The notes under the pieces: model-generated
The model's input: the letters and a program-made list of their open reading frames with translations, nothing else
What the model was told of the DNA's origin: nothing
The model's database searches: none
NCBI RefSeq assembly: GCF_022489035.1
Contig: NZ_JAKVTV010000001.1
Coordinates: 434,001-498,000 of the forward strand
DNA: 64,000 nucleotides
Direction: 5' to 3'
Origin: Christiangramia lutea
Lineage (GTDB): Bacteria; Bacteroidota; Bacteroidia; Flavobacteriales; Flavobacteriaceae
Shown here: positions 1-64,000 of the stretch, piece after piece
Numbering within the stretch: position 1 is the first letter of the stretch
Layout of the letters: each line of letters starts with the position of its first letter
Position numbers and translations under genes: made by a program

Positions 1-2
1 TA

Positions 3-611
3 GAAAGCGCTTCATTAGTAGCCGCCATTGGTGCGGCAGGACTTGCTGTTGGTCTTGCTTTACAGGGTTCTTTAGCAAACCTGGCAGGTGGAGTTCTAAT
101 AATTGTTCTTAAACCATTCAAGGTTGGAGACTGGGTTGAGGCACAGGGAGTTTCAGGTAGTGTGGATGAGATATCTCTATTTTATACCAAAATAAATACT
201 TTCGGAAATCAGCGTGCCGTGATTCCTAATGGGAAAATGAGTAACGATAATATTATTAATTATAGCTACAACGGTACCCGTCGTGAGAATCTATCTTTCG
301 GTATTTCTTATGATGATGATATTAAGAAAGCCAAGGAGGTTCTTATGAGCCTGGTAAAGGAACAGGACGGAATACTTGAAGATCCTGCACCTCAAGTATT
401 GGTAGCAGAACTTGGAGACAGCTCAGTAAACTTTTCAGTGAGATATTTTGCACCTAACGACAAATTCTGGGATATACACTGGAATATGATCGAAGAAGGT
501 AAAATAAGACTTGAAGAGGCAGGAATGACGATTCCTTACCCACAAAGAGACGTTTACCTTTATGATCAGACCAAAATGAAAGGGACGGTTAGGGAAAAAC
601 AAGCTGAATAA
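3..611 (+). CDS. MscS family mechanosensitive ion channel, 3' part
   Basis: The open frame runs in from the left edge, so the start and the first membrane helices are missing; 202 residues remain. The first 40 residues form the Gly/Ala-rich pore helix typical of MscS (AAGLAVGLALQGSLANLAGG). The beta domain follows (KPFKVGDWVEAQG, then VIPNGKM) and the soluble alpha/beta vestibule domain. The family is an inner-membrane channel that opens under hypo-osmotic tension. An internal ATG at 162 is not the true start because the homologous frame continues upstream of it. The gene converges on tsaB with a 4 nt gap, and its apparent terminator lies inside the tsaB coding end. Confidence 0.93.
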   Translation, partial: ESASLVAAIGAAGLAVGLALQGSLANLAGGVLIIVLKPFKVGDWVEAQGVSGSVDEISLFYTKINTFGNQRAVIPNGKMSNDNIINYSYNGTRRENLSFGISYDDDIKKAKEVLMSLVKEQDGILEDPAPQVLVAELGDSSVNFSVRYFAPNDKFWDIHWNMIEEGKIRLEEAGMTIPYPQRDVYLYDQTKMKGTVREKQAE

Positions 612-615
612 GGGA

Positions 616-1275
616 TTATCCGGCAATAAAATCCTTTAAATAATAAGGTTCAAAATAAGCGACATCTTCGGTGTCGCTTTTTTTGTATTTAAAAGCGGCT
701 AATTCGGCCATCTCTTTGGCGGAAGGAAATTGCTGTTTATGAAAAACTGCGTTTTCATGTTTGCAGATATCTTCAAATTTAGCCACTCCGTTACCTATAA
801 AATGAACTTTGGATTCTGCTAAATATTCAGAAAAAGATGAATCGTCGAGTACCTGTGCCTTTGTTTCCCTTATCTGTTTTAGATCAGAATTAAATACTGC
901 AGAATAAACTTCCATCCTGCGGGCATCCAGCATCGATACAAAAACACCTTCTTCATCATTTAATTTAGTAGCCAGGAGATCTAAAGTAGGTATAGATATT
1001 AGTGGAATACCGAGTGAATAGCAGAGCCCTTTTGCTGCTGAAACACCAATTCTTAAACCCGTGTACGACCCTGGGCCTTTACTAATGGCAACAGCATCAA
1101 GATTGGTAGTTGAAATTCCCACTTCATCTAATGCCTGGTCTATAAAAACATGAAGTTTTTCGGCATGAGAATAGTTCTTGCTATTATCTTCCTTTAAAGA
1201 AATTAGCTTTCCATCTTTAGCTATCCCTACTGAACAGTTGGTAGTAGCCGTCTCCAGACATAAAATAAGTGACAA
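616..1275 (-). CDS. tsaB: tRNA threonylcarbamoyladenosine biosynthesis protein TsaB
   Basis: 219 residues, normal for TsaB. The ASKHA-fold N-terminus shows LETATTNCSVGIA, and GPGSYTGLRIGVSAAKG at about residues 67-83 is the family hallmark. TsaB is the non-catalytic partner of TsaD; with TsaE and TsaC it makes t6A at position 37 of ANN-decoding tRNAs in the cytoplasm. The start is TTG at 1275, as there is no nearby ATG and the conserved N-terminus begins there. It is the last gene of the minus-strand efflux operon, 11 nt after the adaptor gene. That is a transcriptional rather than a functional link. Confidence 0.93.
   Translation of the reverse strand: MSLILCLETATTNCSVGIAKDGKLISLKEDNSKNYSHAEKLHVFIDQALDEVGISTTNLDAVAISKGPGSYTGLRIGVSAAKGLCYSLGIPLISIPTLDLLATKLNDEEGVFVSMLDARRMEVYSAVFNSDLKQIRETKAQVLDDSSFSEYLAESKVHFIGNGVAKFEDICKHENAVFHKQQFPSAKEMAELAAFKYKKSDTEDVAYFEPYYLKDFIAG
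655..685 (+). terminator. Rho-independent terminator of the MscS gene, inside tsaB
   Basis: Stem 657-666 pairs with 670-679 (one G-U pair, TTC loop) and is followed by seven T on the plus strand (678-684). It serves the plus-strand MscS gene but also encodes the KSDTEDVA segment near the TsaB C-terminus. The minus strand has no T-run after the stem, so it should not end tsaB transcription. Confidence 0.75.
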
Positions 1276-1286
1276 ATCTCTAGAAT

Positions 1287-2567
1287 TTACTCGGTTTCTT
1301 TTTCTTCTTCCTCTTTTTTCACCTCGATCTCATCTCCCGGATCAAGAGTTTTGGTAACCGTACTATAAGGACCAGTGATCACTACATCACCATCATTCAA
1401 GCCTTTTACGATCTCGATATGAGAGTCATCCTGTATGCCGGTTTCCACCACGCGAAGTTTAGCTTTTGCGCCGTCTTTTACAAATACACATTCAAATTTT
1501 TCTTCATCCTCACTAACCTTTGGAGGCACGAAGCCTTTTTTAGTTGCAGTAGTGTCATTTTTGATCACAATCGAGCTAATTGGCACTCCTATAACTTTAA
1601 GCCTCTTATTGGTGATAATATCCACCGTAGCGGTCATTCCCGGCCTGAATGGAGAGTAATTTTCTGGTTTTCCTTCAATAAGGTCCTCATAGGAACCTTT
1701 TAAAATTCTAACCTTCACTTTAAAGTTCGTAACCTGGTCTGTAGTTAAAGAATTATCCGCAGTATTTGAAATCTCGGTTACGATCCCTTTGAATTCTTTT
1801 CCTAAATAAGCATCTACCTCGACAATCGTAGAATCACCAACAGAAACCTTTACAATATCATTTTCATTTACATCTACCTCTACCTCCATATTGTCAAGAT
1901 TGGCTACACGAAGAATTTCAGTACCAGCCATCTGTTGGGTTCCTACCACTCTTTCACCAAGCTCTGCATCCAGTTTGGAAATAGTTCCGGTCATTGGTGC
2001 ATATATATTGGTTCGACCAAGATTATCCTGAGCTTCAGTAACCGTAGCTGCGCTACTTTGCATGCTGAAATAAGCCGATTCCTTATTGGCCTGTGACATT
2101 TCATAATTAGAAACTATCCCATCCCATTCAGCTTTAGAGATCACTCCCTTTTCAAAAAGGGTTTTATTTCGCTGATAATCTGCTTCAGCCTGCTTCAAAC
2201 TTGCCTGAGTTTGAGCATAATTTGCTTTAGAGTTTTGGTAACTCGCTCTTGCTCTTTGAACACTGGATTGATAAATATCAGGATTGATTCTAACTAAAAG
2301 ATCCCCTTTCTCTACAGCCTGGCCCTCTACTATCGGCAATTCTATGATTTCCCCGGATACTTCAGAAGATAACTTCACCTCAACTTCAGGTTGTATCTTA
2401 CCGGTTGCTGAAACAGTTTCAGTAATATCTATTGGCTCTACCTGGGTGATCTCTACCTCTTTTACATTTGCTGAACCGCCGAACCAACCAGCTTTTTTAC
2501 CTACTACCAATAAAATGATCAAGGCGATAACCACCCCAAGGATGATGAAAAGTGTCTTTTTCTTCAT
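1287..2567 (-). CDS. Periplasmic adaptor subunit of efflux pump (HlyD/MacA-like), first copy
   Basis: 426 residues. An N-terminal membrane anchor (about 4-23) is followed by a half lipoyl domain (57-96, SGEIIELPIVEGQAV), a long coiled-coil hairpin rich in Q/A/K (about 97-185), the second lipoyl half (APMTGTISKLDAELGERV), beta-barrel and membrane-proximal domains, and a very acidic C-terminal tail of E and K. Such adaptors bridge an inner-membrane MacB-type transporter and a TolC-type channel. Five nt separate it from the TolC-type gene, and it is the second adaptor of this operon. Substrate is unknown. Confidence 0.9.
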   Translation of the reverse strand: MKKKTLFIILGVVIALIILLVVGKKAGWFGGSANVKEVEITQVEPIDITETVSATGKIQPEVEVKLSSEVSGEIIELPIVEGQAVEKGDLLVRINPDIYQSSVQRARASYQNSKANYAQTQASLKQAEADYQRNKTLFEKGVISKAEWDGIVSNYEMSQANKESAYFSMQSSAATVTEAQDNLGRTNIYAPMTGTISKLDAELGERVVGTQQMAGTEILRVANLDNMEVEVDVNENDIVKVSVGDSTIVEVDAYLGKEFKGIVTEISNTADNSLTTDQVTNFKVKVRILKGSYEDLIEGKPENYSPFRPGMTATVDIITNKRLKVIGVPISSIVIKNDTTATKKGFVPPKVSEDEEKFECVFVKDGAKAKLRVVETGIQDDSHIEIVKGLNDGDVVITGPYSTVTKTLDPGDEIEVKKEEEEKETE

Positions 2568-2571
2568 TTAA

Positions 2572-4008
2572 TTAAAATTTTAAATCCCTTACCGGAATTC
2601 CAAAATAAAGTTCTACAACTTTTAGTTTAAAAATATAATCGTATTTAGCTCTAAGAGCTTCTCTTTGAGTATTTTCAAAACGAATCTTCGCCTGGCTAAA
2701 ATCGAAGGCATTGGTTAAACCAACATCATATCTTTCCGTAGCATATTCAAAGGCTTTCTCCTGCGCTTCAGAAGCAACAAGGGCCGCTTCGTATGCTTCA
2801 AAAGCTCCTTTAGCGTCGGTATAAGCCTGGTAAACGTTCGATTCAAGATCAAGTTCAGCCTGCTCCAACTGATATTCAGCCCGCTTTACGGCAACTTCAT
2901 TTCTTCTAACCCTATTCCTGGTAGCAAAACCATTTAAAATTGGAACATCTATTCTTAAACCGTAGGTAATACCATCATTGATATAAAGTTGTTCGAAAAA
3001 TGGTAATGGAGAGCCGAGAACCGGAATACTATTTCCTGTAAGCACCTGCTGATTCGTACCTTCGACAAAACCTATGGTACGAGTAGGCTCATTTGGATCT
3101 ATCTCTGTACCAATTATCCTGTTCTGACCCGTTTCCCTGGTATTATAGTTGAAAAATGCCGATAAAGTAGGAAGATAAGCTCCTTTTGCAAGCTCTACAT
3201 CCATTTCTGCCAGTTCCATATTAGATTCTGCGATCTTAATTTCAGATCTTTCTTCCTTGGCTGTATCAATTACATCATAAACAGAATTTTCAAGAATTTC
3301 GTTTCCGAAAATATCATAATCCCTGTCTACAATATCAAAATTCTGATAGTCTCTGAAACCAAGTGTCTGCGCTAAGCTTATTAATGAAATTTGTATCTGG
3401 TTTTCAGCAAGGATCATTCTTTGCTGCTCATCGGCATCTGTAGCTTTGATCTCTAAAAGATCTCCTTCAGGAAGAACACCTGCTTCAACAAGGTCCTGGG
3501 TTCTGCCAAGCTGTTCTTTGGTCACCTCGTTCTGGGCTTTAAGCACTTCCAGATTTTGCTTATTGAAAAGCACCTGTAAGTAAGCATCAGCCACAAAAAG
3601 TGCAATATCGTCCTGCATTTTATCAAGAGAATATTCATTCGCAATTCTTGACATTTTTGCTCGTTGTAAGGATTTGAAATTCCTCAATCCATCAAAAAGT
3701 GTGAGCCCGGCGGTAACTCCCGCAGAAAAGTTTCTAACGGTTTGATTTACCAGGATTCCGGTAGTGGCATTCTGGGTTAAACCAGTATTCCAGGCATTAG
3801 CTGCCTGTGCATTGATGTTCGGAATAAGATTCCCAATCGCATCGCGTTTTTCGATATCTGAAAGCTCCACATCAAGTTCGGTTAGCTTCACCTGGATGTT
3901 GTTTTCCAATGCATAATTCACGCATTCTTCAAGTGTCCATTCTTTTTTTTGAGCAGTTAGTATGCTGGAAAAAAGCAAAAGAGTGACTATTAAGCTATAA
4001 TTCTTCAT
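2572..4008 (-). CDS. TolC-family outer membrane efflux protein
   Basis: 478 residues with a signal peptide ending near TAQ (residue 19). Two long helical repeats of the outer-membrane efflux protein family carry alternating coiled-coil segments (WTLEECVNYALENN at the start of repeat 1; RAEYQLEQAELDLESNVYQAY in repeat 2). It should trimerise into the outer-membrane/periplasmic exit duct. Its place between two adaptor genes and downstream of ABC permeases indicates a tripartite MacAB-TolC-like exporter. Confidence 0.92.
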   Translation of the reverse strand: MKNYSLIVTLLLFSSILTAQKKEWTLEECVNYALENNIQVKLTELDVELSDIEKRDAIGNLIPNINAQAANAWNTGLTQNATTGILVNQTVRNFSAGVTAGLTLFDGLRNFKSLQRAKMSRIANEYSLDKMQDDIALFVADAYLQVLFNKQNLEVLKAQNEVTKEQLGRTQDLVEAGVLPEGDLLEIKATDADEQQRMILAENQIQISLISLAQTLGFRDYQNFDIVDRDYDIFGNEILENSVYDVIDTAKEERSEIKIAESNMELAEMDVELAKGAYLPTLSAFFNYNTRETGQNRIIGTEIDPNEPTRTIGFVEGTNQQVLTGNSIPVLGSPLPFFEQLYINDGITYGLRIDVPILNGFATRNRVRRNEVAVKRAEYQLEQAELDLESNVYQAYTDAKGAFEAYEAALVASEAQEKAFEYATERYDVGLTNAFDFSQAKIRFENTQREALRAKYDYIFKLKVVELYFGIPVRDLKF

Positions 4009-4068
4009 AATAATATTCTGTAAGATATGTCTGTAAAATGTGCAGGTTGTTACACAAGGGATAAAAAA

Positions 4069-5187
4069 TTAGTTTTGAGCGATATTCATGGCCGGTTTAA
4101 TCTGGTTCCAAACCTTGATCTTATCTCCTTTCTTCACTCCACTAATCACTTCTACGTTGATACCATCACTCACCCCAAGCTCTATATTTTGCTTGGTGAA
4201 CTCCTGGTCTCCGGTCATGACCTCTACAAAAGGTTCTTTTGTCTCAGGATCGAATTGAACCAAAGCTTCTTTAATGGCAAGAACATCTTCAGCTTTGGCA
4301 AGAATAATAGAGGCATTCGCACTAAGACCGGCTCTAATAAACGTGGTATCGGCCTTGTTTAAAGTTCCTTTAATTTCGAACTGAATAGCCCCGTTATCTT
4401 CAACTCCTTTAGGTGCAATATAATCCAGAACCGCATCGAAAGATTTATTTTCGATGGCTCCAACAGTCACTTCCAAAGGAAGGTCTTCCTTGATCTTACC
4501 AACTTCACTTTCGTCAACCTTTCCTTCAAAGATCATTTCATTTACATCAGCTAAAGTGGCGATGGTGGTACCATCATTGAAATTATTACTTTCAATAACC
4601 TGATTCCCGGTTTTTACCGGAACATCCAGCACCATGCCTTCAACCGTAGAACGTATAAGTGTATTTGCCGCACTCCCAATTCCGCTGGTAGTACCGGTTC
4701 TTACGATCTCATAATTCTGTTGTGCCGATTTATAGTTCTGTTCAGACCTTTTAAATGAAACCTCTGCAGCATCATAGTCATTAGCAGAGATCACCCCTTT
4801 ATCATAAAGTTCTTTTTGTCTTTCATAAACTTTTCTCTCATTGTCCAGGTTGATCTTGGCAGTGGCAACCGCATCTTTTGCACTTTGTAAAGAAGAAACG
4901 TTTGGAATCACCCTGATCTTAGCGATCAGGTCACCGGCTTTGATTCGGTCTCCCGCTTCAATATATATTTCATCAATAATTCCTGAAATATTAGGTTTGA
5001 TGAGAACCTCTTCTTTAGGTACTATTTTACCGGTAGCAACTGTTTTCTTTACGATGGTTTGTTCTGAAGGTTCCTCGGTTTCATAAACTACGGGGTCCTC
5101 CTGATTCTTTTGATAGAGATAGTACAATGCCCCTACAAAGGTCACGGCAATTAGCACTAGAATTCCGATGGTTACAAATTTCTTCAT
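4069..5187 (-). CDS. Periplasmic adaptor subunit of efflux pump, second copy
   Basis: 372 residues with an N-terminal anchor (about 4-25), a split lipoyl domain (KPNISGIIDEIYIEAGDRIKAG and STVEGMVLDVPVKTGNQV), a coiled-coil hairpin (about 100-165) and barrel/membrane-proximal domains. It resembles the first adaptor only in general layout and lacks its acidic tail. It follows the permease genes (26 nt gap) and precedes the TolC-type gene (60 nt gap). Having two different adaptors suggests a mixed adaptor ring or two alternative pumps sharing one outer-membrane duct; that is inference. Confidence 0.9.
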   Translation of the reverse strand: MKKFVTIGILVLIAVTFVGALYYLYQKNQEDPVVYETEEPSEQTIVKKTVATGKIVPKEEVLIKPNISGIIDEIYIEAGDRIKAGDLIAKIRVIPNVSSLQSAKDAVATAKINLDNERKVYERQKELYDKGVISANDYDAAEVSFKRSEQNYKSAQQNYEIVRTGTTSGIGSAANTLIRSTVEGMVLDVPVKTGNQVIESNNFNDGTTIATLADVNEMIFEGKVDESEVGKIKEDLPLEVTVGAIENKSFDAVLDYIAPKGVEDNGAIQFEIKGTLNKADTTFIRAGLSANASIILAKAEDVLAIKEALVQFDPETKEPFVEVMTGDQEFTKQNIELGVSDGINVEVISGVKKGDKIKVWNQIKPAMNIAQN

Positions 5188-5213
5188 TTTTTGATTGTAT
5201 TAGTGTTTATGTA

Positions 5214-6476
5214 TTATTCAGTTCTTAAGGCGTCAACAGGTTTTATTCTTATGGCCTGTTGTGCCGGAATTAGACCGGCCAGTAAACCGGAAATTATTAA
5301 AATTGCCAGAGCTACAGAGACTACTCCCAGGTTTACAGAAGGATTCAGAAACATCATTTCTGAAGTATCCATATTGCTCAATTGAAAGTTAACCAGCCAT
5401 ATTACTCCTGTGGCAAGTATGATTCCTGCCATTCCGGAAATTATAGTTAGAAATATGGACTCCATAAGTATCTGTCCTCTTATAGACCAAGGTGTTGCTC
5501 CCAGAGCACGGCGCACGCCTATCTCATTAGTACGTTCTTTTACCACGATAAGCATAATATTGCTAATTCCGATAATTCCTGATAGCAATACCAGAACTCC
5601 CACGAAATAAGCAACAGCTCTCAAAGCCACGAAAAGTCCGTTAACCTTTGAATATTCCTGAAAAAGATCAAAATTACCTACGGCCCTGTCATCTTCTGGA
5701 TGAATGGTATGCCGGCTTTTTACGATCTCGATAATATCATTCTTTAGATTCGTGATTGAATTTCCATCACGGGCAGTAATTGCCATCCACCCAACCTTAT
5801 TGCCCCGATTAAAGGCTTGAGAAAATGCTGTAAACGGAACGTAGATCTCTTTCTGACCTCTCTCTGGATCGCCTCCCTGACTTTTCTTTTTATAGGTCCC
5901 GATTACCATGAAATTCACTCCATTGATTTTAATATAAGTTCCCAATGGATCTTCACCCTTATCATATAGCGCTGAAACTACTCCACCACCAATAATGGCG
6001 ACCTTTCGTTTTTCATTAATATCAGAATAGTTTAAAAATCTTCCGGAGGTTATATCCATTGGTTCCTGCTGAATAATTTCAGGATAGTCACCATAGACGT
6101 TAAATGCACCGGTGTTCAGCCCACGAACCACATTATTCTCACCTCCAAAACCACCTAATTGATTTCTTGGTGAAACAAATCTTAATCCCGGCACCTGTTC
6201 TTTAATAGCCGCCACATCTTCTATTTCGAAACTGTAACGCCTTCCTTTAGGCATTCCCTTGTATGGTTTTGAAGCTACTTGGGTCCACATGAACATAGTA
6301 TTGGTAGCAATTCCACTAAACCCCTGTTTCACCCCATTTTCCAGGCCTTTCCCGGCAGCAAGCAGAATTACAAGAATAAATATTCCCCATAATACTCCAA
6401 AAGCTGTAAGTACTGTTCTAAACCAATTTGAGGTAAGTGCCTCTATTATTTCACTCCAACGATCTCTACTAAACAT
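5214..6476 (-). CDS. MacB-like ABC transporter permease, second of pair
   Basis: 420 residues with MacB architecture: helix 1 at about 18-40 (WFRTVLTAFGVLWGIFILV), a large periplasmic core domain, then three C-terminal FtsX-type helices. The family motif ISNIMLIVVKERTNEIGVRRALGA precedes the coupling helix. Unlike E. coli MacB it has no fused ATPase, which is encoded upstream. It lies 1 nt from the partner permease gene, so the two probably form a heterodimer. Substrate is not predictable from sequence. Confidence 0.92.
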   Translation of the reverse strand: MFSRDRWSEIIEALTSNWFRTVLTAFGVLWGIFILVILLAAGKGLENGVKQGFSGIATNTMFMWTQVASKPYKGMPKGRRYSFEIEDVAAIKEQVPGLRFVSPRNQLGGFGGENNVVRGLNTGAFNVYGDYPEIIQQEPMDITSGRFLNYSDINEKRKVAIIGGGVVSALYDKGEDPLGTYIKINGVNFMVIGTYKKKSQGGDPERGQKEIYVPFTAFSQAFNRGNKVGWMAITARDGNSITNLKNDIIEIVKSRHTIHPEDDRAVGNFDLFQEYSKVNGLFVALRAVAYFVGVLVLLSGIIGISNIMLIVVKERTNEIGVRRALGATPWSIRGQILMESIFLTIISGMAGIILATGVIWLVNFQLSNMDTSEMMFLNPSVNLGVVSVALAILIISGLLAGLIPAQQAIRIKPVDALRTE

Positions 6477-6477
6477 A

Positions 6478-7722
6478 TTATTCGTCTCTTAAAGCTATTA
6501 TTGGTTTAATTCTCGCTGCTCGCCATGCCGGGAAAAATCCAGCAATGGCTCCTGCAATAACCAGTATTACAACGGTATTGATCGCCACCGTAAAGTTCAC
6601 AGTTGGGTTATAGATATACTGGGTCTCTATCATAGGACCTATAAACTCCAACAAGGTAAGACTGAAAATCAATCCTAAGAATCCGGCAATAGCAGTTACA
6701 AAGATCGACTCGTGAAGTATCATCCCGATGATGGATAAAGGCTGTGCGCCCAGAGCTTTTCTCACGCCTATCTCACGGGTTCTTTCCTTTACAATAATGA
6801 GCATAATATTACTTACTCCAACCACCCCGGCTATGATCGTACAGATTCCTACGCCCCAAAAGAAGTATTTTATCATATCCATAAGCGTGTAGAATCTCTT
6901 GGCATTCTCGAGGCTGTTATTTATATGAATGGCACTATTATCATCTGGCGCTACGGTATGTCTTGACTTTAAAAACTCGTCCAGTTCTGCAGAAAACTGG
7001 GTGGAAGCGGCTACGGCTTTATCAAAATCCTCTTCGGGATCCAAGGTAAGGTATAAGCGATCTACATTATTACTTCCGCCAAAAGCTCTCTGTGCGGTGG
7101 TCATTGGGATTACAGCCCTTGTCTCTTCTCTTTCCCCACCTTTGTCTGTATAAACACCTACTACTTTGAAATTAACTCCTGAAACCTGGACAATTTTCCC
7201 GATAGGGTCTTCATCTTTAAAAAGATCAAGCTTTATCCTATGGCCAATGACCATATTCTTTTCAGAATTATTGAGATCATTGAGGTCAAGGAATCTACCT
7301 GCGGTAAGTGAAATACTCTCCAATACCTGGTAGGCAGGAAAAGTACCACGAACATCATAGGAACCTGATTCTTTGCCATAATTCAACACCATTCCCCAAT
7401 TCTGGAAAGTAGCGGCTGTTTTGTCCAGCTTATCACCGTATAACAGAAGAATCTGGTTATAATCCTCATTTTTCATTTGAATTCTTCTGCCCGGATTCAA
7501 TCCTTTATACTCTTTGGAGGTTACACCTGGCCAGACGTAGATAAGGTTGGAAGCATCCTCTTCAAATTCTCTCGAAATCCCATTCCGCATACCCTCTCCA
7601 ATACCCAACAGTACTACAAGAATGAATATACCTGAAGCTACAGAAAGACCCGTTAAAAAAGTGCGCAGTTTGTTTTTGCGTATAGTTTCAAAGATCTCAT
7701 CCCATCTATCTAGATCAAACAT
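6478..7722 (-). CDS. MacB-like ABC transporter permease, first of pair
   Basis: 414 residues, a paralogue of the next gene with the same layout: N-terminal helix (LRTFLTGLSVASGIFILVVL), periplasmic MacB core, and the FtsX domain with SNIMLIIVKERTREIGVRKALGA. The ATG start overlaps the end of the ATPase gene by 8 nt, pointing to translational coupling. With the ATPase and the second permease it forms the inner-membrane motor of a tripartite exporter. Confidence 0.92.
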   Translation of the reverse strand: MFDLDRWDEIFETIRKNKLRTFLTGLSVASGIFILVVLLGIGEGMRNGISREFEEDASNLIYVWPGVTSKEYKGLNPGRRIQMKNEDYNQILLLYGDKLDKTAATFQNWGMVLNYGKESGSYDVRGTFPAYQVLESISLTAGRFLDLNDLNNSEKNMVIGHRIKLDLFKDEDPIGKIVQVSGVNFKVVGVYTDKGGEREETRAVIPMTTAQRAFGGSNNVDRLYLTLDPEEDFDKAVAASTQFSAELDEFLKSRHTVAPDDNSAIHINNSLENAKRFYTLMDMIKYFFWGVGICTIIAGVVGVSNIMLIIVKERTREIGVRKALGAQPLSIIGMILHESIFVTAIAGFLGLIFSLTLLEFIGPMIETQYIYNPTVNFTVAINTVVILVIAGAIAGFFPAWRAARIKPIIALRDE

Positions 7723-8416
7723 TTTCCATGGCTCTTACTTGTGAAACTACGGTATCCTCTATTATAAGACCGTCTTTTAAATTCACGATCCTTTTGGTCA
7801 TTTGCGCTATATCGTGCTCATGGGTAACCACCAGAATGGTACGTCCCTCGTCATTGATCTCCTGAATAAGATCCATCACTTCATATGATGTCTTTGTATC
7901 CAGTGCTCCAGTAGGTTCATCTGCAAGCAACACCTTGGGATCACTCGCCAATGCCCTGGCAATAGCCACTCTTTGCTTCTGTCCTCCTGAAAGTTCATTA
8001 GGCAAATGACCTGCCCAATTCGCCAGCCCCACCTTTTCAAGATAGCTCATAGCCCGATCAATCCTTTCACCTCTGGAAAGCCCCTGGTAATATAAAGGCA
8101 AAGCCACATTGTCTAAAGCCGACTTATAACCTATCAGGTTAAATGACTGGAAAATGAAACCAAGAAATTTGTTCCGATATTTAGCCGCCTGCTTTTCGCT
8201 AAGGTTCTTTATTGGCACTCCATCGAGTACGTATGAGCCTTCATCTGCTTCATCCAGCATACCCAAAATGTTGAGCAATGTAGACTTCCCAGATCCAGAA
8301 GATCCCATAATTGACAATAATTCGCCTTCGGCGACTGAAAAATTAATACCCTTTAAAACGTGCAATGAGTTAGCACCCATTTTATAGGATTTGTGAAGAT
8401 TTGATATTTCAATCAT
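7715..8416 (-). CDS. ABC transporter ATP-binding protein (MacB/LolD type)
   Basis: 233 residues with every nucleotide-binding motif: Walker [10 protein letters not shown] (38-46), Q-loop Gln90, signature LSGGQ (142-146), Walker B VLLADE ending at Glu167 followed by the D-loop region, and H-loop His199. It is the first gene of the minus-strand operon running to tsaB. It should energise the two adjacent permeases. No clear TANNTTTG box was seen in the 121 nt upstream. Confidence 0.95.
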
Positions 8417-8484
8417 GATTGATGGTTATTAAAAAGGGAAAATGACTCCCTATTTAATAAGACTGAAGAAAAAATAAAATGTTA

Positions 8485-8504
8485 CAGTTTTATGATAAAA
8501 ACTG
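8485..8504 (-). terminator. Possible weak terminator after the CxxC protein gene
   Basis: A 7 bp AT-rich stem (8485-8491 with 8498-8504) is followed on the minus strand by a T-rich but interrupted stretch. It lies between the end of the 81-residue protein gene and the start of the ABC operon. It could equally be a chance hairpin. Confidence 0.3.
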
Positions 8505-8537
8505 CATATTCTTAACCTTAACTTTACAAAAAAGGCT

Positions 8538-8783
8538 TCAACCTTCCGCGTTTTTCGGTTTATTTTTCCTGGACCTGTAAATAAAGTAGCCTACTCCACC
8601 AATTAGTAAATAAGGAAAAATCATAAGATAAAGGATCCCTTCATTGATCCCTTCAGCAGTGCTCTGATCTGCTTCACTCTCAAGCACAGCACGACACATA
8701 GAACATTGTGCATTAGCCAAATCTGGCAAACACATTAAAACCAAAAGGATAAAAATCGGTAATCTAAAATTCTTCATCTTCAT
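8538..8783 (-). CDS. Small exported membrane protein with CSMC motif, unknown function
   Basis: 81 residues. A signal peptide ends near NAQ (residue 26), so the mature protein begins almost at once with CSMC, a possible metal or disulfide CxxC site. One membrane helix follows (about 49-67, LMIFPYLLIGGVGYFIY), then a basic tail. The gene comes directly after the DUF420 and SCO genes in the oxidase-assembly group, so a role in copper or thiol handling at the periplasmic face is plausible but unproven. A second ATG two codons in is an alternative start. Confidence 0.75.
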   Translation of the reverse strand: MKMKNFRLPIFILLVLMCLPDLANAQCSMCRAVLESEADQSTAEGINEGILYLMIFPYLLIGGVGYFIYRSRKNKPKNAEG

Positions 8784-8805
8784 TTCCCGCTCAACTTAAT
8801 CATTT

Positions 8806-8813
8806 CAAAATTA
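8806..8813 (-). promoter_or_regulatory. Possible -7 box upstream of the CxxC protein gene
   Basis: The minus strand reads TAATTTTG, matching the Bacteroidota TANNTTTG box, 23 nt upstream of the ATG. No TTG lies at the expected -33 distance, so this may be chance. Confidence 0.3.
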
Positions 8814-8830
8814 ATGATTTATGACCGAAA

Positions 8831-9370
8831 TTAATAGTAAGGCATCATAAATAAAAAGACAAGAACGCCTGTTACTGCCACATACAACCAAATTGGAAAG
8901 GTCCACCTGGCAATTTTCGAATGTTTATTGTATTCTCCACTAAGCCCTCTATACATTGTAAAAAGCACAAGAGGTACTATGATTCCAGATAATACGATAT
9001 GGGTAATTAGAATAAAGAAATAAATATATCGCAAGCTGCCTTCGCCACCGTAAGGAACAGGCTCATTGCTTATTTTTGAAAGCACGTAACTCACAAGAAA
9101 GATTGCAGAAAGACCGAATGCCGCGATCATGGTATTCCTATGCTCAATAAATTTCTGGGCTTTCATGAAATAATAACCTATAATCAGAAGAATGGCGGTT
9201 AGAAAATTTAAAATCCCATGAAATAAAGGAAAAGTAATTGCGTCTGTTCCGAATATATTATATCGTTCCGGCAGCAACATCAATATTAGAACAATTACAG
9301 GTACCGCAATGGAAAGGGCTATGATCACCGGTACAGCTACCTTATCTGAACTTTTTAGAGTTGTCTTCAA
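8831..9370 (-). CDS. DUF420 family membrane protein, CtaM-like oxidase assembly factor
   Basis: 179 residues with about five membrane helices and conserved-looking membrane histidines (FPLFHGILN, EHRNTM, THIVLSG). DUF420 includes proteins needed for maturation of heme A oxidases in Firmicutes (CtaM). The start is TTG at 9370, whose bases overlap the TGA stop of the SCO gene (TTGA), so translation is probably coupled. No ATG occurs before residue 31, inside the first helix. The position after SCO supports an oxidase-assembly role. Confidence 0.82.
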   Translation of the reverse strand: MKTTLKSSDKVAVPVIIALSIAVPVIVLILMLLPERYNIFGTDAITFPLFHGILNFLTAILLIIGYYFMKAQKFIEHRNTMIAAFGLSAIFLVSYVLSKISNEPVPYGGEGSLRYIYFFILITHIVLSGIIVPLVLFTMYRGLSGEYNKHSKIARWTFPIWLYVAVTGVLVFLFMMPYY

Positions 9371-10101
9371 AGTAAATTATTTATATCCTCAATTAATATA
9401 TCGATCTGTGGCTGCTCTTCACCACGAGCCACGCTTTTATTTCTTTCAACAGAACCGCGGTAATAAATAATAGGATTCCCAAACTGGTCTTTTCTTGACC
9501 TAATATAACCGTCCTGATCTACAAGGGCAAACATCCCTTGATGGGCGAAGCCTCCGGCAGCATCAGAATCTTCACCGGCATAAAGACCAAATCCCTGGTT
9601 CGCTAAAGCATAGATCTTCTCTCTCTCCCCTGTCATCAAATTCCAGTTGGGATTAGTGATTCCGTAATTCTTAGCATATTCCGAGAGAACCTGAGGAGTA
9701 TCGTGAGCAGGATCTATAGAGAAGGAAGCTATTCCAAAATCTTCTTCATCCTTAAATTCATCCTGAATTTCAACCAGGTTTTTATTCATAATAGGGCAAA
9801 TGGTAGGACAGGTAGTAAAGAAAAATTCCACCAGGTAAACCTTACCTTTATAATCTTCATTTGAAATGGTATCTCCCTCCTGGTTAACTAATTCGAATTC
9901 CGGAGCCTTTTTCTTTTCACCGTCAATTACGATATAAGATAATTCCACATCCGTTTTCTTAAGAGGCTTTTTCCTTTCCTTATTCAAACGGTTGGAGGAA
10001 ACAACTTCATTATCGCTAACCCTATCGATAATTTTTGGGATAAATATGATTCCAAAGATCAGAATTACCAGTGAGATCCCTATGTATGAGTAATTTTTCA
10101 T
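9367..10101 (-). CDS. SCO1/SenC family copper chaperone
   Basis: 244 residues: N-terminal membrane anchor (about 5-22), then a periplasmic thioredoxin-like domain. The copper ligands are present: CPTIC (Cys98 and Cys102) and a downstream His187 in FAHQGMFALVDQDG. SCO proteins deliver copper to, or reduce, the CuA site of oxidase subunit II. It lies 5 nt downstream of a degenerate SCO-like gene and overlaps the DUF420 start by 4 nt. The likely client is the CtaC encoded at 34437-35633. Confidence 0.94.
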   Translation of the reverse strand: MKNYSYIGISLVILIFGIIFIPKIIDRVSDNEVVSSNRLNKERKKPLKKTDVELSYIVIDGEKKKAPEFELVNQEGDTISNEDYKGKVYLVEFFFTTCPTICPIMNKNLVEIQDEFKDEEDFGIASFSIDPAHDTPQVLSEYAKNYGITNPNWNLMTGEREKIYALANQGFGLYAGEDSDAAGGFAHQGMFALVDQDGYIRSRKDQFGNPIIYYRGSVERNKSVARGEEQPQIDILIEDINNLL

Positions 10102-10106
10102 TATAA

Positions 10107-10751
10107 TTATTTCTTTGAATCAGGATTATTCCTTTTCAATGCTAAGCGATATTCTGCCAGGATCACTTTTACATCGTCGTTCATCTTATTGCTTAATTCT
10201 GCCACATCCCTGGAATCGTAACCGTATAATTTCCCATAGTCCTCATCGTCATCACGTCCCCTTAGTTTTAATTCCTTATCCACAATAAAAACATAAGGAG
10301 TATGAACGTTTTTATCAAGCTTGTGCGGAGTATCAAAACTATCAAAAACTTCCTGAATTTCTTCCTGGGAAGCGTAAACTATCTTCCAGAAAGAGGTTTC
10401 ACTAATTTTTTTGAATTCATCAACAAAGGCAGTGGTTTCCTCCCTGGCCTCTTCGGGTAGAAGGATCACAAATTGAAAATCATCAAATTCGTAATATTTT
10501 TCAAGGATCTTTTTATCAAGGTTGAAGGTATTCCCTTTTATATCCTCGAGATTAGATCCGAAAAAAGCAACTACACTTATATGATCTTTAAAGGAAATTT
10601 GTTCTTTAGAATTGGTCTGGAATTCTGAAACATCTTTAACATTCTCTGTAAGCACAGGCAATTTTGCGAAATTGTTTTTTCCAGAGGCAAAAAACAGGTA
10701 AGCCGTAATGGGGAGGGCAAATAAAATTCCGAGTACCAGAAACTTTTTCAT
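10107..10751 (-). CDS. SCO/thioredoxin-like protein lacking copper cysteines
   Basis: 214 residues from the ATG at 10751: membrane anchor or signal (3-22), then a thioredoxin-like domain (ISVVAFFGSNLEDIKG, later HTPYVFIVDKELKLRGR). The order of segments parallels the SCO protein next door, but SNLED stands where CPTIC should be. His150 lines up with the SCO histidine before the FxxVD strand. A longer reading from TTG at 10784 is unlikely, because that TTG is part of a TATTTTTG promoter box. It is probably an oxidase-assembly accessory; function is unknown. Confidence 0.8.
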   Translation of the reverse strand: MKKFLVLGILFALPITAYLFFASGKNNFAKLPVLTENVKDVSEFQTNSKEQISFKDHISVVAFFGSNLEDIKGNTFNLDKKILEKYYEFDDFQFVILLPEEAREETTAFVDEFKKISETSFWKIVYASQEEIQEVFDSFDTPHKLDKNVHTPYVFIVDKELKLRGRDDDEDYGKLYGYDSRDVAELSNKMNDDVKVILAEYRLALKRNNPDSKK

Positions 10752-10781
10752 AAGTAGAAACTCCAGTTTTACAAAGGGATA

Positions 10782-10789
10782 CAAAAATA
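10782..10789 (-). promoter_or_regulatory. -7 promoter box for the SCO-like/SCO/DUF420 genes
   Basis: The minus strand reads TATTTTTG (TANNTTTG), 30 nt upstream of the ATG at 10751 and just after the terminator of the subunit IV gene. It overlaps the T-run of that terminator. No TTG is seen at 17-23 nt spacing. Confidence 0.45.
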
Positions 10790-10818
10790 AAAAGACGGTT
10801 TAACAAAACCGCCTTTTC
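10787..10818 (-). terminator. Terminator after cytochrome oxidase subunit IV gene
   Basis: Stem 10791-10801 pairs with 10806-10816 (one G-U pair, 4 nt loop) and is followed on the minus strand by CTTTTTATTTTTG. It separates the cyoE-subunit III-subunit IV operon from the SCO group. The plus strand has only four T after the stem. Confidence 0.8.
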
Positions 10819-10836
10819 AAATGCTTTTAACTTTTC

Positions 10837-11199
10837 TTAGAAGTCCCAGGCAACATGCCCGCTCTTGTAAACATCGTAGATATAACCACCTTCGGTTAGA
10901 AGAATAAATATCAGGTAACAAATAAGGAAGATAGAAGTCCATACAATCGATCTTCTAAGTCCTTTTGTTTCATGCTCAAGGTGCATAAAAGCCCAGGCAA
11001 TATAATATGCTTTATATATCGTAAGGATGATAAAGATCCAGTTTAACAACCTCATCCCTAACAAGTAGGTTTGTGTTAGGAATTCAGGCTTGATGATCCC
11101 AAGAATAACCTCTACAATGGTTACTACTGAAAGTATTGCGAATACTGTCCAGATTCTTTTGGTTGCCGATCCGTGATGTTGCGTAGTATCGTGAGCCAT
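10837..11199 (-). CDS. Cytochrome c oxidase subunit IV (caa3 type)
   Basis: 120 residues, three membrane helices (IWTVFAILSVVTIVEVILG; LNWIFIILTIYKAYYIAWAFMHLEHE; SIVWTSIFLICYLIFILL). The size and the AFMHLEHE segment fit prokaryotic cytochrome oxidase subunit IV. It is last in the run cyoE, subunit III, subunit III, subunit IV and is followed by a strong terminator. It is a small structural subunit of the inner-membrane oxidase. Confidence 0.9.
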   Translation of the reverse strand: MAHDTTQHHGSATKRIWTVFAILSVVTIVEVILGIIKPEFLTQTYLLGMRLLNWIFIILTIYKAYYIAWAFMHLEHETKGLRRSIVWTSIFLICYLIFILLTEGGYIYDVYKSGHVAWDF

Positions 11200-11216
11200 A
11201 ATCGTTTATTTCTAAA

Positions 11217-12197
11217 TTATACCAGGTAAAAGAATGTAAATACAAATACCCAAACAAGGTCTACAAAGTGCCAGTATAGTCCAACCTTCTCAACCATTTC
11301 ATAACTTCCACGTCTCTCATAGGTACCTATGATCACGTTAAAGAATATAATAATGTTTATAACCACTCCAGACAACACGTGAAACCCGTGGAATCCTGTG
11401 ATAAAGAAGAAGAAGTCAGCAAAAAGAGGGGAACCGTATTCATTCTGAACAAGGTTTGCGCCTTCAACTGTTCCAACAGCCTCGTTATTTAGTTTCATTA
11501 AGGATTCTTCCCTGGATAAAATGATTTTTGAACCGTTTTCATCCAGCTGCTGAGTCCTGATAAGTAGATCTTCGTTCTGAATAAACCCTGCTTTTACCTC
11601 TTCTAGAGTATAAGAAGGAAGGTCTTTACCGGAATCGAACCAGATCCCGTTGTTACTTTCATGCTCTACTCTTTCTCCAGCGATTGGAACTGCGATCTCT
11701 GAAAGACTTACACGCTCACCTTCAGTATTTAAAAACTGAAGCACGTTTCCACCTTTCGTAGTAACCGCACCATAATCACCTTTAATAAAAGTGTTCCATT
11801 CCCAAGCCTGAGATCCTACGAATACAAGACCTCCAAGAATGGTCAGAAACATATAAGTAGTAACCTTACCTTTCTTCATATGGTGACCGGCATCAACCGC
11901 TAGCACCATAGTTACCGACGAAAAAATAAGGATAAAGGTCATCAAAGCCACATAATACATAGGAGCTTCTACTCCATGTAAAAACGGGAAGTGAGTGAAC
12001 ACCTCATCTGCAATTGGCCATGAATCGATGAATTTAAATCTTGAAAAACCGTAAGCGGCAAGGAATCCCGAAAAGGTCAAAGCATCAGAAAGAATGAAGA
12101 ACCACATCATCATTTTTCCGTAACTCGCTTTTAGTGGCTCATTACCACCACCCCAGGTTTTCCCTTCTGTGCCTGTTCTAACAACAGTAGCCTCCAT
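11217..12197 (-). CDS. Cytochrome c oxidase subunit III, with long insertion
   Basis: 326 residues. The helices match subunit III (LKASYGKMMMWFFILSDALTFSG at the N-terminus, FFFITGFHGFHVLSG and WHFVDLVWVFVFTFFY near the C-terminus). Between the middle helices is an extra hydrophilic stretch of about 125 residues (roughly 135-260, near bases 11417-11792), absent from the neighbouring 193-residue subunit III. Subunit III supports proton uptake and stability of the catalytic subunit. The gene lies 17 nt upstream of subunit IV. Confidence 0.92.
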   Translation of the reverse strand: MEATVVRTGTEGKTWGGGNEPLKASYGKMMMWFFILSDALTFSGFLAAYGFSRFKFIDSWPIADEVFTHFPFLHGVEAPMYYVALMTFILIFSSVTMVLAVDAGHHMKKGKVTTYMFLTILGGLVFVGSQAWEWNTFIKGDYGAVTTKGGNVLQFLNTEGERVSLSEIAVPIAGERVEHESNNGIWFDSGKDLPSYTLEEVKAGFIQNEDLLIRTQQLDENGSKIILSREESLMKLNNEAVGTVEGANLVQNEYGSPLFADFFFFITGFHGFHVLSGVVINIIIFFNVIIGTYERRGSYEMVEKVGLYWHFVDLVWVFVFTFFYLV

Positions 12198-12224
12198 AGA
12201 AGTATTTTAATGTTAAAGGATGCG

Positions 12225-12232
12225 CAAAAATA
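12225..12232 (-). promoter_or_regulatory. Possible internal -7 box before long subunit III gene
   Basis: The minus strand reads TATTTTTG, 28 nt upstream of the ATG at 12197, in the 45 nt gap after the short subunit III gene. No matching -33 TTG was found; it may be an internal promoter or chance. Confidence 0.3.
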
Positions 12233-12242
12233 CGCAATTTAA

Positions 12243-12824
12243 TTATCTAAAGAAATAGAAAAACAAAATCAAAAATATCCACAGGGCATCTACAAAATGC
12301 CAAAAGGTCTCACCCAGCTCAAAACCAAGCATTTGCCCAACTTTATAACGTTGTTTAAAATGGTTATAAATTAAGACTAAAAGCACTATAACACCTGCCA
12401 GTAAGTGCGCTAAGTGCACACATACAAGGATATAAATAAAGGATGTGGTCACTGTACTCTCGGCTCCAGTAAACCAATATCCCTGACTTAAAATTTCACT
12501 AAAACCATAAAATTGAAATACAATGAACAGAATTGCCAGAATAAGCGTACCAATTAAAAAAGCACTTGCATTTCTTCGATTACCAGCAAGAATCATCTTT
12601 TTACTCAAAAACAAGGTTACACTACTTGCAATGATCACGATGGTACTCCACAGAAAGGCCATAGGCAGCTGGAAATCTGTAAGCCAGTCTGGTCTGTTCT
12701 TACTAACCACATAAGCACTGGTAAGTCCGGCAAATGTCATGGACATACTTACAATACCAAACCAGAGCATCATTTTCTTTGCCCGGCCATGTTTTTTTTC
12801 ATCAGATCCCTGAGTTAAATCCAT
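12243..12824 (-). CDS. Heme-copper oxidase subunit III, short form
   Basis: 193 residues, five predicted membrane helices, ending in FELGETFWHFVDALWIFLILFFYF, the subunit III signature. It starts inside the end of cyoE (10 nt overlap), which suggests coupling. It is a paralogue of the long subunit III gene just downstream; two subunit III-like proteins per operon are common in Bacteroidota. One may be structural for the aa3/caa3 oxidase and the other may occupy a subsidiary position; their division of labour cannot be read from sequence. Confidence 0.9.
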   Translation of the reverse strand: MDLTQGSDEKKHGRAKKMMLWFGIVSMSMTFAGLTSAYVVSKNRPDWLTDFQLPMAFLWSTIVIIASSVTLFLSKKMILAGNRRNASAFLIGTLILAILFIVFQFYGFSEILSQGYWFTGAESTVTTSFIYILVCVHLAHLLAGVIVLLVLIYNHFKQRYKVGQMLGFELGETFWHFVDALWIFLILFFYFFR

Positions 12825-13717
12825 TGTCTAATAAATTTATCTAGTACATATACTATTTGCAGCAGTGTGATATAAGAAACACTGGCAAACATTAATTTTT
12901 TAGCAGCTTCAGCTGTTTTCTCCTTGAATAATCTTATCGCGTAATACAACATTCCCAGACCCAAAATCAAAATAATAACCCCGGAAACAGGTGTGAGGTA
13001 AAGTTTACCTGTAACTCCAAATACAGGGATTAATGAAACCAATATGGTCCAACAGGTATATAGAATAATTTGTACCGCCGTCCCCTTATCACGCTTTCCT
13101 GTTGGCAGCATAAAGAAGCCACCCTTCTTATAATCATCGAACAGCCACCAGCCTATAGCCCAAAAATGGGGAAACTGCCAGAAGAATTGAATCATAAACA
13201 AAGTTCCCGGCTCTATACTGAAACTACCTGTTGCTGCAACCCATCCTAACATAAAAGGAATTGCTCCTGGAAAGGCACCAACAAAAACCGAAAGTGGCGT
13301 TTTAGTCTTTAAGGGAGTATAGATACTAACATACAGGAAAATACTTATCGCCCCGAACATTGCAGTTTTAGGATTGATCACATACAAAACAACCAACCCA
13401 AGTACTGTAAAGATGCTAGCTATGCTAAAAGCCGTCGTGTTTGACATTCTTCCAGCCGGCAACGGACGATTCTTTGTCCTATCCATCAAGGCATCCAGAT
13501 TCTTTTCGATGATCTGGTTATAAGCATTTGAAGCCCCCACCATAAGATAACCACCAATTGCCAGTAAGGTCACCACAACAAAATCGATATTATCGGCACC
13601 GAGAAAATACCCGGCTACAGATGAAAAGACTACGCTAATAGCCAGTCTCATCTTGGTTATTTCCTTAAAATCTGACAGAATGGAAGCGCTGGAATTATGT
13701 ACGCGAGTGTTGCTCAA
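12815..13717 (-). CDS. cyoE: Protoheme IX farnesyltransferase (heme O synthase)
   Basis: 300 residues, multi-helix UbiA-type prenyltransferase. The Asp-rich active-site loop is visible: NAYNQIIEKNLDALMDRTKNRPLPAGR, given here in parts as NAYNQIIEKNLDALMD then RTKNRPLP. It farnesylates protoheme to heme O, the precursor of heme A for the oxidase. The start is TTG at 13717: the next ATG is residue 24, too close to helix 1, and a well-formed promoter lies 24-53 nt upstream. It is the first gene of the oxidase subunit operon. Confidence 0.93.
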   Translation of the reverse strand: MSNTRVHNSSASILSDFKEITKMRLAISVVFSSVAGYFLGADNIDFVVVTLLAIGGYLMVGASNAYNQIIEKNLDALMDRTKNRPLPAGRMSNTTAFSIASIFTVLGLVVLYVINPKTAMFGAISIFLYVSIYTPLKTKTPLSVFVGAFPGAIPFMLGWVAATGSFSIEPGTLFMIQFFWQFPHFWAIGWWLFDDYKKGGFFMLPTGKRDKGTAVQIILYTCWTILVSLIPVFGVTGKLYLTPVSGVIILILGLGMLYYAIRLFKEKTAEAAKKLMFASVSYITLLQIVYVLDKFIRQWI

Positions 13718-13740
13718 AAAAAGCTTTTTTTTAACTGGCG

Positions 13741-13770
13741 CAAAGATACTTCTTAATTAGGTTTTAGCAA
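13741..13770 (-). promoter_or_regulatory. Promoter of the cyoE-oxidase operon
   Basis: The minus strand reads TTG (13768-13770), 19 nt spacer, TATCTTTG (13741-13748). This is an exact match to the Flavobacterium consensus TTG-N17-23-TANNTTTG. Transcription should begin near 13735, leaving a leader of about 18 nt before the TTG start. Confidence 0.75.
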
Positions 13771-13806
13771 GAAAGGCAACATGTTAATTTTCAGAGCTGA
13801 AAATGA

Positions 13807-15927
13807 CTAATAATCATAATACCAGTTAAAAATATCTGTTCTTAACCCAAAATTGATCCAAGTAGTTGAATTATCGAAATTAGCTGTAGTATTGGTTTGT
13901 ACATCAAAATCACGATAAATGAAACTGGCGAACAACTTTAAATTAGTGGTTGGATTTACGATATAACCGGCCTCAAATTCAGAATAAAATGAGGTCGTTG
14001 TATTTCCCTGCCCTATTTTCACACCAGTCTCCAAAGCACGATCTTCTTCGGTTCTGTAAATATCCTGACCATAATTAGATTTGGAACCAAATTCGTTAAA
14101 ATCAAATCCTCTTTTTCCGTAAATCAGTTTGGCAGATCCATATAATCTGTCCTTTTTATAACGAGCGATGCCAATATATTCTCTGAAGTTAGCACCCCAT
14201 AAATGCGCCATAGACTGATTATTATGTCCATAGTTCAGTGTTATAGAATTATGAGAATAGGTATATGGCCTCACCTGATTATATTCAGCTTGAAGATACA
14301 GGTTGTCAACTTTAAAGGCATCAAAATATTTGAGACCTATCTGGAAACCAAGTTTATTTTTCCAGCTTCCTTCTCCACCAAAAATATCTCCAGAAGAGAA
14401 TTCATCAATAAGCCATTGACCATAAGTATACATCTGGTCAGAAATCTTATATTTTCCGGTAAGGCCTATGATCGCATTTCCTCCATCGGCACCGGTAGCA
14501 AATTCAATAGCTCTATAAAAAATGACCGGGTTTAGATAGTTGATATCAAATCCACGATCATTGTCGTTTTCCCACATTACCGATTCGAAGAATCCAAGAT
14601 TCAAACGTTTGGTAACATTCAAACTTAAATAATGATTGGCAATATATTTTGTTCTGTAGGAACCACTGTTCACTACTGCCGGCCTTACATCCCGCAGGGA
14701 CATCCAGGTGTTGGTGTACTTTAATTTCCAGAAGTTGGTATTCAGCTTTAAATAAGGATATGGCGAAGCATTATCACTTAACACCAGAGATCTATACCCG
14801 TCTCCAATAAAATTCTTTCCATGCCCAAATTGAATATTTATGAATTCGGCAGGGGTAAATGACAAATAACCTTCAGCTACAGGATAATCATAACCTTCAT
14901 CCATAAAAGTTTTTGCCACTCCTCTTCCAGGAACTATTGCCGGATCTCCGCCGGCTGGACGAATAGACTCGGCATAACGATTATAATATTCTGCAAACCT
15001 GGCCTGGCTTTCATAAACTACTGAATAGAAATTGAAATTCTTACCCAATCCTCCCTGAACTATGAACTGACGCCCGTTATTATAAGTAAAATCATGAGAG
15101 GTCTGTTCAAAATCCTTCCCTATTTGTAAATCGAATCCGGGATCTATGGTAAACCAATAGTTATCTGTTTGAAACCTTACCAAATGCTCGTTCCAAAGCT
15201 TTCTACCTGCCCAGGTAGACCTGTTCTGCAATAATTCATCACGGTTGGACTCAAAATTATAATACCTATTCACCTCACTGAATAGCAAAGGTTTAGAAGC
15301 TGAATGACTATTTGTTCCTATTTGATTGAATTCCTTATCAAACCTACTGTAAAACTCATGAGATAAGGGAATATTTATCTCACTGCGATATCTTGGACTT
15401 TTAAATTCATCAGATTTAATCCTATCATACTCCTCCAGAACATTTTCAGATTGAACCGCTTCTTCATTTGAATCCCTTAAAATTATTTCATCGCTTTCAG
15501 CCATTTGCTTTACTTCAGGATTATTTTGAAGCGGAATCCTTAAAGGCATTTTAAACTGCATATGAACCGGCCTCCCGTTATACTGGGCTGGCTTAATTGA
15601 AGGAATGGACCCAAAGACACGAGTTATCTCCGCCTTTAACTCATCATAAGCTGCATCCAGATAGATCAATTGAAAGTCACCCTCCTCATCCACCTCGAAG
15701 ATTATGGTCATCTGTCCTTTATAATTCTCGGCCTGAACAACCTCGGGCACTTTAAAATTAGAAACGACGAAATTCACCAGGGTACGATTGAAACAAGATT
15801 CCTGGTTTTGGTAATCAATATTTTCACATTCCGGGAATTCAGGATAGATCTCTGAAGAAAGATTAACATCCTGGGCGGTGATTTGAAAACTTAAAATTAA
15901 AAAAGGAAGAAGTAAAATATACTTCAT
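13807..15927 (-). CDS. remB: RemB-like gliding motility outer membrane protein with TonB-C-like domain
   Basis: 706 residues with a signal peptide (to about residue 19, ITAQ). Residues about 25-140 resemble a TonB C-terminal domain: FPECEN, a second Cys, MTIIFEVDEEGDF, and KPAQYNGRPVHMQFKMPLRIPL. The rest is rich in aromatic/Asn beta strands like an outer-membrane barrel (FGHGKNFIGDGYRSL). Flavobacterium johnsoniae RemB is a mobile surface protein needed for gliding on some media, and its gene lies a few genes from sprA, as here. The name rests on that synteny and on general resemblance; a Wzi-like barrel is the alternative. A terminator precedes it, so it has its own promoter. Confidence 0.75.
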   Translation of the reverse strand: MKYILLLPFLILSFQITAQDVNLSSEIYPEFPECENIDYQNQESCFNRTLVNFVVSNFKVPEVVQAENYKGQMTIIFEVDEEGDFQLIYLDAAYDELKAEITRVFGSIPSIKPAQYNGRPVHMQFKMPLRIPLQNNPEVKQMAESDEIILRDSNEEAVQSENVLEEYDRIKSDEFKSPRYRSEINIPLSHEFYSRFDKEFNQIGTNSHSASKPLLFSEVNRYYNFESNRDELLQNRSTWAGRKLWNEHLVRFQTDNYWFTIDPGFDLQIGKDFEQTSHDFTYNNGRQFIVQGGLGKNFNFYSVVYESQARFAEYYNRYAESIRPAGGDPAIVPGRGVAKTFMDEGYDYPVAEGYLSFTPAEFINIQFGHGKNFIGDGYRSLVLSDNASPYPYLKLNTNFWKLKYTNTWMSLRDVRPAVVNSGSYRTKYIANHYLSLNVTKRLNLGFFESVMWENDNDRGFDINYLNPVIFYRAIEFATGADGGNAIIGLTGKYKISDQMYTYGQWLIDEFSSGDIFGGEGSWKNKLGFQIGLKYFDAFKVDNLYLQAEYNQVRPYTYSHNSITLNYGHNNQSMAHLWGANFREYIGIARYKKDRLYGSAKLIYGKRGFDFNEFGSKSNYGQDIYRTEEDRALETGVKIGQGNTTTSFYSEFEAGYIVNPTTNLKLFASFIYRDFDVQTNTTANFDNSTTWINFGLRTDIFNWYYDY

Positions 15928-15992
15928 ACACTAATGGGGCTAAGGTTTTATGGGTGTAATATACAGTTTTTCAGAAAGTGAATTTACATAAA

Positions 15993-16023
15993 ATAAAAAA
16001 TCCCCCGCTAGATGCGGAGGATT
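15993..16023 (-). terminator. Terminator after the first tonB gene
   Basis: A perfect 10 bp stem with one G-U pair (15999-16008 with 16014-16023, loop TAGAT) is followed on the minus strand by TTTTTTATTTTA. It ends the tonB transcript before remB. Confidence 0.85.
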
Positions 16024-16044
16024 AATATATCATTTCAGGAATAT

Positions 16045-16767
16045 TTAGTCCTGCACTTTAAAGGCAATAGGAAGAGAATACATAACCCCAACCGGCTTAC
16101 CACGCTGCTTACCTGGTTTCATCTTAGGCAAGCTGTTGATCACTCTTGCAGCTTCCTGCTCAAGTCTTGGGTGTGGAGCACGCGCTCTTACCTGACCAAT
16201 ATTTCCTTTTTCATCAATTCTAAACTGAACGATCACACGGTTAATACCGCTAAGCCCAAGTTCTGCTCCAAGATCTGTATCGAACTCTTTGTTCACATAC
16301 TTAGAGATCTTTTCACTCATACACTTTTTACGCTGATCATTGTTACTTAAGTTTTCGCAACCTGGAAAGATTGGCACATCTTCAATGACCGCAAAAGGAA
16401 CATCTTCAACTTCCTCCTCTACAGGAGCCTCAACAACTTCTTCCACTTCTACGATCTCATCAAGATTGGTTTCAGTAGACTGGATCTCATCCTCTTCTAC
16501 TTCTTCCTCATCTTCAACAACCTCGATCACTTCCGGTGCCGGAGGTGGCGGTGGTGGCGGTGGAGGAGTATTTTGCATTTCAGTAATTGGCACATCCTCT
16601 TCTTCTAGAGCGTCCATATTCACCTGTCCTATATCTATATTTTCAGGGTCATAAGTTTTCCACTCAATCGCCCTCCAGGTTATAAATAGAACTACAACAA
16701 GACCAAGTTGCAGAAACAAAGTTCTGTTTCTGTTCAAATTAGCCTTTGGATTTTTCTTAGGTTCCAT
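16045..16767 (-). CDS. TonB-family energy transducer, copy 1
   Basis: 240 residues. Helix anchor at about 16-35, nine consecutive prolines, then a strongly acidic spacer (E/V/D repeats) in place of the Pro-Lys spacer of E. coli TonB, and a C-terminal TonB domain (PIFPGCEN, CMSEKISKYV, KPGKQRGKPVGVMYSLPIAFKV). It should couple an ExbBD motor to outer-membrane receptors or related machinery. It is a close paralogue of the gene upstream, with matching spacing of two cysteines (FPGCE and KKCM). No exbB or exbD gene is in the window. Confidence 0.88.
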   Translation of the reverse strand: MEPKKNPKANLNRNRTLFLQLGLVVVLFITWRAIEWKTYDPENIDIGQVNMDALEEEDVPITEMQNTPPPPPPPPPAPEVIEVVEDEEEVEEDEIQSTETNLDEIVEVEEVVEAPVEEEVEDVPFAVIEDVPIFPGCENLSNNDQRKKCMSEKISKYVNKEFDTDLGAELGLSGINRVIVQFRIDEKGNIGQVRARAPHPRLEQEAARVINSLPKMKPGKQRGKPVGVMYSLPIAFKVQD

Positions 16768-16877
16768 AATGCGTTATATTGTTAAGGGTTGCTAAAATAA
16801 AGATTTTTTCTAAAAAACTAAATTTATCGGGAATAATAAGTAATTAAAACTACGGTAAATTTCTAAACCTCTCACTA

Positions 16878-17597
16878 TCATTCCTGAACTTTAAATCTTA
16901 TAGGTATAGTATAAGATACAGGTACAGGCTTTCCTCGTTGTTTTCCAGGTTGCATTTCAGGCAATTCACCTATTACTCTTCGTGCTTCCTTTTCCAGGGC
17001 TGTATGTGGAGCTCGTGTTTGAATCTTCTCAACCAAGCCGTCCTTATTCACTACGAACATTACAACCACAAGATTCGTACCAGTGAGACCAAGCTCTTCG
17101 CCTAATCCTGTATCAAAGTTCCTATTCACAAAGTTACTGATTTTTGAACTCATACATTTTTTGCGTTCGCTGTTAGCCTCTAGTTTTTCACAACCTGGGA
17201 AAACTGGCACCTCTTCTATAAAATCGAAGGGAATATCAACAGGCTCATCTGGTTCATCAGGTTCAACAATATCATCGGGCTCTGGTATATCTTCAAGATC
17301 AAGGTCTGTAGGCTTTACCTCATCCTCCTTTTCATTAGAGTCATCTTCAATAACATCTATGATCTCAACAATCTGCTTAGGAGGCGGTGGTGGCGTTTCC
17401 TGCGGAACAATGGTAACGGGAACTTCTTCCTCTTCAGGCAGATCAAGGATCACTAATGGATCACTGGTTTTTTTCTCATCATAGGTTTTCCATTGGAAAG
17501 CTTGCAAGGTTAAAAATAGTACTAGAATTAGTCCAATTTGGAGAAAGAGGATCCATCTCCTTCGAAGGTCGGCCTTCGGGTTTTTCTTAGGTTTCAT
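16878..17597 (-). CDS. TonB-family energy transducer, copy 2
   Basis: 239 residues, visibly duplicated with copy 1: the same MKPKKNPKADLRRR start pattern, anchor helix (about 16-34), short proline run, acidic D/E/P spacer, and C-terminal domain with VFPGCEKL, KKCMSSKISNFVN, and KPGKQRGKPVPVSYTIPIRFKVQ. The 110 nt gap to copy 1 has no clear terminator, so both could be co-transcribed. Acidic spacers are a local trait of this pair and may reflect an unusual periplasmic partner or salt adaptation. Confidence 0.88.
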   Translation of the reverse strand: MKPKKNPKADLRRRWILFLQIGLILVLFLTLQAFQWKTYDEKKTSDPLVILDLPEEEEVPVTIVPQETPPPPPKQIVEIIDVIEDDSNEKEDEVKPTDLDLEDIPEPDDIVEPDEPDEPVDIPFDFIEEVPVFPGCEKLEANSERKKCMSSKISNFVNRNFDTGLGEELGLTGTNLVVVMFVVNKDGLVEKIQTRAPHTALEKEARRVIGELPEMQPGKQRGKPVPVSYTIPIRFKVQE

Positions 17598-17708
17598 CTG
17601 GTAAAGTTTAATTGCGATTAACTGTCAGATGTAATTCACCTCTCAGGAATTTATTTGGAAACAATAAAATCCTGATGGCTCATTTCATAAAAGATTAGTT
17701 AATACAGG

Positions 17709-18119
17709 TTAATAATTTAGTCCGGTAACTTTTTGTTTCAGTTTTTTAATGGTCGGCGCCATGACAATAAAAAGCAAAACAGCAAGTAATACCCCAGTTG
17801 AATTCGCCAGAACATCCCACCAATCGGGAGTTCTGTAACTGGTTAAGGTTCCCTGTAAAACCTCAATTAACATACCAAATAGAAAAGCAGCGGTGGCCAC
17901 CCAAAGCAAATTGGAGTTATACCTCTGAAAATCAGAATCTTTAAAAAGAAAATATAGCTTCCACAAGAGAGCTAAAAACAAATATGCTCCGGCATGGAGC
18001 ATTTTGTCTGTAGGATCAAAACCGGCTACACTTACTTTAAAGTCCATTACTATTAGAGAGAAATAGGTAATGACACTCGTGTAGACCAGTGCAATAATTA
18101 GTAATAATTTAGCTACCAA
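17709..18119 (-). CDS. VanZ-like family membrane protein
   Basis: 136 residues, four membrane helices. The family signature is present: [19 protein letters not shown] and, later, GMLIEVLQ plus [12 protein letters not shown]. VanZ proteins are small inner-membrane proteins, one of which confers low-level teicoplanin resistance; most have no known role. The TTG start at 18119 overlaps the gcvH stop by 11 nt; starting at the later ATG would delete the first helix. gcvH-vanZ beside sprA is recurrent in Flavobacteriia. Confidence 0.87.
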
Positions 18120-18489
18120 CTACTTCCTTATATTCGTCTGCAGATAACAGGTCTTCAGCTTCAGAAGCGTCAGTCATCTTAATTTTAATCATCCATCCTT
18201 CTCCGTAAGGATCTTCATTTACCTTTTCCGGCTCATCTTCAAGACTATCGTTAAATTCAACGATCTCACCAGATAGAGGCATAAAAAGATCTGAAACGGT
18301 TTTCACTGCTTCAACAGTTCCAAAAACTTCCTCTTTTTCAAGAGTTTCATCAAGGGTTTCAACCTCAACATACACGATATCCCCAAGCTCGCCCTGGGCA
18401 AAATCTGTAACTCCAATAGTTGCGGTATCGCCTTCAATCTTAACCCACTCGTGGTCTTTAGTGTACTTTAATTCTTGTGGAATATTCAT
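18109..18489 (-). CDS. gcvH: Glycine cleavage system H protein
   Basis: 126 residues, the standard length. The lipoyl-domain fold carries [17 protein letters not shown] with the lipoylated Lys63. H protein shuttles the aminomethyl group between the P, T and L proteins of glycine cleavage; no gcvP or gcvT is in the window. It may also take part in lipoate distribution. It has its own well-formed promoter 22-51 nt upstream and is probably co-transcribed with vanZ. Confidence 0.96.
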
Positions 18490-18510
18490 AATATTGGTTT
18501 AATAGGATCG

Positions 18511-18540
18511 CAAAGTTAGCTTTTTAGCCGAATTGTTCAA
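18511..18540 (-). promoter_or_regulatory. Promoter of gcvH-vanZ
   Basis: The minus strand reads TTG (18538-18540), 19 nt spacer, TAACTTTG (18511-18518), an exact Bacteroidota sigma-A-type promoter. It lies in the 63 nt gap after sprA, showing that gcvH is not dependent on the sprA transcript. Confidence 0.75.
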
Positions 18541-18552
18541 ACAAGGCTTTCG

Positions 18553-21500
18553 TTAATTTCCGAAATTATATATCAAAGTAAATCCAGACCTGATGGTGGT
18601 TTGTGGAAATGCAGTAGAAACAGCGTATTCAGAGAAGGTATGATCATAATAGAACCTTGCGGTAAGGTTCCTTGTAAACGCATAATCTGCTTTGAAATTT
18701 ATAGACCAGATATCCTGACCAGAAATGGTTTGAGCATTCGCCAGATCCAAATATCTCACGATGGTCCTGTTCTTTCTATAAGAAACATCTGCACGAAAAT
18801 TAAGGTCACTGCTCAATACTCTTCTTCTTCCGCCAAGAGCAGTAGCGATCTTAAGGTCCTGAATTCGATAACCAGTTCCAAGAATATATTCGTTTCCGCT
18901 GTATTCTGTTAGCAGGTTATTGTCAAAACTAAAGGCCAGGGATCGATCTTTAGCAACTTCTGCCAGGATTTGAATATTTCCCTTAGTTTCAAAATCCACT
19001 CTTAAAAGCGGTGTGAATAGTTCAGTTAATACCAGGTTCGAATAAAGAATAGGATTTTTAAAGTCTCCTGCCTGGTTGAGTTCCTCAGGATTCGCCGCAT
19101 CATAATCCAGGTTCGTCTGGAACTGATTAAGCGTATAATCTGATCTATACCCGTGATTCAAAGAAATCCGTCTGAAATTCTCCCTAAACCATCCAATTCT
19201 CATTAGTCCGGTGTATTTAATATTCCAGTTAGGTAGCGGGAAATCTGTAAAAGGCCCCAATCTCACTTTTCCGGCATCCTTTCCGGAGTAAGCAGCCAGG
19301 AATGCAGGCAACAGAACTGCCTGGTTGGTTTTCCCAATTCCGCGAGGATAACCCTCTTCATCAATATCTGTAGGATCCAGGCCTCTTTCAGAAGCTAAAC
19401 GCCTGGCGATCTCAAGCCTGTTCTGCCTGAAAGTCTCAAAGGTCGCAGAACTTGCTTCCGATGAATTATTGAATGATGTTCTGATTAGGATAGTGGAAAT
19501 ATTAAAATTCCCGTAGGTATATGGGGTTAGAGATTGATACTCCAGGTCTACAGGATCCACTTTATAATTTTCAGAATAATTCTCAGAGAAATTCTTCCTT
19601 CCGGTTAATTCTATCGTAAGGTCTGGCAGGAAATCAAAACCGGCCTGGTAATCCAGCTGCTCATTTTTAAGGGCAGTGTATTGTTGGTTAAAATTCTGGA
19701 ACAAAGTCAGCCAGCCTCTTTCTGCCGCCATTTGCCTTATATCATCCTGAAAACCGAAGGTAAACCCAGCAGTTGGCTTAAAAGTCCCCATAAAACCAAT
19801 GCTTTCGGTATATCCAGGCATAAAAATTCCACGACCATTCCGGTAGTTTAACTGGAATGTCTTCATTCCGGTGACAATATTCACAAAAGTATTATATCCC
19901 TTGTTACCTTTATTCTGAGGTCTCACCTGTTTCTCCTGCTCTTCTTCTTGTGGACCCAGGGTTGGAACCCCACGACTTCTTTCCTGAATTGTCTTGCTGG
20001 CACTTTGAGGCTTCTTTTCTACCAGACCAACATAATCATAAAGATCCTGCATATTCAAATTAGCATTGATCTGGTGCGTGCTAGAGTTTTGAACGCTGTT
20101 CCCTATTTCCGGTATACCATCAAGTTGCTGGAAGACCCTGGATCCCCTTTGCCACTGAAAATCCCCGGTATAGGAATAGGTTGCATTTATAAATCTAAGA
20201 GCTGGAATTTTATCTAACGGCAACTGATAATTCACCTGCAGACTCTGAAAATGTAAATTTGGATCTCCAACGTTAAAGAAATCATCCCATAGACCAATAC
20301 TATTATCCGCGAAGCCTTCTTCATCGATATAATTCCGAATTATCCTGTTATTGCTGGCATTAAATGAGAAATTCAAGGAACGAGTCAAATTATGGTTAAT
20401 CCCATACTGCCAGTCAAATAAATAATTTCTCTGGTACAATGTTGGTATTCCTATATCATCTTTTGTCAATTCAAGGGACCTGAACTTCTGTTCGTTATAT
20501 TGCCTGAATATATTCGAGCTGGCATTAATGTTTGAAGGCAGGTAATTAAAATTGAAATCCCTTAGGACTGCAAAATAATCACTGCTATCCAAAGCCGGTA
20601 CATTCTTAAGAGGTTCAAGAGTTTTGTCAGGGAAATTGAATTCATATGTCCCACCCATTCTTACACTCTGGTCAATGCTTTCTTCAATTTCAAAATCACG
20701 ATGATCTATCTGGTTATAAGAGGAAGAAAAGGCAAAATTCTCAATATCGTAAGGCATCGGCGTTTTCTCTCCCACCCGTTCTTTACGCAGCCCGATCACA
20801 TTCACGCTTTGTCTTTTGGTATACGACTGTGATTGTTTTTCAACCCTATCCCTTTCTTCGGAATCCTGAATATTTTCTAATCTTGTATCCAGTTCTACAT
20901 CTAGGAATTCCTGGTCATATTTTGGAGTGATTAATTCTTCACCTCTGCTGTAATTCACCGGAACCTTAACTCCCCATTTCTTCGGAAGAAGTTGACCCAT
21001 ATTCAGATTTGTTACAAAATCATATTGCTCCAGGTCTTCCAGGTTACGCTGGTTAGGCCCCTGACCTATCGCACCAAAACCAACGGTACTTTTTCTTCCC
21101 GTTGCTGAAAGGTTTGCGAAATCGGCAAGATTACTATCCATGCTCAGCACTCCGGCCCATCCACCTTCATTCTTAAGATCGGACAAACGAAGTTCGTTGA
21201 ACCACACCTCTCCACAAAGGTCGGTAACACCATCTACCCTGGTTCCATTTTTAACACCTACCATCAATAACCTGATATTCCCAAAACTTGGATTTCCTTT
21301 TACCCCAAGCCTCAACCTTCCCATTTCATATGTGGCTTCGGCATCTACAGATTGCAGCTCTTCAGTAAAGAAATTAAGTTCCGTAGAATTAAGTGAAGGG
21401 TCTCCCAGAACTGCAGTTTTTATTCTCTGAAGAAGATCCAAGTCAAGATTCAGGCGGTTTACTTCCGGCCAGATCTCTTCGGGAGTTGTTGCACCAAATA

Positions 21501-24500
21501 AGGTAGGTGATAGCGGTATCTCGATCTGGTAAAAGTTATCGCTAAAATCTGTCCCCATTCTAACAAAAGCCACGAGCTGACCATCTTTTAGAGGTGGTTT
21601 GTTCACGAAAGATTCGGCATGAAGAAACATTTCCAGGTTTTTGTACTGGCGCATGTCTATCTGGAAATTCTTATACACGGCACGAGCATCTTGTGGTTCC
21701 AGTTCGCAGACCCTCAAAGACAAAGACTGCTCATTTTGCCTGATATTGGAATTAGTTTGGAACAGTTCTTCCCTCTGCACGCCTGGAGGCAGCACATAAG
21801 GTATTGGCTGGCGGTTCTCATTTTCCTCGATATTCACCGCATTTACCTCGAATAAGGTATTTGGGTTCTCTATCTGGCTTTCATCTTCAAAAAGACTTTG
21901 GTTATACCTTCTATAATCACCTCTAACCAGATCCATAGTTCCAAACCTTAGGATAGTTGGGTCCTGAAACCCGGTAAGAAACATTCTTATAAACCTGATA
22001 GAACGAAAATCGGCAATTCCACCCACGGCATTGGTAGGTTCAAATATTGGTATTTTAAACTGTAACCAGCGCACCGGTAATTCCTGCCCGTTCCTTAAAG
22101 TGGTGGTTAACTCCTTAACATCTGTGATATACTGGTTATTGTCAATATTCATCCCCTGGAAAAAAGGGATCTCATATTCAAAATAACTGTTTATGGTATT
22201 CATCGTGTTATCACGGTTCATATCTTCTGCAGTAGGCAAAGTAGTATTCCCGCGATTGGTATCGGTCACCTGGGTTGGAGAGTTACCATCAGTTCCGTTA
22301 TAGTTTTGGTACCTTTCAACAATACTCCCATCGGTATTTAGGAAATATTCGTAGTTATCTGCCGATGGATCCGGCAGACCGGCAAAATCAGGAAATTTAA
22401 TTCCTTCATCCGCATCCTGCAACCCGTCAAAACCAACATCTTGTAGATCCCTGGCCGCTCCTTCAGAATCGAAAGCATAAACTAGAGAATTATCTGCAGG
22501 AACCCGCCCATAGGCAGTATTGATAATATTTGCGTCTCCCTCTCCTTCAGGAAGACCATTTTCATATTGTTTTCTACCATCCTTTAATACATCTTCTGAA
22601 ACGTTACCAAGGTTGAAGTTGATAGTCCCGCCAGTTCTCCCCGAATTCTCCGGATATATATACGGATCCATCACCCAGAATTGAATGTATTCTACATTGG
22701 ATTGTTCAAAATTGGTTGTATTGATGGCCCTCATTATACCTCCAAAATTGCCTGAAGGATTCGGCAACTGGTTTCCTCCTGTCGCCGCCGGATTATAATT
22801 ATATGGCCCTCTTCTTGCTGGATCGTAGGCGATATCCATGGTATAGACTACCTGAGGTTGTCCCTGAACAACATCTACATTCGGAAATATCTCACTTAAT
22901 GCAACCCTACGAGCAGCATAGGTTGAAATATCAGAATCACTAATTCCGTCTGGCCTGTTGTTACTGTAAAATATTGGATCTACCGTATACCAGGACATTT
23001 TAGCCCTTTTATATCCTACACCCAGATCACCATTAGCCAGTTCTCCACCAAAACCAATAGGCACACTGGAAAGCTCCCAGCTAAGCGGATTATTAATATC
23101 TATAGAAGTCTGTGCTGCTTCAAAATCATCGATATAGGTTGTTGCCTTTCCATCGAAATCATCAGACGCCGGTGTTCCCGGGATGAGATAAGCAAATTCA
23201 CCCCGAACCGAAACATTGGATTTCACATCGGTATCGATATTGGGTAATTTATTTACGAGCCTTGTAAGGAAAGGGACTTCGGTACTGTAATTGAAATTGA
23301 AACCAAGGATAGTATTATTTATAGGCTCGTAACCATAATTCGCCTTCTGGGTCAGTGGCCGTTCCTTCAGGTTAATAAAAGTACCTCCAATAAGGAAGTT
23401 CTCATTGAACTGATGCTCCACATTTAACCCAGTAAATCTTTTGGTCTGCTGACCGAAAAGAGCATTATTTTCAGTATCTACCTGGATTGGAATATCTGAA
23501 GCAAGTAAAGCTTCATCCAGGATCTGCACCCTGCCCAGTTCATAATTCACCACATAATCTACCCCTTCCTGGAGTATTCTACCTCCTGCCGTAACCGTAA
23601 CCGATCCCGGTGGAAGATTGAATCCAATTGGGATTCCTTCAACCTCAGCAGATTTATACCTGCCTTTTAACTGGAACTTATTCTTATCTGCCTCTTCCTG
23701 TTCAGCCTGTATCTTAGTGGTTCGATACATCGCACGGAATACATATTTCTGCTGATTCTCATTCCAGGTTTCAGGAATGTCATAATCTTCGGTTCCACTG
23801 GAAGGATTTTCATCCAGTTTTTCAAAAAGGTGACTACCAAAAGGCTCTACCGTGGTAAAGATCACATTACCGTTTTGAGCATCTATGGTTATCTGTGGAA
23901 CATAATCGAAAAATCCGTCTCCCCCATTTATGGGGTCATTATTATTATTAAGCTGGTCTAATTTTAAAACCCGAAGCAATGGAATTTCATCCACATCATC
24001 TGGCAAAGTGGTTCCTTCAACCGGCCTAATATAGTTTAAGGGTTGCGGATCTGTATAAAGTATGTTCAATCTGAAATCTTCCCGTTCCAACTGATAAGCC
24101 CCAAGGCTATAAATATTCTTCATCATCAGGTCCCAAATAGGCTCGTTCACATTGATGATGGTACTCTTGAGCATTTTTACAACAAGGTTCTGGCTGGCCC
24201 TTGGATTCGTTCCTGTATTAGGATTCTCTTCAGGCTCATCACCTGTAGCGTTTACACCATCATTTGCGAATTCACCAACCTGGTACACCTCACCATTGAT
24301 GGTATATTGAAAAGCAACCCCAAGAACTTCATCATTACTTAGCCTCTGATTAAGGGAAATATAACCCAACTGTGTATTTACGGTATATTCCGTAGGCTTC
24401 AATTGCCTGGCATTTTCAAGAATTCCGTAATCTGTTCCTTCAGATACAACTACTCCTCCAAAGCCCTGGTCTACTGTAGCAATATCACGAATGGCCGGAG

Positions 24501-25704
24501 TAAGCACAGATTCTTCCGGACCTGTGATCCCAAAAGGATTAAAATCGTTTACCGTATTATCTGGAAAAGCGCCTGGCGGTTGGTTGAAAAATCCTCCTGG
24601 AGGAGCATCTAAACCAATATTACCTGGAACATTGGTCTCTCCCAGATCCTGGATAGCCACAATATTCCTCGTATCCTGTATATTCTGAATATTATTGGTC
24701 CTGTTCGTTACCCAAACCTGGATACGTTTAATCTGTATATTCGTATTAATAAAAGGATAATCCTCCAGTGCTTCATCATAATTATCCCTGAAATAATGTG
24801 CCAGGAAAAAGTGCCTGTCCTGGTCATAATCCAGGGCAAATCTTTCAAAATCTTCAACCGTTGCACCACCTTCAACATTTACCGTCCTTCTTTCTGATTG
24901 TTGCTCTGAAAAAACTCCGGTTACTCTTGTTTTCCCGAATTGAAGTTCGGTTTTAAAACCAAAAAGGCTTTGCGCTCCCTGAATAAGAGCATTATTAAGC
25001 GGCATATTCACGTTACCAACCTCAATTTTTTGCACAATATCGTCCTCATTGGGAGTGTACTCGAGCTTTAACTGATTCTGAAAATCGAAGGTAGATTCTG
25101 TGTCGTAATTCGCAGTGATCTGAAGTCGTTCACCCACCTGCCCTAAAAGGCTAAGACTAATTCTCTGATCAAAATCAAAGGAAAGGTTCCTTCTGTTCCT
25201 GGGCGAAAATGCCGGATTATCCTGCTTTGTATAAAGAATTCCCAGGTCCAATTCCACCGATCCCTGCGGAACTATATTGATCTCTGAACCCCCGAAAATA
25301 GTTTCAAAGAAATTGCTATTCACATAAAAATCCGGAAGCAAGTCTCTCTGGATATCCTCTGCTCCTTCTTTTCTTCCGGAAAGCGCATCGTTCTTCAGTT
25401 TAAAATAATTGCGCATTTCTTCCTGCAATACCAGTTCTTCAAACTCCTCTGGAGTTAGAACAAGTGGTAATCCCAGATTTATCTCACCAAGGTTCTCTTT
25501 ATAGAAATAACGATCCAGAATTGGATCATATTCATATTTTGAAACAATACTTTCTGGGTCGGGAAGGCTTATTTCGCCAAGGTCAAACCCAGTAGCGGTA
25601 GTGTCCTGTGGTGTTTCCTGGGCAAATGATTCAACAGATAGCACCAGTATCAACAGGAAGGTTAGGTATACCGATAAAGACAATTTAGAGTAATTGTTCC
25701 TCAA
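18553..25704 (-). CDS. sprA: Gliding motility / type IX secretion translocon protein SprA
   Basis: 2383 residues, close to the roughly 2400 of F. johnsoniae SprA. A signal peptide ends near FAQ (residue 29). The body has the SprA pattern of repeated beta-rich blocks (FDQRISLSLLGQVGERLQITANYD early; SRGEELITPKYDQEFLDVEL; C-terminal FYYDHTFSEYAVSTAFPQTTIRSGFTLIYNFGN). SprA is the giant outer-membrane beta-barrel through which T9SS cargo crosses, and it is needed for gliding. The start is TTG at 25704, 5 nt after the ruvA stop; no ATG is near and the signal peptide begins there. No frameshift is seen over its length. Confidence 0.95.
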   Translation of the reverse strand: MRNNYSKLSLSVYLTFLLILVLSVESFAQETPQDTTATGFDLGEISLPDPESIVSKYEYDPILDRYFYKENLGEINLGLPLVLTPEEFEELVLQEEMRNYFKLKNDALSGRKEGAEDIQRDLLPDFYVNSNFFETIFGGSEINIVPQGSVELDLGILYTKQDNPAFSPRNRRNLSFDFDQRISLSLLGQVGERLQITANYDTESTFDFQNQLKLEYTPNEDDIVQKIEVGNVNMPLNNALIQGAQSLFGFKTELQFGKTRVTGVFSEQQSERRTVNVEGGATVEDFERFALDYDQDRHFFLAHYFRDNYDEALEDYPFINTNIQIKRIQVWVTNRTNNIQNIQDTRNIVAIQDLGETNVPGNIGLDAPPGGFFNQPPGAFPDNTVNDFNPFGITGPEESVLTPAIRDIATVDQGFGGVVVSEGTDYGILENARQLKPTEYTVNTQLGYISLNQRLSNDEVLGVAFQYTINGEVYQVGEFANDGVNATGDEPEENPNTGTNPRASQNLVVKMLKSTIINVNEPIWDLMMKNIYSLGAYQLEREDFRLNILYTDPQPLNYIRPVEGTTLPDDVDEIPLLRVLKLDQLNNNNDPINGGDGFFDYVPQITIDAQNGNVIFTTVEPFGSHLFEKLDENPSSGTEDYDIPETWNENQQKYVFRAMYRTTKIQAEQEEADKNKFQLKGRYKSAEVEGIPIGFNLPPGSVTVTAGGRILQEGVDYVVNYELGRVQILDEALLASDIPIQVDTENNALFGQQTKRFTGLNVEHQFNENFLIGGTFINLKERPLTQKANYGYEPINNTILGFNFNYSTEVPFLTRLVNKLPNIDTDVKSNVSVRGEFAYLIPGTPASDDFDGKATTYIDDFEAAQTSIDINNPLSWELSSVPIGFGGELANGDLGVGYKRAKMSWYTVDPIFYSNNRPDGISDSDISTYAARRVALSEIFPNVDVVQGQPQVVYTMDIAYDPARRGPYNYNPAATGGNQLPNPSGNFGGIMRAINTTNFEQSNVEYIQFWVMDPYIYPENSGRTGGTINFNLGNVSEDVLKDGRKQYENGLPEGEGDANIINTAYGRVPADNSLVYAFDSEGAARDLQDVGFDGLQDADEGIKFPDFAGLPDPSADNYEYFLNTDGSIVERYQNYNGTDGNSPTQVTDTNRGNTTLPTAEDMNRDNTMNTINSYFEYEIPFFQGMNIDNNQYITDVKELTTTLRNGQELPVRWLQFKIPIFEPTNAVGGIADFRSIRFIRMFLTGFQDPTILRFGTMDLVRGDYRRYNQSLFEDESQIENPNTLFEVNAVNIEENENRQPIPYVLPPGVQREELFQTNSNIRQNEQSLSLRVCELEPQDARAVYKNFQIDMRQYKNLEMFLHAESFVNKPPLKDGQLVAFVRMGTDFSDNFYQIEIPLSPTLFGATTPEEIWPEVNRLNLDLDLLQRIKTAVLGDPSLNSTELNFFTEELQSVDAEATYEMGRLRLGVKGNPSFGNIRLLMVGVKNGTRVDGVTDLCGEVWFNELRLSDLKNEGGWAGVLSMDSNLADFANLSATGRKSTVGFGAIGQGPNQRNLEDLEQYDFVTNLNMGQLLPKKWGVKVPVNYSRGEELITPKYDQEFLDVELDTRLENIQDSEERDRVEKQSQSYTKRQSVNVIGLRKERVGEKTPMPYDIENFAFSSSYNQIDHRDFEIEESIDQSVRMGGTYEFNFPDKTLEPLKNVPALDSSDYFAVLRDFNFNYLPSNINASSNIFRQYNEQKFRSLELTKDDIGIPTLYQRNYLFDWQYGINHNLTRSLNFSFNASNNRIIRNYIDEEGFADNSIGLWDDFFNVGDPNLHFQSLQVNYQLPLDKIPALRFINATYSYTGDFQWQRGSRVFQQLDGIPEIGNSVQNSSTHQINANLNMQDLYDYVGLVEKKPQSASKTIQERSRGVPTLGPQEEEQEKQVRPQNKGNKGYNTFVNIVTGMKTFQLNYRNGRGIFMPGYTESIGFMGTFKPTAGFTFGFQDDIRQMAAERGWLTLFQNFNQQYTALKNEQLDYQAGFDFLPDLTIELTGRKNFSENYSENYKVDPVDLEYQSLTPYTYGNFNISTILIRTSFNNSSEASSATFETFRQNRLEIARRLASERGLDPTDIDEEGYPRGIGKTNQAVLLPAFLAAYSGKDAGKVRLGPFTDFPLPNWNIKYTGLMRIGWFRENFRRISLNHGYRSDYTLNQFQTNLDYDAANPEELNQAGDFKNPILYSNLVLTELFTPLLRVDFETKGNIQILAEVAKDRSLAFSFDNNLLTEYSGNEYILGTGYRIQDLKIATALGGRRRVLSSDLNFRADVSYRKNRTIVRYLDLANAQTISGQDIWSINFKADYAFTRNLTARFYYDHTFSEYAVSTAFPQTTIRSGFTLIYNFGN

Positions 25705-25709
25705 TTTAC

Positions 25710-26291
25710 TTACAGCTTTTTAAGAGCCAGTTTTATAATAGATTCAACGGTGGATTCGGGTTCAGTTTTGACGATCTTGTCTACAACCTTACCGGCCTGA
25801 CGCCTGTTATAGCCCAAGATCTCTAATGCTGATAACGCTTCTTCCTTATTGGTATTGTTCTGAGAGACAAAAACTTCTTCTTCTCCCATTACTTTCAGCA
25901 CCTTATCCTTAAGATCTAATATAACGCGTTGCGCAGTTTTTGCACCTATTCCTTTTACACTTTGAATAGTTGGAACATCACCGCTGGCAATAGCTTCGGT
26001 AACTTCTCCAGGCTGCAACGAAGAAAGCATTACCCTCGCAGTACTGGTTCCCACGCCAGAAACAGAAATTAATAATTTAAATATTTCGCGCTCAGATTTT
26101 TCAACAAATCCATATAAAGTATGTGAATCTTCCTTTACCTGCAGGTAAGTATATAAACTGATAGCCTCAGAATCTGGAATTAATGAAAATGTATGTAGTG
26201 AAATATTTACGGTATATCCAATTCCATTGCATTCAATTACAACGTAGGTTGGATTTTTTTCAATTAGTTGCCCCTTAAGATGATGGATCAT
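25710..26291 (-). CDS. ruvA: Holliday junction branch migration protein RuvA
   Basis: 193 residues with three domains: N-terminal OB fold (HHLKGQLIEKNPTYVVIECNG begins it), tandem helix-hairpin-helix motifs (VSGVGTSTARVML, VKGIGAKTAQRVILDL) and a C-terminal RuvB-contacting domain (EALSALEILGYNRRQAGKVV). RuvA tetramers bind the four-way junction and load RuvB. ruvA and ruvB are split here; ruvB is 5 kb upstream at 31422-32447. ruvA heads a transcript with sprA, 5 nt away. Confidence 0.96.
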   Translation of the reverse strand: MIHHLKGQLIEKNPTYVVIECNGIGYTVNISLHTFSLIPDSEAISLYTYLQVKEDSHTLYGFVEKSEREIFKLLISVSGVGTSTARVMLSSLQPGEVTEAIASGDVPTIQSVKGIGAKTAQRVILDLKDKVLKVMGEEEVFVSQNNTNKEEALSALEILGYNRRQAGKVVDKIVKTEPESTVESIIKLALKKL

Positions 26292-26313
26292 GAAAAAAAC
26301 TTGTATTCGGGCT

Positions 26314-26321
26314 CAAATGTA
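26314..26321 (-). promoter_or_regulatory. -7 promoter box for ruvA-sprA
   Basis: The minus strand reads TACATTTG (TANNTTTG), 23 nt upstream of the ruvA ATG and just downstream of the maeB terminator. At the -33 distance the match is CTG rather than TTG. Confidence 0.5.
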
Positions 26322-26331
26322 GTAAAATAAA

Positions 26332-26362
26332 CCAAAGGCAGAAATTGAGTTTCTGCCTTTTA
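26332..26362 (-). terminator. Terminator after maeB
   Basis: An 11 bp perfect stem (26334-26344 with 26350-26360) brackets a short loop. On the minus strand it is followed by a T-rich but broken tract (TTTGGTTTATTTTAC). Its place between maeB and the ruvA promoter supports termination of maeB. Confidence 0.65.
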
Positions 26363-26381
26363 ATTTGAGTTTCAGATATTT

Positions 26382-28670
26382 TTATTTTTTGTTTCTCTTC
26401 TCTTTCTCCTGAGCGTCCACTACGGCCACGGCTGCCATATTCACCATTTCTTCTACACTGGCTCCAAGTTGTAAAATATGCACCGGTTTTTTCATCCCCA
26501 TCATGATGGGTCCAATAGAATCTACATTATTCAATTCCTTAATAAGCTTGTAAGTACTGTTCGCTGAATCGAGATCTGGATAGATTAAAGTATTCACCTT
26601 CTTCCCGGCTAGTTTTGAAAACGGAAATTTCCCCTGTAACATTTCCCTGTTCAAGGCGAAGTCTGCCTGTAGTTCTCCGTCAACATTCAAATCAGGATGA
26701 AATCTATGTAGGTAAGAAACTGCCTCTTTAACCTTTTTCGCACGAGGATCCTTGGATGAACCGAAATTAGCATATGAGATCATAGCCACTACCGGTTCCA
26801 TTCCAAATAGCTGTACAGTCCTGGCGGTCATTTGCGCTATTTTGGCAAGATCTTTTGCCGGAGGATCAATATTTATTGAGGTATCACTAATAAAAAGCGG
26901 ACCTCTAGAAGTATTCATTACATTGGTAGCTGCCACCCTGGTAACACCTTTTGCCATACCAATAACTTCAAGCATAGGTTTTACTACGGTTGGATAGGCC
27001 CTGGAGTAACCCGACAGCAATGCATCGGCATCACCTTCATTCACCATCATGGCCGCGAAATAATTTCGCTCACGCATCAGCTTTTCAGCATCATATTTGG
27101 TTACACCATTCCTGTGTCTTGTTTCCCAGTATTTATAAGCGTAATTTTTGCGGTGATCTTCCTCCTCATCAGACTTTGAATCGATGATAAGCACATCATC
27201 CTCTTCAAAATCGATCTCCAGCATCAGCTCTTTAATCACTTCTCTTCTTCCCAGAAGAATCGGGTAACCAATTCCTTCATCTCTTACGATCTGGGCAGCT
27301 TTTAAAACATCAAGATGATCGGCCTCTGCGAATACAATTCTCTTCGGATTGGTTTTAGCCCTGTTTATTAACAATCGGGTAATCTTGTTCTCGTTCCCCA
27401 TTCTTTCAAGCAACTCTTCCTCATACTTTTGCCAGTCCTGAATATCCTGGCGTGCAACTCCGCTTTCCATAGCTGCCTTGGCCACTGCCGGGGGAACTTT
27501 TGCGATCAATCTAGGGTCGAATGGTTTTGGAATAATATAATCTGGACCAAAGTTAAGCCTTGTTTCACCATAGGCGATATTCACCTGTTCCGGAACGGCT
27601 TCTTTAGCAAGTTCGGCAAGGGCTTTTACCGCAGCCTTCTTCATCTCTTCATTGATCTTGGTCGCTCTCACATCTAATGCTCCACGGAAAATAAATGGGA
27701 ATCCTAGAACGTTGTTCACCTGGTTAGGATGATCACTCCTACCTGTGGCCATAATAATATCCTTTCTGGTCTTCATGGCTAGTTCATAATCTATCTCCGG
27801 ATTTGGGTTGGCCATAGCGAAAACGATTGGCCTTTTAGACATGCTTTTCAACATTTCAGGAGAAACGATATCGGCAATGGAAAGGCCAACAAAAACATCA
27901 GCATTTTTCATGGCATCTTCCAGGGTGTCTATTTTCCTGGCCGTAGCAAATTCGGCTTTTTCCTCTGAAAGGTTATTGCGATCTTTTCTAATAACCCCTT
28001 TACTATCCAGCATCACGATATTTTCAGCTTTGGCTCCAAAGGCTTTATAAAGCTTGGTGCAAGAAACAGCTGCCGCTCCTGCTCCACTTATCACGATTTT
28101 AACTTTTTCGATCTTCTTTTTAGCAAGTTCCAGTGCATTCAGCAAAGCCGCTGCAGAAATGATGGCTGTACCATGCTGATCATCGTGCATCACCGGTATA
28201 TCCAGTTCGGCTTTCAACCGCTGTTCTATCTCAAAGGCTTCCGGAGCTTTAATATCTTCTAGGTTGATCCCTCCAAAAGTCGGAGCTATATTCTTAACAG
28301 TCTCAATGAACTTGTCTACATCTTTGGTATCTACTTCAATATCAAAAACATCGATATCGGCAAATATCTTAAAGAGCAGACCTTTTCCTTCCATTACTGG
28401 TTTTGAAGCTTCCGGCCCAATATCTCCAAGACCTAATACCGCAGTTCCATTTGAAATTACCGCAACCAGGTTCCCCTTGGTAGTATATTTATAAGCGTTT
28501 TCTTTATCTTTTTCGATCTCCAGACATGGCTCGGCCACTCCCGGCGAATATGCGAGGGAGAGATCACGTTGGGTTGCATATTTTTTGGTTGGTACTATCT
28601 GAATTTTTCCCGGCTTCGGTTTTGCATGATAAACCAGTGCCTCTCTTCTCTTTCTGGAAGCGTTGCTCAT
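26382..28670 (-). CDS. maeB: NADP-dependent malic enzyme (malic domain + phosphotransacetylase-like domain)
   Basis: 762 residues, the usual length of the MaeB fusion. Residues 1 to about 430 form the malic enzyme part ([33 protein letters not shown] for [12 protein letters not shown]). From about 430 the phosphate acetyl/butyryltransferase-like domain follows ([26 protein letters not shown] in parts), which in MaeB is regulatory, sensing acetyl-CoA. The enzyme decarboxylates malate to pyruvate and makes NADPH. It has its own promoter box and terminator, so it appears monocistronic. Confidence 0.95.
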
Positions 28671-28693
28671 AATTCATTTTTTTTAGCTGAAAG

Positions 28694-28701
28694 CAAAGGT
28701 A
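28694..28701 (-). promoter_or_regulatory. -7 promoter box for maeB
   Basis: The minus strand reads TACCTTTG (TANNTTTG), 24 nt upstream of the maeB ATG in the 55 nt gap after queG. No -33 TTG was found at 17-23 nt. Confidence 0.45.
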
Positions 28702-28725
28702 GTAAGGCTGAAGTTAAATAGAAAT

Positions 28726-29652
28726 CTATTCCTTTAAAAAGCTAATATTTCTTTTAAGCCCTTCATATTTAGTCCTTTTCACAGCCGATTTCCTGAATAT
28801 CTCATTAAAGGTTTCCCGGGTGATCTCTTCCCAGTCCTTTTTACTGTTTTCAAGTAAATCTGGATGCGGATTGAAAAGAGGTTCATTATGCGGTTTCGAG
28901 AACCGGTTCCATGGGCATACATCCTGGCATACATCACAACCAAACATCCAGTCATCGAACTGATCTTTGTATGAGTTTGGTAATTCATCCTTTAATTCTA
29001 TGGTAAAATAGGAGATACATTTACTTCCATCTACCTTGTAAGGTTCAACGATCGCATTGGTGGGACAGGCATCGATACAGGCGGTACAACTTCCGCAATG
29101 ATCGGTTACCGGGGTATCATATTCGAGGTCGAGGTCTACGATAAGTTCAGCAATAAAATAAAAGGACCCGGTTTGTTTAGAGAGAAGATTAGAATGCTTC
29201 CCTATCCAGCCTAGTCCGCTTTTTGCCGCCCAGGCTTTATCCAGCACCGGTGCGGAATCTACAAAAGCACGGCCATGAAAATCACCAATTTCATCCTGAA
29301 GCGTTGAAAGCATTTCCTTCAGTTTATCCTTAATTACAAAATGATAATCCCGGCCATAAGCGTATTTACTGATCTTATAAGAATCTTTATTCTGAAAATC
29401 TGATGGATAATAATTCAGGAGAAGGGAAATTACACTTTTAGACCCCGGGACCAGCTTTGTGGGATCAAGGCGTTTATCAAAATAATTTTCCATATAGCGC
29501 ATCTCCCCATGCATATTACTTTCAAGCCAATTCTCCAGACGTGGAGCTTCCTCTTCGAGAAATTCAGCTTTAGAAATTCCGCAGGAAAGAAAACCTAGGC
29601 GTTTAGCTTCGGCTTTAATAAGTTGAGTATTTTCCTCCCTATTTTGAAGCAT
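28726..29652 (-). CDS. queG: tRNA epoxyqueuosine(34) reductase QueG
   Basis: 308 residues. The cobalamin-binding N-terminal part is followed by two [4Fe-4S] clusters: [16 protein letters not shown] and [12 protein letters not shown]. QueG catalyses the last step of queuosine synthesis, reducing epoxyqueuosine to queuosine in tRNAs with GUN anticodons. The ATG overlaps the P450 stop by one base (TAATG), so the two genes are co-translated. The length is slightly short against enzymes with a C-terminal HEAT repeat, which this one appears to lack. Confidence 0.95.
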
Positions 29653-30989
29653 TATTTTCTTGATTCAAACTTTAAATGAGCATTTTTTGGTTTTAGCGTG
29701 ATAAGTGGTTTAATGTCTATCTCGTCCTGAATAGGGATCAGTTTATACCTACCAACAAGTTCAGTTACAGCGATGATCATCTCGAACATGGCAAAATTAT
29801 TCCCAATACATTTTCTTGGGCCCGCACCAAAAGGAAAGTACTGTGAAGAATATTTTCTTCCTCCTTCGGCAAATCTTTCCGGTTTAAAATCATCTGGATC
29901 CTTCCATAGATCTGGATGTCTATGAACTTCATGAAGAGAGAACAAAAGATTTGATCCCGGCTCAAAATATTTTCCCTCGAATTCGTCTTCCTCCAGGTTT
30001 ACGCGATCTATAAAATATGCCGGCGGGTATAACCTCATGGATTCTTCGATCACCTGTTGCGTATAATTGCATTGAGCAACGAAACTCATTTGATCAAGGT
30101 TCTGCACCTTTAATTCCGCAACTTCCTTATAGATCTTTTCCTGCCATTCAGGATTCAAAGCCAGCAATTGAGCTGTAAAAGTTAAAGAATTAGACGTGGT
30201 CTCATGCCCGGCAGTAAAAAGGATCAAAATTTCATCAATTAACTGCTTTTCATCCATAAAATTTCCATCGTCATATTTTGCTTCAAGCAACATATCCAGA
30301 AGGTCATCATGCCGTTCGTTGGAATCTCTTCTCTCCTGAACCATCGTTTTCAGAATGCTCCTGGCTTCAGCCGTAAGTTCCAGATATTCATCTATTTTTC
30401 CACTGGCTTTGAACCACCAGCCCAGGTATGGCTGCCTGAGTTCCTTCACAAGCATTTTCTGGGTTTCCTCGGTGATATATTGAAGTCTGTTGATCTCCTC
30501 CTGATTGGCCGCACTACTGAATAAAGATTTCACAACCGTTTGAAATGCAAGATCATTGAAAATCGGGAAAATATCGATTTCGTTACCAGTACTAATTCTT
30601 TTATATTCCGACAGAATTGCCTCTCTAATAGAATTCAGTAAATTCTCCAGCTGTTTTTTATGAAACGCAGGCTGAATCAATTTTCGTTGCTTTTTCCAGT
30701 GTTCCCCTTCAGAAGTTAGCAAGCCTTCGCCTACATATTTCACCAAGTCTTTAGTTTGGATCTCAGATTTTACAAAATTTCTCTGATTCTTCTGAAGGAC
30801 ATACTCCACCAGACCTGCATCCCGGGAAAAGATCACCGATTTATTAAATCCTATATTCAGCCTAAAGGTATCTCCTTTCTCCTCGAAGTTCTTATGATGA
30901 AAAGGAAGTGGATTTTTTAAAATATTGGCAGAATGCTTCAGGAATTTCAAGAGTGAAACTTCGGGAATTTTATTTTCTTTATTCTTCAA
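29652..30989 (-). CDS. Cytochrome P450
   Basis: 445 residues, soluble bacterial P450. Visible motifs: I-helix AGHETTSN, K-helix ExxR (ESMR, followed by [10 protein letters not shown]), and the heme loop [15 protein letters not shown] with the thiolate Cys near residue 393. The substrate is unknown; the sequence is more like fatty-acid/CYP102-type P450s than steroid enzymes, which is an impression only. The start is TTG at 30989 with no alternative ATG nearby. A REP-like repeat lies 14 nt upstream, and the queG start overlaps its stop. No ferredoxin or reductase gene is nearby. Confidence 0.92.
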
Positions 30990-31003
30990 AACTTGTGATT
31001 TAA

Positions 31004-31029
31004 GTCATGCTGAGTGCAGTCGAAGCATC
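31004..31029 (+). repeat. REP-like inverted repeat, copy 1
   Basis: The core CTGAGTGCAGTCGAAG is flanked by arms ATGCT/AGCAT (31007-31011 with 31024-31028). It shares the core with copy 2 on the opposite strand. It lies between the GIY-YIG stop and the P450 start. Confidence 0.75.
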
Positions 31030-31049
31030 TATGATTCAAAGGCATAAAT

Positions 31050-31364
31050 CTATTCAGGCTTATATTTATGATGAGTTGCATTTCTGCATTCAGCCAGGAT
31101 TTTTAAACGATCAAAATCTCCATCTACTAGTGATTGCTTTTTTAATCTCGACCAGCCTTTTAATTTCTTCTCATATACTATTGCTTGTATTACATCTTCA
31201 AATTTCTGAATGAATAGTAATTCAAGGGGTCTTCTTTTAAATGTATAGCAATTAAAATTGGCTCCAATATTATGTTCATTAAGTCTTCGCTCCAGGTCGT
31301 TCGTAAATCCTGTGTAAAAGGAACCGTCGTGGCATCTTAAAATATATACTAAGTACTGATCCAT
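31050..31364 (-). CDS. GIY-YIG family endonuclease (URI domain)
   Basis: 104 residues, a single GIY-YIG domain of the small stand-alone class. Active-site elements are present: VYIL and FYTGFT (the two tyrosine motifs), Arg in DLERRLNEHN, and the metal-binding Glu in VYEKKLKGW. Such proteins are predicted nucleases of unknown role, related in fold to UvrC and homing endonucleases. There is no extra DNA-binding domain. It lies inside paired REP-like repeats, which suggests that it acts on, or travels with, them. Confidence 0.88.
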   Translation of the reverse strand: MDQYLVYILRCHDGSFYTGFTNDLERRLNEHNIGANFNCYTFKRRPLELLFIQKFEDVIQAIVYEKKLKGWSRLKKQSLVDGDFDRLKILAECRNATHHKYKPE

Positions 31365-31386
31365 ATTAATAAAGATATAGATTCTA

Positions 31387-31413
31387 TTGCCTTCGACTGC
31401 GCTCAGGCTGACA
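31387..31413 (-). repeat. REP-like inverted repeat, copy 2
   Basis: Read on the minus strand it gives GTCAGCCTGAGCGCAGTCGA followed by AGGCA, matching copy 1 except in the arms and one core base. The arms (31389-31392 with 31405-31408) are GCCT/AGGC. Against copy 1 two base pairs changed on both sides, so the pairing is kept. It sits 8 nt from the ruvB stop. Confidence 0.75.
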
Positions 31414-31421
31414 CTTTAATT

Positions 31422-32447
31422 TTAAAATAAACCGCCTTGTGTGCTCCCCTTTATCCGGCCAAGATGTTTATAAGCATGTTCAGTCACCTCTCGACCACGC
31501 GGAGTTCTGTAAATAAAACCCTGCTGGATCAGAAATGGTTCGTAGACCTCTTCTATAGTTTCAGCGCTTTCACTAACTGCAGTAGCCAGGGTAGTGATTC
31601 CTACGGGGCCACCTTTAAATTTATCAATGATAGTTTCCAGAATCTTATTATCCATTTCATCAAGGCCATGCGCATCTACGTTAAGCGCCTTAAGTCCGAA
31701 TTTGGCAATTTCGATATCGATCTTTCCATTACCCTTTATCTGAGCAAAATCCCGAACCCTTCTTAACAAGGCATTAGCGATCCTGGGAGTTCCCCGGCTT
31801 CTTCCTGCAATTTCTATAGCTGCGTTCTGGTTAATGGGCACGTTCAATATACCTGCACTACGTTCTACAATACCCGAAAGTAATTCTGTTGAGTAATACT
31901 GAAGCCTGCTGGAAATACCAAATCTTGCCCGCATAGGAGCCGTAAGCAATCCTGAACGCGTTGTAGCACCTATAAGGGTAAAAGGATTCAAATTGATCTG
32001 TACGGTCCTGGCATTAGGCCCAGTTTCAATCATAATATCGATTCGGTAGTCTTCCATTGCAGAATACAAGTATTCCTCAACAATTGGACTCAATCTATGA
32101 ATCTCATCAATAAAAAGGATATCCCTTTCTTCAAGATTGGTTAGAAGTCCTGCCAAGTCCCCGGGTTTATCCAAAACAGGACCAGAAGTGATCTTAATTC
32201 CAACATTGAGTTCGTTGGCCAGGATATGCGCCAGGGTGGTTTTACCCAATCCCGGAGGACCATGAAATAATGTATGATCCAGGGCTTCACCTCTAAGGTT
32301 TGCCGCCTGAACAAAGACCAGAAGATTTTCCAGCACCTGCTCCTGACCCGCAAAATCGTCAAAGCTAAGCGGTCTTAAGGCTCTTTCAATATCAAATTCT
32401 TCGGCGGAAAAATTTTCACCGCTGGCATCGAGGTTCTCGTTCATCAT
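31422..32447 (-). CDS. ruvB: Holliday junction branch migration ATPase RuvB
   Basis: 341 residues with [11 protein letters not shown] at the N-terminus, Walker A GPPGLGKT (63-70), Walker [12 protein letters not shown], sensor/arginine-finger region ([18 protein letters not shown]), and a C-terminal winged helix ([13 protein letters not shown]). RuvB hexamers drive branch migration with RuvA (25710-26291). Two consecutive ATG codons make the start ambiguous by one residue. A TATCTTTG box 64 nt upstream suggests its own promoter. Confidence 0.96.
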
Positions 32448-32510
32448 GAAATTTGTTATCTGGATTAATATAAAAAATATTGCAGAGCATCCCTGCTAAA
32501 ATCCTAAAAC

Positions 32511-32518
32511 CAAAGATA
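32511..32518 (-). promoter_or_regulatory. -7 promoter box for ruvB
   Basis: The minus strand reads TATCTTTG (TANNTTTG), giving a leader of about 58 nt. It lies immediately downstream of the ctaD terminator. A -33 TTG is not evident. Confidence 0.45.
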
Positions 32519-32519
32519 A

Positions 32520-32556
32520 TTAAAAAAGCCTCTTCCGGTTTGGAAAAGGCTTTTCA
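32520..32556 (-). terminator. Terminator of the act-cta operon
   Basis: A 13 bp stem with one G-U pair (32524-32536 with 32542-32554, 5 nt loop) ends in six T on the minus strand. It ends the 12 kb respiratory operon 26 nt after ctaD. Confidence 0.88.
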
Positions 32557-32582
32557 AAAAATCTTATCAAATAAGGTTCAGC

Positions 32583-34406
32583 TTAGTGATTAAGCTCCTC
32601 TTCTCCTTCCTGCAACGGAACTGTTTGAGGCACGAAATCCTGACCTTTAATTACGTAATCTCCATCATCACCGGTCTTAGAGTAATCGTAAGCCCAACGG
32701 TAAACTGAAGGAATCTTACCTGGCCAGTTTCCGTGGATATGCTCTACCGGAGTAGTCCATTCCATAGTATTCGATTTCCATGGGTTCTGAACAGCTTTCT
32801 TTCCGAAGAAAATAGAGCTGAAGAAGTTGTAAAGGAATACCAACTGTACCAATGCAGTGATAATTGCAGCTACAGTGATGATAACATTCACATCTGCATA
32901 ATCATCGAAATATGGGAACTCAGTATTTGTGTAATAACGTCTTGGAAGCCCGGCGATACCAATAAAGTGCATAGGGAAGAATACCCCGTAAGCACCTACG
33001 GCAGTCACCCAAAAGTGAACATAACCAAGGTTCTTGTTCATCATTCTTCCAAACATCTTAGGGAACCAGTGATACACTCCGGCGAAAAGACCGTAAAGTG
33101 CCGATATACCCATTACAAGGTGGAAGTGAGCAACCACGAAGTAAGTATCGTGAACGTTAATATCCAGTGTAGAATCACCAAGGATAATACCTGTAAGACC
33201 ACCCGTAATGAAGGTAGAAACAAGACCTATCGAGAATAACATTCCCGGGTTCATTTGCAGGTTACCTTTCCATAAAGTGGTGATATAATTAAATGCTTTT
33301 ACTGCGGAAGGAATCGCGATCAATAAAGTTGTGAAGGTAAATACCGATCCAAGGAAAGGGTTCATACCAGATACGAACATGTGGTGACCCCATACGATCG
33401 TCGATAAAAATGCGATCGCTAGAATAGAGGCAACCATCGCACGGTAACCGAAAATTGGTTTACGTGAGTTAGTCGCAATAACTTCAGAAGTGATCCCTAG
33501 TGCCGGCAGAAGTACGATATATACCTCAGGGTGACCAAGGAACCAGAATAAGTGTTCAAATAATACCGGGGAACCTCCCTGGTGACTTAAAACTTCTCCC
33601 TGGATAAAAATATCACTTAAGAAGAATGAAGTGCCAAAACTACGGTCCATAATCAGAAGCAAGGCAGCTGATAATAATACCGGGAATGAAACAACACCGA
33701 TAATAGCAGTTACAAAAAACGCCCAGATCGTAAGTGGCAGTCTGGTCATAGACATCCCTTCAGTTCTCAGGTTGATCACGGTAACTATATAGTTAAGTGA
33801 ACCTAATAATGAAGATGCGATAAAGATAGCCATTGATACCAACCAAAGCGTCATCCCTGTTCCTGAACCACTAATAGCCTGCGGCAATGCACTTAATGGA
33901 GGATAGATGGTCCAACCAGCCATTGCAGGTCCAGATTCCACGAACAAAGAAGAAAGCATGATCACAGAAGAAAGGAAGAACAACCAGTAAGAAACCATAT
34001 TCAGGAATCCTGAGGCCATATCTCTTGCTCCAATCTGCAATGGAATCAATAAGTTCGAAAAAGTACCACTCAACCCTGCCGTAAGTACAAAGAATACCAT
34101 GATAGTACCATGAATGGTCACTAATGCCAGGTACATACTAGGTGTCATTACACCGTCTGGAGCCCATTTGTCTCCAAGCAGAACCTCAAAGACCCAAAAA
34201 GATTGTTCTGGCCAGGCAAGCTGGATACGGAAAAGGATCGACATCGCGATACCGATAACTCCCATTATAAGCCCGGTAATAAGATATTGCTTGGCAATCA
34301 TCTTATGATCCTGACTAAAAATATACTTTGTTATAAAAGTCTCCTTGTGATGATGTACGTGGTCATCATGGTGATCGTGTGCCGGTGCGTTTGCAATTGC
34401 TGACAT
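32583..34406 (-). CDS. ctaD: Cytochrome c oxidase subunit I
   Basis: 607 residues, twelve or so helices. CuB/heme ligands are present: GHPEVYIVLLPALG (His and cross-linked Tyr, about 290-303) and HDTYFVVAHFHLVMG (about 410-424). An N-terminal stretch is rich in histidine (AHDHHDDHVHHHKE), perhaps binding metal. It is the catalytic subunit that reduces O2 to water while pumping protons. It is last in the act-cta operon; subunits III and IV are encoded at 10837-12824. Confidence 0.96.
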   Translation of the reverse strand: MSAIANAPAHDHHDDHVHHHKETFITKYIFSQDHKMIAKQYLITGLIMGVIGIAMSILFRIQLAWPEQSFWVFEVLLGDKWAPDGVMTPSMYLALVTIHGTIMVFFVLTAGLSGTFSNLLIPLQIGARDMASGFLNMVSYWLFFLSSVIMLSSLFVESGPAMAGWTIYPPLSALPQAISGSGTGMTLWLVSMAIFIASSLLGSLNYIVTVINLRTEGMSMTRLPLTIWAFFVTAIIGVVSFPVLLSAALLLIMDRSFGTSFFLSDIFIQGEVLSHQGGSPVLFEHLFWFLGHPEVYIVLLPALGITSEVIATNSRKPIFGYRAMVASILAIAFLSTIVWGHHMFVSGMNPFLGSVFTFTTLLIAIPSAVKAFNYITTLWKGNLQMNPGMLFSIGLVSTFITGGLTGIILGDSTLDINVHDTYFVVAHFHLVMGISALYGLFAGVYHWFPKMFGRMMNKNLGYVHFWVTAVGAYGVFFPMHFIGIAGLPRRYYTNTEFPYFDDYADVNVIITVAAIITALVQLVFLYNFFSSIFFGKKAVQNPWKSNTMEWTTPVEHIHGNWPGKIPSVYRWAYDYSKTGDDGDYVIKGQDFVPQTVPLQEGEEELNH

Positions 34407-34436
34407 ATCTCTAATTCTTTTTCTTAATAATTTTTC

Positions 34437-35633
34437 TTAGTCTACTACAGCCACTTCTTCACCTTCCTGTGGCGCATTTTCCATCTCTTGCCCTTCTTCA
34501 GAACCATCTTCCTGCATGGATTCTGGTGTATCATCTCCGGCAGTATCTTCAGGTCTGTCTACATTCTCACTGCTATCTTCCATAGTACTACCAAAAGTTG
34601 GCTGTTCTTCTAACCAGGCATTGAAATCTTCTTCAGACTCTACAATGATCTTCATCTGCATATTATAGTGGGCCTGCCCACATATCTTGTTACAAAGCAG
34701 GAAATAATCGAATTCATAAGAATCAAGTGTTGGCTCTCCCTGAGCTACAAGTTCTTTATTTCTTTCATTCCTTTCCTCATTTACACTCTTTACTTTATCC
34801 ACCATATATTCGCTCTGACGCATTTCTTCAGTAGTAATGGTTGGAGTAAATCCAAACTGCGTGATCATTCCAGGAACTACGTTCATTTGAGCTCTATGGA
34901 AAGGAAAATATGCCGAGTGTAATACATCCTGAGATCTGAATTTGAATAATACCGGCTTACCTACTGGCAAGTGTAATTCGGTTACGATCTTATCGTCCTT
35001 ACCGTATGAATCTGATTCATCAACCCCTAATTGGTTTACTCCTTCAATAAAACGAACGTTGGCTTTACCAAGAGTGTTATCTTCACCTGAATATCTTGCT
35101 CTCCAGTCGAACTGGTATGCGTAAAGTTCGATAACCATAGGATCTTCATCTTCGTTGATATTCATAATATCACTCCAGGTGAATAATCCGTAAATAATAA
35201 GACCTGCTAAAACGATCACCGGGATAATGGTCCAGATGAATTCAAGTTTATCATTATCTGCATAGAACAATGCTCTCTGGGTTTTCTTCCCTTTATATTT
35301 ATAAGCGAAGAAATGTAGCAGAAACTGGGTGATAATTTGAACAACCATGATAAGTCCAATAGAAATGAACATCAAGTTATCATATTCAGATCCGTGTTCA
35401 GCAGCAGCTTCAGGAAGGTAGAATCTTCCATATTCCCAGAAGCAATAGATTGTAATTACATAAAGGAAAATCACGAATCCTAACATCAGGATCCCATTCA
35501 GGCGGTTATCCTTATCGTTTGCAACCTGGGAAGTATCGGCATCGGGTCTCTGGGATAATTGAAATATCTTCGAGATCTGCCAACCAGTTACGGCCAGAAG
35601 CGCTAGTACTATGATTACTAAAAATACGGTCAT
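34437..35633 (-). CDS. ctaC: Cytochrome c oxidase subunit II with acidic tail
   Basis: 398 residues. There are four predicted helices rather than the usual two (one near residues 3-22, then about 46-68, 88-113, 133-155). The periplasmic cupredoxin domain carries the CuA ligands: His in DVLHS (about 236) and C-NKI-C-GQA-H-YN-M (about 316-327). The last 55 residues are almost only E, D, S, P and Q. No fused cytochrome c domain is present, so an external donor, probably ActE or ActA, must deliver electrons. 30 nt upstream of ctaD. Confidence 0.94.
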   Translation of the reverse strand: MTVFLVIIVLALLAVTGWQISKIFQLSQRPDADTSQVANDKDNRLNGILMLGFVIFLYVITIYCFWEYGRFYLPEAAAEHGSEYDNLMFISIGLIMVVQIITQFLLHFFAYKYKGKKTQRALFYADNDKLEFIWTIIPVIVLAGLIIYGLFTWSDIMNINEDEDPMVIELYAYQFDWRARYSGEDNTLGKANVRFIEGVNQLGVDESDSYGKDDKIVTELHLPVGKPVLFKFRSQDVLHSAYFPFHRAQMNVVPGMITQFGFTPTITTEEMRQSEYMVDKVKSVNEERNERNKELVAQGEPTLDSYEFDYFLLCNKICGQAHYNMQMKIIVESEEDFNAWLEEQPTFGSTMEDSSENVDRPEDTAGDDTPESMQEDGSEEGQEMENAPQEGEEVAVVD

Positions 35634-35666
35634 TTTATAAATTCTTCTTTAAACAATCAATCTTTA

Positions 35667-37073
35667 TTAATAATGGTAATGCTTACTTTCCTTTATAAAT
35701 GGATTTCCTTTTACCAGCAGCGGAGCCTTTGTAAGGGCATTGAATACAATGAATGTAAACAATCCTCCAAAGAACAAAATCGCGCTAAATTCAGGGATAC
35801 CAATAAACCAGGATTCTCCCACAGTTGCCGGCATCACAAGTACAAAGATATTGATGTAATGTCCACAAAGGATTACAATACCTGTCATGATCACGAACCA
35901 GTTAACTCTCTTATAGTCACTATTCATTAATAACAATACAGGGAATAAAAAGTTAGTCACCAGCATACCCCAGAAAAGGACGGGATAATCATTCATTCTC
36001 TGAATAAAATACACTACCTCTTCAGGAATGTTTGAATACCAGATAAGCATGAACTGAGAGAACCATAGATAGGTCCAGAAAATACTGATCCCAAACATGA
36101 ACTTCGCAAGGTCATGAATATGACTGTCGTTCACAAACTCCAGGTAACCACGTTTCTTAAGGTAAATGCTAATAATTGCGATAGTTGTAATTCCAGACAC
36201 AAACATACTGGCAAATACGAACCATCCAAATAAGGTACTAAACCAGTGCGGATCTAAACTCATAATCCAGTCCCATGACATCATAGACTCGGTCACGATA
36301 AAGAATACCAAGAATCCCGCAGCCAGTTTAAAGTTCTTTTTAAAGTAAGTAAGATCTGTAGCATCGTCCATCTTAATGGAGTTCTTTCTTAACAGATGTC
36401 TGAAGAATGCCCAACCCCCTAAATAGATAGCTGCTCTAATAAGGAAGAATGGAACATTTAAATATGCTGTCTTGTTCTGAATGATCTCATCATGTGCTAC
36501 CACTTCTGGATCCATCCAGATAAACAAATGGTTCAAATGAAGTCCCGAAAGCACTAATAATACAAAAACAATGATTCCTCCTGGTAGCAAGTAAGCCGTG
36601 ATCGCTTCCATTACTCTGAAAAGTACTGGTGACCATCCTGCCTGTGCAGCGTACTGGATCGCATAAAATGCAAGTACTCCAAGTGATATCATGAAGAAAA
36701 AGAAGGCAGCTACATAAAGCGCAGCCCATGGTTTGTTCTGAAGCTGATGTAGAATATGCTCATAATGTTCATCTCCATGAGATGCTTCCTCACCATGACC
36801 AGCCTCCTCTGCGTGGGATTCTCCTGCATGTTCTGTTTCACTTTCGTAACCGGTAACATCTGCAGTTTCTACATTATCTCCTCCTGGAAGTTGTTCTACA
36901 TTAATTCCGGTAGTATTTTCCGCATGTCCTTCACCATGATGATCTGAAGCCATCATCTCCTTAACTTCCTCTACGGTATCTGGTGCCGCGATGAATCCAT
37001 AAATGAGACCTATTGCGCCAACAATCATAAAAATGATTGCTGTTAATTTTAATTTACTGGATAGCGTATACAT
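35667..37073 (-). CDS. actF: Alternative Complex III membrane subunit ActF
   Basis: 468 residues with about ten membrane helices. Between helix 1 and helix 2 lies a hydrophilic loop of about 70 residues rich in His and Glu (ASDHHGEGHAEN, HAGESHAEEAGHGEEASHGDEH). ActF is homologous to ActC/NrfD and forms part of the quinol:electron-acceptor oxidoreductase. It lies between actE and ctaC in the operon. The His-rich loop could hold metal ions or be low-complexity filler. Confidence 0.9.
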   Translation of the reverse strand: MYTLSSKLKLTAIIFMIVGAIGLIYGFIAAPDTVEEVKEMMASDHHGEGHAENTTGINVEQLPGGDNVETADVTGYESETEHAGESHAEEAGHGEEASHGDEHYEHILHQLQNKPWAALYVAAFFFFMISLGVLAFYAIQYAAQAGWSPVLFRVMEAITAYLLPGGIIVFVLLVLSGLHLNHLFIWMDPEVVAHDEIIQNKTAYLNVPFFLIRAAIYLGGWAFFRHLLRKNSIKMDDATDLTYFKKNFKLAAGFLVFFIVTESMMSWDWIMSLDPHWFSTLFGWFVFASMFVSGITTIAIISIYLKKRGYLEFVNDSHIHDLAKFMFGISIFWTYLWFSQFMLIWYSNIPEEVVYFIQRMNDYPVLFWGMLVTNFLFPVLLLMNSDYKRVNWFVIMTGIVILCGHYINIFVLVMPATVGESWFIGIPEFSAILFFGGLFTFIVFNALTKAPLLVKGNPFIKESKHYHY

Positions 37074-37093
37074 ATCGTTATAGATCTAAATCT

Positions 37094-37795
37094 TTATTCT
37101 TGACTTTCGGTTTGGTTATTCTCATTAGAAGACTCAGAGTTTACATCTCCGGCATCCTCATATAGATTTGCATCTGCTCTGGATGGCAAAAGATTTTTCT
37201 GAACATCACCTTCCTCAACATATTCCCTTTCAGGCTTTCCTTCTAACTGACCTTTAAGGCTCATCACATAGTGATCTATTTGCCAACGTTCCTTTATAGA
37301 AGTCTGCGCAGCATAAGATCCCATGTTATTAATTCCGTAATACATTACATGGTAAACGCTACCTTCAGTAATGGCACGACCGGCATCATCGTATGAAGGA
37401 ACACCAAGGATCTTTTCTCTTTCTACAAGAATCCCTTTACCAGCACCTTTATCTCCATGACAAACTGCACAATAAATAGTGTAAAGAGCCCTTCCTTCTG
37501 CCAGGTTATCCTGGGTATAAGGAAGTGGATTGGTTAGATTTGCTTTAGCATCAGCATAACCCTGTGGATTATTCTCATAATCGTAAGGCAACCAACCTCT
37601 TGCTACAGATCCTTCCACAGGCAGCTTAGCTTCCTGACCTTTTTCGAATACCTTGTACTCTCCATAGGTTTCATACCCTACAGATTCATACATATCTGGC
37701 ATATATTGATAGTTTGGATCGTCTTTGTCCTGGCAGGAAACAACTGCAAGGCCTAGCAGACAAAATCCTATAGTTTTATGGAACAAACTTCTCAT
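37094..37795 (-). CDS. actE: Alternative Complex III monoheme cytochrome c ActE
   Basis: About 233 residues from the ATG at 37795. A lipoprotein signal (LAVVSC, Cys near 21) anchors it. One heme site CAVCH is followed by GDKGAGKG; a Met ligand is likely further on (HVMYYGINNMGSYA). A GTG two codons upstream is a weaker start. It should accept electrons within the ACIII periplasmic arm and may pass them to CtaC. The C-terminus is acidic and Asn-rich. Confidence 0.9.
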   Translation of the reverse strand: MRSLFHKTIGFCLLGLAVVSCQDKDDPNYQYMPDMYESVGYETYGEYKVFEKGQEAKLPVEGSVARGWLPYDYENNPQGYADAKANLTNPLPYTQDNLAEGRALYTIYCAVCHGDKGAGKGILVEREKILGVPSYDDAGRAITEGSVYHVMYYGINNMGSYAAQTSIKERWQIDHYVMSLKGQLEGKPEREYVEEGDVQKNLLPSRADANLYEDAGDVNSESSNENNQTESQE

Positions 37796-37806
37796 TATCA
37801 CTATTA

Positions 37807-38328
37807 TTATTCTATTAGTTTAATTTCAGATGCACCTGTTTTGTATAAAAAGTCGGTGAGGTCATCGATATTATGATTTGCCGCATCCACTTCCATAAGG
37901 AAAACATCATCTGTTGTTCTTACATCAGGGTTCTCAGCACTTTTGAATGGCCACAATCTACTTCTCATATAGAAAGTGATTACCATAAGGTGAGCCGCAA
38001 AGAATACAGTTAATTCGAACATAATTGGCACAAAAGCCGGCATGTTCTGGAAGAAACTGAAACTTGGCTTACCACCAATATCCTGTGGCCAGTCTTCTAT
38101 CATGATAAAATTCATCATAGCAACAGCTACAGATAGACCAACCAGTCCATATAGGAATGATGTGATGGCTAATCTTGTAGGAGCAAGTCCCATTGCCTTA
38201 TCTAGTCCGTGAACGGGAAATGGACAATAGATCTCCCCTATGTGATAGCGTGCTTCACGAATCTGTTTTACGGCTTGTAAAAGCAGATCGTCATCTTTGT
38301 AAATAGCGTGTAAAACTTTAGATGCCAT
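37807..38328 (-). CDS. actD: Alternative Complex III subunit ActD (DUF3341)
   Basis: 173 residues, typical of DUF3341: soluble N-terminal part (LHAIYKDDDLLLQAVKQIREA), two membrane helices (about 57-78 and 99-121), and a short C-terminal soluble part. ActD links the ACIII membrane and peripheral parts; no cofactor is bound. It lies 5 nt downstream of actC. Confidence 0.9.
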   Translation of the reverse strand: MASKVLHAIYKDDDLLLQAVKQIREARYHIGEIYCPFPVHGLDKAMGLAPTRLAITSFLYGLVGLSVAVAMMNFIMIEDWPQDIGGKPSFSFFQNMPAFVPIMFELTVFFAAHLMVITFYMRSRLWPFKSAENPDVRTTDDVFLMEVDAANHNIDDLTDFLYKTGASEIKLIE

Positions 38329-38333
38329 CCTGA

Positions 38334-40148
38334 TTATTTATTTTTTAGTTTGTTTGCCTGAGCAACCCATCCTTCTCTATTTTCTTCAATAGGGAAGTTC
38401 TCGATCACTTCATCCAGCAAATCAAAATCTTTTTCTGTTAACTTACTTACCTGGTCGAACAGATAAATACCTACCTGGTGCAAATGCTGCTGAAGTAGCG
38501 GCCCTACATTCTTAAGTTTTGTAAGATCATCTGCCTCCTGAGTTTTCGGATCGTAAGTTCCAATTCTTGAAAGCATCTCATCAATTCGATCTTTCGTTAC
38601 TTCAGAAATCACCATTCCGTCGGCATTCACAGTTTCTTCGTGAGGATGATCTGCCTCTTTTTTCCTGGTATGCTCGGTATCTTCTATCTTCTTATGAATA
38701 CCTGTCTCGTCATTCATTTTAGGATCTCTACCTACTGCCTGAGGATCGTAATGCTTTACATCATCACCATGCTCGGCTCTTAATTTCTTATACTTTTCTC
38801 CTGAAGCCTTAAGGATCGTCTTCACCTCTGCCTGAGCGATCACTGGGAACGAACGGGCATAAAGAAGGAACAATACAAAGAAGAATCCAATAGTTCCGAT
38901 GAAAATTCCAATATCTACAAATGTTGGAGAGAACATCGTCCATGAAGATGGCAGGTAATCACGGTGAAGTGAAGTCACAATAATTACGAAACGTTCAAAC
39001 CACATCCCGATGTTTACCACGATCGAAATAAAGAAAGAGAACATGATACTGGTTCGTAGTTTCTTAAACCACATGAACTGTGGAGAAAATACGTTACAGG
39101 TCATCATACTCCAGTATGCCCACCAGTAAGGTCCGGTAGCCCTGTTAAGGAATGCATACTGTTCGTATTCAACACCTGAATACCATGCGATCACCAACTC
39201 GGTTATATAGGCAGTACCAACGATAGAACCTGTGATCATGATCACGATGTTCATCAATTCGATATGCTGAATAGTAATATAGTCTTCAAGATTAGAAACC
39301 TTTCTCATAATGATAAGCAAGGTGTTCACCATAGCAAATCCGGAGAAGATCGCACCCGCAACGAAGTAAGGAGGGAAAATGGTGGTATGCCATCCCGGGA
39401 TTACCGAAGTTGCGAAGTCAAAAGATACGATGGTATGAACAGAAAGTACAAGTGGTGTTGCAAGACCTGCAAGTACCAGAGATACTTCTTCAAAGCGCTG
39501 CCAGTCTTTGGCACGTCCACTCCATCCAAAAGATAGTATTCCGTAAACTCTTTTTGTAAAAGGCGTTATCGCTCTATCACGGATCATCGCGAAATCTGGT
39601 AATAACCCGGTCCACCAGAATACCAGTGAAACCGAAAGATACGTCGAGATCGCAAATACATCCCATAGAAGCGGTGAGTTAAAGTTCACCCATAGGGATC
39701 CAAACTGGTTTGGGATTGGAAGTACCCAGTATGCCAGCCATGGACGCCCCATGTGAATTAATGGGAAAAGACCCGCCTGCATTACAGAGAAAATTGTCAT
39801 CGCCTCTGCAGAACGGTTAATCGCCATTCTCCACTTCTGGCGGAATAAAAGTAACACGGCAGAGATTAGCGTACCGGCGTGACCGATACCTACCCACCAT
39901 ACGAAGTTGGTAATATCCCAGGCCCAACCTACTGTTTTATTTAATCCCCAGGTACCTATACCTGTAGAAATTGTGTAAACTATACATCCAACACCCCAAA
40001 GAAAGGCAACAAGGGAAATAGCAAAAACTATCCACCAGGTTTTATTAGCCCTTCCTTCAACCGGTGCAGCAACATCAACTGTCACATCGTGATAGCTTTT
40101 GTTCCCGGTAACTAGAGGCTTTCGTATAGGTGCTTCGTAATGAGACAT
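38334..40148 (-). CDS. actC: Alternative Complex III membrane subunit ActC with HhH-like C-terminal domain
   Basis: 604 residues. Residues about 30-460 form the NrfD/PsrC-like ten-helix core (TWWIVFAISLVAFLWGVG; NFVWWVGIGHAGTLISAVLLLF), which carries the quinol site. After a charged linker the last 70 residues (from about 537, bases 38334-38540) read DDLTKLKNVGPLLQQHLHQVGI and NREGWVAQANKL, like helix-hairpin-helix modules found on several unrelated Bacteroidota proteins. The tail is not needed for electron transfer in known complexes. 35 nt separate it from actB. Confidence 0.9.
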   Translation of the reverse strand: MSHYEAPIRKPLVTGNKSYHDVTVDVAAPVEGRANKTWWIVFAISLVAFLWGVGCIVYTISTGIGTWGLNKTVGWAWDITNFVWWVGIGHAGTLISAVLLLFRQKWRMAINRSAEAMTIFSVMQAGLFPLIHMGRPWLAYWVLPIPNQFGSLWVNFNSPLLWDVFAISTYLSVSLVFWWTGLLPDFAMIRDRAITPFTKRVYGILSFGWSGRAKDWQRFEEVSLVLAGLATPLVLSVHTIVSFDFATSVIPGWHTTIFPPYFVAGAIFSGFAMVNTLLIIMRKVSNLEDYITIQHIELMNIVIMITGSIVGTAYITELVIAWYSGVEYEQYAFLNRATGPYWWAYWSMMTCNVFSPQFMWFKKLRTSIMFSFFISIVVNIGMWFERFVIIVTSLHRDYLPSSWTMFSPTFVDIGIFIGTIGFFFVLFLLYARSFPVIAQAEVKTILKASGEKYKKLRAEHGDDVKHYDPQAVGRDPKMNDETGIHKKIEDTEHTRKKEADHPHEETVNADGMVISEVTKDRIDEMLSRIGTYDPKTQEADDLTKLKNVGPLLQQHLHQVGIYLFDQVSKLTEKDFDLLDEVIENFPIEENREGWVAQANKLKNK

Positions 40149-40183
40149 ATCCTTATCTGATTGATTCTTAGTTATTCGTTATA

Positions 40184-43100
40184 TTAAGCTTCGGTTGTAT
40201 TTCTAACTTTTGTCTGGTACATCACGTTTGGTTTTGTACCTAAATACTCAAGCAGATGATACATCCTGTCATCATTTTTCTTTTCAAGAATTTTCGAGTC
40301 CTCGCTATTCACATCTCCAAAGACCATCGCTCCTTTATCACAGGCAGCAGAACATGCAGTCTGGAATTCGCCATCTTCAATGGTTCTTCCTTCACGCTTC
40401 GCATCAAGAATGGTCTTCTGAGTTTTTTGAATACACATAGAACATTTTTCCATAACCCCTCTTGAACGTACAGTAACATCTGGGTTAAGTACCATTCTAC
40501 CAAGGTCGTTGTTCATGTGGTAATCGAATTCATCGTTCTTCGCATAGTTGAACCAGTTGAAACGACGAACTTTGTAAGGACAGTTGTTGGCACAGTATCT
40601 TGTACCCACACATCTATTATAGATCATTTGGTTCTGACCCTGTCTACCGTGTGAAGTTGCCGCAACAGGACAAACAGTTTCACAAGGCGCATGGTTACAG
40701 TGCTGACACATTACAGGCTGGAAAATAACCTGAGGATTGTCTGCCGCCTGCTCCAGCTCTCCAAATTCTGAAAGAGAACTTCCAAGACCACCAATATTTT
40801 CTTTCTTTTCAAGATCTTCTGTAAAGCTATCTTCAGAAGAGAAGTATCTATCAATACGCAACCAGTGCATATCTCTTGATTTTCTAACTTCTTCTCTTCC
40901 AACAACAGGAACGTTGTTTTCTGAATGACATGCGATCACACAAGCTCCACAACCGGTACAGGCATTAAGATCTATACTTAAGTTGAAGTGAGGCCCTGTA
41001 GACCTGTCGAAACTTTCCCAGATATCAACTTCAGGAGAAGTCACCGGAGTTTCCTGGTGATCTAAAGATACTTCAGGAACATGGTTCCAAACATGAGCAT
41101 CTTTGGTATTAAATATCTCAAGGCTTGTTTCCTTGATAATATCACCTCTACCCATTAAGGTATTATGCAACTGCACACAAGCGAATTCATGAATTCCGGC
41201 AGCTTTTTCAATCTTAACCTTTTGAACAGAACTAAAGTTCTTATAAAGCGGGTAAGCATTCACTCCGGTTTGCATTTCAGACTGAACACCAGCTTTTCTA
41301 CCGTAACCAAGCGCAAGACCAACCGATCCCTTCGCTTGACCAGGCATGATATAAACAGGCACATTCTGAACAACCGAATCACCAACGCTAAGATTCACAT
41401 AACTTCCGTTAAGCCCACCGTTAGCTACATTTTCATTTACAAGACCAAGGGCATCAGCATCAGCCTTAGAAACAGTCACATAGTTGTCCCAGCTCGCTCT
41501 GGAAAGAGGATCTGGTAATTCCTGCAACCAAGGGTTATTAGCCTGCTGACCATCACCTATCGCGGTATTTGTATATAAAGTAAGCTCAAATCCGTCACCT
41601 TCCATTTCATTCATATTATATGAAATGTTTGATGAAGTTGAACCTTCTGAATCTGCAATAGCCACTGGCGAAGAAGCTTCAAAAACTCCATCATGAAGTA
41701 CTTCGCTCCAGTTTCTGTCACCTAGCCCAGCAGACCAGGTTTCTTTAATATAATCGTAATAAGACTTATTATTACCAGACCATCTAAGAATTACATCCTG
41801 AAATTGTCTGGTATCAAATAAAGGTCTTATCGTAGGCTGCATCAGGCTGAAGGACTTCTCACTGAATTGGATATCTCCCCAGCTCTCCAGGTAATGTGGA
41901 GTAGCAGCTACGTATTTACTTAATTTTGAAGTCTCATCGGTTCTGGTAGTAAAATCTACTACAGTTTCAACCTGCTTAAGACCTTCAGTGAATTCTTTTC
42001 CGTTAGGCAATGTATGAACTGGGTTAAGGCCGGCGATCAAAAGAGCACCAACACTACCATTATTCATATCTTCAACCAACTTAGCAACATCACCTCCGTT
42101 ACCCTGACGGATCAACCTCGCATTCGAAGCATCCATCACTCGGCTACCCAAAGCCTCATTGATCTCCAACGCCCATTTTTGAGCTTCATCATCTGGAAGA
42201 CCACAAACAACCACAGCACCGCTACCAGCTCCCCTTAATTGTCTTGCCGCCTTTACCACAGCATCATCAATTTCTGCAGGCAGATCGCTCGTTGAAGAAC
42301 CACCAGCAACATAACCTCTTAAAGCTGAAATAACAGCTTTTTGCTGGGATGGCGTTACAGGCACACGCTTATCTGCATTTGCCCCGGTAAGAGACATATT
42401 GGATTCAAACTGAATATGGCGGGACATATCTCCATTTTCTGGAATTCTTGTCTTCGCATAGGCAGCATCAAATCCACCTCCCTGCCAGTCTGCAAGGAAA
42501 TCTGCACCAACACCAACCACAGTCTTCATTTTCGTGAAGTCGTAATTTGGAAGTGCACGTTTACCATATTTAGCTTCAAAAGCATTCAGAGCTGCATCTT
42601 CAGAAACTGTATCATACACTACGTGACGAACGTTCCCATATTTTGAAGAAAACTCCTGAATTAATTTTGTAGTTGAAGGACTTGCAAATGTCTGGGTAAG
42701 AAGAACAATTTCTCCACTGGCATTATCCAGCGCAGTAGAAACCTCACGGTCAAATTCCTCCCAGGAAACATTTCTCCCTTCAATCATTGGGCGCTTCACC
42801 CTTTTTGTATCATACAATGAAAGTACCGAAGCATTCACACGAGCATTAACGCCGCCTTTAAACTTCGAAAGATCATTATTTTCAATTTTAATAGGACGAC
42901 CCTCTCTAGTTTTTACCAAAACGCTTGCGAAGTCGAAACCATCAGCGATCGTAGATGCGTAATAGTTTGCAACTCCTGGCACAATCCTCTCAGGTTGCAC
43001 CACGTAAGGAATAGACTTGGTCACTGGGCCTTCGCAGGCAGCCAGTGATGCCGCTGCTGTACTGAATCCAACATACTTAAGGAAATCTCTTCTTGAAGTT

Positions 43101-43246
43101 TTAGAGTCTCCAAGATTCTCTTTATCCCCAAGGAAGTCCTCTACCGGGATCTCCTCAGCAAATTCCTTTTGTTGGAGCGTCTCAACAACAGAGCTGTTTT
43201 CATTTAGCTCTTCAACACTTTTCCAGTATTTCTTGTTTGATGACAT
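40184..43246 (-). CDS. actB: Alternative Complex III iron-sulfur subunit ActB
   Basis: 1020 residues. Near the N-terminus is a Tat-like signal (SRRDFLKYVGFSTAAASLAAC) that also ends in a lipobox Cys. The middle is a molybdopterin-oxidoreductase fold that in ActB binds no molybdenum. The C-terminal ferredoxin-like part (from about 760) has four clusters of cysteines: CTGCGACVIAC, CQHCNHAPCETVC, CVGTRYCANNC, and CSMC with CSAAC. These give three 4Fe-4S and one 3Fe-4S centres in family members. It is the large periplasmic subunit between ActA and ActC. Confidence 0.94.
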   Translation of the reverse strand: MSSNKKYWKSVEELNENSSVVETLQQKEFAEEIPVEDFLGDKENLGDSKTSRRDFLKYVGFSTAAASLAACEGPVTKSIPYVVQPERIVPGVANYYASTIADGFDFASVLVKTREGRPIKIENNDLSKFKGGVNARVNASVLSLYDTKRVKRPMIEGRNVSWEEFDREVSTALDNASGEIVLLTQTFASPSTTKLIQEFSSKYGNVRHVVYDTVSEDAALNAFEAKYGKRALPNYDFTKMKTVVGVGADFLADWQGGGFDAAYAKTRIPENGDMSRHIQFESNMSLTGANADKRVPVTPSQQKAVISALRGYVAGGSSTSDLPAEIDDAVVKAARQLRGAGSGAVVVCGLPDDEAQKWALEINEALGSRVMDASNARLIRQGNGGDVAKLVEDMNNGSVGALLIAGLNPVHTLPNGKEFTEGLKQVETVVDFTTRTDETSKLSKYVAATPHYLESWGDIQFSEKSFSLMQPTIRPLFDTRQFQDVILRWSGNNKSYYDYIKETWSAGLGDRNWSEVLHDGVFEASSPVAIADSEGSTSSNISYNMNEMEGDGFELTLYTNTAIGDGQQANNPWLQELPDPLSRASWDNYVTVSKADADALGLVNENVANGGLNGSYVNLSVGDSVVQNVPVYIMPGQAKGSVGLALGYGRKAGVQSEMQTGVNAYPLYKNFSSVQKVKIEKAAGIHEFACVQLHNTLMGRGDIIKETSLEIFNTKDAHVWNHVPEVSLDHQETPVTSPEVDIWESFDRSTGPHFNLSIDLNACTGCGACVIACHSENNVPVVGREEVRKSRDMHWLRIDRYFSSEDSFTEDLEKKENIGGLGSSLSEFGELEQAADNPQVIFQPVMCQHCNHAPCETVCPVAATSHGRQGQNQMIYNRCVGTRYCANNCPYKVRRFNWFNYAKNDEFDYHMNNDLGRMVLNPDVTVRSRGVMEKCSMCIQKTQKTILDAKREGRTIEDGEFQTACSAACDKGAMVFGDVNSEDSKILEKKNDDRMYHLLEYLGTKPNVMYQTKVRNTTEA

Positions 43247-43294
43247 ATTATATCTAGATATTAGCTTCTTAATTTATACCTGAAATCCAGGATT

Positions 43295-44656
43295 TTAATA
43301 GTGACACTTACCACATTCCAATCCGCCCATTTGAGCAGCAGTAAGTTCTTCTACACCATATTTTTTAGATAACTCCTCGTGGATCTTTTCGTAATATTCG
43401 TTACCCTCGATCCTGATATTGGTTTCACGGTGACAGTTAATACACCACCCCATAGTTAAAGGAGCATTTTGATATACAATTTCCATCTCCTCGATAGGAC
43501 CGTGACATTTCTGACATTCGATCCCCGCCACAGTTACGTGCTGAGAGTGGTTAAAGTAAGCAAAGTCTGGAAGATTATGAATACGAACCCATTTCACAGG
43601 TTTCTCTTCACCTGAGTAAGTCCTTGTCGCAGGATCCCACCCGGTTGCATCATATAGCTTCGCAATTTCGTTATCGTAAAATTCTTTGGAATACTCTTCA
43701 GTTGCAGTTTCTGGAGCCACTTCAGCAATTGCCTTGTGACAGTTCATACAAACATTTAATGAAGGAATTCCTGAATGTTTAGATGTTCTAGCAGATGAGT
43801 GACAATACTTACACTCAATCTGGTTGTCGCCTGCGTGAATCCTGTGAGAATAATGAATTGGCTGAATTGGCTGATAACCTTTATCTACACCTACCTGCAT
43901 CATCCACCCGTAAGCAAAATAACCAACAGCCAGCAGAACAATAATTGAACTTACAAGAACAAGGAATTGATTTTCAACAAAAGCTTTATGAATTGGCTTT
44001 CTTTTCGGCTTTTCAGGAATCACAATTCCGGAAGCATCAGCAAAATTCCTTAAGGTCTTATTAACCAGGAACAATACTAACAACAGCATTGCCAGAACAA
44101 ATACCAGTATTCCAAGGATTACATCTGTAGAAACCCCTCCAGAACCACCGGAAGCTCCAGCCTCACCGGCAGCACCACCAGCAGCCGCTTGCGGCTCAGG
44201 TTTTGGTTGCTCTACATATGCAAGAATATTATTAATATCACCATCGCTTAACTGGGGAAAAGCAGGCATCGCCGTCTGGTTCCACTCTTCGTAGATCGCG
44301 TTAGCCTCAGCATCACCACTAGCAATTAAGGCAGCAGAATTTTTAATCCATTCATGGATCCAGTCCATGTCACGTCTATCTGTCACCCCATGAAGAGCAG
44401 GACCAATAGAATTCGAGTACGGCTTATGACATGCCGCACACAGAGAATTAAACAATTCCTTACCTGCAGCAGGATCACCTAAACTCGAAGCACTGGCTTC
44501 TGCCGAAGCTTCGGTTTCCTGGCCAGATTCAGCCTGAGCAGTAGTATCCTGCGCCGCCTGATCTTGCGAAAACCCAGATAGGGTGAAAGTAAATAAAAAT
44601 GCTACGCTTAATAGTAGTTGTCGCGAAGTTGAATGGCGGAAAATCACCTTTTTCAT
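43295..44656 (-). CDS. actA: Alternative Complex III multiheme cytochrome c ActA, fused to monoheme domain
   Basis: 453 residues with a signal peptide to about residue 30. Six CxxCH motifs: CAACH at 73-77 in an N-terminal monoheme domain (AAGKELFNSLCAACH), then after a Gly/Ala-rich linker and two membrane segments the classical five: CKYCH, CMNCH, CQKCH, CINCH, CGKCH. The pentaheme part is standard ActA; the N-terminal class I cytochrome is a fusion also seen in related bacteria. It is the first gene of the operon. Confidence 0.92.
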   Translation of the reverse strand: MKKVIFRHSTSRQLLLSVAFLFTFTLSGFSQDQAAQDTTAQAESGQETEASAEASASSLGDPAAGKELFNSLCAACHKPYSNSIGPALHGVTDRRDMDWIHEWIKNSAALIASGDAEANAIYEEWNQTAMPAFPQLSDGDINNILAYVEQPKPEPQAAAGGAAGEAGASGGSGGVSTDVILGILVFVLAMLLLVLFLVNKTLRNFADASGIVIPEKPKRKPIHKAFVENQFLVLVSSIIVLLAVGYFAYGWMMQVGVDKGYQPIQPIHYSHRIHAGDNQIECKYCHSSARTSKHSGIPSLNVCMNCHKAIAEVAPETATEEYSKEFYDNEIAKLYDATGWDPATRTYSGEEKPVKWVRIHNLPDFAYFNHSQHVTVAGIECQKCHGPIEEMEIVYQNAPLTMGWCINCHRETNIRIEGNEYYEKIHEELSKKYGVEELTAAQMGGLECGKCHY

Positions 44657-44750
44657 ATTATAAGTTCGATTAACGTCTAAACTTTGGTACGGTTTTTACA
44701 CTCAGTATTTTAGGGCTAAAAACCTAAAAAGGTACCTTTAAATTCAGGCA

Positions 44751-44758
44751 CAAAAGTA
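44751..44758 (-). promoter_or_regulatory. -7 promoter box for the act-cta operon
   Basis: The minus strand reads TACTTTTG (TANNTTTG), 95 nt upstream of the actA ATG, predicting a leader of about 85-90 nt. The -33 TTG is not evident. It is divergent from the SPOR gene promoter. Confidence 0.45.
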
Positions 44759-44856
44759 ATACTTATAGACGATTTTAGGAATCTTACAGAAGTGTTAATG
44801 GTTAATTTATATTAGTTCTAAATAATAAATTATAACCTGTTTAAGTTATTTAATTT

Positions 44857-44864
44857 TACATTTG
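44857..44864 (+). promoter_or_regulatory. -7 promoter box for the SPOR protein gene
   Basis: The plus strand reads TACATTTG (TANNTTTG), 18 nt upstream of the ATG at 44883. Its final TTG is also the first possible in-frame start codon, so that codon is more likely promoter than start. The predicted leader is only about 12 nt. Confidence 0.5.
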
Positions 44865-44882
44865 TCAAAAAGCCAAAATACT

Positions 44883-45272
44883 ATGAGAAAACCAAAATCC
44901 CTGCTTCTATTTACTTTCGGCGCTTTTCTATTTTTTTCTCAACAGGAAATGATAGCCCAGCAAGGAAATGTGAACATTCAACAAAATGAGAAGATCGAGA
45001 AGTTGATGGATGTGAAAACCGAATTGAACAAAAACAACCAGATTCGCGACCGGTATGTGATTCAATTATTCTATGGCGATAACGGTGAGGCCAATGAGGT
45101 GATCCAAAAATACCGGGACCTGTATTCTTACACTTCGCAGATCACCTACGAAGCTCCAAATTACAAGGTATGGGTAGGCAACTTCAGAAACCGACTGGAA
45201 GCAGACAGGGCTTTACTAAGAATCAAGGAGAATTTCCCAGCTGCCTTTATTCCCAAGCCTCAGAGAAAATAA
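44883..45272 (+). CDS. SPOR domain-containing exported protein
   Basis: 129 residues from the ATG at 44883 (a TTG 21 nt upstream falls in a promoter box). A signal peptide runs to about residue 26 (FFSQQEMIAQ). A hydrophilic linker is followed by a C-terminal SPOR-like domain (RYVIQLFYGDNGEANEVIQK, YKVWVGNFRNRLEADRALLRIKENFPAAFI). SPOR domains bind denuded glycan strands of peptidoglycan at the division site; this copy may mark cell-wall association. It is monocistronic and lies between two minus-strand operons. Confidence 0.85.
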   Translation: MRKPKSLLLFTFGAFLFFSQQEMIAQQGNVNIQQNEKIEKLMDVKTELNKNNQIRDRYVIQLFYGDNGEANEVIQKYRDLYSYTSQITYEAPNYKVWVGNFRNRLEADRALLRIKENFPAAFIPKPQRK

Positions 45273-45289
45273 AAAATCTAAATATTACA

Positions 45290-45324
45290 AATAAAAAAAT
45301 CCCGCTTTCGGCGGGATTTTCTTT
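45290..45324. terminator. Bidirectional terminator between SPOR gene and infB
   Basis: An 11 bp stem (45296-45306 with 45310-45320, one G-U pair) has seven T on the minus-strand side and a short T tract on the plus side. It serves the convergent SPOR and infB transcripts. Confidence 0.88.
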
Positions 45325-45341
45325 TATATACAATCTGATAA

Positions 45342-48086
45342 TTATTTCAGAGTTTTCTTAACCTCCACCTCTCTAAAGGCTTCAATCACATCTCCCTCTT
45401 TAATATCATTATAATTCTTGACCTGGATACCACAGTCATAACCTTTCTTCACTTCTTTAACATCGTCCTTGAAACGTTTCAGCGAAGCAAGTTCACCAGT
45501 GTAAACAACCACGCCGTCTCTAATTAAACGAACTCCGGCACTTCTGTAAATAGTTCCTGAAGTCACCATACAACCTGCAATGGTTCCGATCTTAGAGATC
45601 TTAAATGTCTCTCTGATCTCAGCGGTACCAGTAATCTCCTCTTTAAGCTCTGGAGACAACATACCTTCCATCGCATCTTTCAGATCATTGATTGCATCAT
45701 AAATGATAGAGTAAGTTCTAATATCAATCTCTTCCTTATCAGCCACCATTCTGGCATTTCCGGCAGGACGAACGTTAAATCCGATAATTACCGCATCTGA
45801 AGCCGAAGCAAGTAACACATCACTTTCGGTGATCGCACCAACTCCTTTGTGGATGATGTTCACCTGTATCTCTTCCGTAGATAGTTTCTGGAAGGAATCT
45901 GTAAGAGCTTCCACAGAACCATCCACATCACCTTTAAGGATAATATTAAGCTCTTTAAAGTCACCTAGAGCGATACGTCTACCAATTTCATCAAGAGTAA
46001 TGTGACGCTGAGTTCTAACATTCTGCTCACGTTGTAACTGAGTACGTCTAGCTGCGATATCTTTAGCTTCACGCTCATCTTCCATCACCTTGAAAGTATC
46101 CCCGGCCTGTGGCGCACCATCAAGACCTAAGATCGACACCGGTGTAGATGGACCAGCTTCCTTCACCTCATTTCCACGCTCATCGTGCATAGCTTTTACC
46201 TTACCACTATGGCGACCTGCAAGTACATAATCACCAACTTTAAGTGTACCAGCCTGTACAAGTATTGTCGCAACGTATCCACGCCCTTTATCAAGGAACG
46301 CCTCCACTACAGTACCTTTTGCCAGTTTATTAGGATTTGCCTGCAATTCCAGGATCTCAGCCTCAAGAAGTACTTTTTCAAGTAATTCTTTAACACCAGC
46401 TCCAGTTTTAGCTGAAATATCATGAGATTGAATTTTACCACCCCAGTCTTCAACAAGAAGATCCATAGAAGCAAGTTTCTCTTTAATCTTTTCAGGATTC
46501 GCTGTAGGAAGATCAGATTTGTTGATCGCAAAGATGATCGGAACTCCTGCCGCCTGGGCGTGAGAGATCGCCTCTTTTGTTTGAGGCATTACATCATCGT
46601 CTGCTGCAATCACGATAATCGCGATATCTGTAACCTGAGCACCACGAGCACGCATCGCCGTAAAGGCTTCGTGACCCGGTGTATCCAGGAAGGCAATTTT
46701 TTGCCCGCCTTCAAGCTTCACTCCGTAAGCACCAATATGCTGTGTAATTCCACCACTTTCACCTGCGATCACATTCTCTTTACGAACATAATCCAGCAAG
46801 GAAGTTTTACCATGGTCTACGTGACCCATCACGGTAACAATTGGAGCTCTTGTTTCAAGATCTTCCGGATTTTCCTCTACTTCTTCTACCGTTTCTTCAA
46901 CATCTGCCGTAGTGAATTCTACTTCGTAACCAAACTCTTCTGCAACGATGCTTAAAGTTTCAGCATCCAGACGCTGGTTCATGGTCACCATCATTCCAAG
47001 AGACATACATGCCGAGATCACCTGAGTTACAGATACGTCCATCATAGTAGCCACTTCACTTACCGTAACGAATTCTGTTACCTTTAAGATCTTTTCGTCA
47101 GACTCCTGCTGTGCAAGATCCTGCTCAGATCTTTGACGGTGTTGATCTCTTTTCTCTCTTCTATATTTCGCACCCTTACCTTTAGAAGATTTCCCCTGAA
47201 GTTTTTCAAGTGTTTCACGCACTTGCTTTTGTACTTCTTCTTCGGTAGGTTCCTCCTTAGTAATAGGTTTACTTCTTCTTTTACCACCTTTCTGGCCTCC
47301 ACGCTGGTTTCCACCTCCACCTTTCACATCTTTACTAATGCGGCGGCGACGTTTTTTGCGCTTGTCTTTATCATCTTTCTTATCGTCTTTCTTCTCATCC
47401 TTTTTCTTAACAGGCTTTTTGAATTGCGAAAGATCGATCTTCTTACCAGTAAAATTAGGTCCACTAAGCTTAGTATACTTAGTTTCGATAGTACTTGATT
47501 CTTCCTTAACTTCTTCTTCAGAAGCAGCCTCTTCTTTCTTCGGCTCTTCCTTCTTGGTATCAGGCTTACTATCTTCTTTCTTAGGTGATTCTTTATTTTC
47601 CTCAGCTTTCGCCGCAGATTTTTCTTCCTTGACCTCCTCAGCTTTTTCGACAGGTTTTTCAGCTGGAGCTTCTTTAGCTTCTTCCTTAGGGGCGGCTTCT
47701 TCCTTTTTAGGCTTTTCTCCTGGTTTACTATCCAGATCTATTTTACCAACGGTTTTAGGACCTTCAAGCTTAGCACGGGCAGAAACAGACTCTTCTTCCT
47801 TCTCCTTCTTCTCCTCTTCTTCAGCCTTGCGCTTCTCTTCGATCTCTTTGCGCAGCTCTTCCTTCTCTTTCTTACGCTCTTCACCAACTTCTTTAGAAGC
47901 TCTCTTTTTACTTTTGTCGGTTTCAAACTCGTCAGAAAGCACCTCGTAGATTTCTCCCGAGATCTTGGTAGTTGGACGTGCGTCTATCTCGTAGCCTTTG
48001 GAATTAAGATATTCCACAGCCCTGTCTAACGAGATATTGAACTCACGTAGAACTTTATTTAATCGCGTTGTTTTCGCTTCTGCCAT
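45342..48086 (-). CDS. infB: Translation initiation factor IF-2
   Basis: 914 residues. An N-terminal IF2-N motif ([20 protein letters not shown]) is followed by about 250 residues of K/E/A/P-rich low complexity, a second IF2-N region ([21 protein letters not shown]), and the GTPase domain at about 415-585 ([32 protein letters not shown]), then the C-terminal fMet-tRNA-binding domains. It delivers initiator tRNA to the 30S subunit. It follows nusA by 53 nt in the rimP-nusA-infB order common to bacteria. Confidence 0.97.
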
Positions 48087-48139
48087 AAATTGCCCTCTAA
48101 ATTAACCTCTTTTAATGTATTCTGTATTCTATAAATCTA

Positions 48140-49372
48140 TTATTCTTCAAATTCTGAACGAAGCACGGCCATTACATCTTTAATGGTTTCTTCCTCCAGA
48201 TCTGTACGACGAACAAGATCATCTACATCCTGCTCTAAAACAGCTTTCGCTGTATCCAGACCTATTTTTGAAAATTCGGCGATCACCCAATCTTCAATTT
48301 CGTCTGTAAATTCTTTTAATTCAACATCTTCCTCTACACCTTCACGATAAACATCAATCTCATAACCCGTCAGCTGACCAGCTAATCTAATATTATGCCC
48401 TCCACGACCAATCGCTTTAGAAACTTCTTCAGGCTTCAGCATAACCTCAGCAGTTTTAGCCTCTTCGTCCATTTTAATGGAAGTTATTTTCGCAGGACTT
48501 AGCGCCCGCGTGATAAATAACTGCTCATTATTGGTGAAATTGATCACATCTATATTTTCGTTCCCCAATTCACGTACAATACTGTGAATCCTGGAACCTT
48601 TCATACCAACACATGCTCCAACCGGGTCTATCCTATCGTCGTAAGAATCTACCGCAACTTTCGCTTTTTCTCCAGGAACTCGCACTACTTTTTTGATCGT
48701 AATTAAACCATCAAAAACCTCTGGAATCTCCTGTTCGAATAACTTCTCAAGGAAACCGGGAGCGGTTCTGGACATTATAATAGTTGGTTTGTTACCTTTT
48801 AATTCGACGCTTTCTATAATTCCCCTTACATTTTCTCCTTTTCGGAAGAAATCTGAAGGAATCTGGCGGTCTTTTGGAAGCACGATCTCATTACCTTCAT
48901 CATCAAGAAGAATAATAGCTCTATGCCTTATATGATGAACTTCAGCAGTATAAATCTCTCCTTCAAGATCTTTAAACTGCTTGTAAATATTCGTATTGTC
49001 ATGCTCATGGATCTTAGAGATAAGATTTTGGCGTAGTGCCAAAATCGCTCTCCTACCAAGGTCTACAAGCTTCACTTCTTCTGAAACATCTTCCCCAACC
49101 TCAAAATCGGGCTCGATCTTTCTGGCCTGAGTAAGAGATATCTCTCTGTTAGAATCCTCCACTTCGCCATCGGCCACCACAATTCGGTTTCTCCAGATCT
49201 CGAGATCCCCTTTATCAGGGTTTACAATAATATCAAAATTATCGTCTTCTCCATACTTTTTCTTTAAAGCATTTCTAAAAACATCCTCCAGGATCGCCAT
49301 CAAGGTTACACGATCTATAAGTTTATCGTCTTTAAACTCTGAGAATGACTCAATCAACGCGATATTTTCCAT
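48140..49372 (-). CDS. nusA: Transcription termination/antitermination protein NusA
   Basis: 410 residues: N-terminal RNA polymerase-binding domain, S1 domain (YTAEVHHIRHRAIILLDD), and two KH domains (VGACVGMKGSRIHSIVREL; AIGRGGHNIRLAGQLTGYEIDVY). The E. coli acidic repeats are largely absent, as usual in this phylum. NusA strengthens pausing and intrinsic termination. It lies 12 nt from rimP. A terminator hairpin in the operon leader raises the possibility that NusA regulates itself. Confidence 0.97.
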   Translation of the reverse strand: MENIALIESFSEFKDDKLIDRVTLMAILEDVFRNALKKKYGEDDNFDIIVNPDKGDLEIWRNRIVVADGEVEDSNREISLTQARKIEPDFEVGEDVSEEVKLVDLGRRAILALRQNLISKIHEHDNTNIYKQFKDLEGEIYTAEVHHIRHRAIILLDDEGNEIVLPKDRQIPSDFFRKGENVRGIIESVELKGNKPTIIMSRTAPGFLEKLFEQEIPEVFDGLITIKKVVRVPGEKAKVAVDSYDDRIDPVGACVGMKGSRIHSIVRELGNENIDVINFTNNEQLFITRALSPAKITSIKMDEEAKTAEVMLKPEEVSKAIGRGGHNIRLAGQLTGYEIDVYREGVEEDVELKEFTDEIEDWVIAEFSKIGLDTAKAVLEQDVDDLVRRTDLEEETIKDVMAVLRSEFEE

Positions 49373-49384
49373 ATCAATTTGTGA

Positions 49385-49846
49385 TTAAAATGTTATTTTA
49401 ACTTTTGCTTCCACAATTTCAGTATAAGGCAAAACCGCCTCTTTCTGAACTGTCACCTTCCCCTTACCTACAGGTTTTGGCTCTCTCGCTTTCCATGAAA
49501 GCTTTATTTCATTATCATCTGCAGATATTAGCTCACCTTCGAACTTTTCATTCTCTGTCTTCACCTTTAACCTGCGACCTATATTCTTTTTGAATTGTCT
49601 CGGCATTAAGAGAGGTTCAGAAACCCCGGCCGAAGTGACCTCCAGGGAAAAATCCTCTTCATCCCTATCCAGATTGTGCTCAATGGCACGACTCACTGTT
49701 ATACAGTCATTTACTGAAACTCCCTTGTCTCCGTCCAAAACAATTTTGATATGATTGGCGGAGTTCACGTCAAGGCTGATTAAAAATAATGAATTATTTT
49801 CTTCAAATGCCTTCTCTGCTAACTTTTCTACCTTCTCCTTCAGCAT
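49385..49846 (-). CDS. rimP: Ribosome maturation factor RimP
   Basis: 153 residues, two-domain RimP fold. The N-terminal alpha-beta domain has [30 protein letters not shown], given here in part as [10 protein letters not shown] and [14 protein letters not shown], and a C-terminal SH3-like barrel follows ([17 protein letters not shown]). It assists 30S subunit maturation. It is the first gene of the rimP-nusA-infB operon; the ATG is 14 nt after a strong hairpin. Confidence 0.95.
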
Positions 49847-49849
49847 ATG

Positions 49850-49880
49850 TTTATAAAAAGAGGGGACTCCTGTCCCCTCG
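49850..49880 (-). promoter_or_regulatory. Leader hairpin with T-run (candidate attenuator) upstream of rimP
   Basis: On the minus strand a perfect 8 bp G/C-rich stem (49860-49867 with 49872-49879, loop AGGA) is followed at once by TTTTTAT and, 13 nt after the stem, the rimP ATG. No minus-strand gene lies upstream that would need a terminator here, so the element belongs to the rimP leader and could act as an intrinsic terminator or as a structure occluding initiation. Confidence 0.65.
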
Positions 49881-49906
49881 CTGTACTTTTTTTAGTTTCA
49901 ACGCTG

Positions 49907-49914
49907 CAAATATA
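49907..49914 (-). promoter_or_regulatory. -7 promoter box for rimP-nusA-infB
   Basis: The minus strand reads TATATTTG (TANNTTTG). Transcription from it would begin near 49900, so the leader of about 54 nt includes the whole hairpin at 49860-49879. No TTG is found at -33 spacing. The remaining 180 nt of this gap up to 50096 show no further recognisable element. Confidence 0.5.
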
Positions 49915-50096
49915 GCAATATTTTCCAAGTATAAAAACGTGATTTTAAATGAAATGACTTATTCTATATTCACTTCCAAGATAGAGTCACTTATTAGACA
50001 TCTATAAAGACCATAAAAAAGGAATTAATTAAGACCAGATTAAATATTCTTTGTAATTTTAGTAAAGCATTAGTTTTTAAGCTTTTAACTTCAGTC

Positions 50097-50924
50097 ATGA
50101 AAAATATTCTCGTTCCAACCGATTTCAGCGATCAGGCTGAAAAGGCTTTGAAAGTAGCCGCGCAACTTGCAAGAAAATTTAATGGTGAGATCTACCTGCT
50201 TCACATGCTGGAATTGCCACTTCAGTTAATTGATCCGGTAGGCGGTAGCAGCCAGAACATGCCTGAGGCAATTTTCTTTATGAAACTTGCTCATCAGCGC
50301 TTTGCCAAGATCATGAAAGAGCCATATCTGCAAGGTATTAAAGTATATGAAACCGTAGAATTTCATCGTGCTTTTGACGGGATCATGGAGATAGGCAAAG
50401 AAAAAAAATGTGACCTTATAGTTATGGGCTCTCATGGCGCCAGTGGTTTTAGGGAAATGTTCATTGGTTCTAATACAGAAAAAGTAGTTAGGTATTCCAA
50501 TATTCCTGTGCTAGTGATCAAGAACGAAATCCCAGAATTTCAGATCGATAATTTCATCTTTGCCACAGATGCCAGTGAATCACAAATAGACATTCTTGCG
50601 AAAGCAGATACCTTTGCACACTCCCTAAAAGCCACCCTTCATATTCTTTTCGTGAATACTCCAAATGACTTTCTCACGACCGAGGAAGCCCATAAAAGGC
50701 TGAAGGTTTATACCAAAGATCTTAAAACGAACAATTACAAGGTTCATATATATAATGACATAAGCGTGGAACAGGGAATTCTGAATTTTGCCAAGATAAT
50801 GAATGCAGGCTTAATTGGTATTGGAACACATGGCAGGAAAGGCCTGGCCCATTTCTTTAATGGGAGTATAAGTGAGGACCTGGTGAATCATTCTAATCGG
50901 CCGGTTATCACCTTCAAGATCTAA
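50097..50924 (+). CDS. Universal stress protein, two-domain
   Basis: 275 residues, two tandem UspA domains. Domain 1 begins MKNILVPTDFSDQAEKAL and has the ATP-binding motif MGSHGASGFREMFIGS followed by VRYSNIPVLVIK. Domain 2 has FATDASESQID and GIGTHGRKGLAHFFNGSISEDLVNHS. These cytoplasmic proteins accumulate under starvation or stress; exact function is unknown. It converges on the AsmA-like gene with stops overlapping by 4 nt and no obvious terminator. Confidence 0.93.
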   Translation: MKNILVPTDFSDQAEKALKVAAQLARKFNGEIYLLHMLELPLQLIDPVGGSSQNMPEAIFFMKLAHQRFAKIMKEPYLQGIKVYETVEFHRAFDGIMEIGKEKKCDLIVMGSHGASGFREMFIGSNTEKVVRYSNIPVLVIKNEIPEFQIDNFIFATDASESQIDILAKADTFAHSLKATLHILFVNTPNDFLTTEEAHKRLKVYTKDLKTNNYKVHIYNDISVEQGILNFAKIMNAGLIGIGTHGRKGLAHFFNGSISEDLVNHSNRPVITFKI

Positions 50925-52453
50925 AGAAAGGATTTCAAAGCTCCATTTTTAATTAAGTTCCATAGATAATTCCAGAAAGACCTGGTTTCATCTCTGGTAT
51001 ATTTTATCTCTTTATAATGAACTTTCCTGTTTTCGGTATCATTGCGAACGATAAGATTTGCCAGTGCTGAGATTATCTTATTTTTCTTTTCCCTATCCTT
51101 CCTCAACACTTCAACTTTGAAATCGTTGTAATCTAACCTCATTTCTCCCTGGGCCTGGTTGGCGTTCCCGTAAAAATTGAAATACATACTAGAGATCTCC
51201 CCACTGGCTTCAACATTCATACCTGCCTTCAAGAATCTATTCATCTCGCTGGCAGCCAGAGCACCTAAACTTCCGGTAATTTGAAATCTGTCTTCCCGGT
51301 TGCTAATATCAAATTCCCAGTCTATTTCCAGGGGTGAAGTTTTCATAAAATCGGTGTTGGCCTTCACCCGGGTTTTAGGAAAATCATTTCGATCAAGACC
51401 AATATTGGTAAGATTAGACATACTTATATTGAGGTTTGAAAATTCCACCATGCCAGGAACGCGATCTGCCTGAACCTGCTCTTCATACTTTATATAGGAA
51501 TTTGAGATTTGTATACTGTCCAGCTCCAATAGAATAGGCATTTTTCTAATCATTTCACTATACATGGGTTTGAACCCAGTATCATCTGGAGGCAGTTTAC
51601 TTCGATAAATCCTGAAATCTGCATTTTTGATCCGGGTCACAGGATTTTCAAATTTCAAAGAATCATTTTGTACGCCCCAGTTCAAATCGTTCATTAAAAT
51701 AGAATCTATCGCTAATTCATAACGATCCTTTTCTACTTTAATGGTCTCCTGGTGACCTGCGCGCGAATATTTAGGAATGATCTGGAATTCAGTAATTTTC
51801 ACCTTATTATTATCGATTTCAAGATCACCAACGGCAAGCTCGTGCTGCTTATCCAGATCGTAAAAAAGACTGTCTGCCTTTAATAGGATAAGCTCATAAT
51901 TAAATGGAATAGATTCCTTTAAAGTTTCAGAATTAATCCGAACCTGTTCGAGGTTGATAGAATTGATCTTTGTAAACAACCGGTGTTCTGAACTATCGTT
52001 CTCAAAGATCTGGAAACTACCCTGTTCTACACTAACCCTCTTCACAAGTACTTTATTCTGGAATTTCGAAGATTTCTTATTTTCAGACGATTTTAAAGTA
52101 TCCTTAGAATTTCTATCGGAATTATAGAACTTGACCACAGGATTGGAGATCTTAAGTTCCCCGATTACGATATCTTTATTACTTATATAATCCCAGAGAT
52201 GTATATCGTTCAAACTTATAGCATCTACCTTTAAGGTCTTATCTTTTATTTCAACGAAAGGCTTAATTATTTCTGCCTTTCGACTAAGGAGATTTACATC
52301 TACCTTATCGTAAACTGCATTTGTCCCTTTCAGATTATCTTCCAGTGCTTTGGTGATCCTATTTTCGAGATAATTATTTAGAATGATCAAGGCTATTGCC
52401 GCAACTGCCAGTGCAGACAGGATTCCAATGGTTAGCTTAGTAGTTTTATTCAA
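50921..52453 (-). CDS. AsmA/DUF748-like envelope protein
   Basis: 510 residues with one N-terminal membrane helix (about 7-27, LTIGILSALAVAAIALIILNN). The rest is beta-rich repeats in the pattern of AsmA-like proteins (VGELKISNPVVKFY, LVKRVSVEQGSFQIFEND, ILLELDSIQISNSYIKYEE). The family contains bridge-like proteins thought to carry or organise lipid between the inner and outer membrane. The start is TTG at 52453, as no ATG lies upstream of the helix. The assignment is from general pattern, so DUF748 versus AsmA is unsettled. Confidence 0.75.
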   Translation of the reverse strand: MNKTTKLTIGILSALAVAAIALIILNNYLENRITKALEDNLKGTNAVYDKVDVNLLSRKAEIIKPFVEIKDKTLKVDAISLNDIHLWDYISNKDIVIGELKISNPVVKFYNSDRNSKDTLKSSENKKSSKFQNKVLVKRVSVEQGSFQIFENDSSEHRLFTKINSINLEQVRINSETLKESIPFNYELILLKADSLFYDLDKQHELAVGDLEIDNNKVKITEFQIIPKYSRAGHQETIKVEKDRYELAIDSILMNDLNWGVQNDSLKFENPVTRIKNADFRIYRSKLPPDDTGFKPMYSEMIRKMPILLELDSIQISNSYIKYEEQVQADRVPGMVEFSNLNISMSNLTNIGLDRNDFPKTRVKANTDFMKTSPLEIDWEFDISNREDRFQITGSLGALAASEMNRFLKAGMNVEASGEISSMYFNFYGNANQAQGEMRLDYNDFKVEVLRKDREKKNKIISALANLIVRNDTENRKVHYKEIKYTRDETRSFWNYLWNLIKNGALKSFL

Positions 52454-52610
52454 GTTTGAAATAGATTTATAATGTTCAATTTACAATTTCGTAAAGTTCT
52501 CCAACGGCCGTTTAAGATTTTTTAACTTAAAAGATTGTAAGAGAGAAGTTCACATAGTTAAATTTCTGTCAAACCAGCTTAAGCAGCATTATGGTCCGGT
52601 ATTTGGATGT

Positions 52611-52618
52611 TATATTTG
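52611..52618 (+). promoter_or_regulatory. -7 promoter box for small membrane protein gene
   Basis: The plus strand reads TATATTTG (TANNTTTG), 19 nt upstream of the ATG at 52638. No -33 TTG at proper spacing. The rest of the 184 nt divergent gap shows nothing else recognisable. Confidence 0.45.
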
Positions 52619-52637
52619 AACAGTTCAAAAAGAAAAA

Positions 52638-52853
52638 ATGATTTTAAAAGTAGGAATAAAAGTTTTGTTTGTAATCGCTGAGATATTTCTTGGTTTTTAC
52701 AGTTTGGTGGTAAGTGAAAGTTTATTGATCAAATTCCTATTTTTCGCCTTCACCGCGGCGATCATCGCTTTTGGAATGCTAAAAACTATCAATAGAATAT
52801 TACCTACAGACAGGGTTTTGATGGAAATTCAGGCCGACGAAAAAGAAGAATAG
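52638..52853 (+). CDS. Small two-helix membrane protein, unknown
   Basis: 71 residues with two hydrophobic segments (about 2-24 KVGIKVLFVIAEIFLGFYS and 29-47 LIKFLFFAFTAAIIAFGML) and a charged tail (QADEKEE). No family is recognised. It has a promoter box upstream and a strong terminator downstream, which supports a real monocistronic gene. Confidence 0.7.
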   Translation: MILKVGIKVLFVIAEIFLGFYSLVVSESLLIKFLFFAFTAAIIAFGMLKTINRILPTDRVLMEIQADEKEE

Positions 52854-52876
52854 ATTTTTTAAAATAGTTATACCAC

Positions 52877-52908
52877 AATCCGTTGACGTCATCAACGGAT
52901 TTTTTTAT
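52877..52908 (+). terminator. Terminator after the small membrane protein gene
   Basis: A perfect 10 bp stem (52877-52886 with 52892-52901, loop CGTCA) ends in a run of T (52900-52907). An in-frame TTG inside the stem is therefore unlikely to start the next gene. Confidence 0.88.
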
Positions 52909-52939
52909 TTATTTTACCATCCATTTCAACCAGAAACCT

Positions 52940-53557
52940 ATGAGGCTAATCTGCCTTGCTGATACGCATAATGAACATCAAAATATACCCATTCCGGAAG
53001 GAGACATCGTAATACATGCTGGCGACTGCACAGACGGCGGTACTATTAATGAGACTAAAAAATTCCTCGAGTGGTTTTCCACCCTTCCTCATAAAACTAA
53101 GATCCTCGTTCCCGGCAATCATGATTTCTATTTCGAAAAACCAGAGAATTTGGGAAACATCCCAGAAAACATTCACCTGCTTGTTGACCAGGAAATTATT
53201 ATTAACGGAATTAAATTCTGGGGCTCTCCGGTAACTCCGGGAATGGAAAACTGGGCCTTTAACCGTGAAAGGGGAAAAAAGATTAGGGAGCACTGGAATT
53301 TAATTCCAGATGATACAGATATCTTAATAACGCATACTCCCCCCTATGGAATTCTGGACGAAATAGACAGCGGACTTAGTTTAGGTTGTGAAGAATTAAC
53401 TCAAGTATTACCACTTGTTCAGCCTAAATTACATTTGTTTGGACATGTTCATAATGCATCAGGCTCTACAAAACAGAATGGGATAAAGTATTTTAACCTG
53501 TCTATCCTAGATGAACGTATGCGTATCATGCATTCTCCAGTCATTATCGATTTTTGA
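52940..53557 (+). CDS. Calcineurin-like metallophosphoesterase
   Basis: 205 residues from the ATG at 52940; an earlier TTG at 52883 lies in a terminator stem. The full metal-binding set is visible: LADTHNEH (D-x-H), HAGDCTDGG (GD-x-x-D-like), VPGNHDF, LITHTPPYG and HLFGHVHNASG (GHxH). It is close to the MPPED-type metallophosphatases; the substrate could be cyclic nucleotides or other phosphodiesters and cannot be told from sequence. Cytoplasmic, no signal peptide. Confidence 0.92.
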   Translation: MRLICLADTHNEHQNIPIPEGDIVIHAGDCTDGGTINETKKFLEWFSTLPHKTKILVPGNHDFYFEKPENLGNIPENIHLLVDQEIIINGIKFWGSPVTPGMENWAFNRERGKKIREHWNLIPDDTDILITHTPPYGILDEIDSGLSLGCEELTQVLPLVQPKLHLFGHVHNASGSTKQNGIKYFNLSILDERMRIMHSPVIIDF

Positions 53558-53671
53558 TTTCACGTAATCTTTAGAAAAATCAGCATGAAGTTAAATCTTT
53601 ATTAAGGATGAAAGTATTACAATTTCTTTAACAGCTTTTATACTGTCTGATAGTAACTTAGCGGCTCAGTA

Positions 53672-54019
53672 ATGATGAAAAAGAAAACTATGAAAAGAAT
53701 TACTTCACCTGAGATCCTTGACGAAGTCAAAAATCTTATATCCTACAGTATTTCTAATAAAGACTTGGAAAATTCAAATTTCCAGATGATGCACCGCGCC
53801 ATCATTAAGAAGTATTTCGAAGCTAAGCATGTTACTATTAATTATACTGAACAAACAATAGATCTTAAGCTTCCGGTAGGTCAGAAAAAATACACTAATA
53901 TCACTTTTGAATGTCAGGATATAGAACGCTTTTTAAAGTCCTGTCTTAAAAATGACGAAAAAAGTCTGTTCTTTTACCAAAGTCTACTGATTCATTATAA
54001 TGTAATTTCAGCAGCCTAA
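53672..54019 (+). CDS. Hypothetical protein, orphan
   Basis: 115 residues, soluble, basic N-terminus (MMKKKTMKRITSPEILDEVK), no membrane segment or signal. No family is recognised. Predicted mixed helix/strand (YFEAKHVTINYTEQTIDLKLPVG in part). It converges on the response regulator gene with a 32 nt gap; a terminator-like stem lies just inside that gene. Start could be any of the first three ATG codons. Confidence 0.6.
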   Translation: MMKKKTMKRITSPEILDEVKNLISYSISNKDLENSNFQMMHRAIIKKYFEAKHVTINYTEQTIDLKLPVGQKKYTNITFECQDIERFLKSCLKNDEKSLFFYQSLLIHYNVISAA

Positions 54020-54051
54020 AGAATTTTAAATTCTTGATACTAACTACTAAT

Positions 54052-54465
54052 CTAAGCCTGGTCCCTACACCGGGTTTTCTTATTTACAGCCTCTGCTATT
54101 TCTGTAATAACTTCTACAGAAACAGGCTTCGATAGAAAATTGGAAATTTCAGGATACTTCTTTGCTCTTTCCTTATCTGAATAGGCGATAGAAGAAGAGA
54201 CAATATAAATATTACATTTTGCAGAAAGATCTGGACATAGCTCCCTCAACCTTTCTATAAATTGCCAGCCGTCCATCTGCGGCATATTTATATCCAGAAA
54301 AATAACGTCTGGCAATTGGAAATCTGGACTCTCCAGGTCTTTAAATACATCGAGCACGCATTTATAGTAATGTTCTTCGTCAAAAGCTTGAGATCTGCCT
54401 ATCAGTTTTTTAATAATCATCTGATAAATCTCATCATCATCTATAACCCAAACACTTTTTATCAT
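54052..54465 (-). CDS. Single-domain response regulator (CheY-like)
   Basis: 137 residues, receiver domain only. Acid pocket VWVIDDDE, phospho-Asp in VIFLDINMPQMDGW, Ser in VSSSI and Lys in LSKPVS are all in place. There is no output domain, so it signals by protein contact or phosphotransfer. The ATG overlaps the kinase stop (ATGA), so the two are a translationally coupled pair. The stimulus and target are unknown; the capsule cluster lies just upstream on the same strand. Confidence 0.93.
   Translation of the reverse strand: MIKSVWVIDDDEIYQMIIKKLIGRSQAFDEEHYYKCVLDVFKDLESPDFQLPDVIFLDINMPQMDGWQFIERLRELCPDLSAKCNIYIVSSSIAYSDKERAKKYPEISNFLSKPVSVEVITEIAEAVNKKTRCRDQA
54055..54080 (+). terminator. 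Possible terminator of the orphan gene, inside response regulator
   Basis: A 6 bp stem with one G-U pair (54057-54062 with 54069-54074) is followed by TTTTCTTATTT on the plus strand. It falls in the last codons of the response regulator. Weak stem. Confidence 0.4.
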
Positions 54466-56804
54466 TTGAATAAAACTTTAAAGGTTGATCCAATTCCGGG
54501 TTCACTTTCTACAGCCACCTTTCCTCCCATGGCATTTATCTGATTCTTGGTAATAAATAGACCAACTCCCCTTGAATCCTTTCGATCTGTGAAGGTTTTA
54601 TAAAGCCCGAATACTTTATCTCCATGCTTTTTCAGGTCTATTCCAATCCCATTATCAGAAATCTCCAAAACCCAGGATGAATTTTGCATATAGCCCTTAA
54701 CAGATATCTCGGGATCACGATCTGGATGGCTGTACCTGATAGCATTCGTTAGAAAATTCAGCAAGATACTTTCCAAATAGGAGGCATTAAAAATGATCTT
54801 CATATCCTGAGGCACCTGCGATTTTATTCTTACGTTTTTCCTTTTGATCTGCAATTGCAGCACCTCCAATGTCTTTTCAAGATAATCTGAGACCTGCAGG
54901 GTTTCCACATTGATATCAAGATTATTATTTATGGACACCACTTCATTAAGATCATGCAGAGATTCATCTAAATTCCTGGAAACATTATGCAGGAGAGAAA
55001 TATAATTCTTCCTTTCCTTTTCACATTCTTCAATGCCATATAATTCAAGAATGGACTCCAGGTTACTGGAGTGTGACCTGAGATTATGAGAAACGATATA
55101 AGCAAAATTCAATAATCTTTTGTTCTGCTCCATCACAAAATCATAAGATCTTACCAGATTTAATTCTGCTTCCTGCTTTCCAGTAATATCCCTGAAATTA
55201 ACCACATAACCACCAATACTTTTATCGAGGGTAAGATTGGTTATGGTAGCTTCCACCCAGATATATTTCACGCATTTTGTTTGAAGCCTCATTTTAATAC
55301 CTGGAAATGCAACTCCGGGATTATCCCGGCACTCTTTGAATTTCTCAATAAGGATGGAAGAATCTGCCGGATGAATAAGAGAAAAGATCTCGTTTTCGGC
55401 AACAAGCAGCTCCTTATATCCCGTGATTCTTTCAAGAGATGGTGAAGAATATCTTGTAAAACCATTGGAGTCGATAATTAGAATTACTTCACTCGAATTC
55501 TCAACTAGTGATCGAAAACGTCTTTCATTTTCGGCTCGTTCTTTCTGTGCCTTAACCCGGGCCGAAATATCCTCTACCAGAGCAATATGCGAGGTGGCTT
55601 TTTCCCCTTCAGACCATAACGCAGAAACATTCAATTTTATCCAGATGATCTCTCCGTCTTTCCTAACCAGCCTTTTTTTGAGATTATATTCTCTTATTTC
55701 AGTGTTTCTCAACTTATTCATAAGCTGAATATTCTCGTCTTTATCTTCAGAATATGAAATATTGGTATGTTCCATATACACCAGTTCAGAATTTGAATAT
55801 CCCAGTAATTGCTGAAACTTTTTATTGGTTTCAAGGATAAGTCCGGAATTGGAGTCTACTCTGGCCATTCCAATAGCCGCCTGGTTAAAGATAGCCCTGA
55901 ACTGAAGTTCACTTTTTGCAAGCTCTCCAGCCTGTTTCCTGACTTTTGCCGCTAGAATTGCTGGTTGCTTCATGGTATTATAAATAATCCATCCCAGGGC
56001 AGCCGACATTAAGAGAATTAGAAAAGCTACGGGAATTACAGCATTTAAAGGCTGATGGGGCTCTGTGGGAATTATGTAGATCCTCCAGTCACCATCTGGC
56101 ATTAATATCTCTTCTGAATAGGATTTATCCAGGTTCTTGGAATCACCCAGAAAGAATTCTTCTTTTCCACCCACGGGATCAATCTTAGAAAACTGGAATC
56201 GATATTTATCTGTAGCTAGCTGTTCAACCCCCGATTGATCTATAAGATTTTTAAATTTTATAAGCACTGCAGAAAAGCCCCAAAATTCATTTTCAATAAA
56301 AACGGGAAGTCGTCCCACGATCGCCAAACCGCCCTGTCTTAATTCAAGCGGTCCTGCAAAGAACATTTTTCGACTATCAATAGCTATATAAGCTTCCTGA
56401 TTTCGGGTTGGATCTTTTAAAATATTATATCCAATCACATCCTTGTTTTCCTCGTAGGGATAAACCTGGGAGATCACCCCGGCCGGAACCATTTGCACCG
56501 CATCAATATTTGGATTTTCATCTACCAGTTCTGAAGCGATCCTTTCAAAATCCTTGATCTTACCATCCCGGTCTATCTGAAGAGCAAGCGAAAGAGCTGC
56601 GGAATAACTGTATTTTAAAGACTGGTCTATATTCTTTTCTACCACATTTATAATTCCGGTCATTTCTCTATCCCTGGTTTCGAGAAGGATCTGGTAGCGC
56701 TGCCAAAGCATGAAGAATCCCAGCGCAAAGAAGAAAATTGCTGCCAGCAGACCAACCAATTTTGGTTTCCTGGAAGAAGTAGGGCTCATATCAGGGTCAT
56801 TCAC
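54462..56804 (-). CDS. CHASE-PAS-PAS sensor histidine kinase
   Basis: 780 residues. Membrane helix at about 14-33, extracytoplasmic CHASE-like sensor to about 250, second helix (VIPVAFLILLMSAALGWIIY), two PAS domains (AIFNQAAIGMARVDSNSG and SLVENSSEVILIIDSNGF), H-box SHNLRSH with His near 571, and an ATPase domain (NFLTNAIRYSHPD, DNGIGIDLKKHGDKVFGLYKTF, GVGLFITKNQINAMGG). It should autophosphorylate and pass phosphate to the adjacent receiver. Start is GTG at 56804, or ATG at 56789. Confidence 0.92.
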   Translation of the reverse strand: MNDPDMSPTSSRKPKLVGLLAAIFFFALGFFMLWQRYQILLETRDREMTGIINVVEKNIDQSLKYSYSAALSLALQIDRDGKIKDFERIASELVDENPNIDAVQMVPAGVISQVYPYEENKDVIGYNILKDPTRNQEAYIAIDSRKMFFAGPLELRQGGLAIVGRLPVFIENEFWGFSAVLIKFKNLIDQSGVEQLATDKYRFQFSKIDPVGGKEEFFLGDSKNLDKSYSEEILMPDGDWRIYIIPTEPHQPLNAVIPVAFLILLMSAALGWIIYNTMKQPAILAAKVRKQAGELAKSELQFRAIFNQAAIGMARVDSNSGLILETNKKFQQLLGYSNSELVYMEHTNISYSEDKDENIQLMNKLRNTEIREYNLKKRLVRKDGEIIWIKLNVSALWSEGEKATSHIALVEDISARVKAQKERAENERRFRSLVENSSEVILIIDSNGFTRYSSPSLERITGYKELLVAENEIFSLIHPADSSILIEKFKECRDNPGVAFPGIKMRLQTKCVKYIWVEATITNLTLDKSIGGYVVNFRDITGKQEAELNLVRSYDFVMEQNKRLLNFAYIVSHNLRSHSSNLESILELYGIEECEKERKNYISLLHNVSRNLDESLHDLNEVVSINNNLDINVETLQVSDYLEKTLEVLQLQIKRKNVRIKSQVPQDMKIIFNASYLESILLNFLTNAIRYSHPDRDPEISVKGYMQNSSWVLEISDNGIGIDLKKHGDKVFGLYKTFTDRKDSRGVGLFITKNQINAMGGKVAVESEPGIGSTFKVLFK

Positions 56805-56910
56805 TTTAATTCACCATTTTTTCAAATGGCAACTAGATTTAGGGATGGTAAATATAGTTTAAATAATTTCGAACAGCCAACCTATTGGTTTCAGTATTAA
56901 CACTAAACAC

Positions 56911-56940
56911 ATAAAAAAAGCCCGGTTTCAACCGGGCTTA
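56911..56940 (-). terminator. Terminator after wzi-like gene
   Basis: A 9 bp G/C-rich stem (56918-56926 with 56931-56939) is followed by seven T on the minus strand. It ends the capsule operon and separates it from the sensor kinase gene, which must have its own promoter. Confidence 0.88.
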
Positions 56941-56965
56941 AATTTACATTCTGACTTAATCGAAA

Positions 56966-58369
56966 CTAAAAAGCCTTGGAAAGACTCAAACCAGTTCCAA
57001 TCACATTCTGACTTTTTGAAAAATCACCTCCTAAAATCAAACTTAGATTTGCAAAATCAAAAGGAATATCTATATCTAATCTGGTTGAAAATACATTCTT
57101 GTCTAATTTCACTAAGCCCCTGGGATCATCTGCAGGAAAATAATCGTAACCTTCATATCCCTTATTTCGATAGTGACCATAATTTTTACGATAGGTCATT
57201 AGTAGCTTATATGGAAACTTCTTTAAAAACTTTCCTGCAAGACCTAAGTGGTGCGCAATTATTGAATTATTACCAACCCTAATATTTTGTATACCTGGAG
57301 GATAATCTTCGTAATAATTGGTGGTAAGTAAGGGTAATCCAACAACTCTGTTTTGATAGGTCCATCCTGAAGCGTAAACACCATTCATAAAATAGTAGTC
57401 AAATAAGTATGGAGCTGTTTGGCTTTGGTTTTTTGTATAAAAAAATTCATACATTATAGATTTCAGTATCGAACCATCATCTTCAGAAGAATAAAAAACG
57501 CCATATCGACCATCGGGAAAATTTTCAAATCTGCTACCGGAACCATCTTCAAAAAAGTGATTATAAATTATTTTAAGTTCGCCTTTTCTAAAATTCTTAT
57601 TTAGATAGAGTTCATATGTCCCCAAATGACTTCCAATAACATTTATTTGATCACCTGGTGTTGACTCCGCCCCGCCTTCTCTTCCAGCAACAATTTTTAA
57701 GTAATCTTTAAAACCTGTAGGTTGTTTACCCCATCTGGGAGATGTTCCACCCCATTGAGCAAAATGCCTGATTCCCAATTTTAGCTGCCAGCCTTTCTTT
57801 AAATTTGAAATAAAGTACAAACGCTTTGTATGTAAACGTGTTCCTTTCACGTACCTGTCGGCACCCATCGAGTATTCTTCCCATGAAAATTCTATTCCCA
57901 GGCTTTGCTTTTTATTTAAATAAACTGGTCTTAAACTATGAAACCGAACTCCTGGCAATGGTCTTGCATTAAGCGACCAGGCCATATTCTCGTTCGTGGC
58001 ACTTAAACCACCGTATAATTCTTTTTGTTGTTTTCTACCAGCAATAACCTGAATCCAGGAATTTTGGAAATCCAGATATAGTTCATCGATATAATCATTA
58101 TTCAAATAGCCATTCTGATAAATAAATCCGACCCCCATTTCCAAACTGGTTTCACTGGAAATTTCATAATTCATCCTACCTGTAATCCAACCGGAAAAAT
58201 CTGTATCTTTAGAGACCCTTCCCCGCTGGTTTGTGTACATCCAAAACGGCAAGTTATCTTCACTGGAGTAAAAACCAGTTAAATGGATATCTCCAGAAAA
58301 TTCAATTTGAGAAAATGATTTCAACGATAAAAAAGCAAATATTAAAAAAGAGAAATATTTGAGTTTCAA
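56966..58369 (-). CDS. Capsule assembly Wzi-like outer membrane protein
   Basis: 467 residues with a signal peptide (to about residue 20, SFSQ), then alternating beta strands and aromatic residues as in an 18-strand Wzi-type barrel (HTKRLYFISNLKKGWQLKLGIRHFAQWGG in parts). Wzi-family proteins hold capsule or exopolysaccharide on the outer surface. It is the last gene of the polysaccharide operon. The start is TTG at 58369, as the signal peptide begins there. Confidence 0.88.
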   Translation of the reverse strand: MKLKYFSFLIFAFLSLKSFSQIEFSGDIHLTGFYSSEDNLPFWMYTNQRGRVSKDTDFSGWITGRMNYEISSETSLEMGVGFIYQNGYLNNDYIDELYLDFQNSWIQVIAGRKQQKELYGGLSATNENMAWSLNARPLPGVRFHSLRPVYLNKKQSLGIEFSWEEYSMGADRYVKGTRLHTKRLYFISNLKKGWQLKLGIRHFAQWGGTSPRWGKQPTGFKDYLKIVAGREGGAESTPGDQINVIGSHLGTYELYLNKNFRKGELKIIYNHFFEDGSGSRFENFPDGRYGVFYSSEDDGSILKSIMYEFFYTKNQSQTAPYLFDYYFMNGVYASGWTYQNRVVGLPLLTTNYYEDYPPGIQNIRVGNNSIIAHHLGLAGKFLKKFPYKLLMTYRKNYGHYRNKGYEGYDYFPADDPRGLVKLDKNVFSTRLDIDIPFDFANLSLILGGDFSKSQNVIGTGLSLSKAF

Positions 58370-58390
58370 ATTTTGATGAATTAAAAATGA

Positions 58391-58426
58391 AAAAGCTTAA
58401 AACCCGTGAAAAGATTTTAAGCTTTT
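58391..58426 (-). terminator. Possible weak terminator between wzc-like and wzi-like genes
   Basis: A 12 bp AT-rich inverted repeat (58391-58402 with 58415-58426, 12 nt loop) is followed on the minus strand by TTCATTTTTA. It could reduce read-through into the wzi-like gene, or be only an AT-rich hairpin. Confidence 0.4.
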
Positions 58427-58468
58427 AAATTATGATTTAAATAATCTTAAAAATTTAAAATACCTATA

Positions 58469-60874
58469 TTAAAAAATTGCTGCCCTATTCAGGATTCTTT
58501 TCAGAAATGATTTCTTCTCCTCTCCATATGCATATCCATACTTGTTTCCGTATCCAAAATTAGCCAGCTTTACATCGTTCAATACAAAACTTAAATTATG
58601 GAATTTGCCATTATCATTAGAGTCGATCGCAAACTGAAGCAGTTTTTTCTCGGTATAATCAGCCCGCACTACATATAGAGTAAGATCTGCAAACTTATTG
58701 ATTAGGAACGTATCGGTAACCAGTAATGATGGAGCGGTATCTACGATCACATAATCGTACATAGCTTCAAGCTCTTCAAACATTTCTTTAGTTTTTGGCC
58801 TTCTCCATAACTCTGAAGGGTTAGGAGGAATAGTACCAGAAGGCAATAATTGAAGATTTGGATTTTCTGTTTTAGACTCTCTTATAAGATCTTTCAATTT
58901 TAAATTATTATTAGCTAGATAATCGCTCACACCAATATGCTCCCGTGCATCCTTTTCAAATCGTTGTAATTGAGGATTTCTAAGATCTGCTCCTACCAGC
59001 AAAACTTTCTTTCCAGTATTGGCTAAAGTAGCAGCAATGTTAAACGAAACCAGCGTTTTTCCTTCACCCTTTACTGTAGAAGTAATAAAAATTGAATTTC
59101 CACCTACCTTGTTTGTAGAATTTCCCATAAGATATTGAAGGTTCGTATGTAATATTCTGAACGATTCAGCCAGAACACTGCGATCATTTTTCAGAACCAT
59201 CTCACTATCTTTTTTACTTACGTTCGGAATTTCACCGACTACTGGTATTTCCCTGGTTTGTTTCTCGATGTCATCTCTGCTTTTAACCTTATTACTAAAT
59301 AAAGTCTTTACATAAATAAAAAGAAAAGGAAATATAACTCCTAAAATCAAGGCGACAAGAAAAACGATCGCTGGTTTAGGGGATACCGGGGTGATCGAGC
59401 TGTAAGCCCTGTCCACGATTTTAGCCTTCGGAGCCGTTACTGCCAAGCTTAATGAATTCTCTTCTCTTTTTCGAAGCAGAAATAAATACAAAGATTCCTT
59501 TATATTCTGCTGCCTTTCAATTCCTCTAAACTGTCTTTCTTTACCAGGAACTGCAGATATTTTTGAATTAATCACCGATCCCTGTCTTTGAAGTTCCTGT
59601 TGAGCTACTTTTAAATTAGACTCTAACCGCTCAAAACTTGATAGCACATTTCCCCGAATTTGTTCGATTTGATTATTCAATCTAACTACGATCGGGTTTT
59701 TCTTAGTAGAAGCGCTAAGAATACGATTTCTCTGTAGTACCAGATTATTGTATTCTTGAATGCTTGAGTTTACAGATTCTTCTTCAATTCCTAGATTTGC
59801 TGGTAATAGATCTGAACCTGAATCGCTTTCCAAGTAATCGATCATGGTATTGGCCAACTCTAATTGAGTTCCTACTTCCTGCTGACGCTTATTAAATTCA
59901 CTTACATTCTCAATGAACATTTCAGATTCTGCTTCAATATCTGTGAGGCGATTTTCTTCTTTAAAATCTTCCTTACCAATTTCGACAGAATCCAGTTCAT
60001 GATTTATAATTTGAAGCCGCTCATCTATAAAATTTGCGGTATTTCTGGCTACCAGGTTTTTGTCTTCTATAGCTTCACGATTGTATTCATAAACCAATTG
60101 ATCGAGAATATTCTGAGCTTTTTCCTTTACGGCATCATCCAAACTCAATTGAATTAAACTTGAGTTTTTATCATTTTGATCGATTTGCAGTTTCTCCCGA
60201 TAGTTCATCACTACGGTTTCTAGATTAGAAAACTGGATCTTTACCGTAGGGAGTTCATTCTCTTCATAAGTAATATAATCTTCATTTTTATTGACAATAA
60301 TATCAGCAAAAGGAATTCCCAGTGGCTGCCCAAATTTTCCTTTAAAAACCTCTTCAGTTTCCGCATTAATAAGCTCAAATTGTTCTTCAGAAATTTTTCG
60401 AACTATAAACTGATTTGCACCGTCGTTAGAAAACATGGCTAGTTTTCGGTCGTTTAGCTGCAGAATCTGGGCTAAATATGGGGAGTTTAAATATAGTTCC
60501 GGACTCTGAATAGCATCTTCATTAAAATAGGTGACATTAAGATTAAGCTCCTTTACCACATTGCTCATGATTCGCTTAGAACTTAAAATACCTATCTCGT
60601 TCTCGATAGAATTAGCTCCCATTCCACTAAAAAAGCCCATATCGGCAAAAGCAGCCATTTCTGAAGATGGTCCTTTTCTTTCCTGGTCTTTAATGATTAT
60701 GCTGGTGACAGTATGATATGTTGGAGAGGCTACTTTTAGATATATGAAAGCTAGACAAAGGCATACGATTACACCAACCAAAAACCAGGGCCAGCGCTTG
60801 ATGTACTTTTCAAGTTCTTCTCTCATATCAATCTCATCTTCCAACGGAGGGATTGTTTGATTCTGTTGTGACAT
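58469..60874 (-). CDS. Polysaccharide co-polymerase / tyrosine autokinase (Wzc-like)
   Basis: 801 residues. Membrane helix at about 34-54, long periplasmic coiled-coil Wzz region, second helix about 505-530 (AIVFLVALILGVIFPFLFIYVK), then a BY-kinase domain: Walker A TSTVKGEGKTLVS, Walker A-prime LLVGADLRNP, Walker B YVIVDTAPSLL. The C-terminal tail has a tyrosine cluster (GYGNKYGYAYGEEKK) as autophosphorylation sites. It controls length and export of the polysaccharide with the Wza-like protein, 1 nt away. Confidence 0.95.
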   Translation of the reverse strand: MSQQNQTIPPLEDEIDMREELEKYIKRWPWFLVGVIVCLCLAFIYLKVASPTYHTVTSIIIKDQERKGPSSEMAAFADMGFFSGMGANSIENEIGILSSKRIMSNVVKELNLNVTYFNEDAIQSPELYLNSPYLAQILQLNDRKLAMFSNDGANQFIVRKISEEQFELINAETEEVFKGKFGQPLGIPFADIIVNKNEDYITYEENELPTVKIQFSNLETVVMNYREKLQIDQNDKNSSLIQLSLDDAVKEKAQNILDQLVYEYNREAIEDKNLVARNTANFIDERLQIINHELDSVEIGKEDFKEENRLTDIEAESEMFIENVSEFNKRQQEVGTQLELANTMIDYLESDSGSDLLPANLGIEEESVNSSIQEYNNLVLQRNRILSASTKKNPIVVRLNNQIEQIRGNVLSSFERLESNLKVAQQELQRQGSVINSKISAVPGKERQFRGIERQQNIKESLYLFLLRKREENSLSLAVTAPKAKIVDRAYSSITPVSPKPAIVFLVALILGVIFPFLFIYVKTLFSNKVKSRDDIEKQTREIPVVGEIPNVSKKDSEMVLKNDRSVLAESFRILHTNLQYLMGNSTNKVGGNSIFITSTVKGEGKTLVSFNIAATLANTGKKVLLVGADLRNPQLQRFEKDAREHIGVSDYLANNNLKLKDLIRESKTENPNLQLLPSGTIPPNPSELWRRPKTKEMFEELEAMYDYVIVDTAPSLLVTDTFLINKFADLTLYVVRADYTEKKLLQFAIDSNDNGKFHNLSFVLNDVKLANFGYGNKYGYAYGEEKKSFLKRILNRAAIF

Positions 60875-60875
60875 A

Positions 60876-61676
60876 TTAGTTTGTAATTAAAACGGCTAAT
60901 GAAATTAAAACTGAAGCGATAGAGATATAAACTCCTGCATTACGGTTATAGCTAGCAGATTGTATTTGAGCGCCATTGGGCTCTACATAAACAACATCAT
61001 TCTGCTGCAAATAATAAAATGGTGAATTCACTACTCCCGGGTCTGTGAGATCAAGGTACTCATGAACCTTTTTACCATTTTCTTCTCTCATCACTAGCAC
61101 ATTATCTCTTTTACCGTAAATCGTAAGATCTCCAGCAAATCCCAAGGCTTTCGGAAGACTTAGGTATTCATCCCGTATATCGAAGGTTCCAGGCATGTTT
61201 ACTTCACCTAAAACACTAACCTGGAAGTTTACCAGGCGTACATTTACGATAGGGTTTTGAACATATTCGGTTATTTCACCTTTCAATTTAGCAGAAAGCG
61301 CCTGACGTGTAAGTCCGGCTACCTCAACAGTTCCCAGGACCGGGAATTCGATGTTTCCATCAGAATCTACGAGATAGGTCTGCAACTGCTGCCTTCCATT
61401 TACAGAAAGTCCACCGAGCTCGGCACCACCCTGTGGTACTCCAACCACTGGAAGATTAAAAGGCAGGGCAGCCTCCTGTTCTGTAGCAGAAACGCTTATG
61501 GTTAAAAGATCGTTAGGTTTGATATTCAGACTTGAGTTGACATTTTTATCTAAATGATTTTCTGCTTCATCAAGCCCCTGGAAGTAAACAATTTCCTTGC
61601 GAGATACGCAGGAAGTTAAAATAATTGATGCCAGAAATGTTAGAAACATCGGCATGGAGAATCTGGGGTATTTCAT
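60876..61676 (-). CDS. Polysaccharide export lipoprotein (Wza-like)
   Basis: 266 residues. Lipoprotein signal with Cys near 23 (SIILTSCVSRKE), poly-export domain (NIKPNDLLTISVSATEQEAALPF), SLBB domain (VNFQVSVLGEVNMPGTFDI), and a C-terminal helix (YISIASVLISLAVLI) that replaces the amphipathic exit barrel of E. coli Wza, as usual in Bacteroidota. It should form the periplasm-spanning export channel with the Wzc-like kinase. Confidence 0.93.
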   Translation of the reverse strand: MKYPRFSMPMFLTFLASIILTSCVSRKEIVYFQGLDEAENHLDKNVNSSLNIKPNDLLTISVSATEQEAALPFNLPVVGVPQGGAELGGLSVNGRQQLQTYLVDSDGNIEFPVLGTVEVAGLTRQALSAKLKGEITEYVQNPIVNVRLVNFQVSVLGEVNMPGTFDIRDEYLSLPKALGFAGDLTIYGKRDNVLVMREENGKKVHEYLDLTDPGVVNSPFYYLQQNDVVYVEPNGAQIQSASYNRNAGVYISIASVLISLAVLITN

Positions 61677-61702
61677 TTTTTAATTATTGTTCTTTTGGGG
61701 TT

Positions 61703-62806
61703 TTACTTACTTCTTGCTCCTTTGAATGCAATAGATTTGAAGGCCAGCCAGAAGTATTTTACATCTGTTCTTAGAGGGGCTTTACTATATTCTTCTAAAT
61801 ATTTTAATTCTGAATCTATAATTTCTTCGAGTGTTTCCGGCATGTCTGCATAGAACGGTGGCAAAAGCCCTGGTTTCGTTCTTGTTCTTTTATCCTGAAG
61901 TTCTTTGGTATAAAGATTGAAATAATGCTTACTTAAAGGCCTTACACCAACAAGCTTTATATCTCCTCTAATAAGATTTATGAACATTGGAAATTCATCT
62001 AACCAGAACTTTCTAAAGATTTTACCCTCCTTCGAAATCCTGAAATCATTATTGAATTTCCCTCCATTCTGCAGGTCATTTTTTTGATATACATAATCCT
62101 GTAAATATTCAGAATAAGGATGCATGGTTCTAAGCTTGTAAACTTTAATAGGCTTCCCATTTTTACCAACTCGCTTCAGAATAATAAGAGGTCCAAAATT
62201 AGGACGAACATTGACAAGAGGCTCTTTTACTTTTTTTGCAATAAAATAGGTCTCCTCTCCTATTTCATATTCCTTGGTAATTTCAAAACCACAGGAATAC
62301 AATCTTCCGAAAGCTTCGGCTTTGGAGAGAACTCTTCCTTTTGCCTTGGTAACACTGTAATAAACATTTTTGGAAAGAGGTAATTTTGGAAGAACCCTGT
62401 TTACAAGGATATCTCCGCCATGAATTAAATAGGTGAAAGGTTTGATTCTATTATTTAGCAGTCTAGATTTCCTTGAATTATATTCTTCAAACTTCCCGAT
62501 AAGACTTCCGCCAGGCTCAAGTTTAGAATTGATTGTAGAAAGAAATTTATTCAGGTAGCGAACGTTGTTCAGTCGCTCTTCAAATATAATTTCATCATAG
62601 GTCCCATCTAATTTCTCTAATTCAGAAATAGAAGTATCCTCAACTACTTTGCAATTATTCTGCAGTTCGGTTTTTACTTCACGGGTATATGAGCTATCTC
62701 GAAATTGAAACTCTGGATACCTTGGAGAAATAAATTCAGGGTTAGACACAAAACTATTTATCATATATTCTGAATGAATTTTATGGAAACTTTTAAAAAG
62801 TGGCAT
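61703..62806 (-). CDS. Sugar transferase with methyltransferase-like N-terminal domain
   Basis: 367 residues. From about residue 200 it is a bacterial sugar transferase (initiating glycosyl-1-phosphate transferase) domain: FGPLIILKRVGKNGKPIKVYKLRTMHP, with catalytic DE in WLDEFPMFINLIRGDIKLVGVRPLS. The usual N-terminal membrane hairpin is missing. Residues 1-190 instead look like a class I methyltransferase fold (LNSTINSKLEPGGSLIGKFE-type segment, SCGFEITKEYEIGEETYFIAKK). It should place the first sugar phosphate on undecaprenyl phosphate; the N-domain may be degenerate. Fusion of this kind is seen in Bacteroidota. Confidence 0.85.
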   Translation of the reverse strand: MPLFKSFHKIHSEYMINSFVSNPEFISPRYPEFQFRDSSYTREVKTELQNNCKVVEDTSISELEKLDGTYDEIIFEERLNNVRYLNKFLSTINSKLEPGGSLIGKFEEYNSRKSRLLNNRIKPFTYLIHGGDILVNRVLPKLPLSKNVYYSVTKAKGRVLSKAEAFGRLYSCGFEITKEYEIGEETYFIAKKVKEPLVNVRPNFGPLIILKRVGKNGKPIKVYKLRTMHPYSEYLQDYVYQKNDLQNGGKFNNDFRISKEGKIFRKFWLDEFPMFINLIRGDIKLVGVRPLSKHYFNLYTKELQDKRTRTKPGLLPPFYADMPETLEEIIDSELKYLEEYSKAPLRTDVKYFWLAFKSIAFKGARSK

Positions 62807-62820
62807 TATCTTCAGACCAC

Positions 62821-63963
62821 TTAGGAAGAGTGGTTAGAGATTAATCGTTCACAGATAAAGTTTGCAGCCTTTCCATTACCAAAGATTTGAGGAAAATCGA
62901 TCTCAGCTTTATAAAATTTGCTGAAGGATTTCTTCATCAATTCTTTTTCTGAATCTATCAAAACACCTGCACCTGCTTCAATGATCTCTACCCATTCGGT
63001 CTCCTTTCTCATTACCAGGGCCGGTTTTTTAAAAAAATAGGCCTCCTTTTGAACACCTCCCGAATCTGTGATTATTAACTCAGCTCTCTTTTCCAGTTGA
63101 ATCATGTCTAAAAAGGAAACAGGATCAACAATTTTAAAATGCTCATTATTTTGAATGAACTCTAAAACTTCTTCAGTAAGGCTTTTAAGTTTTTCCCTGG
63201 TTCTTGGATGAAGAGGCAAAACAATATTTATTTTGAATTCTTTCACAATATCAATGAGCCCATCGAAAATCTGAGACAACCTTTGAGGATCATCTGTATT
63301 ATTGTTTCTATGCACGGTAACCAGTACGTATTCTTTATTCTCAAGTTCCAGATCTTTGATGATATCAGATTTCTCATCTGAGATCCTGGAAAAATAAAGT
63401 GAGTTATCATACATCACATCACCACAATGGAAAACAGCCGGATTATCAATGTTAGCGTCATTGATATTTTCTTTAAAGCCTTCCTTTAATAAATTCTGAT
63501 ATCCGGTTTTTGTAGGACTGAACAAATAAGTAGAAACATGATCGCACATGATACGATTGATCTCCTCCGGCATAGCTTTATTGAAAGACCTCAAGCCAGC
63601 TTCAATATGAACCACCGGAACATGAATTTTTGAGGCAGCTATTGCTCCGGCCAGGGTTGAGTTAGTGTCTCCATATAAGATTATACAGTCGGGATTTTCA
63701 TCATTCAAAACATTTTCAATTCCCTGGATCATTGCTGCTGTTTGGGCGCCATGTAACCCTGAACCTACGTTTAGGTTATAATTTGGTTCCGGTATCTGTA
63801 GTTCTTCGAAAAAGATTTTAGACATATTCTCGTCATAATGCTGCCCGGTATGAACGATCACCTCTTCAATAGTTTCTGAATAATCTTCACGGATAGCCCT
63901 GCTTAAAGCTGCTGCTTTTATAATTTGCGGTCGGGCACCTACTATTGTAAGTATTTTTAACAT
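62821..63963 (-). CDS. Non-hydrolysing UDP-sugar 2-epimerase (WecB-like)
   Basis: 380 residues, full length. Motifs: GARPQIIKAAAL at the start, HTGQHYDENMS, HIEAGLRSFNKAMPEEINR, GDVMYDN, ITDSGGVQKEAYFFKKPALVMRKETEWVE. It most likely makes UDP-ManNAc from UDP-GlcNAc. The RKETEWVE variant also occurs in WbpI-type epimerases acting on diacetamido sugars, and the usual HRxEN is HRNNN here, so the substrate is open. It is the first capsule gene seen; its promoter is at or beyond the right edge, where the last 37 nt show no clear box. Confidence 0.88.
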   Translation of the reverse strand: MLKILTIVGARPQIIKAAALSRAIREDYSETIEEVIVHTGQHYDENMSKIFFEELQIPEPNYNLNVGSGLHGAQTAAMIQGIENVLNDENPDCIILYGDTNSTLAGAIAASKIHVPVVHIEAGLRSFNKAMPEEINRIMCDHVSTYLFSPTKTGYQNLLKEGFKENINDANIDNPAVFHCGDVMYDNSLYFSRISDEKSDIIKDLELENKEYVLVTVHRNNNTDDPQRLSQIFDGLIDIVKEFKINIVLPLHPRTREKLKSLTEEVLEFIQNNEHFKIVDPVSFLDMIQLEKRAELIITDSGGVQKEAYFFKKPALVMRKETEWVEIIEAGAGVLIDSEKELMKKSFSKFYKAEIDFPQIFGNGKAANFICERLISNHSS

Positions 63964-64000
63964 ATAAAACGATTTTGATAATCAGGTTTGGTCTTGATCA

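Follow-up and report, generated by a model that had tools for sequence, protein, structure and literature searches.

The closest described counterpart of the locus considered here is the RAYT/REP system, also known through TnpA-REP, REPtrons and REPINs. As far as the portions of the literature drawn on here go, it shares with the GIY-YIG system set out below a nuclease gene flanked by its own type of palindrome, an unpaired tag at the end of the hairpin, dimers that are often heterodimers, and many repeats per gene (PMC3733652, PMC8266576, PMC6006769). The same portions describe RAYT as binding single-stranded REP hairpins and cutting beside them, the GTAG tag being important (PMC8266576, PMC6006769). 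The parts themselves differ: RAYT/REP joins a Y1 HUH transposase to GTAG, whereas the GIY-YIG system joins a GIY-YIG nuclease to (C/T)GTC.

The second system to be compared is the CGTC-REP superfamily (Di Nocera et al. 2013), to which neisserial dRS3 and rickettsial RPE-4/6 belong; the sections of that survey used here report CGTC-REPs from Bacteroidetes and alphaproteobacteria, outward-tag dimers among them, and name as carriers Sinorhizobium meliloti, Azospirillum lipoferum 4B, Novosphingobium aromaticivorans and the genus Neisseria (PMC3733652). Those sections record no dedicated transposase and few, fortuitous gene associations (PMC3733652). CGTC-REPs, as described there, are like the present repeats in their CGTC/TGTC tag, their outward-tag dimers and a dRS3 array that holds a nuclease gene. 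Among the open-access PubMed Central papers listed for this subject, preprints excluded, none reported a link between GIY-YIG nucleases and REPs, and such a report may exist elsewhere.

The locus lies in the window, by which we mean the whole 64 kb stretch of Christiangramia lutea DNA that was analysed, and comprises the following features.

31050..31364, minus strand: GIY-YIG nuclease gene, 104 aa (ORF; Pfam PF01541, E 5e-18)
31390..31414, minus strand: REP on the 5' side of the gene, tag TGTC, stem GCCT/AGGC, tag outward (sequence)
31004..31030, plus strand: REP on the 3' side of the gene, GTCA with A as the preceding base, stem TGCT/AGCA, GTCA outward (sequence)
31004..31414, no strand: tag-to-tag unit, 411 bp (comparison of ruvB–P450 gaps)
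31422..32447, minus strand: ruvB, synteny neighbour (ORF; ruvB search of relatives)
29652..30989, minus strand: cytochrome P450 gene, neighbour on the other side (ORF; tblastn of the first part of the P450 against relatives)

The first-pass annotation had described a GIY-YIG gene between inverted repeats, in the order ruvB, unit, P450, queG, with stem arms that differ between the two copies; the arrangement, the order and the arm difference (GCCT/AGGC versus TGCT/AGCA) were all recovered, with coordinates within a few bases. We argue, with a probability of about 0.64, that the unit is a member of a widespread two-part system in which a UPF0213/SLX1-like GIY-YIG nuclease is partnered with its own palindromes of the CGTC-REP kind, much as RAYTs are with REPs.

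The 3'-side repeat reads GTCATGCTGAGTGCAGTCGAAGCATCT (31004-31030, plus) and is separated from the 3' end of the gene by 19 nt, and the 5'-side repeat reads TGTCAGCCTGAGCGCAGTCGAAGGC (31390-31414, minus), 25 nt away from the start codon. Both inverted copies contain the core CTGAGYGCAGTCGAAG, with GTCA outermost in each and facing outward. The core pattern matches twice in the 64 kb window, i.e. only at the two repeats flanking the gene, and 14 times in the 3.47 Mb genome at up to two mismatches, against 0 for a reversed control pattern; exact matches number 5 in the genome versus about 0.001 expected from base composition. The same core adjoins, as a 5'-side repeat, the ruvB-linked orthologues in G001, G002, G003, G005 and G006. 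Counterparts of the 3'-side repeat lie downstream of the orthologues in G003, G005 and G006, with an altered copy (by eye) at that place in G001 and whole dimers in G002. The gene therefore does not stand at this locus with unrelated flanks in its relatives, an outcome that would have spoken against the idea of a cassette.

CGTC-REPs, in the sections of the survey used here, have stems of 8–9 bp and loops of 4–5 nt; the window repeats, folded alone as DNA, give stems of 5 and 4 bp with 12-nt loops and so fall outside that description, and one of the two fits the CGTC-REP tag, which is CGTC or TGTC/CCTC (TGTC at 31414, the other being AGTC at 31003). DNA folding gave the window hairpins no extra stability over shuffled sequences (z 0.30 and -0.15), the window gene did not match the strict tagged-hairpin pattern, and its flanks scored 29 in the inverted-repeat alignment, narrowly past the cut-off of 28. 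For these reasons the case for a putative hairpin at this locus is a comparative one. Rfam, at gathering thresholds, gave no match at eight loci.

The nearest solved relatives of the protein are the UPF0213 structures 1zg2 (E 4e-13) and 1ywl (E 1.5e-12), SLX1 being a weak match in the search of solved-structure sequences, and the E. coli protein YhbQ shares 31% identity with it over 77 residues. Y7, Y17, G19, R27, H31 and E65, which we take to include the catalytic GIY-YIG residues (Tyr, Arg, Glu), are identical in 163–166 of 166 aligned relatives. Judged by its domain and by the retention of these predicted catalytic residues, the window protein is UPF0213-like, resembling in sequence and in predicted active site the UPF0213/SLX1 nucleases YhbQ, BH0048, EF2693 and eukaryotic SLX1; NCBIfam, at E 0.01, offered no family for it. 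YhbQ is annotated in E. coli as a DNA damage response nuclease, and its gene differs from the window gene in that no such repeats were seen within 130 nt on each side. SLX1 is counted among structure-selective nucleases, in a family that includes YhbQ, in the portion of the source consulted (PMC7017083).

The pairing of gene and repeats was examined in two samples. Set A, drawn from the own genome and relatives of its order, began as 88 entries, became 75 near-intact GIY-YIG genes when fragments were dropped, and 69 when the six genes of a distinct small GIY-YIG clade were set aside; it left out the weakest search rows and a few stronger ones, e.g. G010:C144 and G033:C45. The genes of the distinct clade, at L012, L056 (two genes), L069, L076 and L084, are mostly without such repeats. 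Set B consists of 88 genes from 11 plasmid records, chosen from 33 for variety of organism, and from the best 80 loci of at least 586 stretches in named species genomes (95, then 91, then 88, as fragments and short flanks were dropped). The strict tagged-hairpin pattern fails on Bacteroidota types whose stems are bulged or short, and was absent from both sides of 36/75 genes in set A, the window gene included, and of 23/88 in set B; the main test was therefore a two-flank alignment, in which the upstream flank was aligned with the reverse complement of the downstream flank and a score of at least 28 was required.

By this test inverted flanks were found at 39/75 genes in set A and 61/88 in set B, against 5/268 and 4/214 control ORFs, and against 88/1481 and 136/1307 when flanks were paired across loci. 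Long direct repeats span the gene in 51/75 and 44/88 cases, because the gene often sits between repeat dimers. When any of three signs (inverted repeats, direct repeats, two-sided tagged hairpins) is accepted as a call of flanking repeats, 63/69 genes of set A and 74/88 of set B carry them, against 6/254 and 12/90 control ORFs. Counted per separate neighbourhood the figures are 24/30 and 62/75, leaving 6/30 and 13/75 neighbourhoods without flanking repeats by these criteria. The GIY-YIG gene is paired with flanking repeats in many phyla, and the pairing noted at this single locus is both real and far more general than the window.

Such figures might arise passively, if repeats simply collect in the roomy intergenic DNA where small genes live, and isolated control ORFs do sometimes score (3/71 and 8/46 in the controls, and 17/169 in 800 kb of two relatives). 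Several observations make this explanation very unlikely: the rate for nuclease genes is many times the control rate; in set A the two sides were of the same type in 40 of the 42 genes that allowed both to be typed; and the distinct GIY-YIG clade, drawn from genomes of set A, has flanking repeats at 2/6 genes and two-sided tagged hairpins at 0/6.

Among the tagged hairpins beside the gene, (C/T)GTC usually faces outward. Outward (C/T)GTC hairpins stand on both sides of 18/75 genes in set A and 35/88 in set B, as against 0/268 and 1/112 control ORFs; five scrambled tags gave 0–3 of 75 and 0–7 of 88, and GTAG-tagged hairpins, the RAYT kind, were outward on both sides of 0/75 and 0/88 genes. Inward (C/T)GTC hairpins were found on both sides of 4/75 and 12/88. 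When only the nearest tagged hairpin on each side is counted, both face outward in 20/75 (set A) and 29/88 (set B), both inward in 2/75 and 9/88, and one each way in 5/75 and 14/88, with no tagged hairpin by the strict pattern in 28/75 and 11/88.

The type of the palindromes follows the nuclease clade for several types, with T8 and T9 as exceptions. The own genome has four repeat types (T1, T2, T3 and T4) with four nuclease types. On a tree of 166 proteins, in which 65 genes are labelled 'none' and orthologues at shared places are included, repeat labels change 46 times compared with 93.8 after shuffling, none of 200 shuffles being as low. With 'none' left out, the 69 genes with typed repeats (set A at one gene per neighbourhood, set B unthinned) show 21 label changes versus 35.1 (lowest of 200: 32), and thinned set A alone shows 14 versus 20.2, with 0/500 as low. 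T8 and T9 do not cluster on the nuclease tree, and T11 hardly does. The type patterns of T2, T10 and T11 are near-palindromic, and orientations read from these patterns were left out of account.

This correspondence bears on the idea that the nuclease is a domesticated host factor, which binds or trims REP hairpins as DNA cruciforms or RNA while another enzyme spreads the repeats, the flanking copies then being recognition marks, perhaps for autoregulation, with no part in mobility. In its favour, the genes of the genus are mostly inherited in shared places, and the related YhbQ (31% over 77 residues), a nuclease annotated to the DNA damage response, has no repeats within 130 nt. Against it stand the tracking of nuclease clade by repeat type, the different palindrome beside the genome's one Y1_Tnp match, and the few, fortuitous transposase associations noted for CGTC-REPs in the relevant sections of Di Nocera et al. 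(PMC3733652). On balance we regard a host factor of this kind as unlikely.

A Y1 transposase as the partner of these repeats in the own genome was considered and rejected, the sole Y1_Tnp match being adjoined by a different palindrome. At that locus (L021, G000:C1:649967-653317) the palindrome CCTCACAGGTTT..AAACCTGTGAGG directly follows the stop codon, with at least a partial copy at the start of the frame, and a similar palindrome fills the ruvB–P450 gap in G012, G015, G016 and G017; it may be the RAYT repeat of the genus.

The history of the window locus can be followed through ruvB, which was found at 93% identity or more in 23 of 24 genus genomes. Among these 23 loci the ruvB–P450 gap holds a GIY-YIG gene with repeats in 6, a decayed unit in 2 (G013, and G023 by reading of the DNA), repeat-like remnants alone in 2 (G004, G022), 63–144 nt of other sequence in 6, and is clean, at 1–15 nt, in the remaining 7. 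In the window it measures 432 nt, of which the unit occupies 411, so that the 21-nt remainder comes near the length of the clean gaps. In the G002 gap (L103, L025), tandem repeat dimers of about 120 nt flank the gene (by eye), and the dimer units include stretches resembling the nuclease gene's 3' tail, as either deletion derivatives or tandem duplicates.

The first-pass annotation had spoken of a candidate mobile cassette and had proposed that such gaps in close relatives be compared for empty sites. Empty sites do exist, in the 7 clean gaps, with insertion borders whose ends are not resolvable to the base, the relatives being too diverged. The cassette idea is nonetheless only partly supported, because inheritance in place prevails in the genus: most typed GIY-YIG genes there lie in shared neighbourhoods, and it is the repeats that are dispersed. 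Six of the seven T1-typed genes in set A are orthologues at ruvB, and the occupancy of this site would therefore reflect either one old event followed by losses or a few events. A comparison of 400 kb between G003 and G005 gave 23 repeat matches, merged to 17 G005 sites, of which 14 had collinear anchors; by eye, a repeat of the same type is kept in G003 at 5 of these and not at 9, the two genomes being about 80% identical, at which distance insertion borders cannot be fixed.

The two ends of the unit differ in a set way in the T2 type. In 9/9 T2 genes the 5' stem is ACCC or ACAC and the 3' stem ATGC or ATGA, 8 of the 9 genes with compared ends sharing one neighbourhood. The arm difference in the window had been put down to compensatory pairs; the paired changes are present, and the regular T2 difference between 5' and 3' ends, with its one dominant neighbourhood, argues that they are not merely compensatory drift. 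Gene-free dimers with tags outside were heterodimers in 21/21 cases, comprising 13 T2 dimers (counted with 8–26 nt between repeats) and 8/8 T1 dimers, of which a single place in G002 contributed three. Among the T2 dimers ACCC with ATGC is the most frequent (5/13) and matches the ends of T2 genes, and the gene-free dimer thus resembles the gene-bearing unit minus the gene. MITEs with an autonomous parent offer the parallel, in that the ends of the T2 gene-free dimers are the types found at the ends of the T2 gene unit; the likeness draws on few independent cases, since 8 of the 9 genes share a neighbourhood.

In the CGTC-REP description dimers with outward tags predominate; here, neighbouring pairs within 60 nt at the loci examined were 13 outward and 12 inward for T2, and 8 outward, 2 inward and 2 same-way for T1. 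Two cases, A. lipoferum and G002, depart from the picture of a gene inside a dimer: complete dimers stand on either side of the gene, which is not itself enclosed in one. The own genome also has a mixed dimer of one T1 and one T2 repeat with tags outward (L004:1460-1556, C1:1294493; by eye), and in the T2 repeats at G005:C1:641523 and 642057 a nested hairpin, CTCCCGAAG.ATCGGGACAG, replaces the ordinary loop (by eye).

The fixed difference between T2 left and right stems also bears on another possible function, that of transcription terminators insulating a small gene, for which palindromes near both gene ends would be suitably placed. For the window palindromes this reading was rejected, no terminator-like site having been found in 30900-31500, and repeats far outnumber genes, as with the 64 T2 copies in the own genome; as a general account, terminators are scarcely credible.

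In the genus, where 24 genomes were compared, high repeat numbers are found mainly in genomes that have GIY-YIG genes, contrary to the worry that genomes with the repeats would usually lack such a gene. Copies of T1, T2 and T3 together number 6–125 in 18 genomes with nuclease genes versus 0–22 in 6 without (Mann-Whitney p 4e-4, a test that ignores kinship), and T2 copies number 23–64 in 8 genomes with a T2-clade gene versus 0–68 in 16 without (p 0.002, again ignoring kinship). By type, the number of T1 copies is tied to the ruvB-linked gene (p 0.004) and shows no dependence on the T2-clade gene (p 0.11), both among genus genomes and with kinship ignored. There are exceptions: G006 and G004 have 68 and 57 T2 repeats with no matching-clade gene detected, and G014 has 21 repeats with no such nuclease gene detected.

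Outside the Bacteroidota, plasmid matches include S. meliloti, A. lipoferum 4B, N. aromaticivorans and N. gonorrhoeae. On plasmid AZO_p3 of A. lipoferum 4B (L122:1992-2285) a GIY-YIG gene, flanked left and right by dimers of CGTC repeats, parts sufB from sufC, which in A. ramasamyi, A. oryzae and strain B510 (about 96% identity) lie 87–129 nt apart with no gene or repeats between them. In N. gonorrhoeae (L123:2007-2291, NZ_CP119140.1; outside set B and read by eye) the nuclease gene lies inside a dRS3 array, a copy of which begins 2 nt past the stop codon, and no annotated feature overlaps the stretch in an incomplete gene table. Folding gives the copies from A. lipoferum and N. gonorrhoeae stems of 8 bp and loops of 4 nt, in agreement with the CGTC-REP description.

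The plasmid loci also bring up the possibility that the nuclease is selfish or defensive and that the REPs serve it as self-marks for protection. Restriction enzymes can contain GIY-YIG domains, and a Planktothrix plasmid copy lies between two restriction/defence genes. That neighbourhood was seen at 1 of the 11 plasmid loci examined, the window unit is without a modification gene and the repeats relate to the gene's own ends, so that a defensive role appears highly improbable.

Returning to the two-part system, we infer by analogy that the GIY-YIG family may be the missing partner of CGTC-REPs, acting on them as RAYTs do on GTAG REPs; the steps beyond gene–repeat pairing, cleavage and movement included, are likewise ones that we infer. 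The nuclease would recognise the folded, tagged palindrome, both in the flanks of its own gene and in dispersed copies, and would nick it next to the tag. Since each strand carries a single 5'-tagged hairpin, one per end, a pair of nicks would cut different strands, one at each end of the unit, and the unit would be doubled as a whole by fill-in followed by rejoining. Tandem nuclease genes, e.g. three within 1.4 kb in G012, and the tandem dimers of G002 fit such doubling. Displaced copies could be captured by host repair at breaks elsewhere, with gene-free dimers as MITE-like passengers. This would be a RAYT/REP-like way of working in which an unrelated hydrolytic nuclease replaces the Y1 transposase; no covalent protein–DNA step is expected of GIY-YIG chemistry, unlike that of Y1 HUH enzymes. 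Even odds seem right to us for the further possibility that these tiny elements, delimited by tagged hairpins, are a mobile system of a new class, that a GIY-YIG nuclease moves them with the help of host repair, and that their gene-free dimers are what is seen as CGTC-REPs in Bacteroidota, alphaproteobacteria, Neisseria and other phyla.

The 2013 survey that defined the widespread CGTC-REPs left their enzyme open, in the sections used here (PMC3733652). If the reading proposed here is true, the dRS3 arrays, the rhizobial REPs and the repeats of Bacteroidota would share one explanation, and the orphan half of the REP world would gain an enzyme, as a convergent counterpart of RAYT/REP. REP systems would then have arisen at least two times, from unrelated nucleases.
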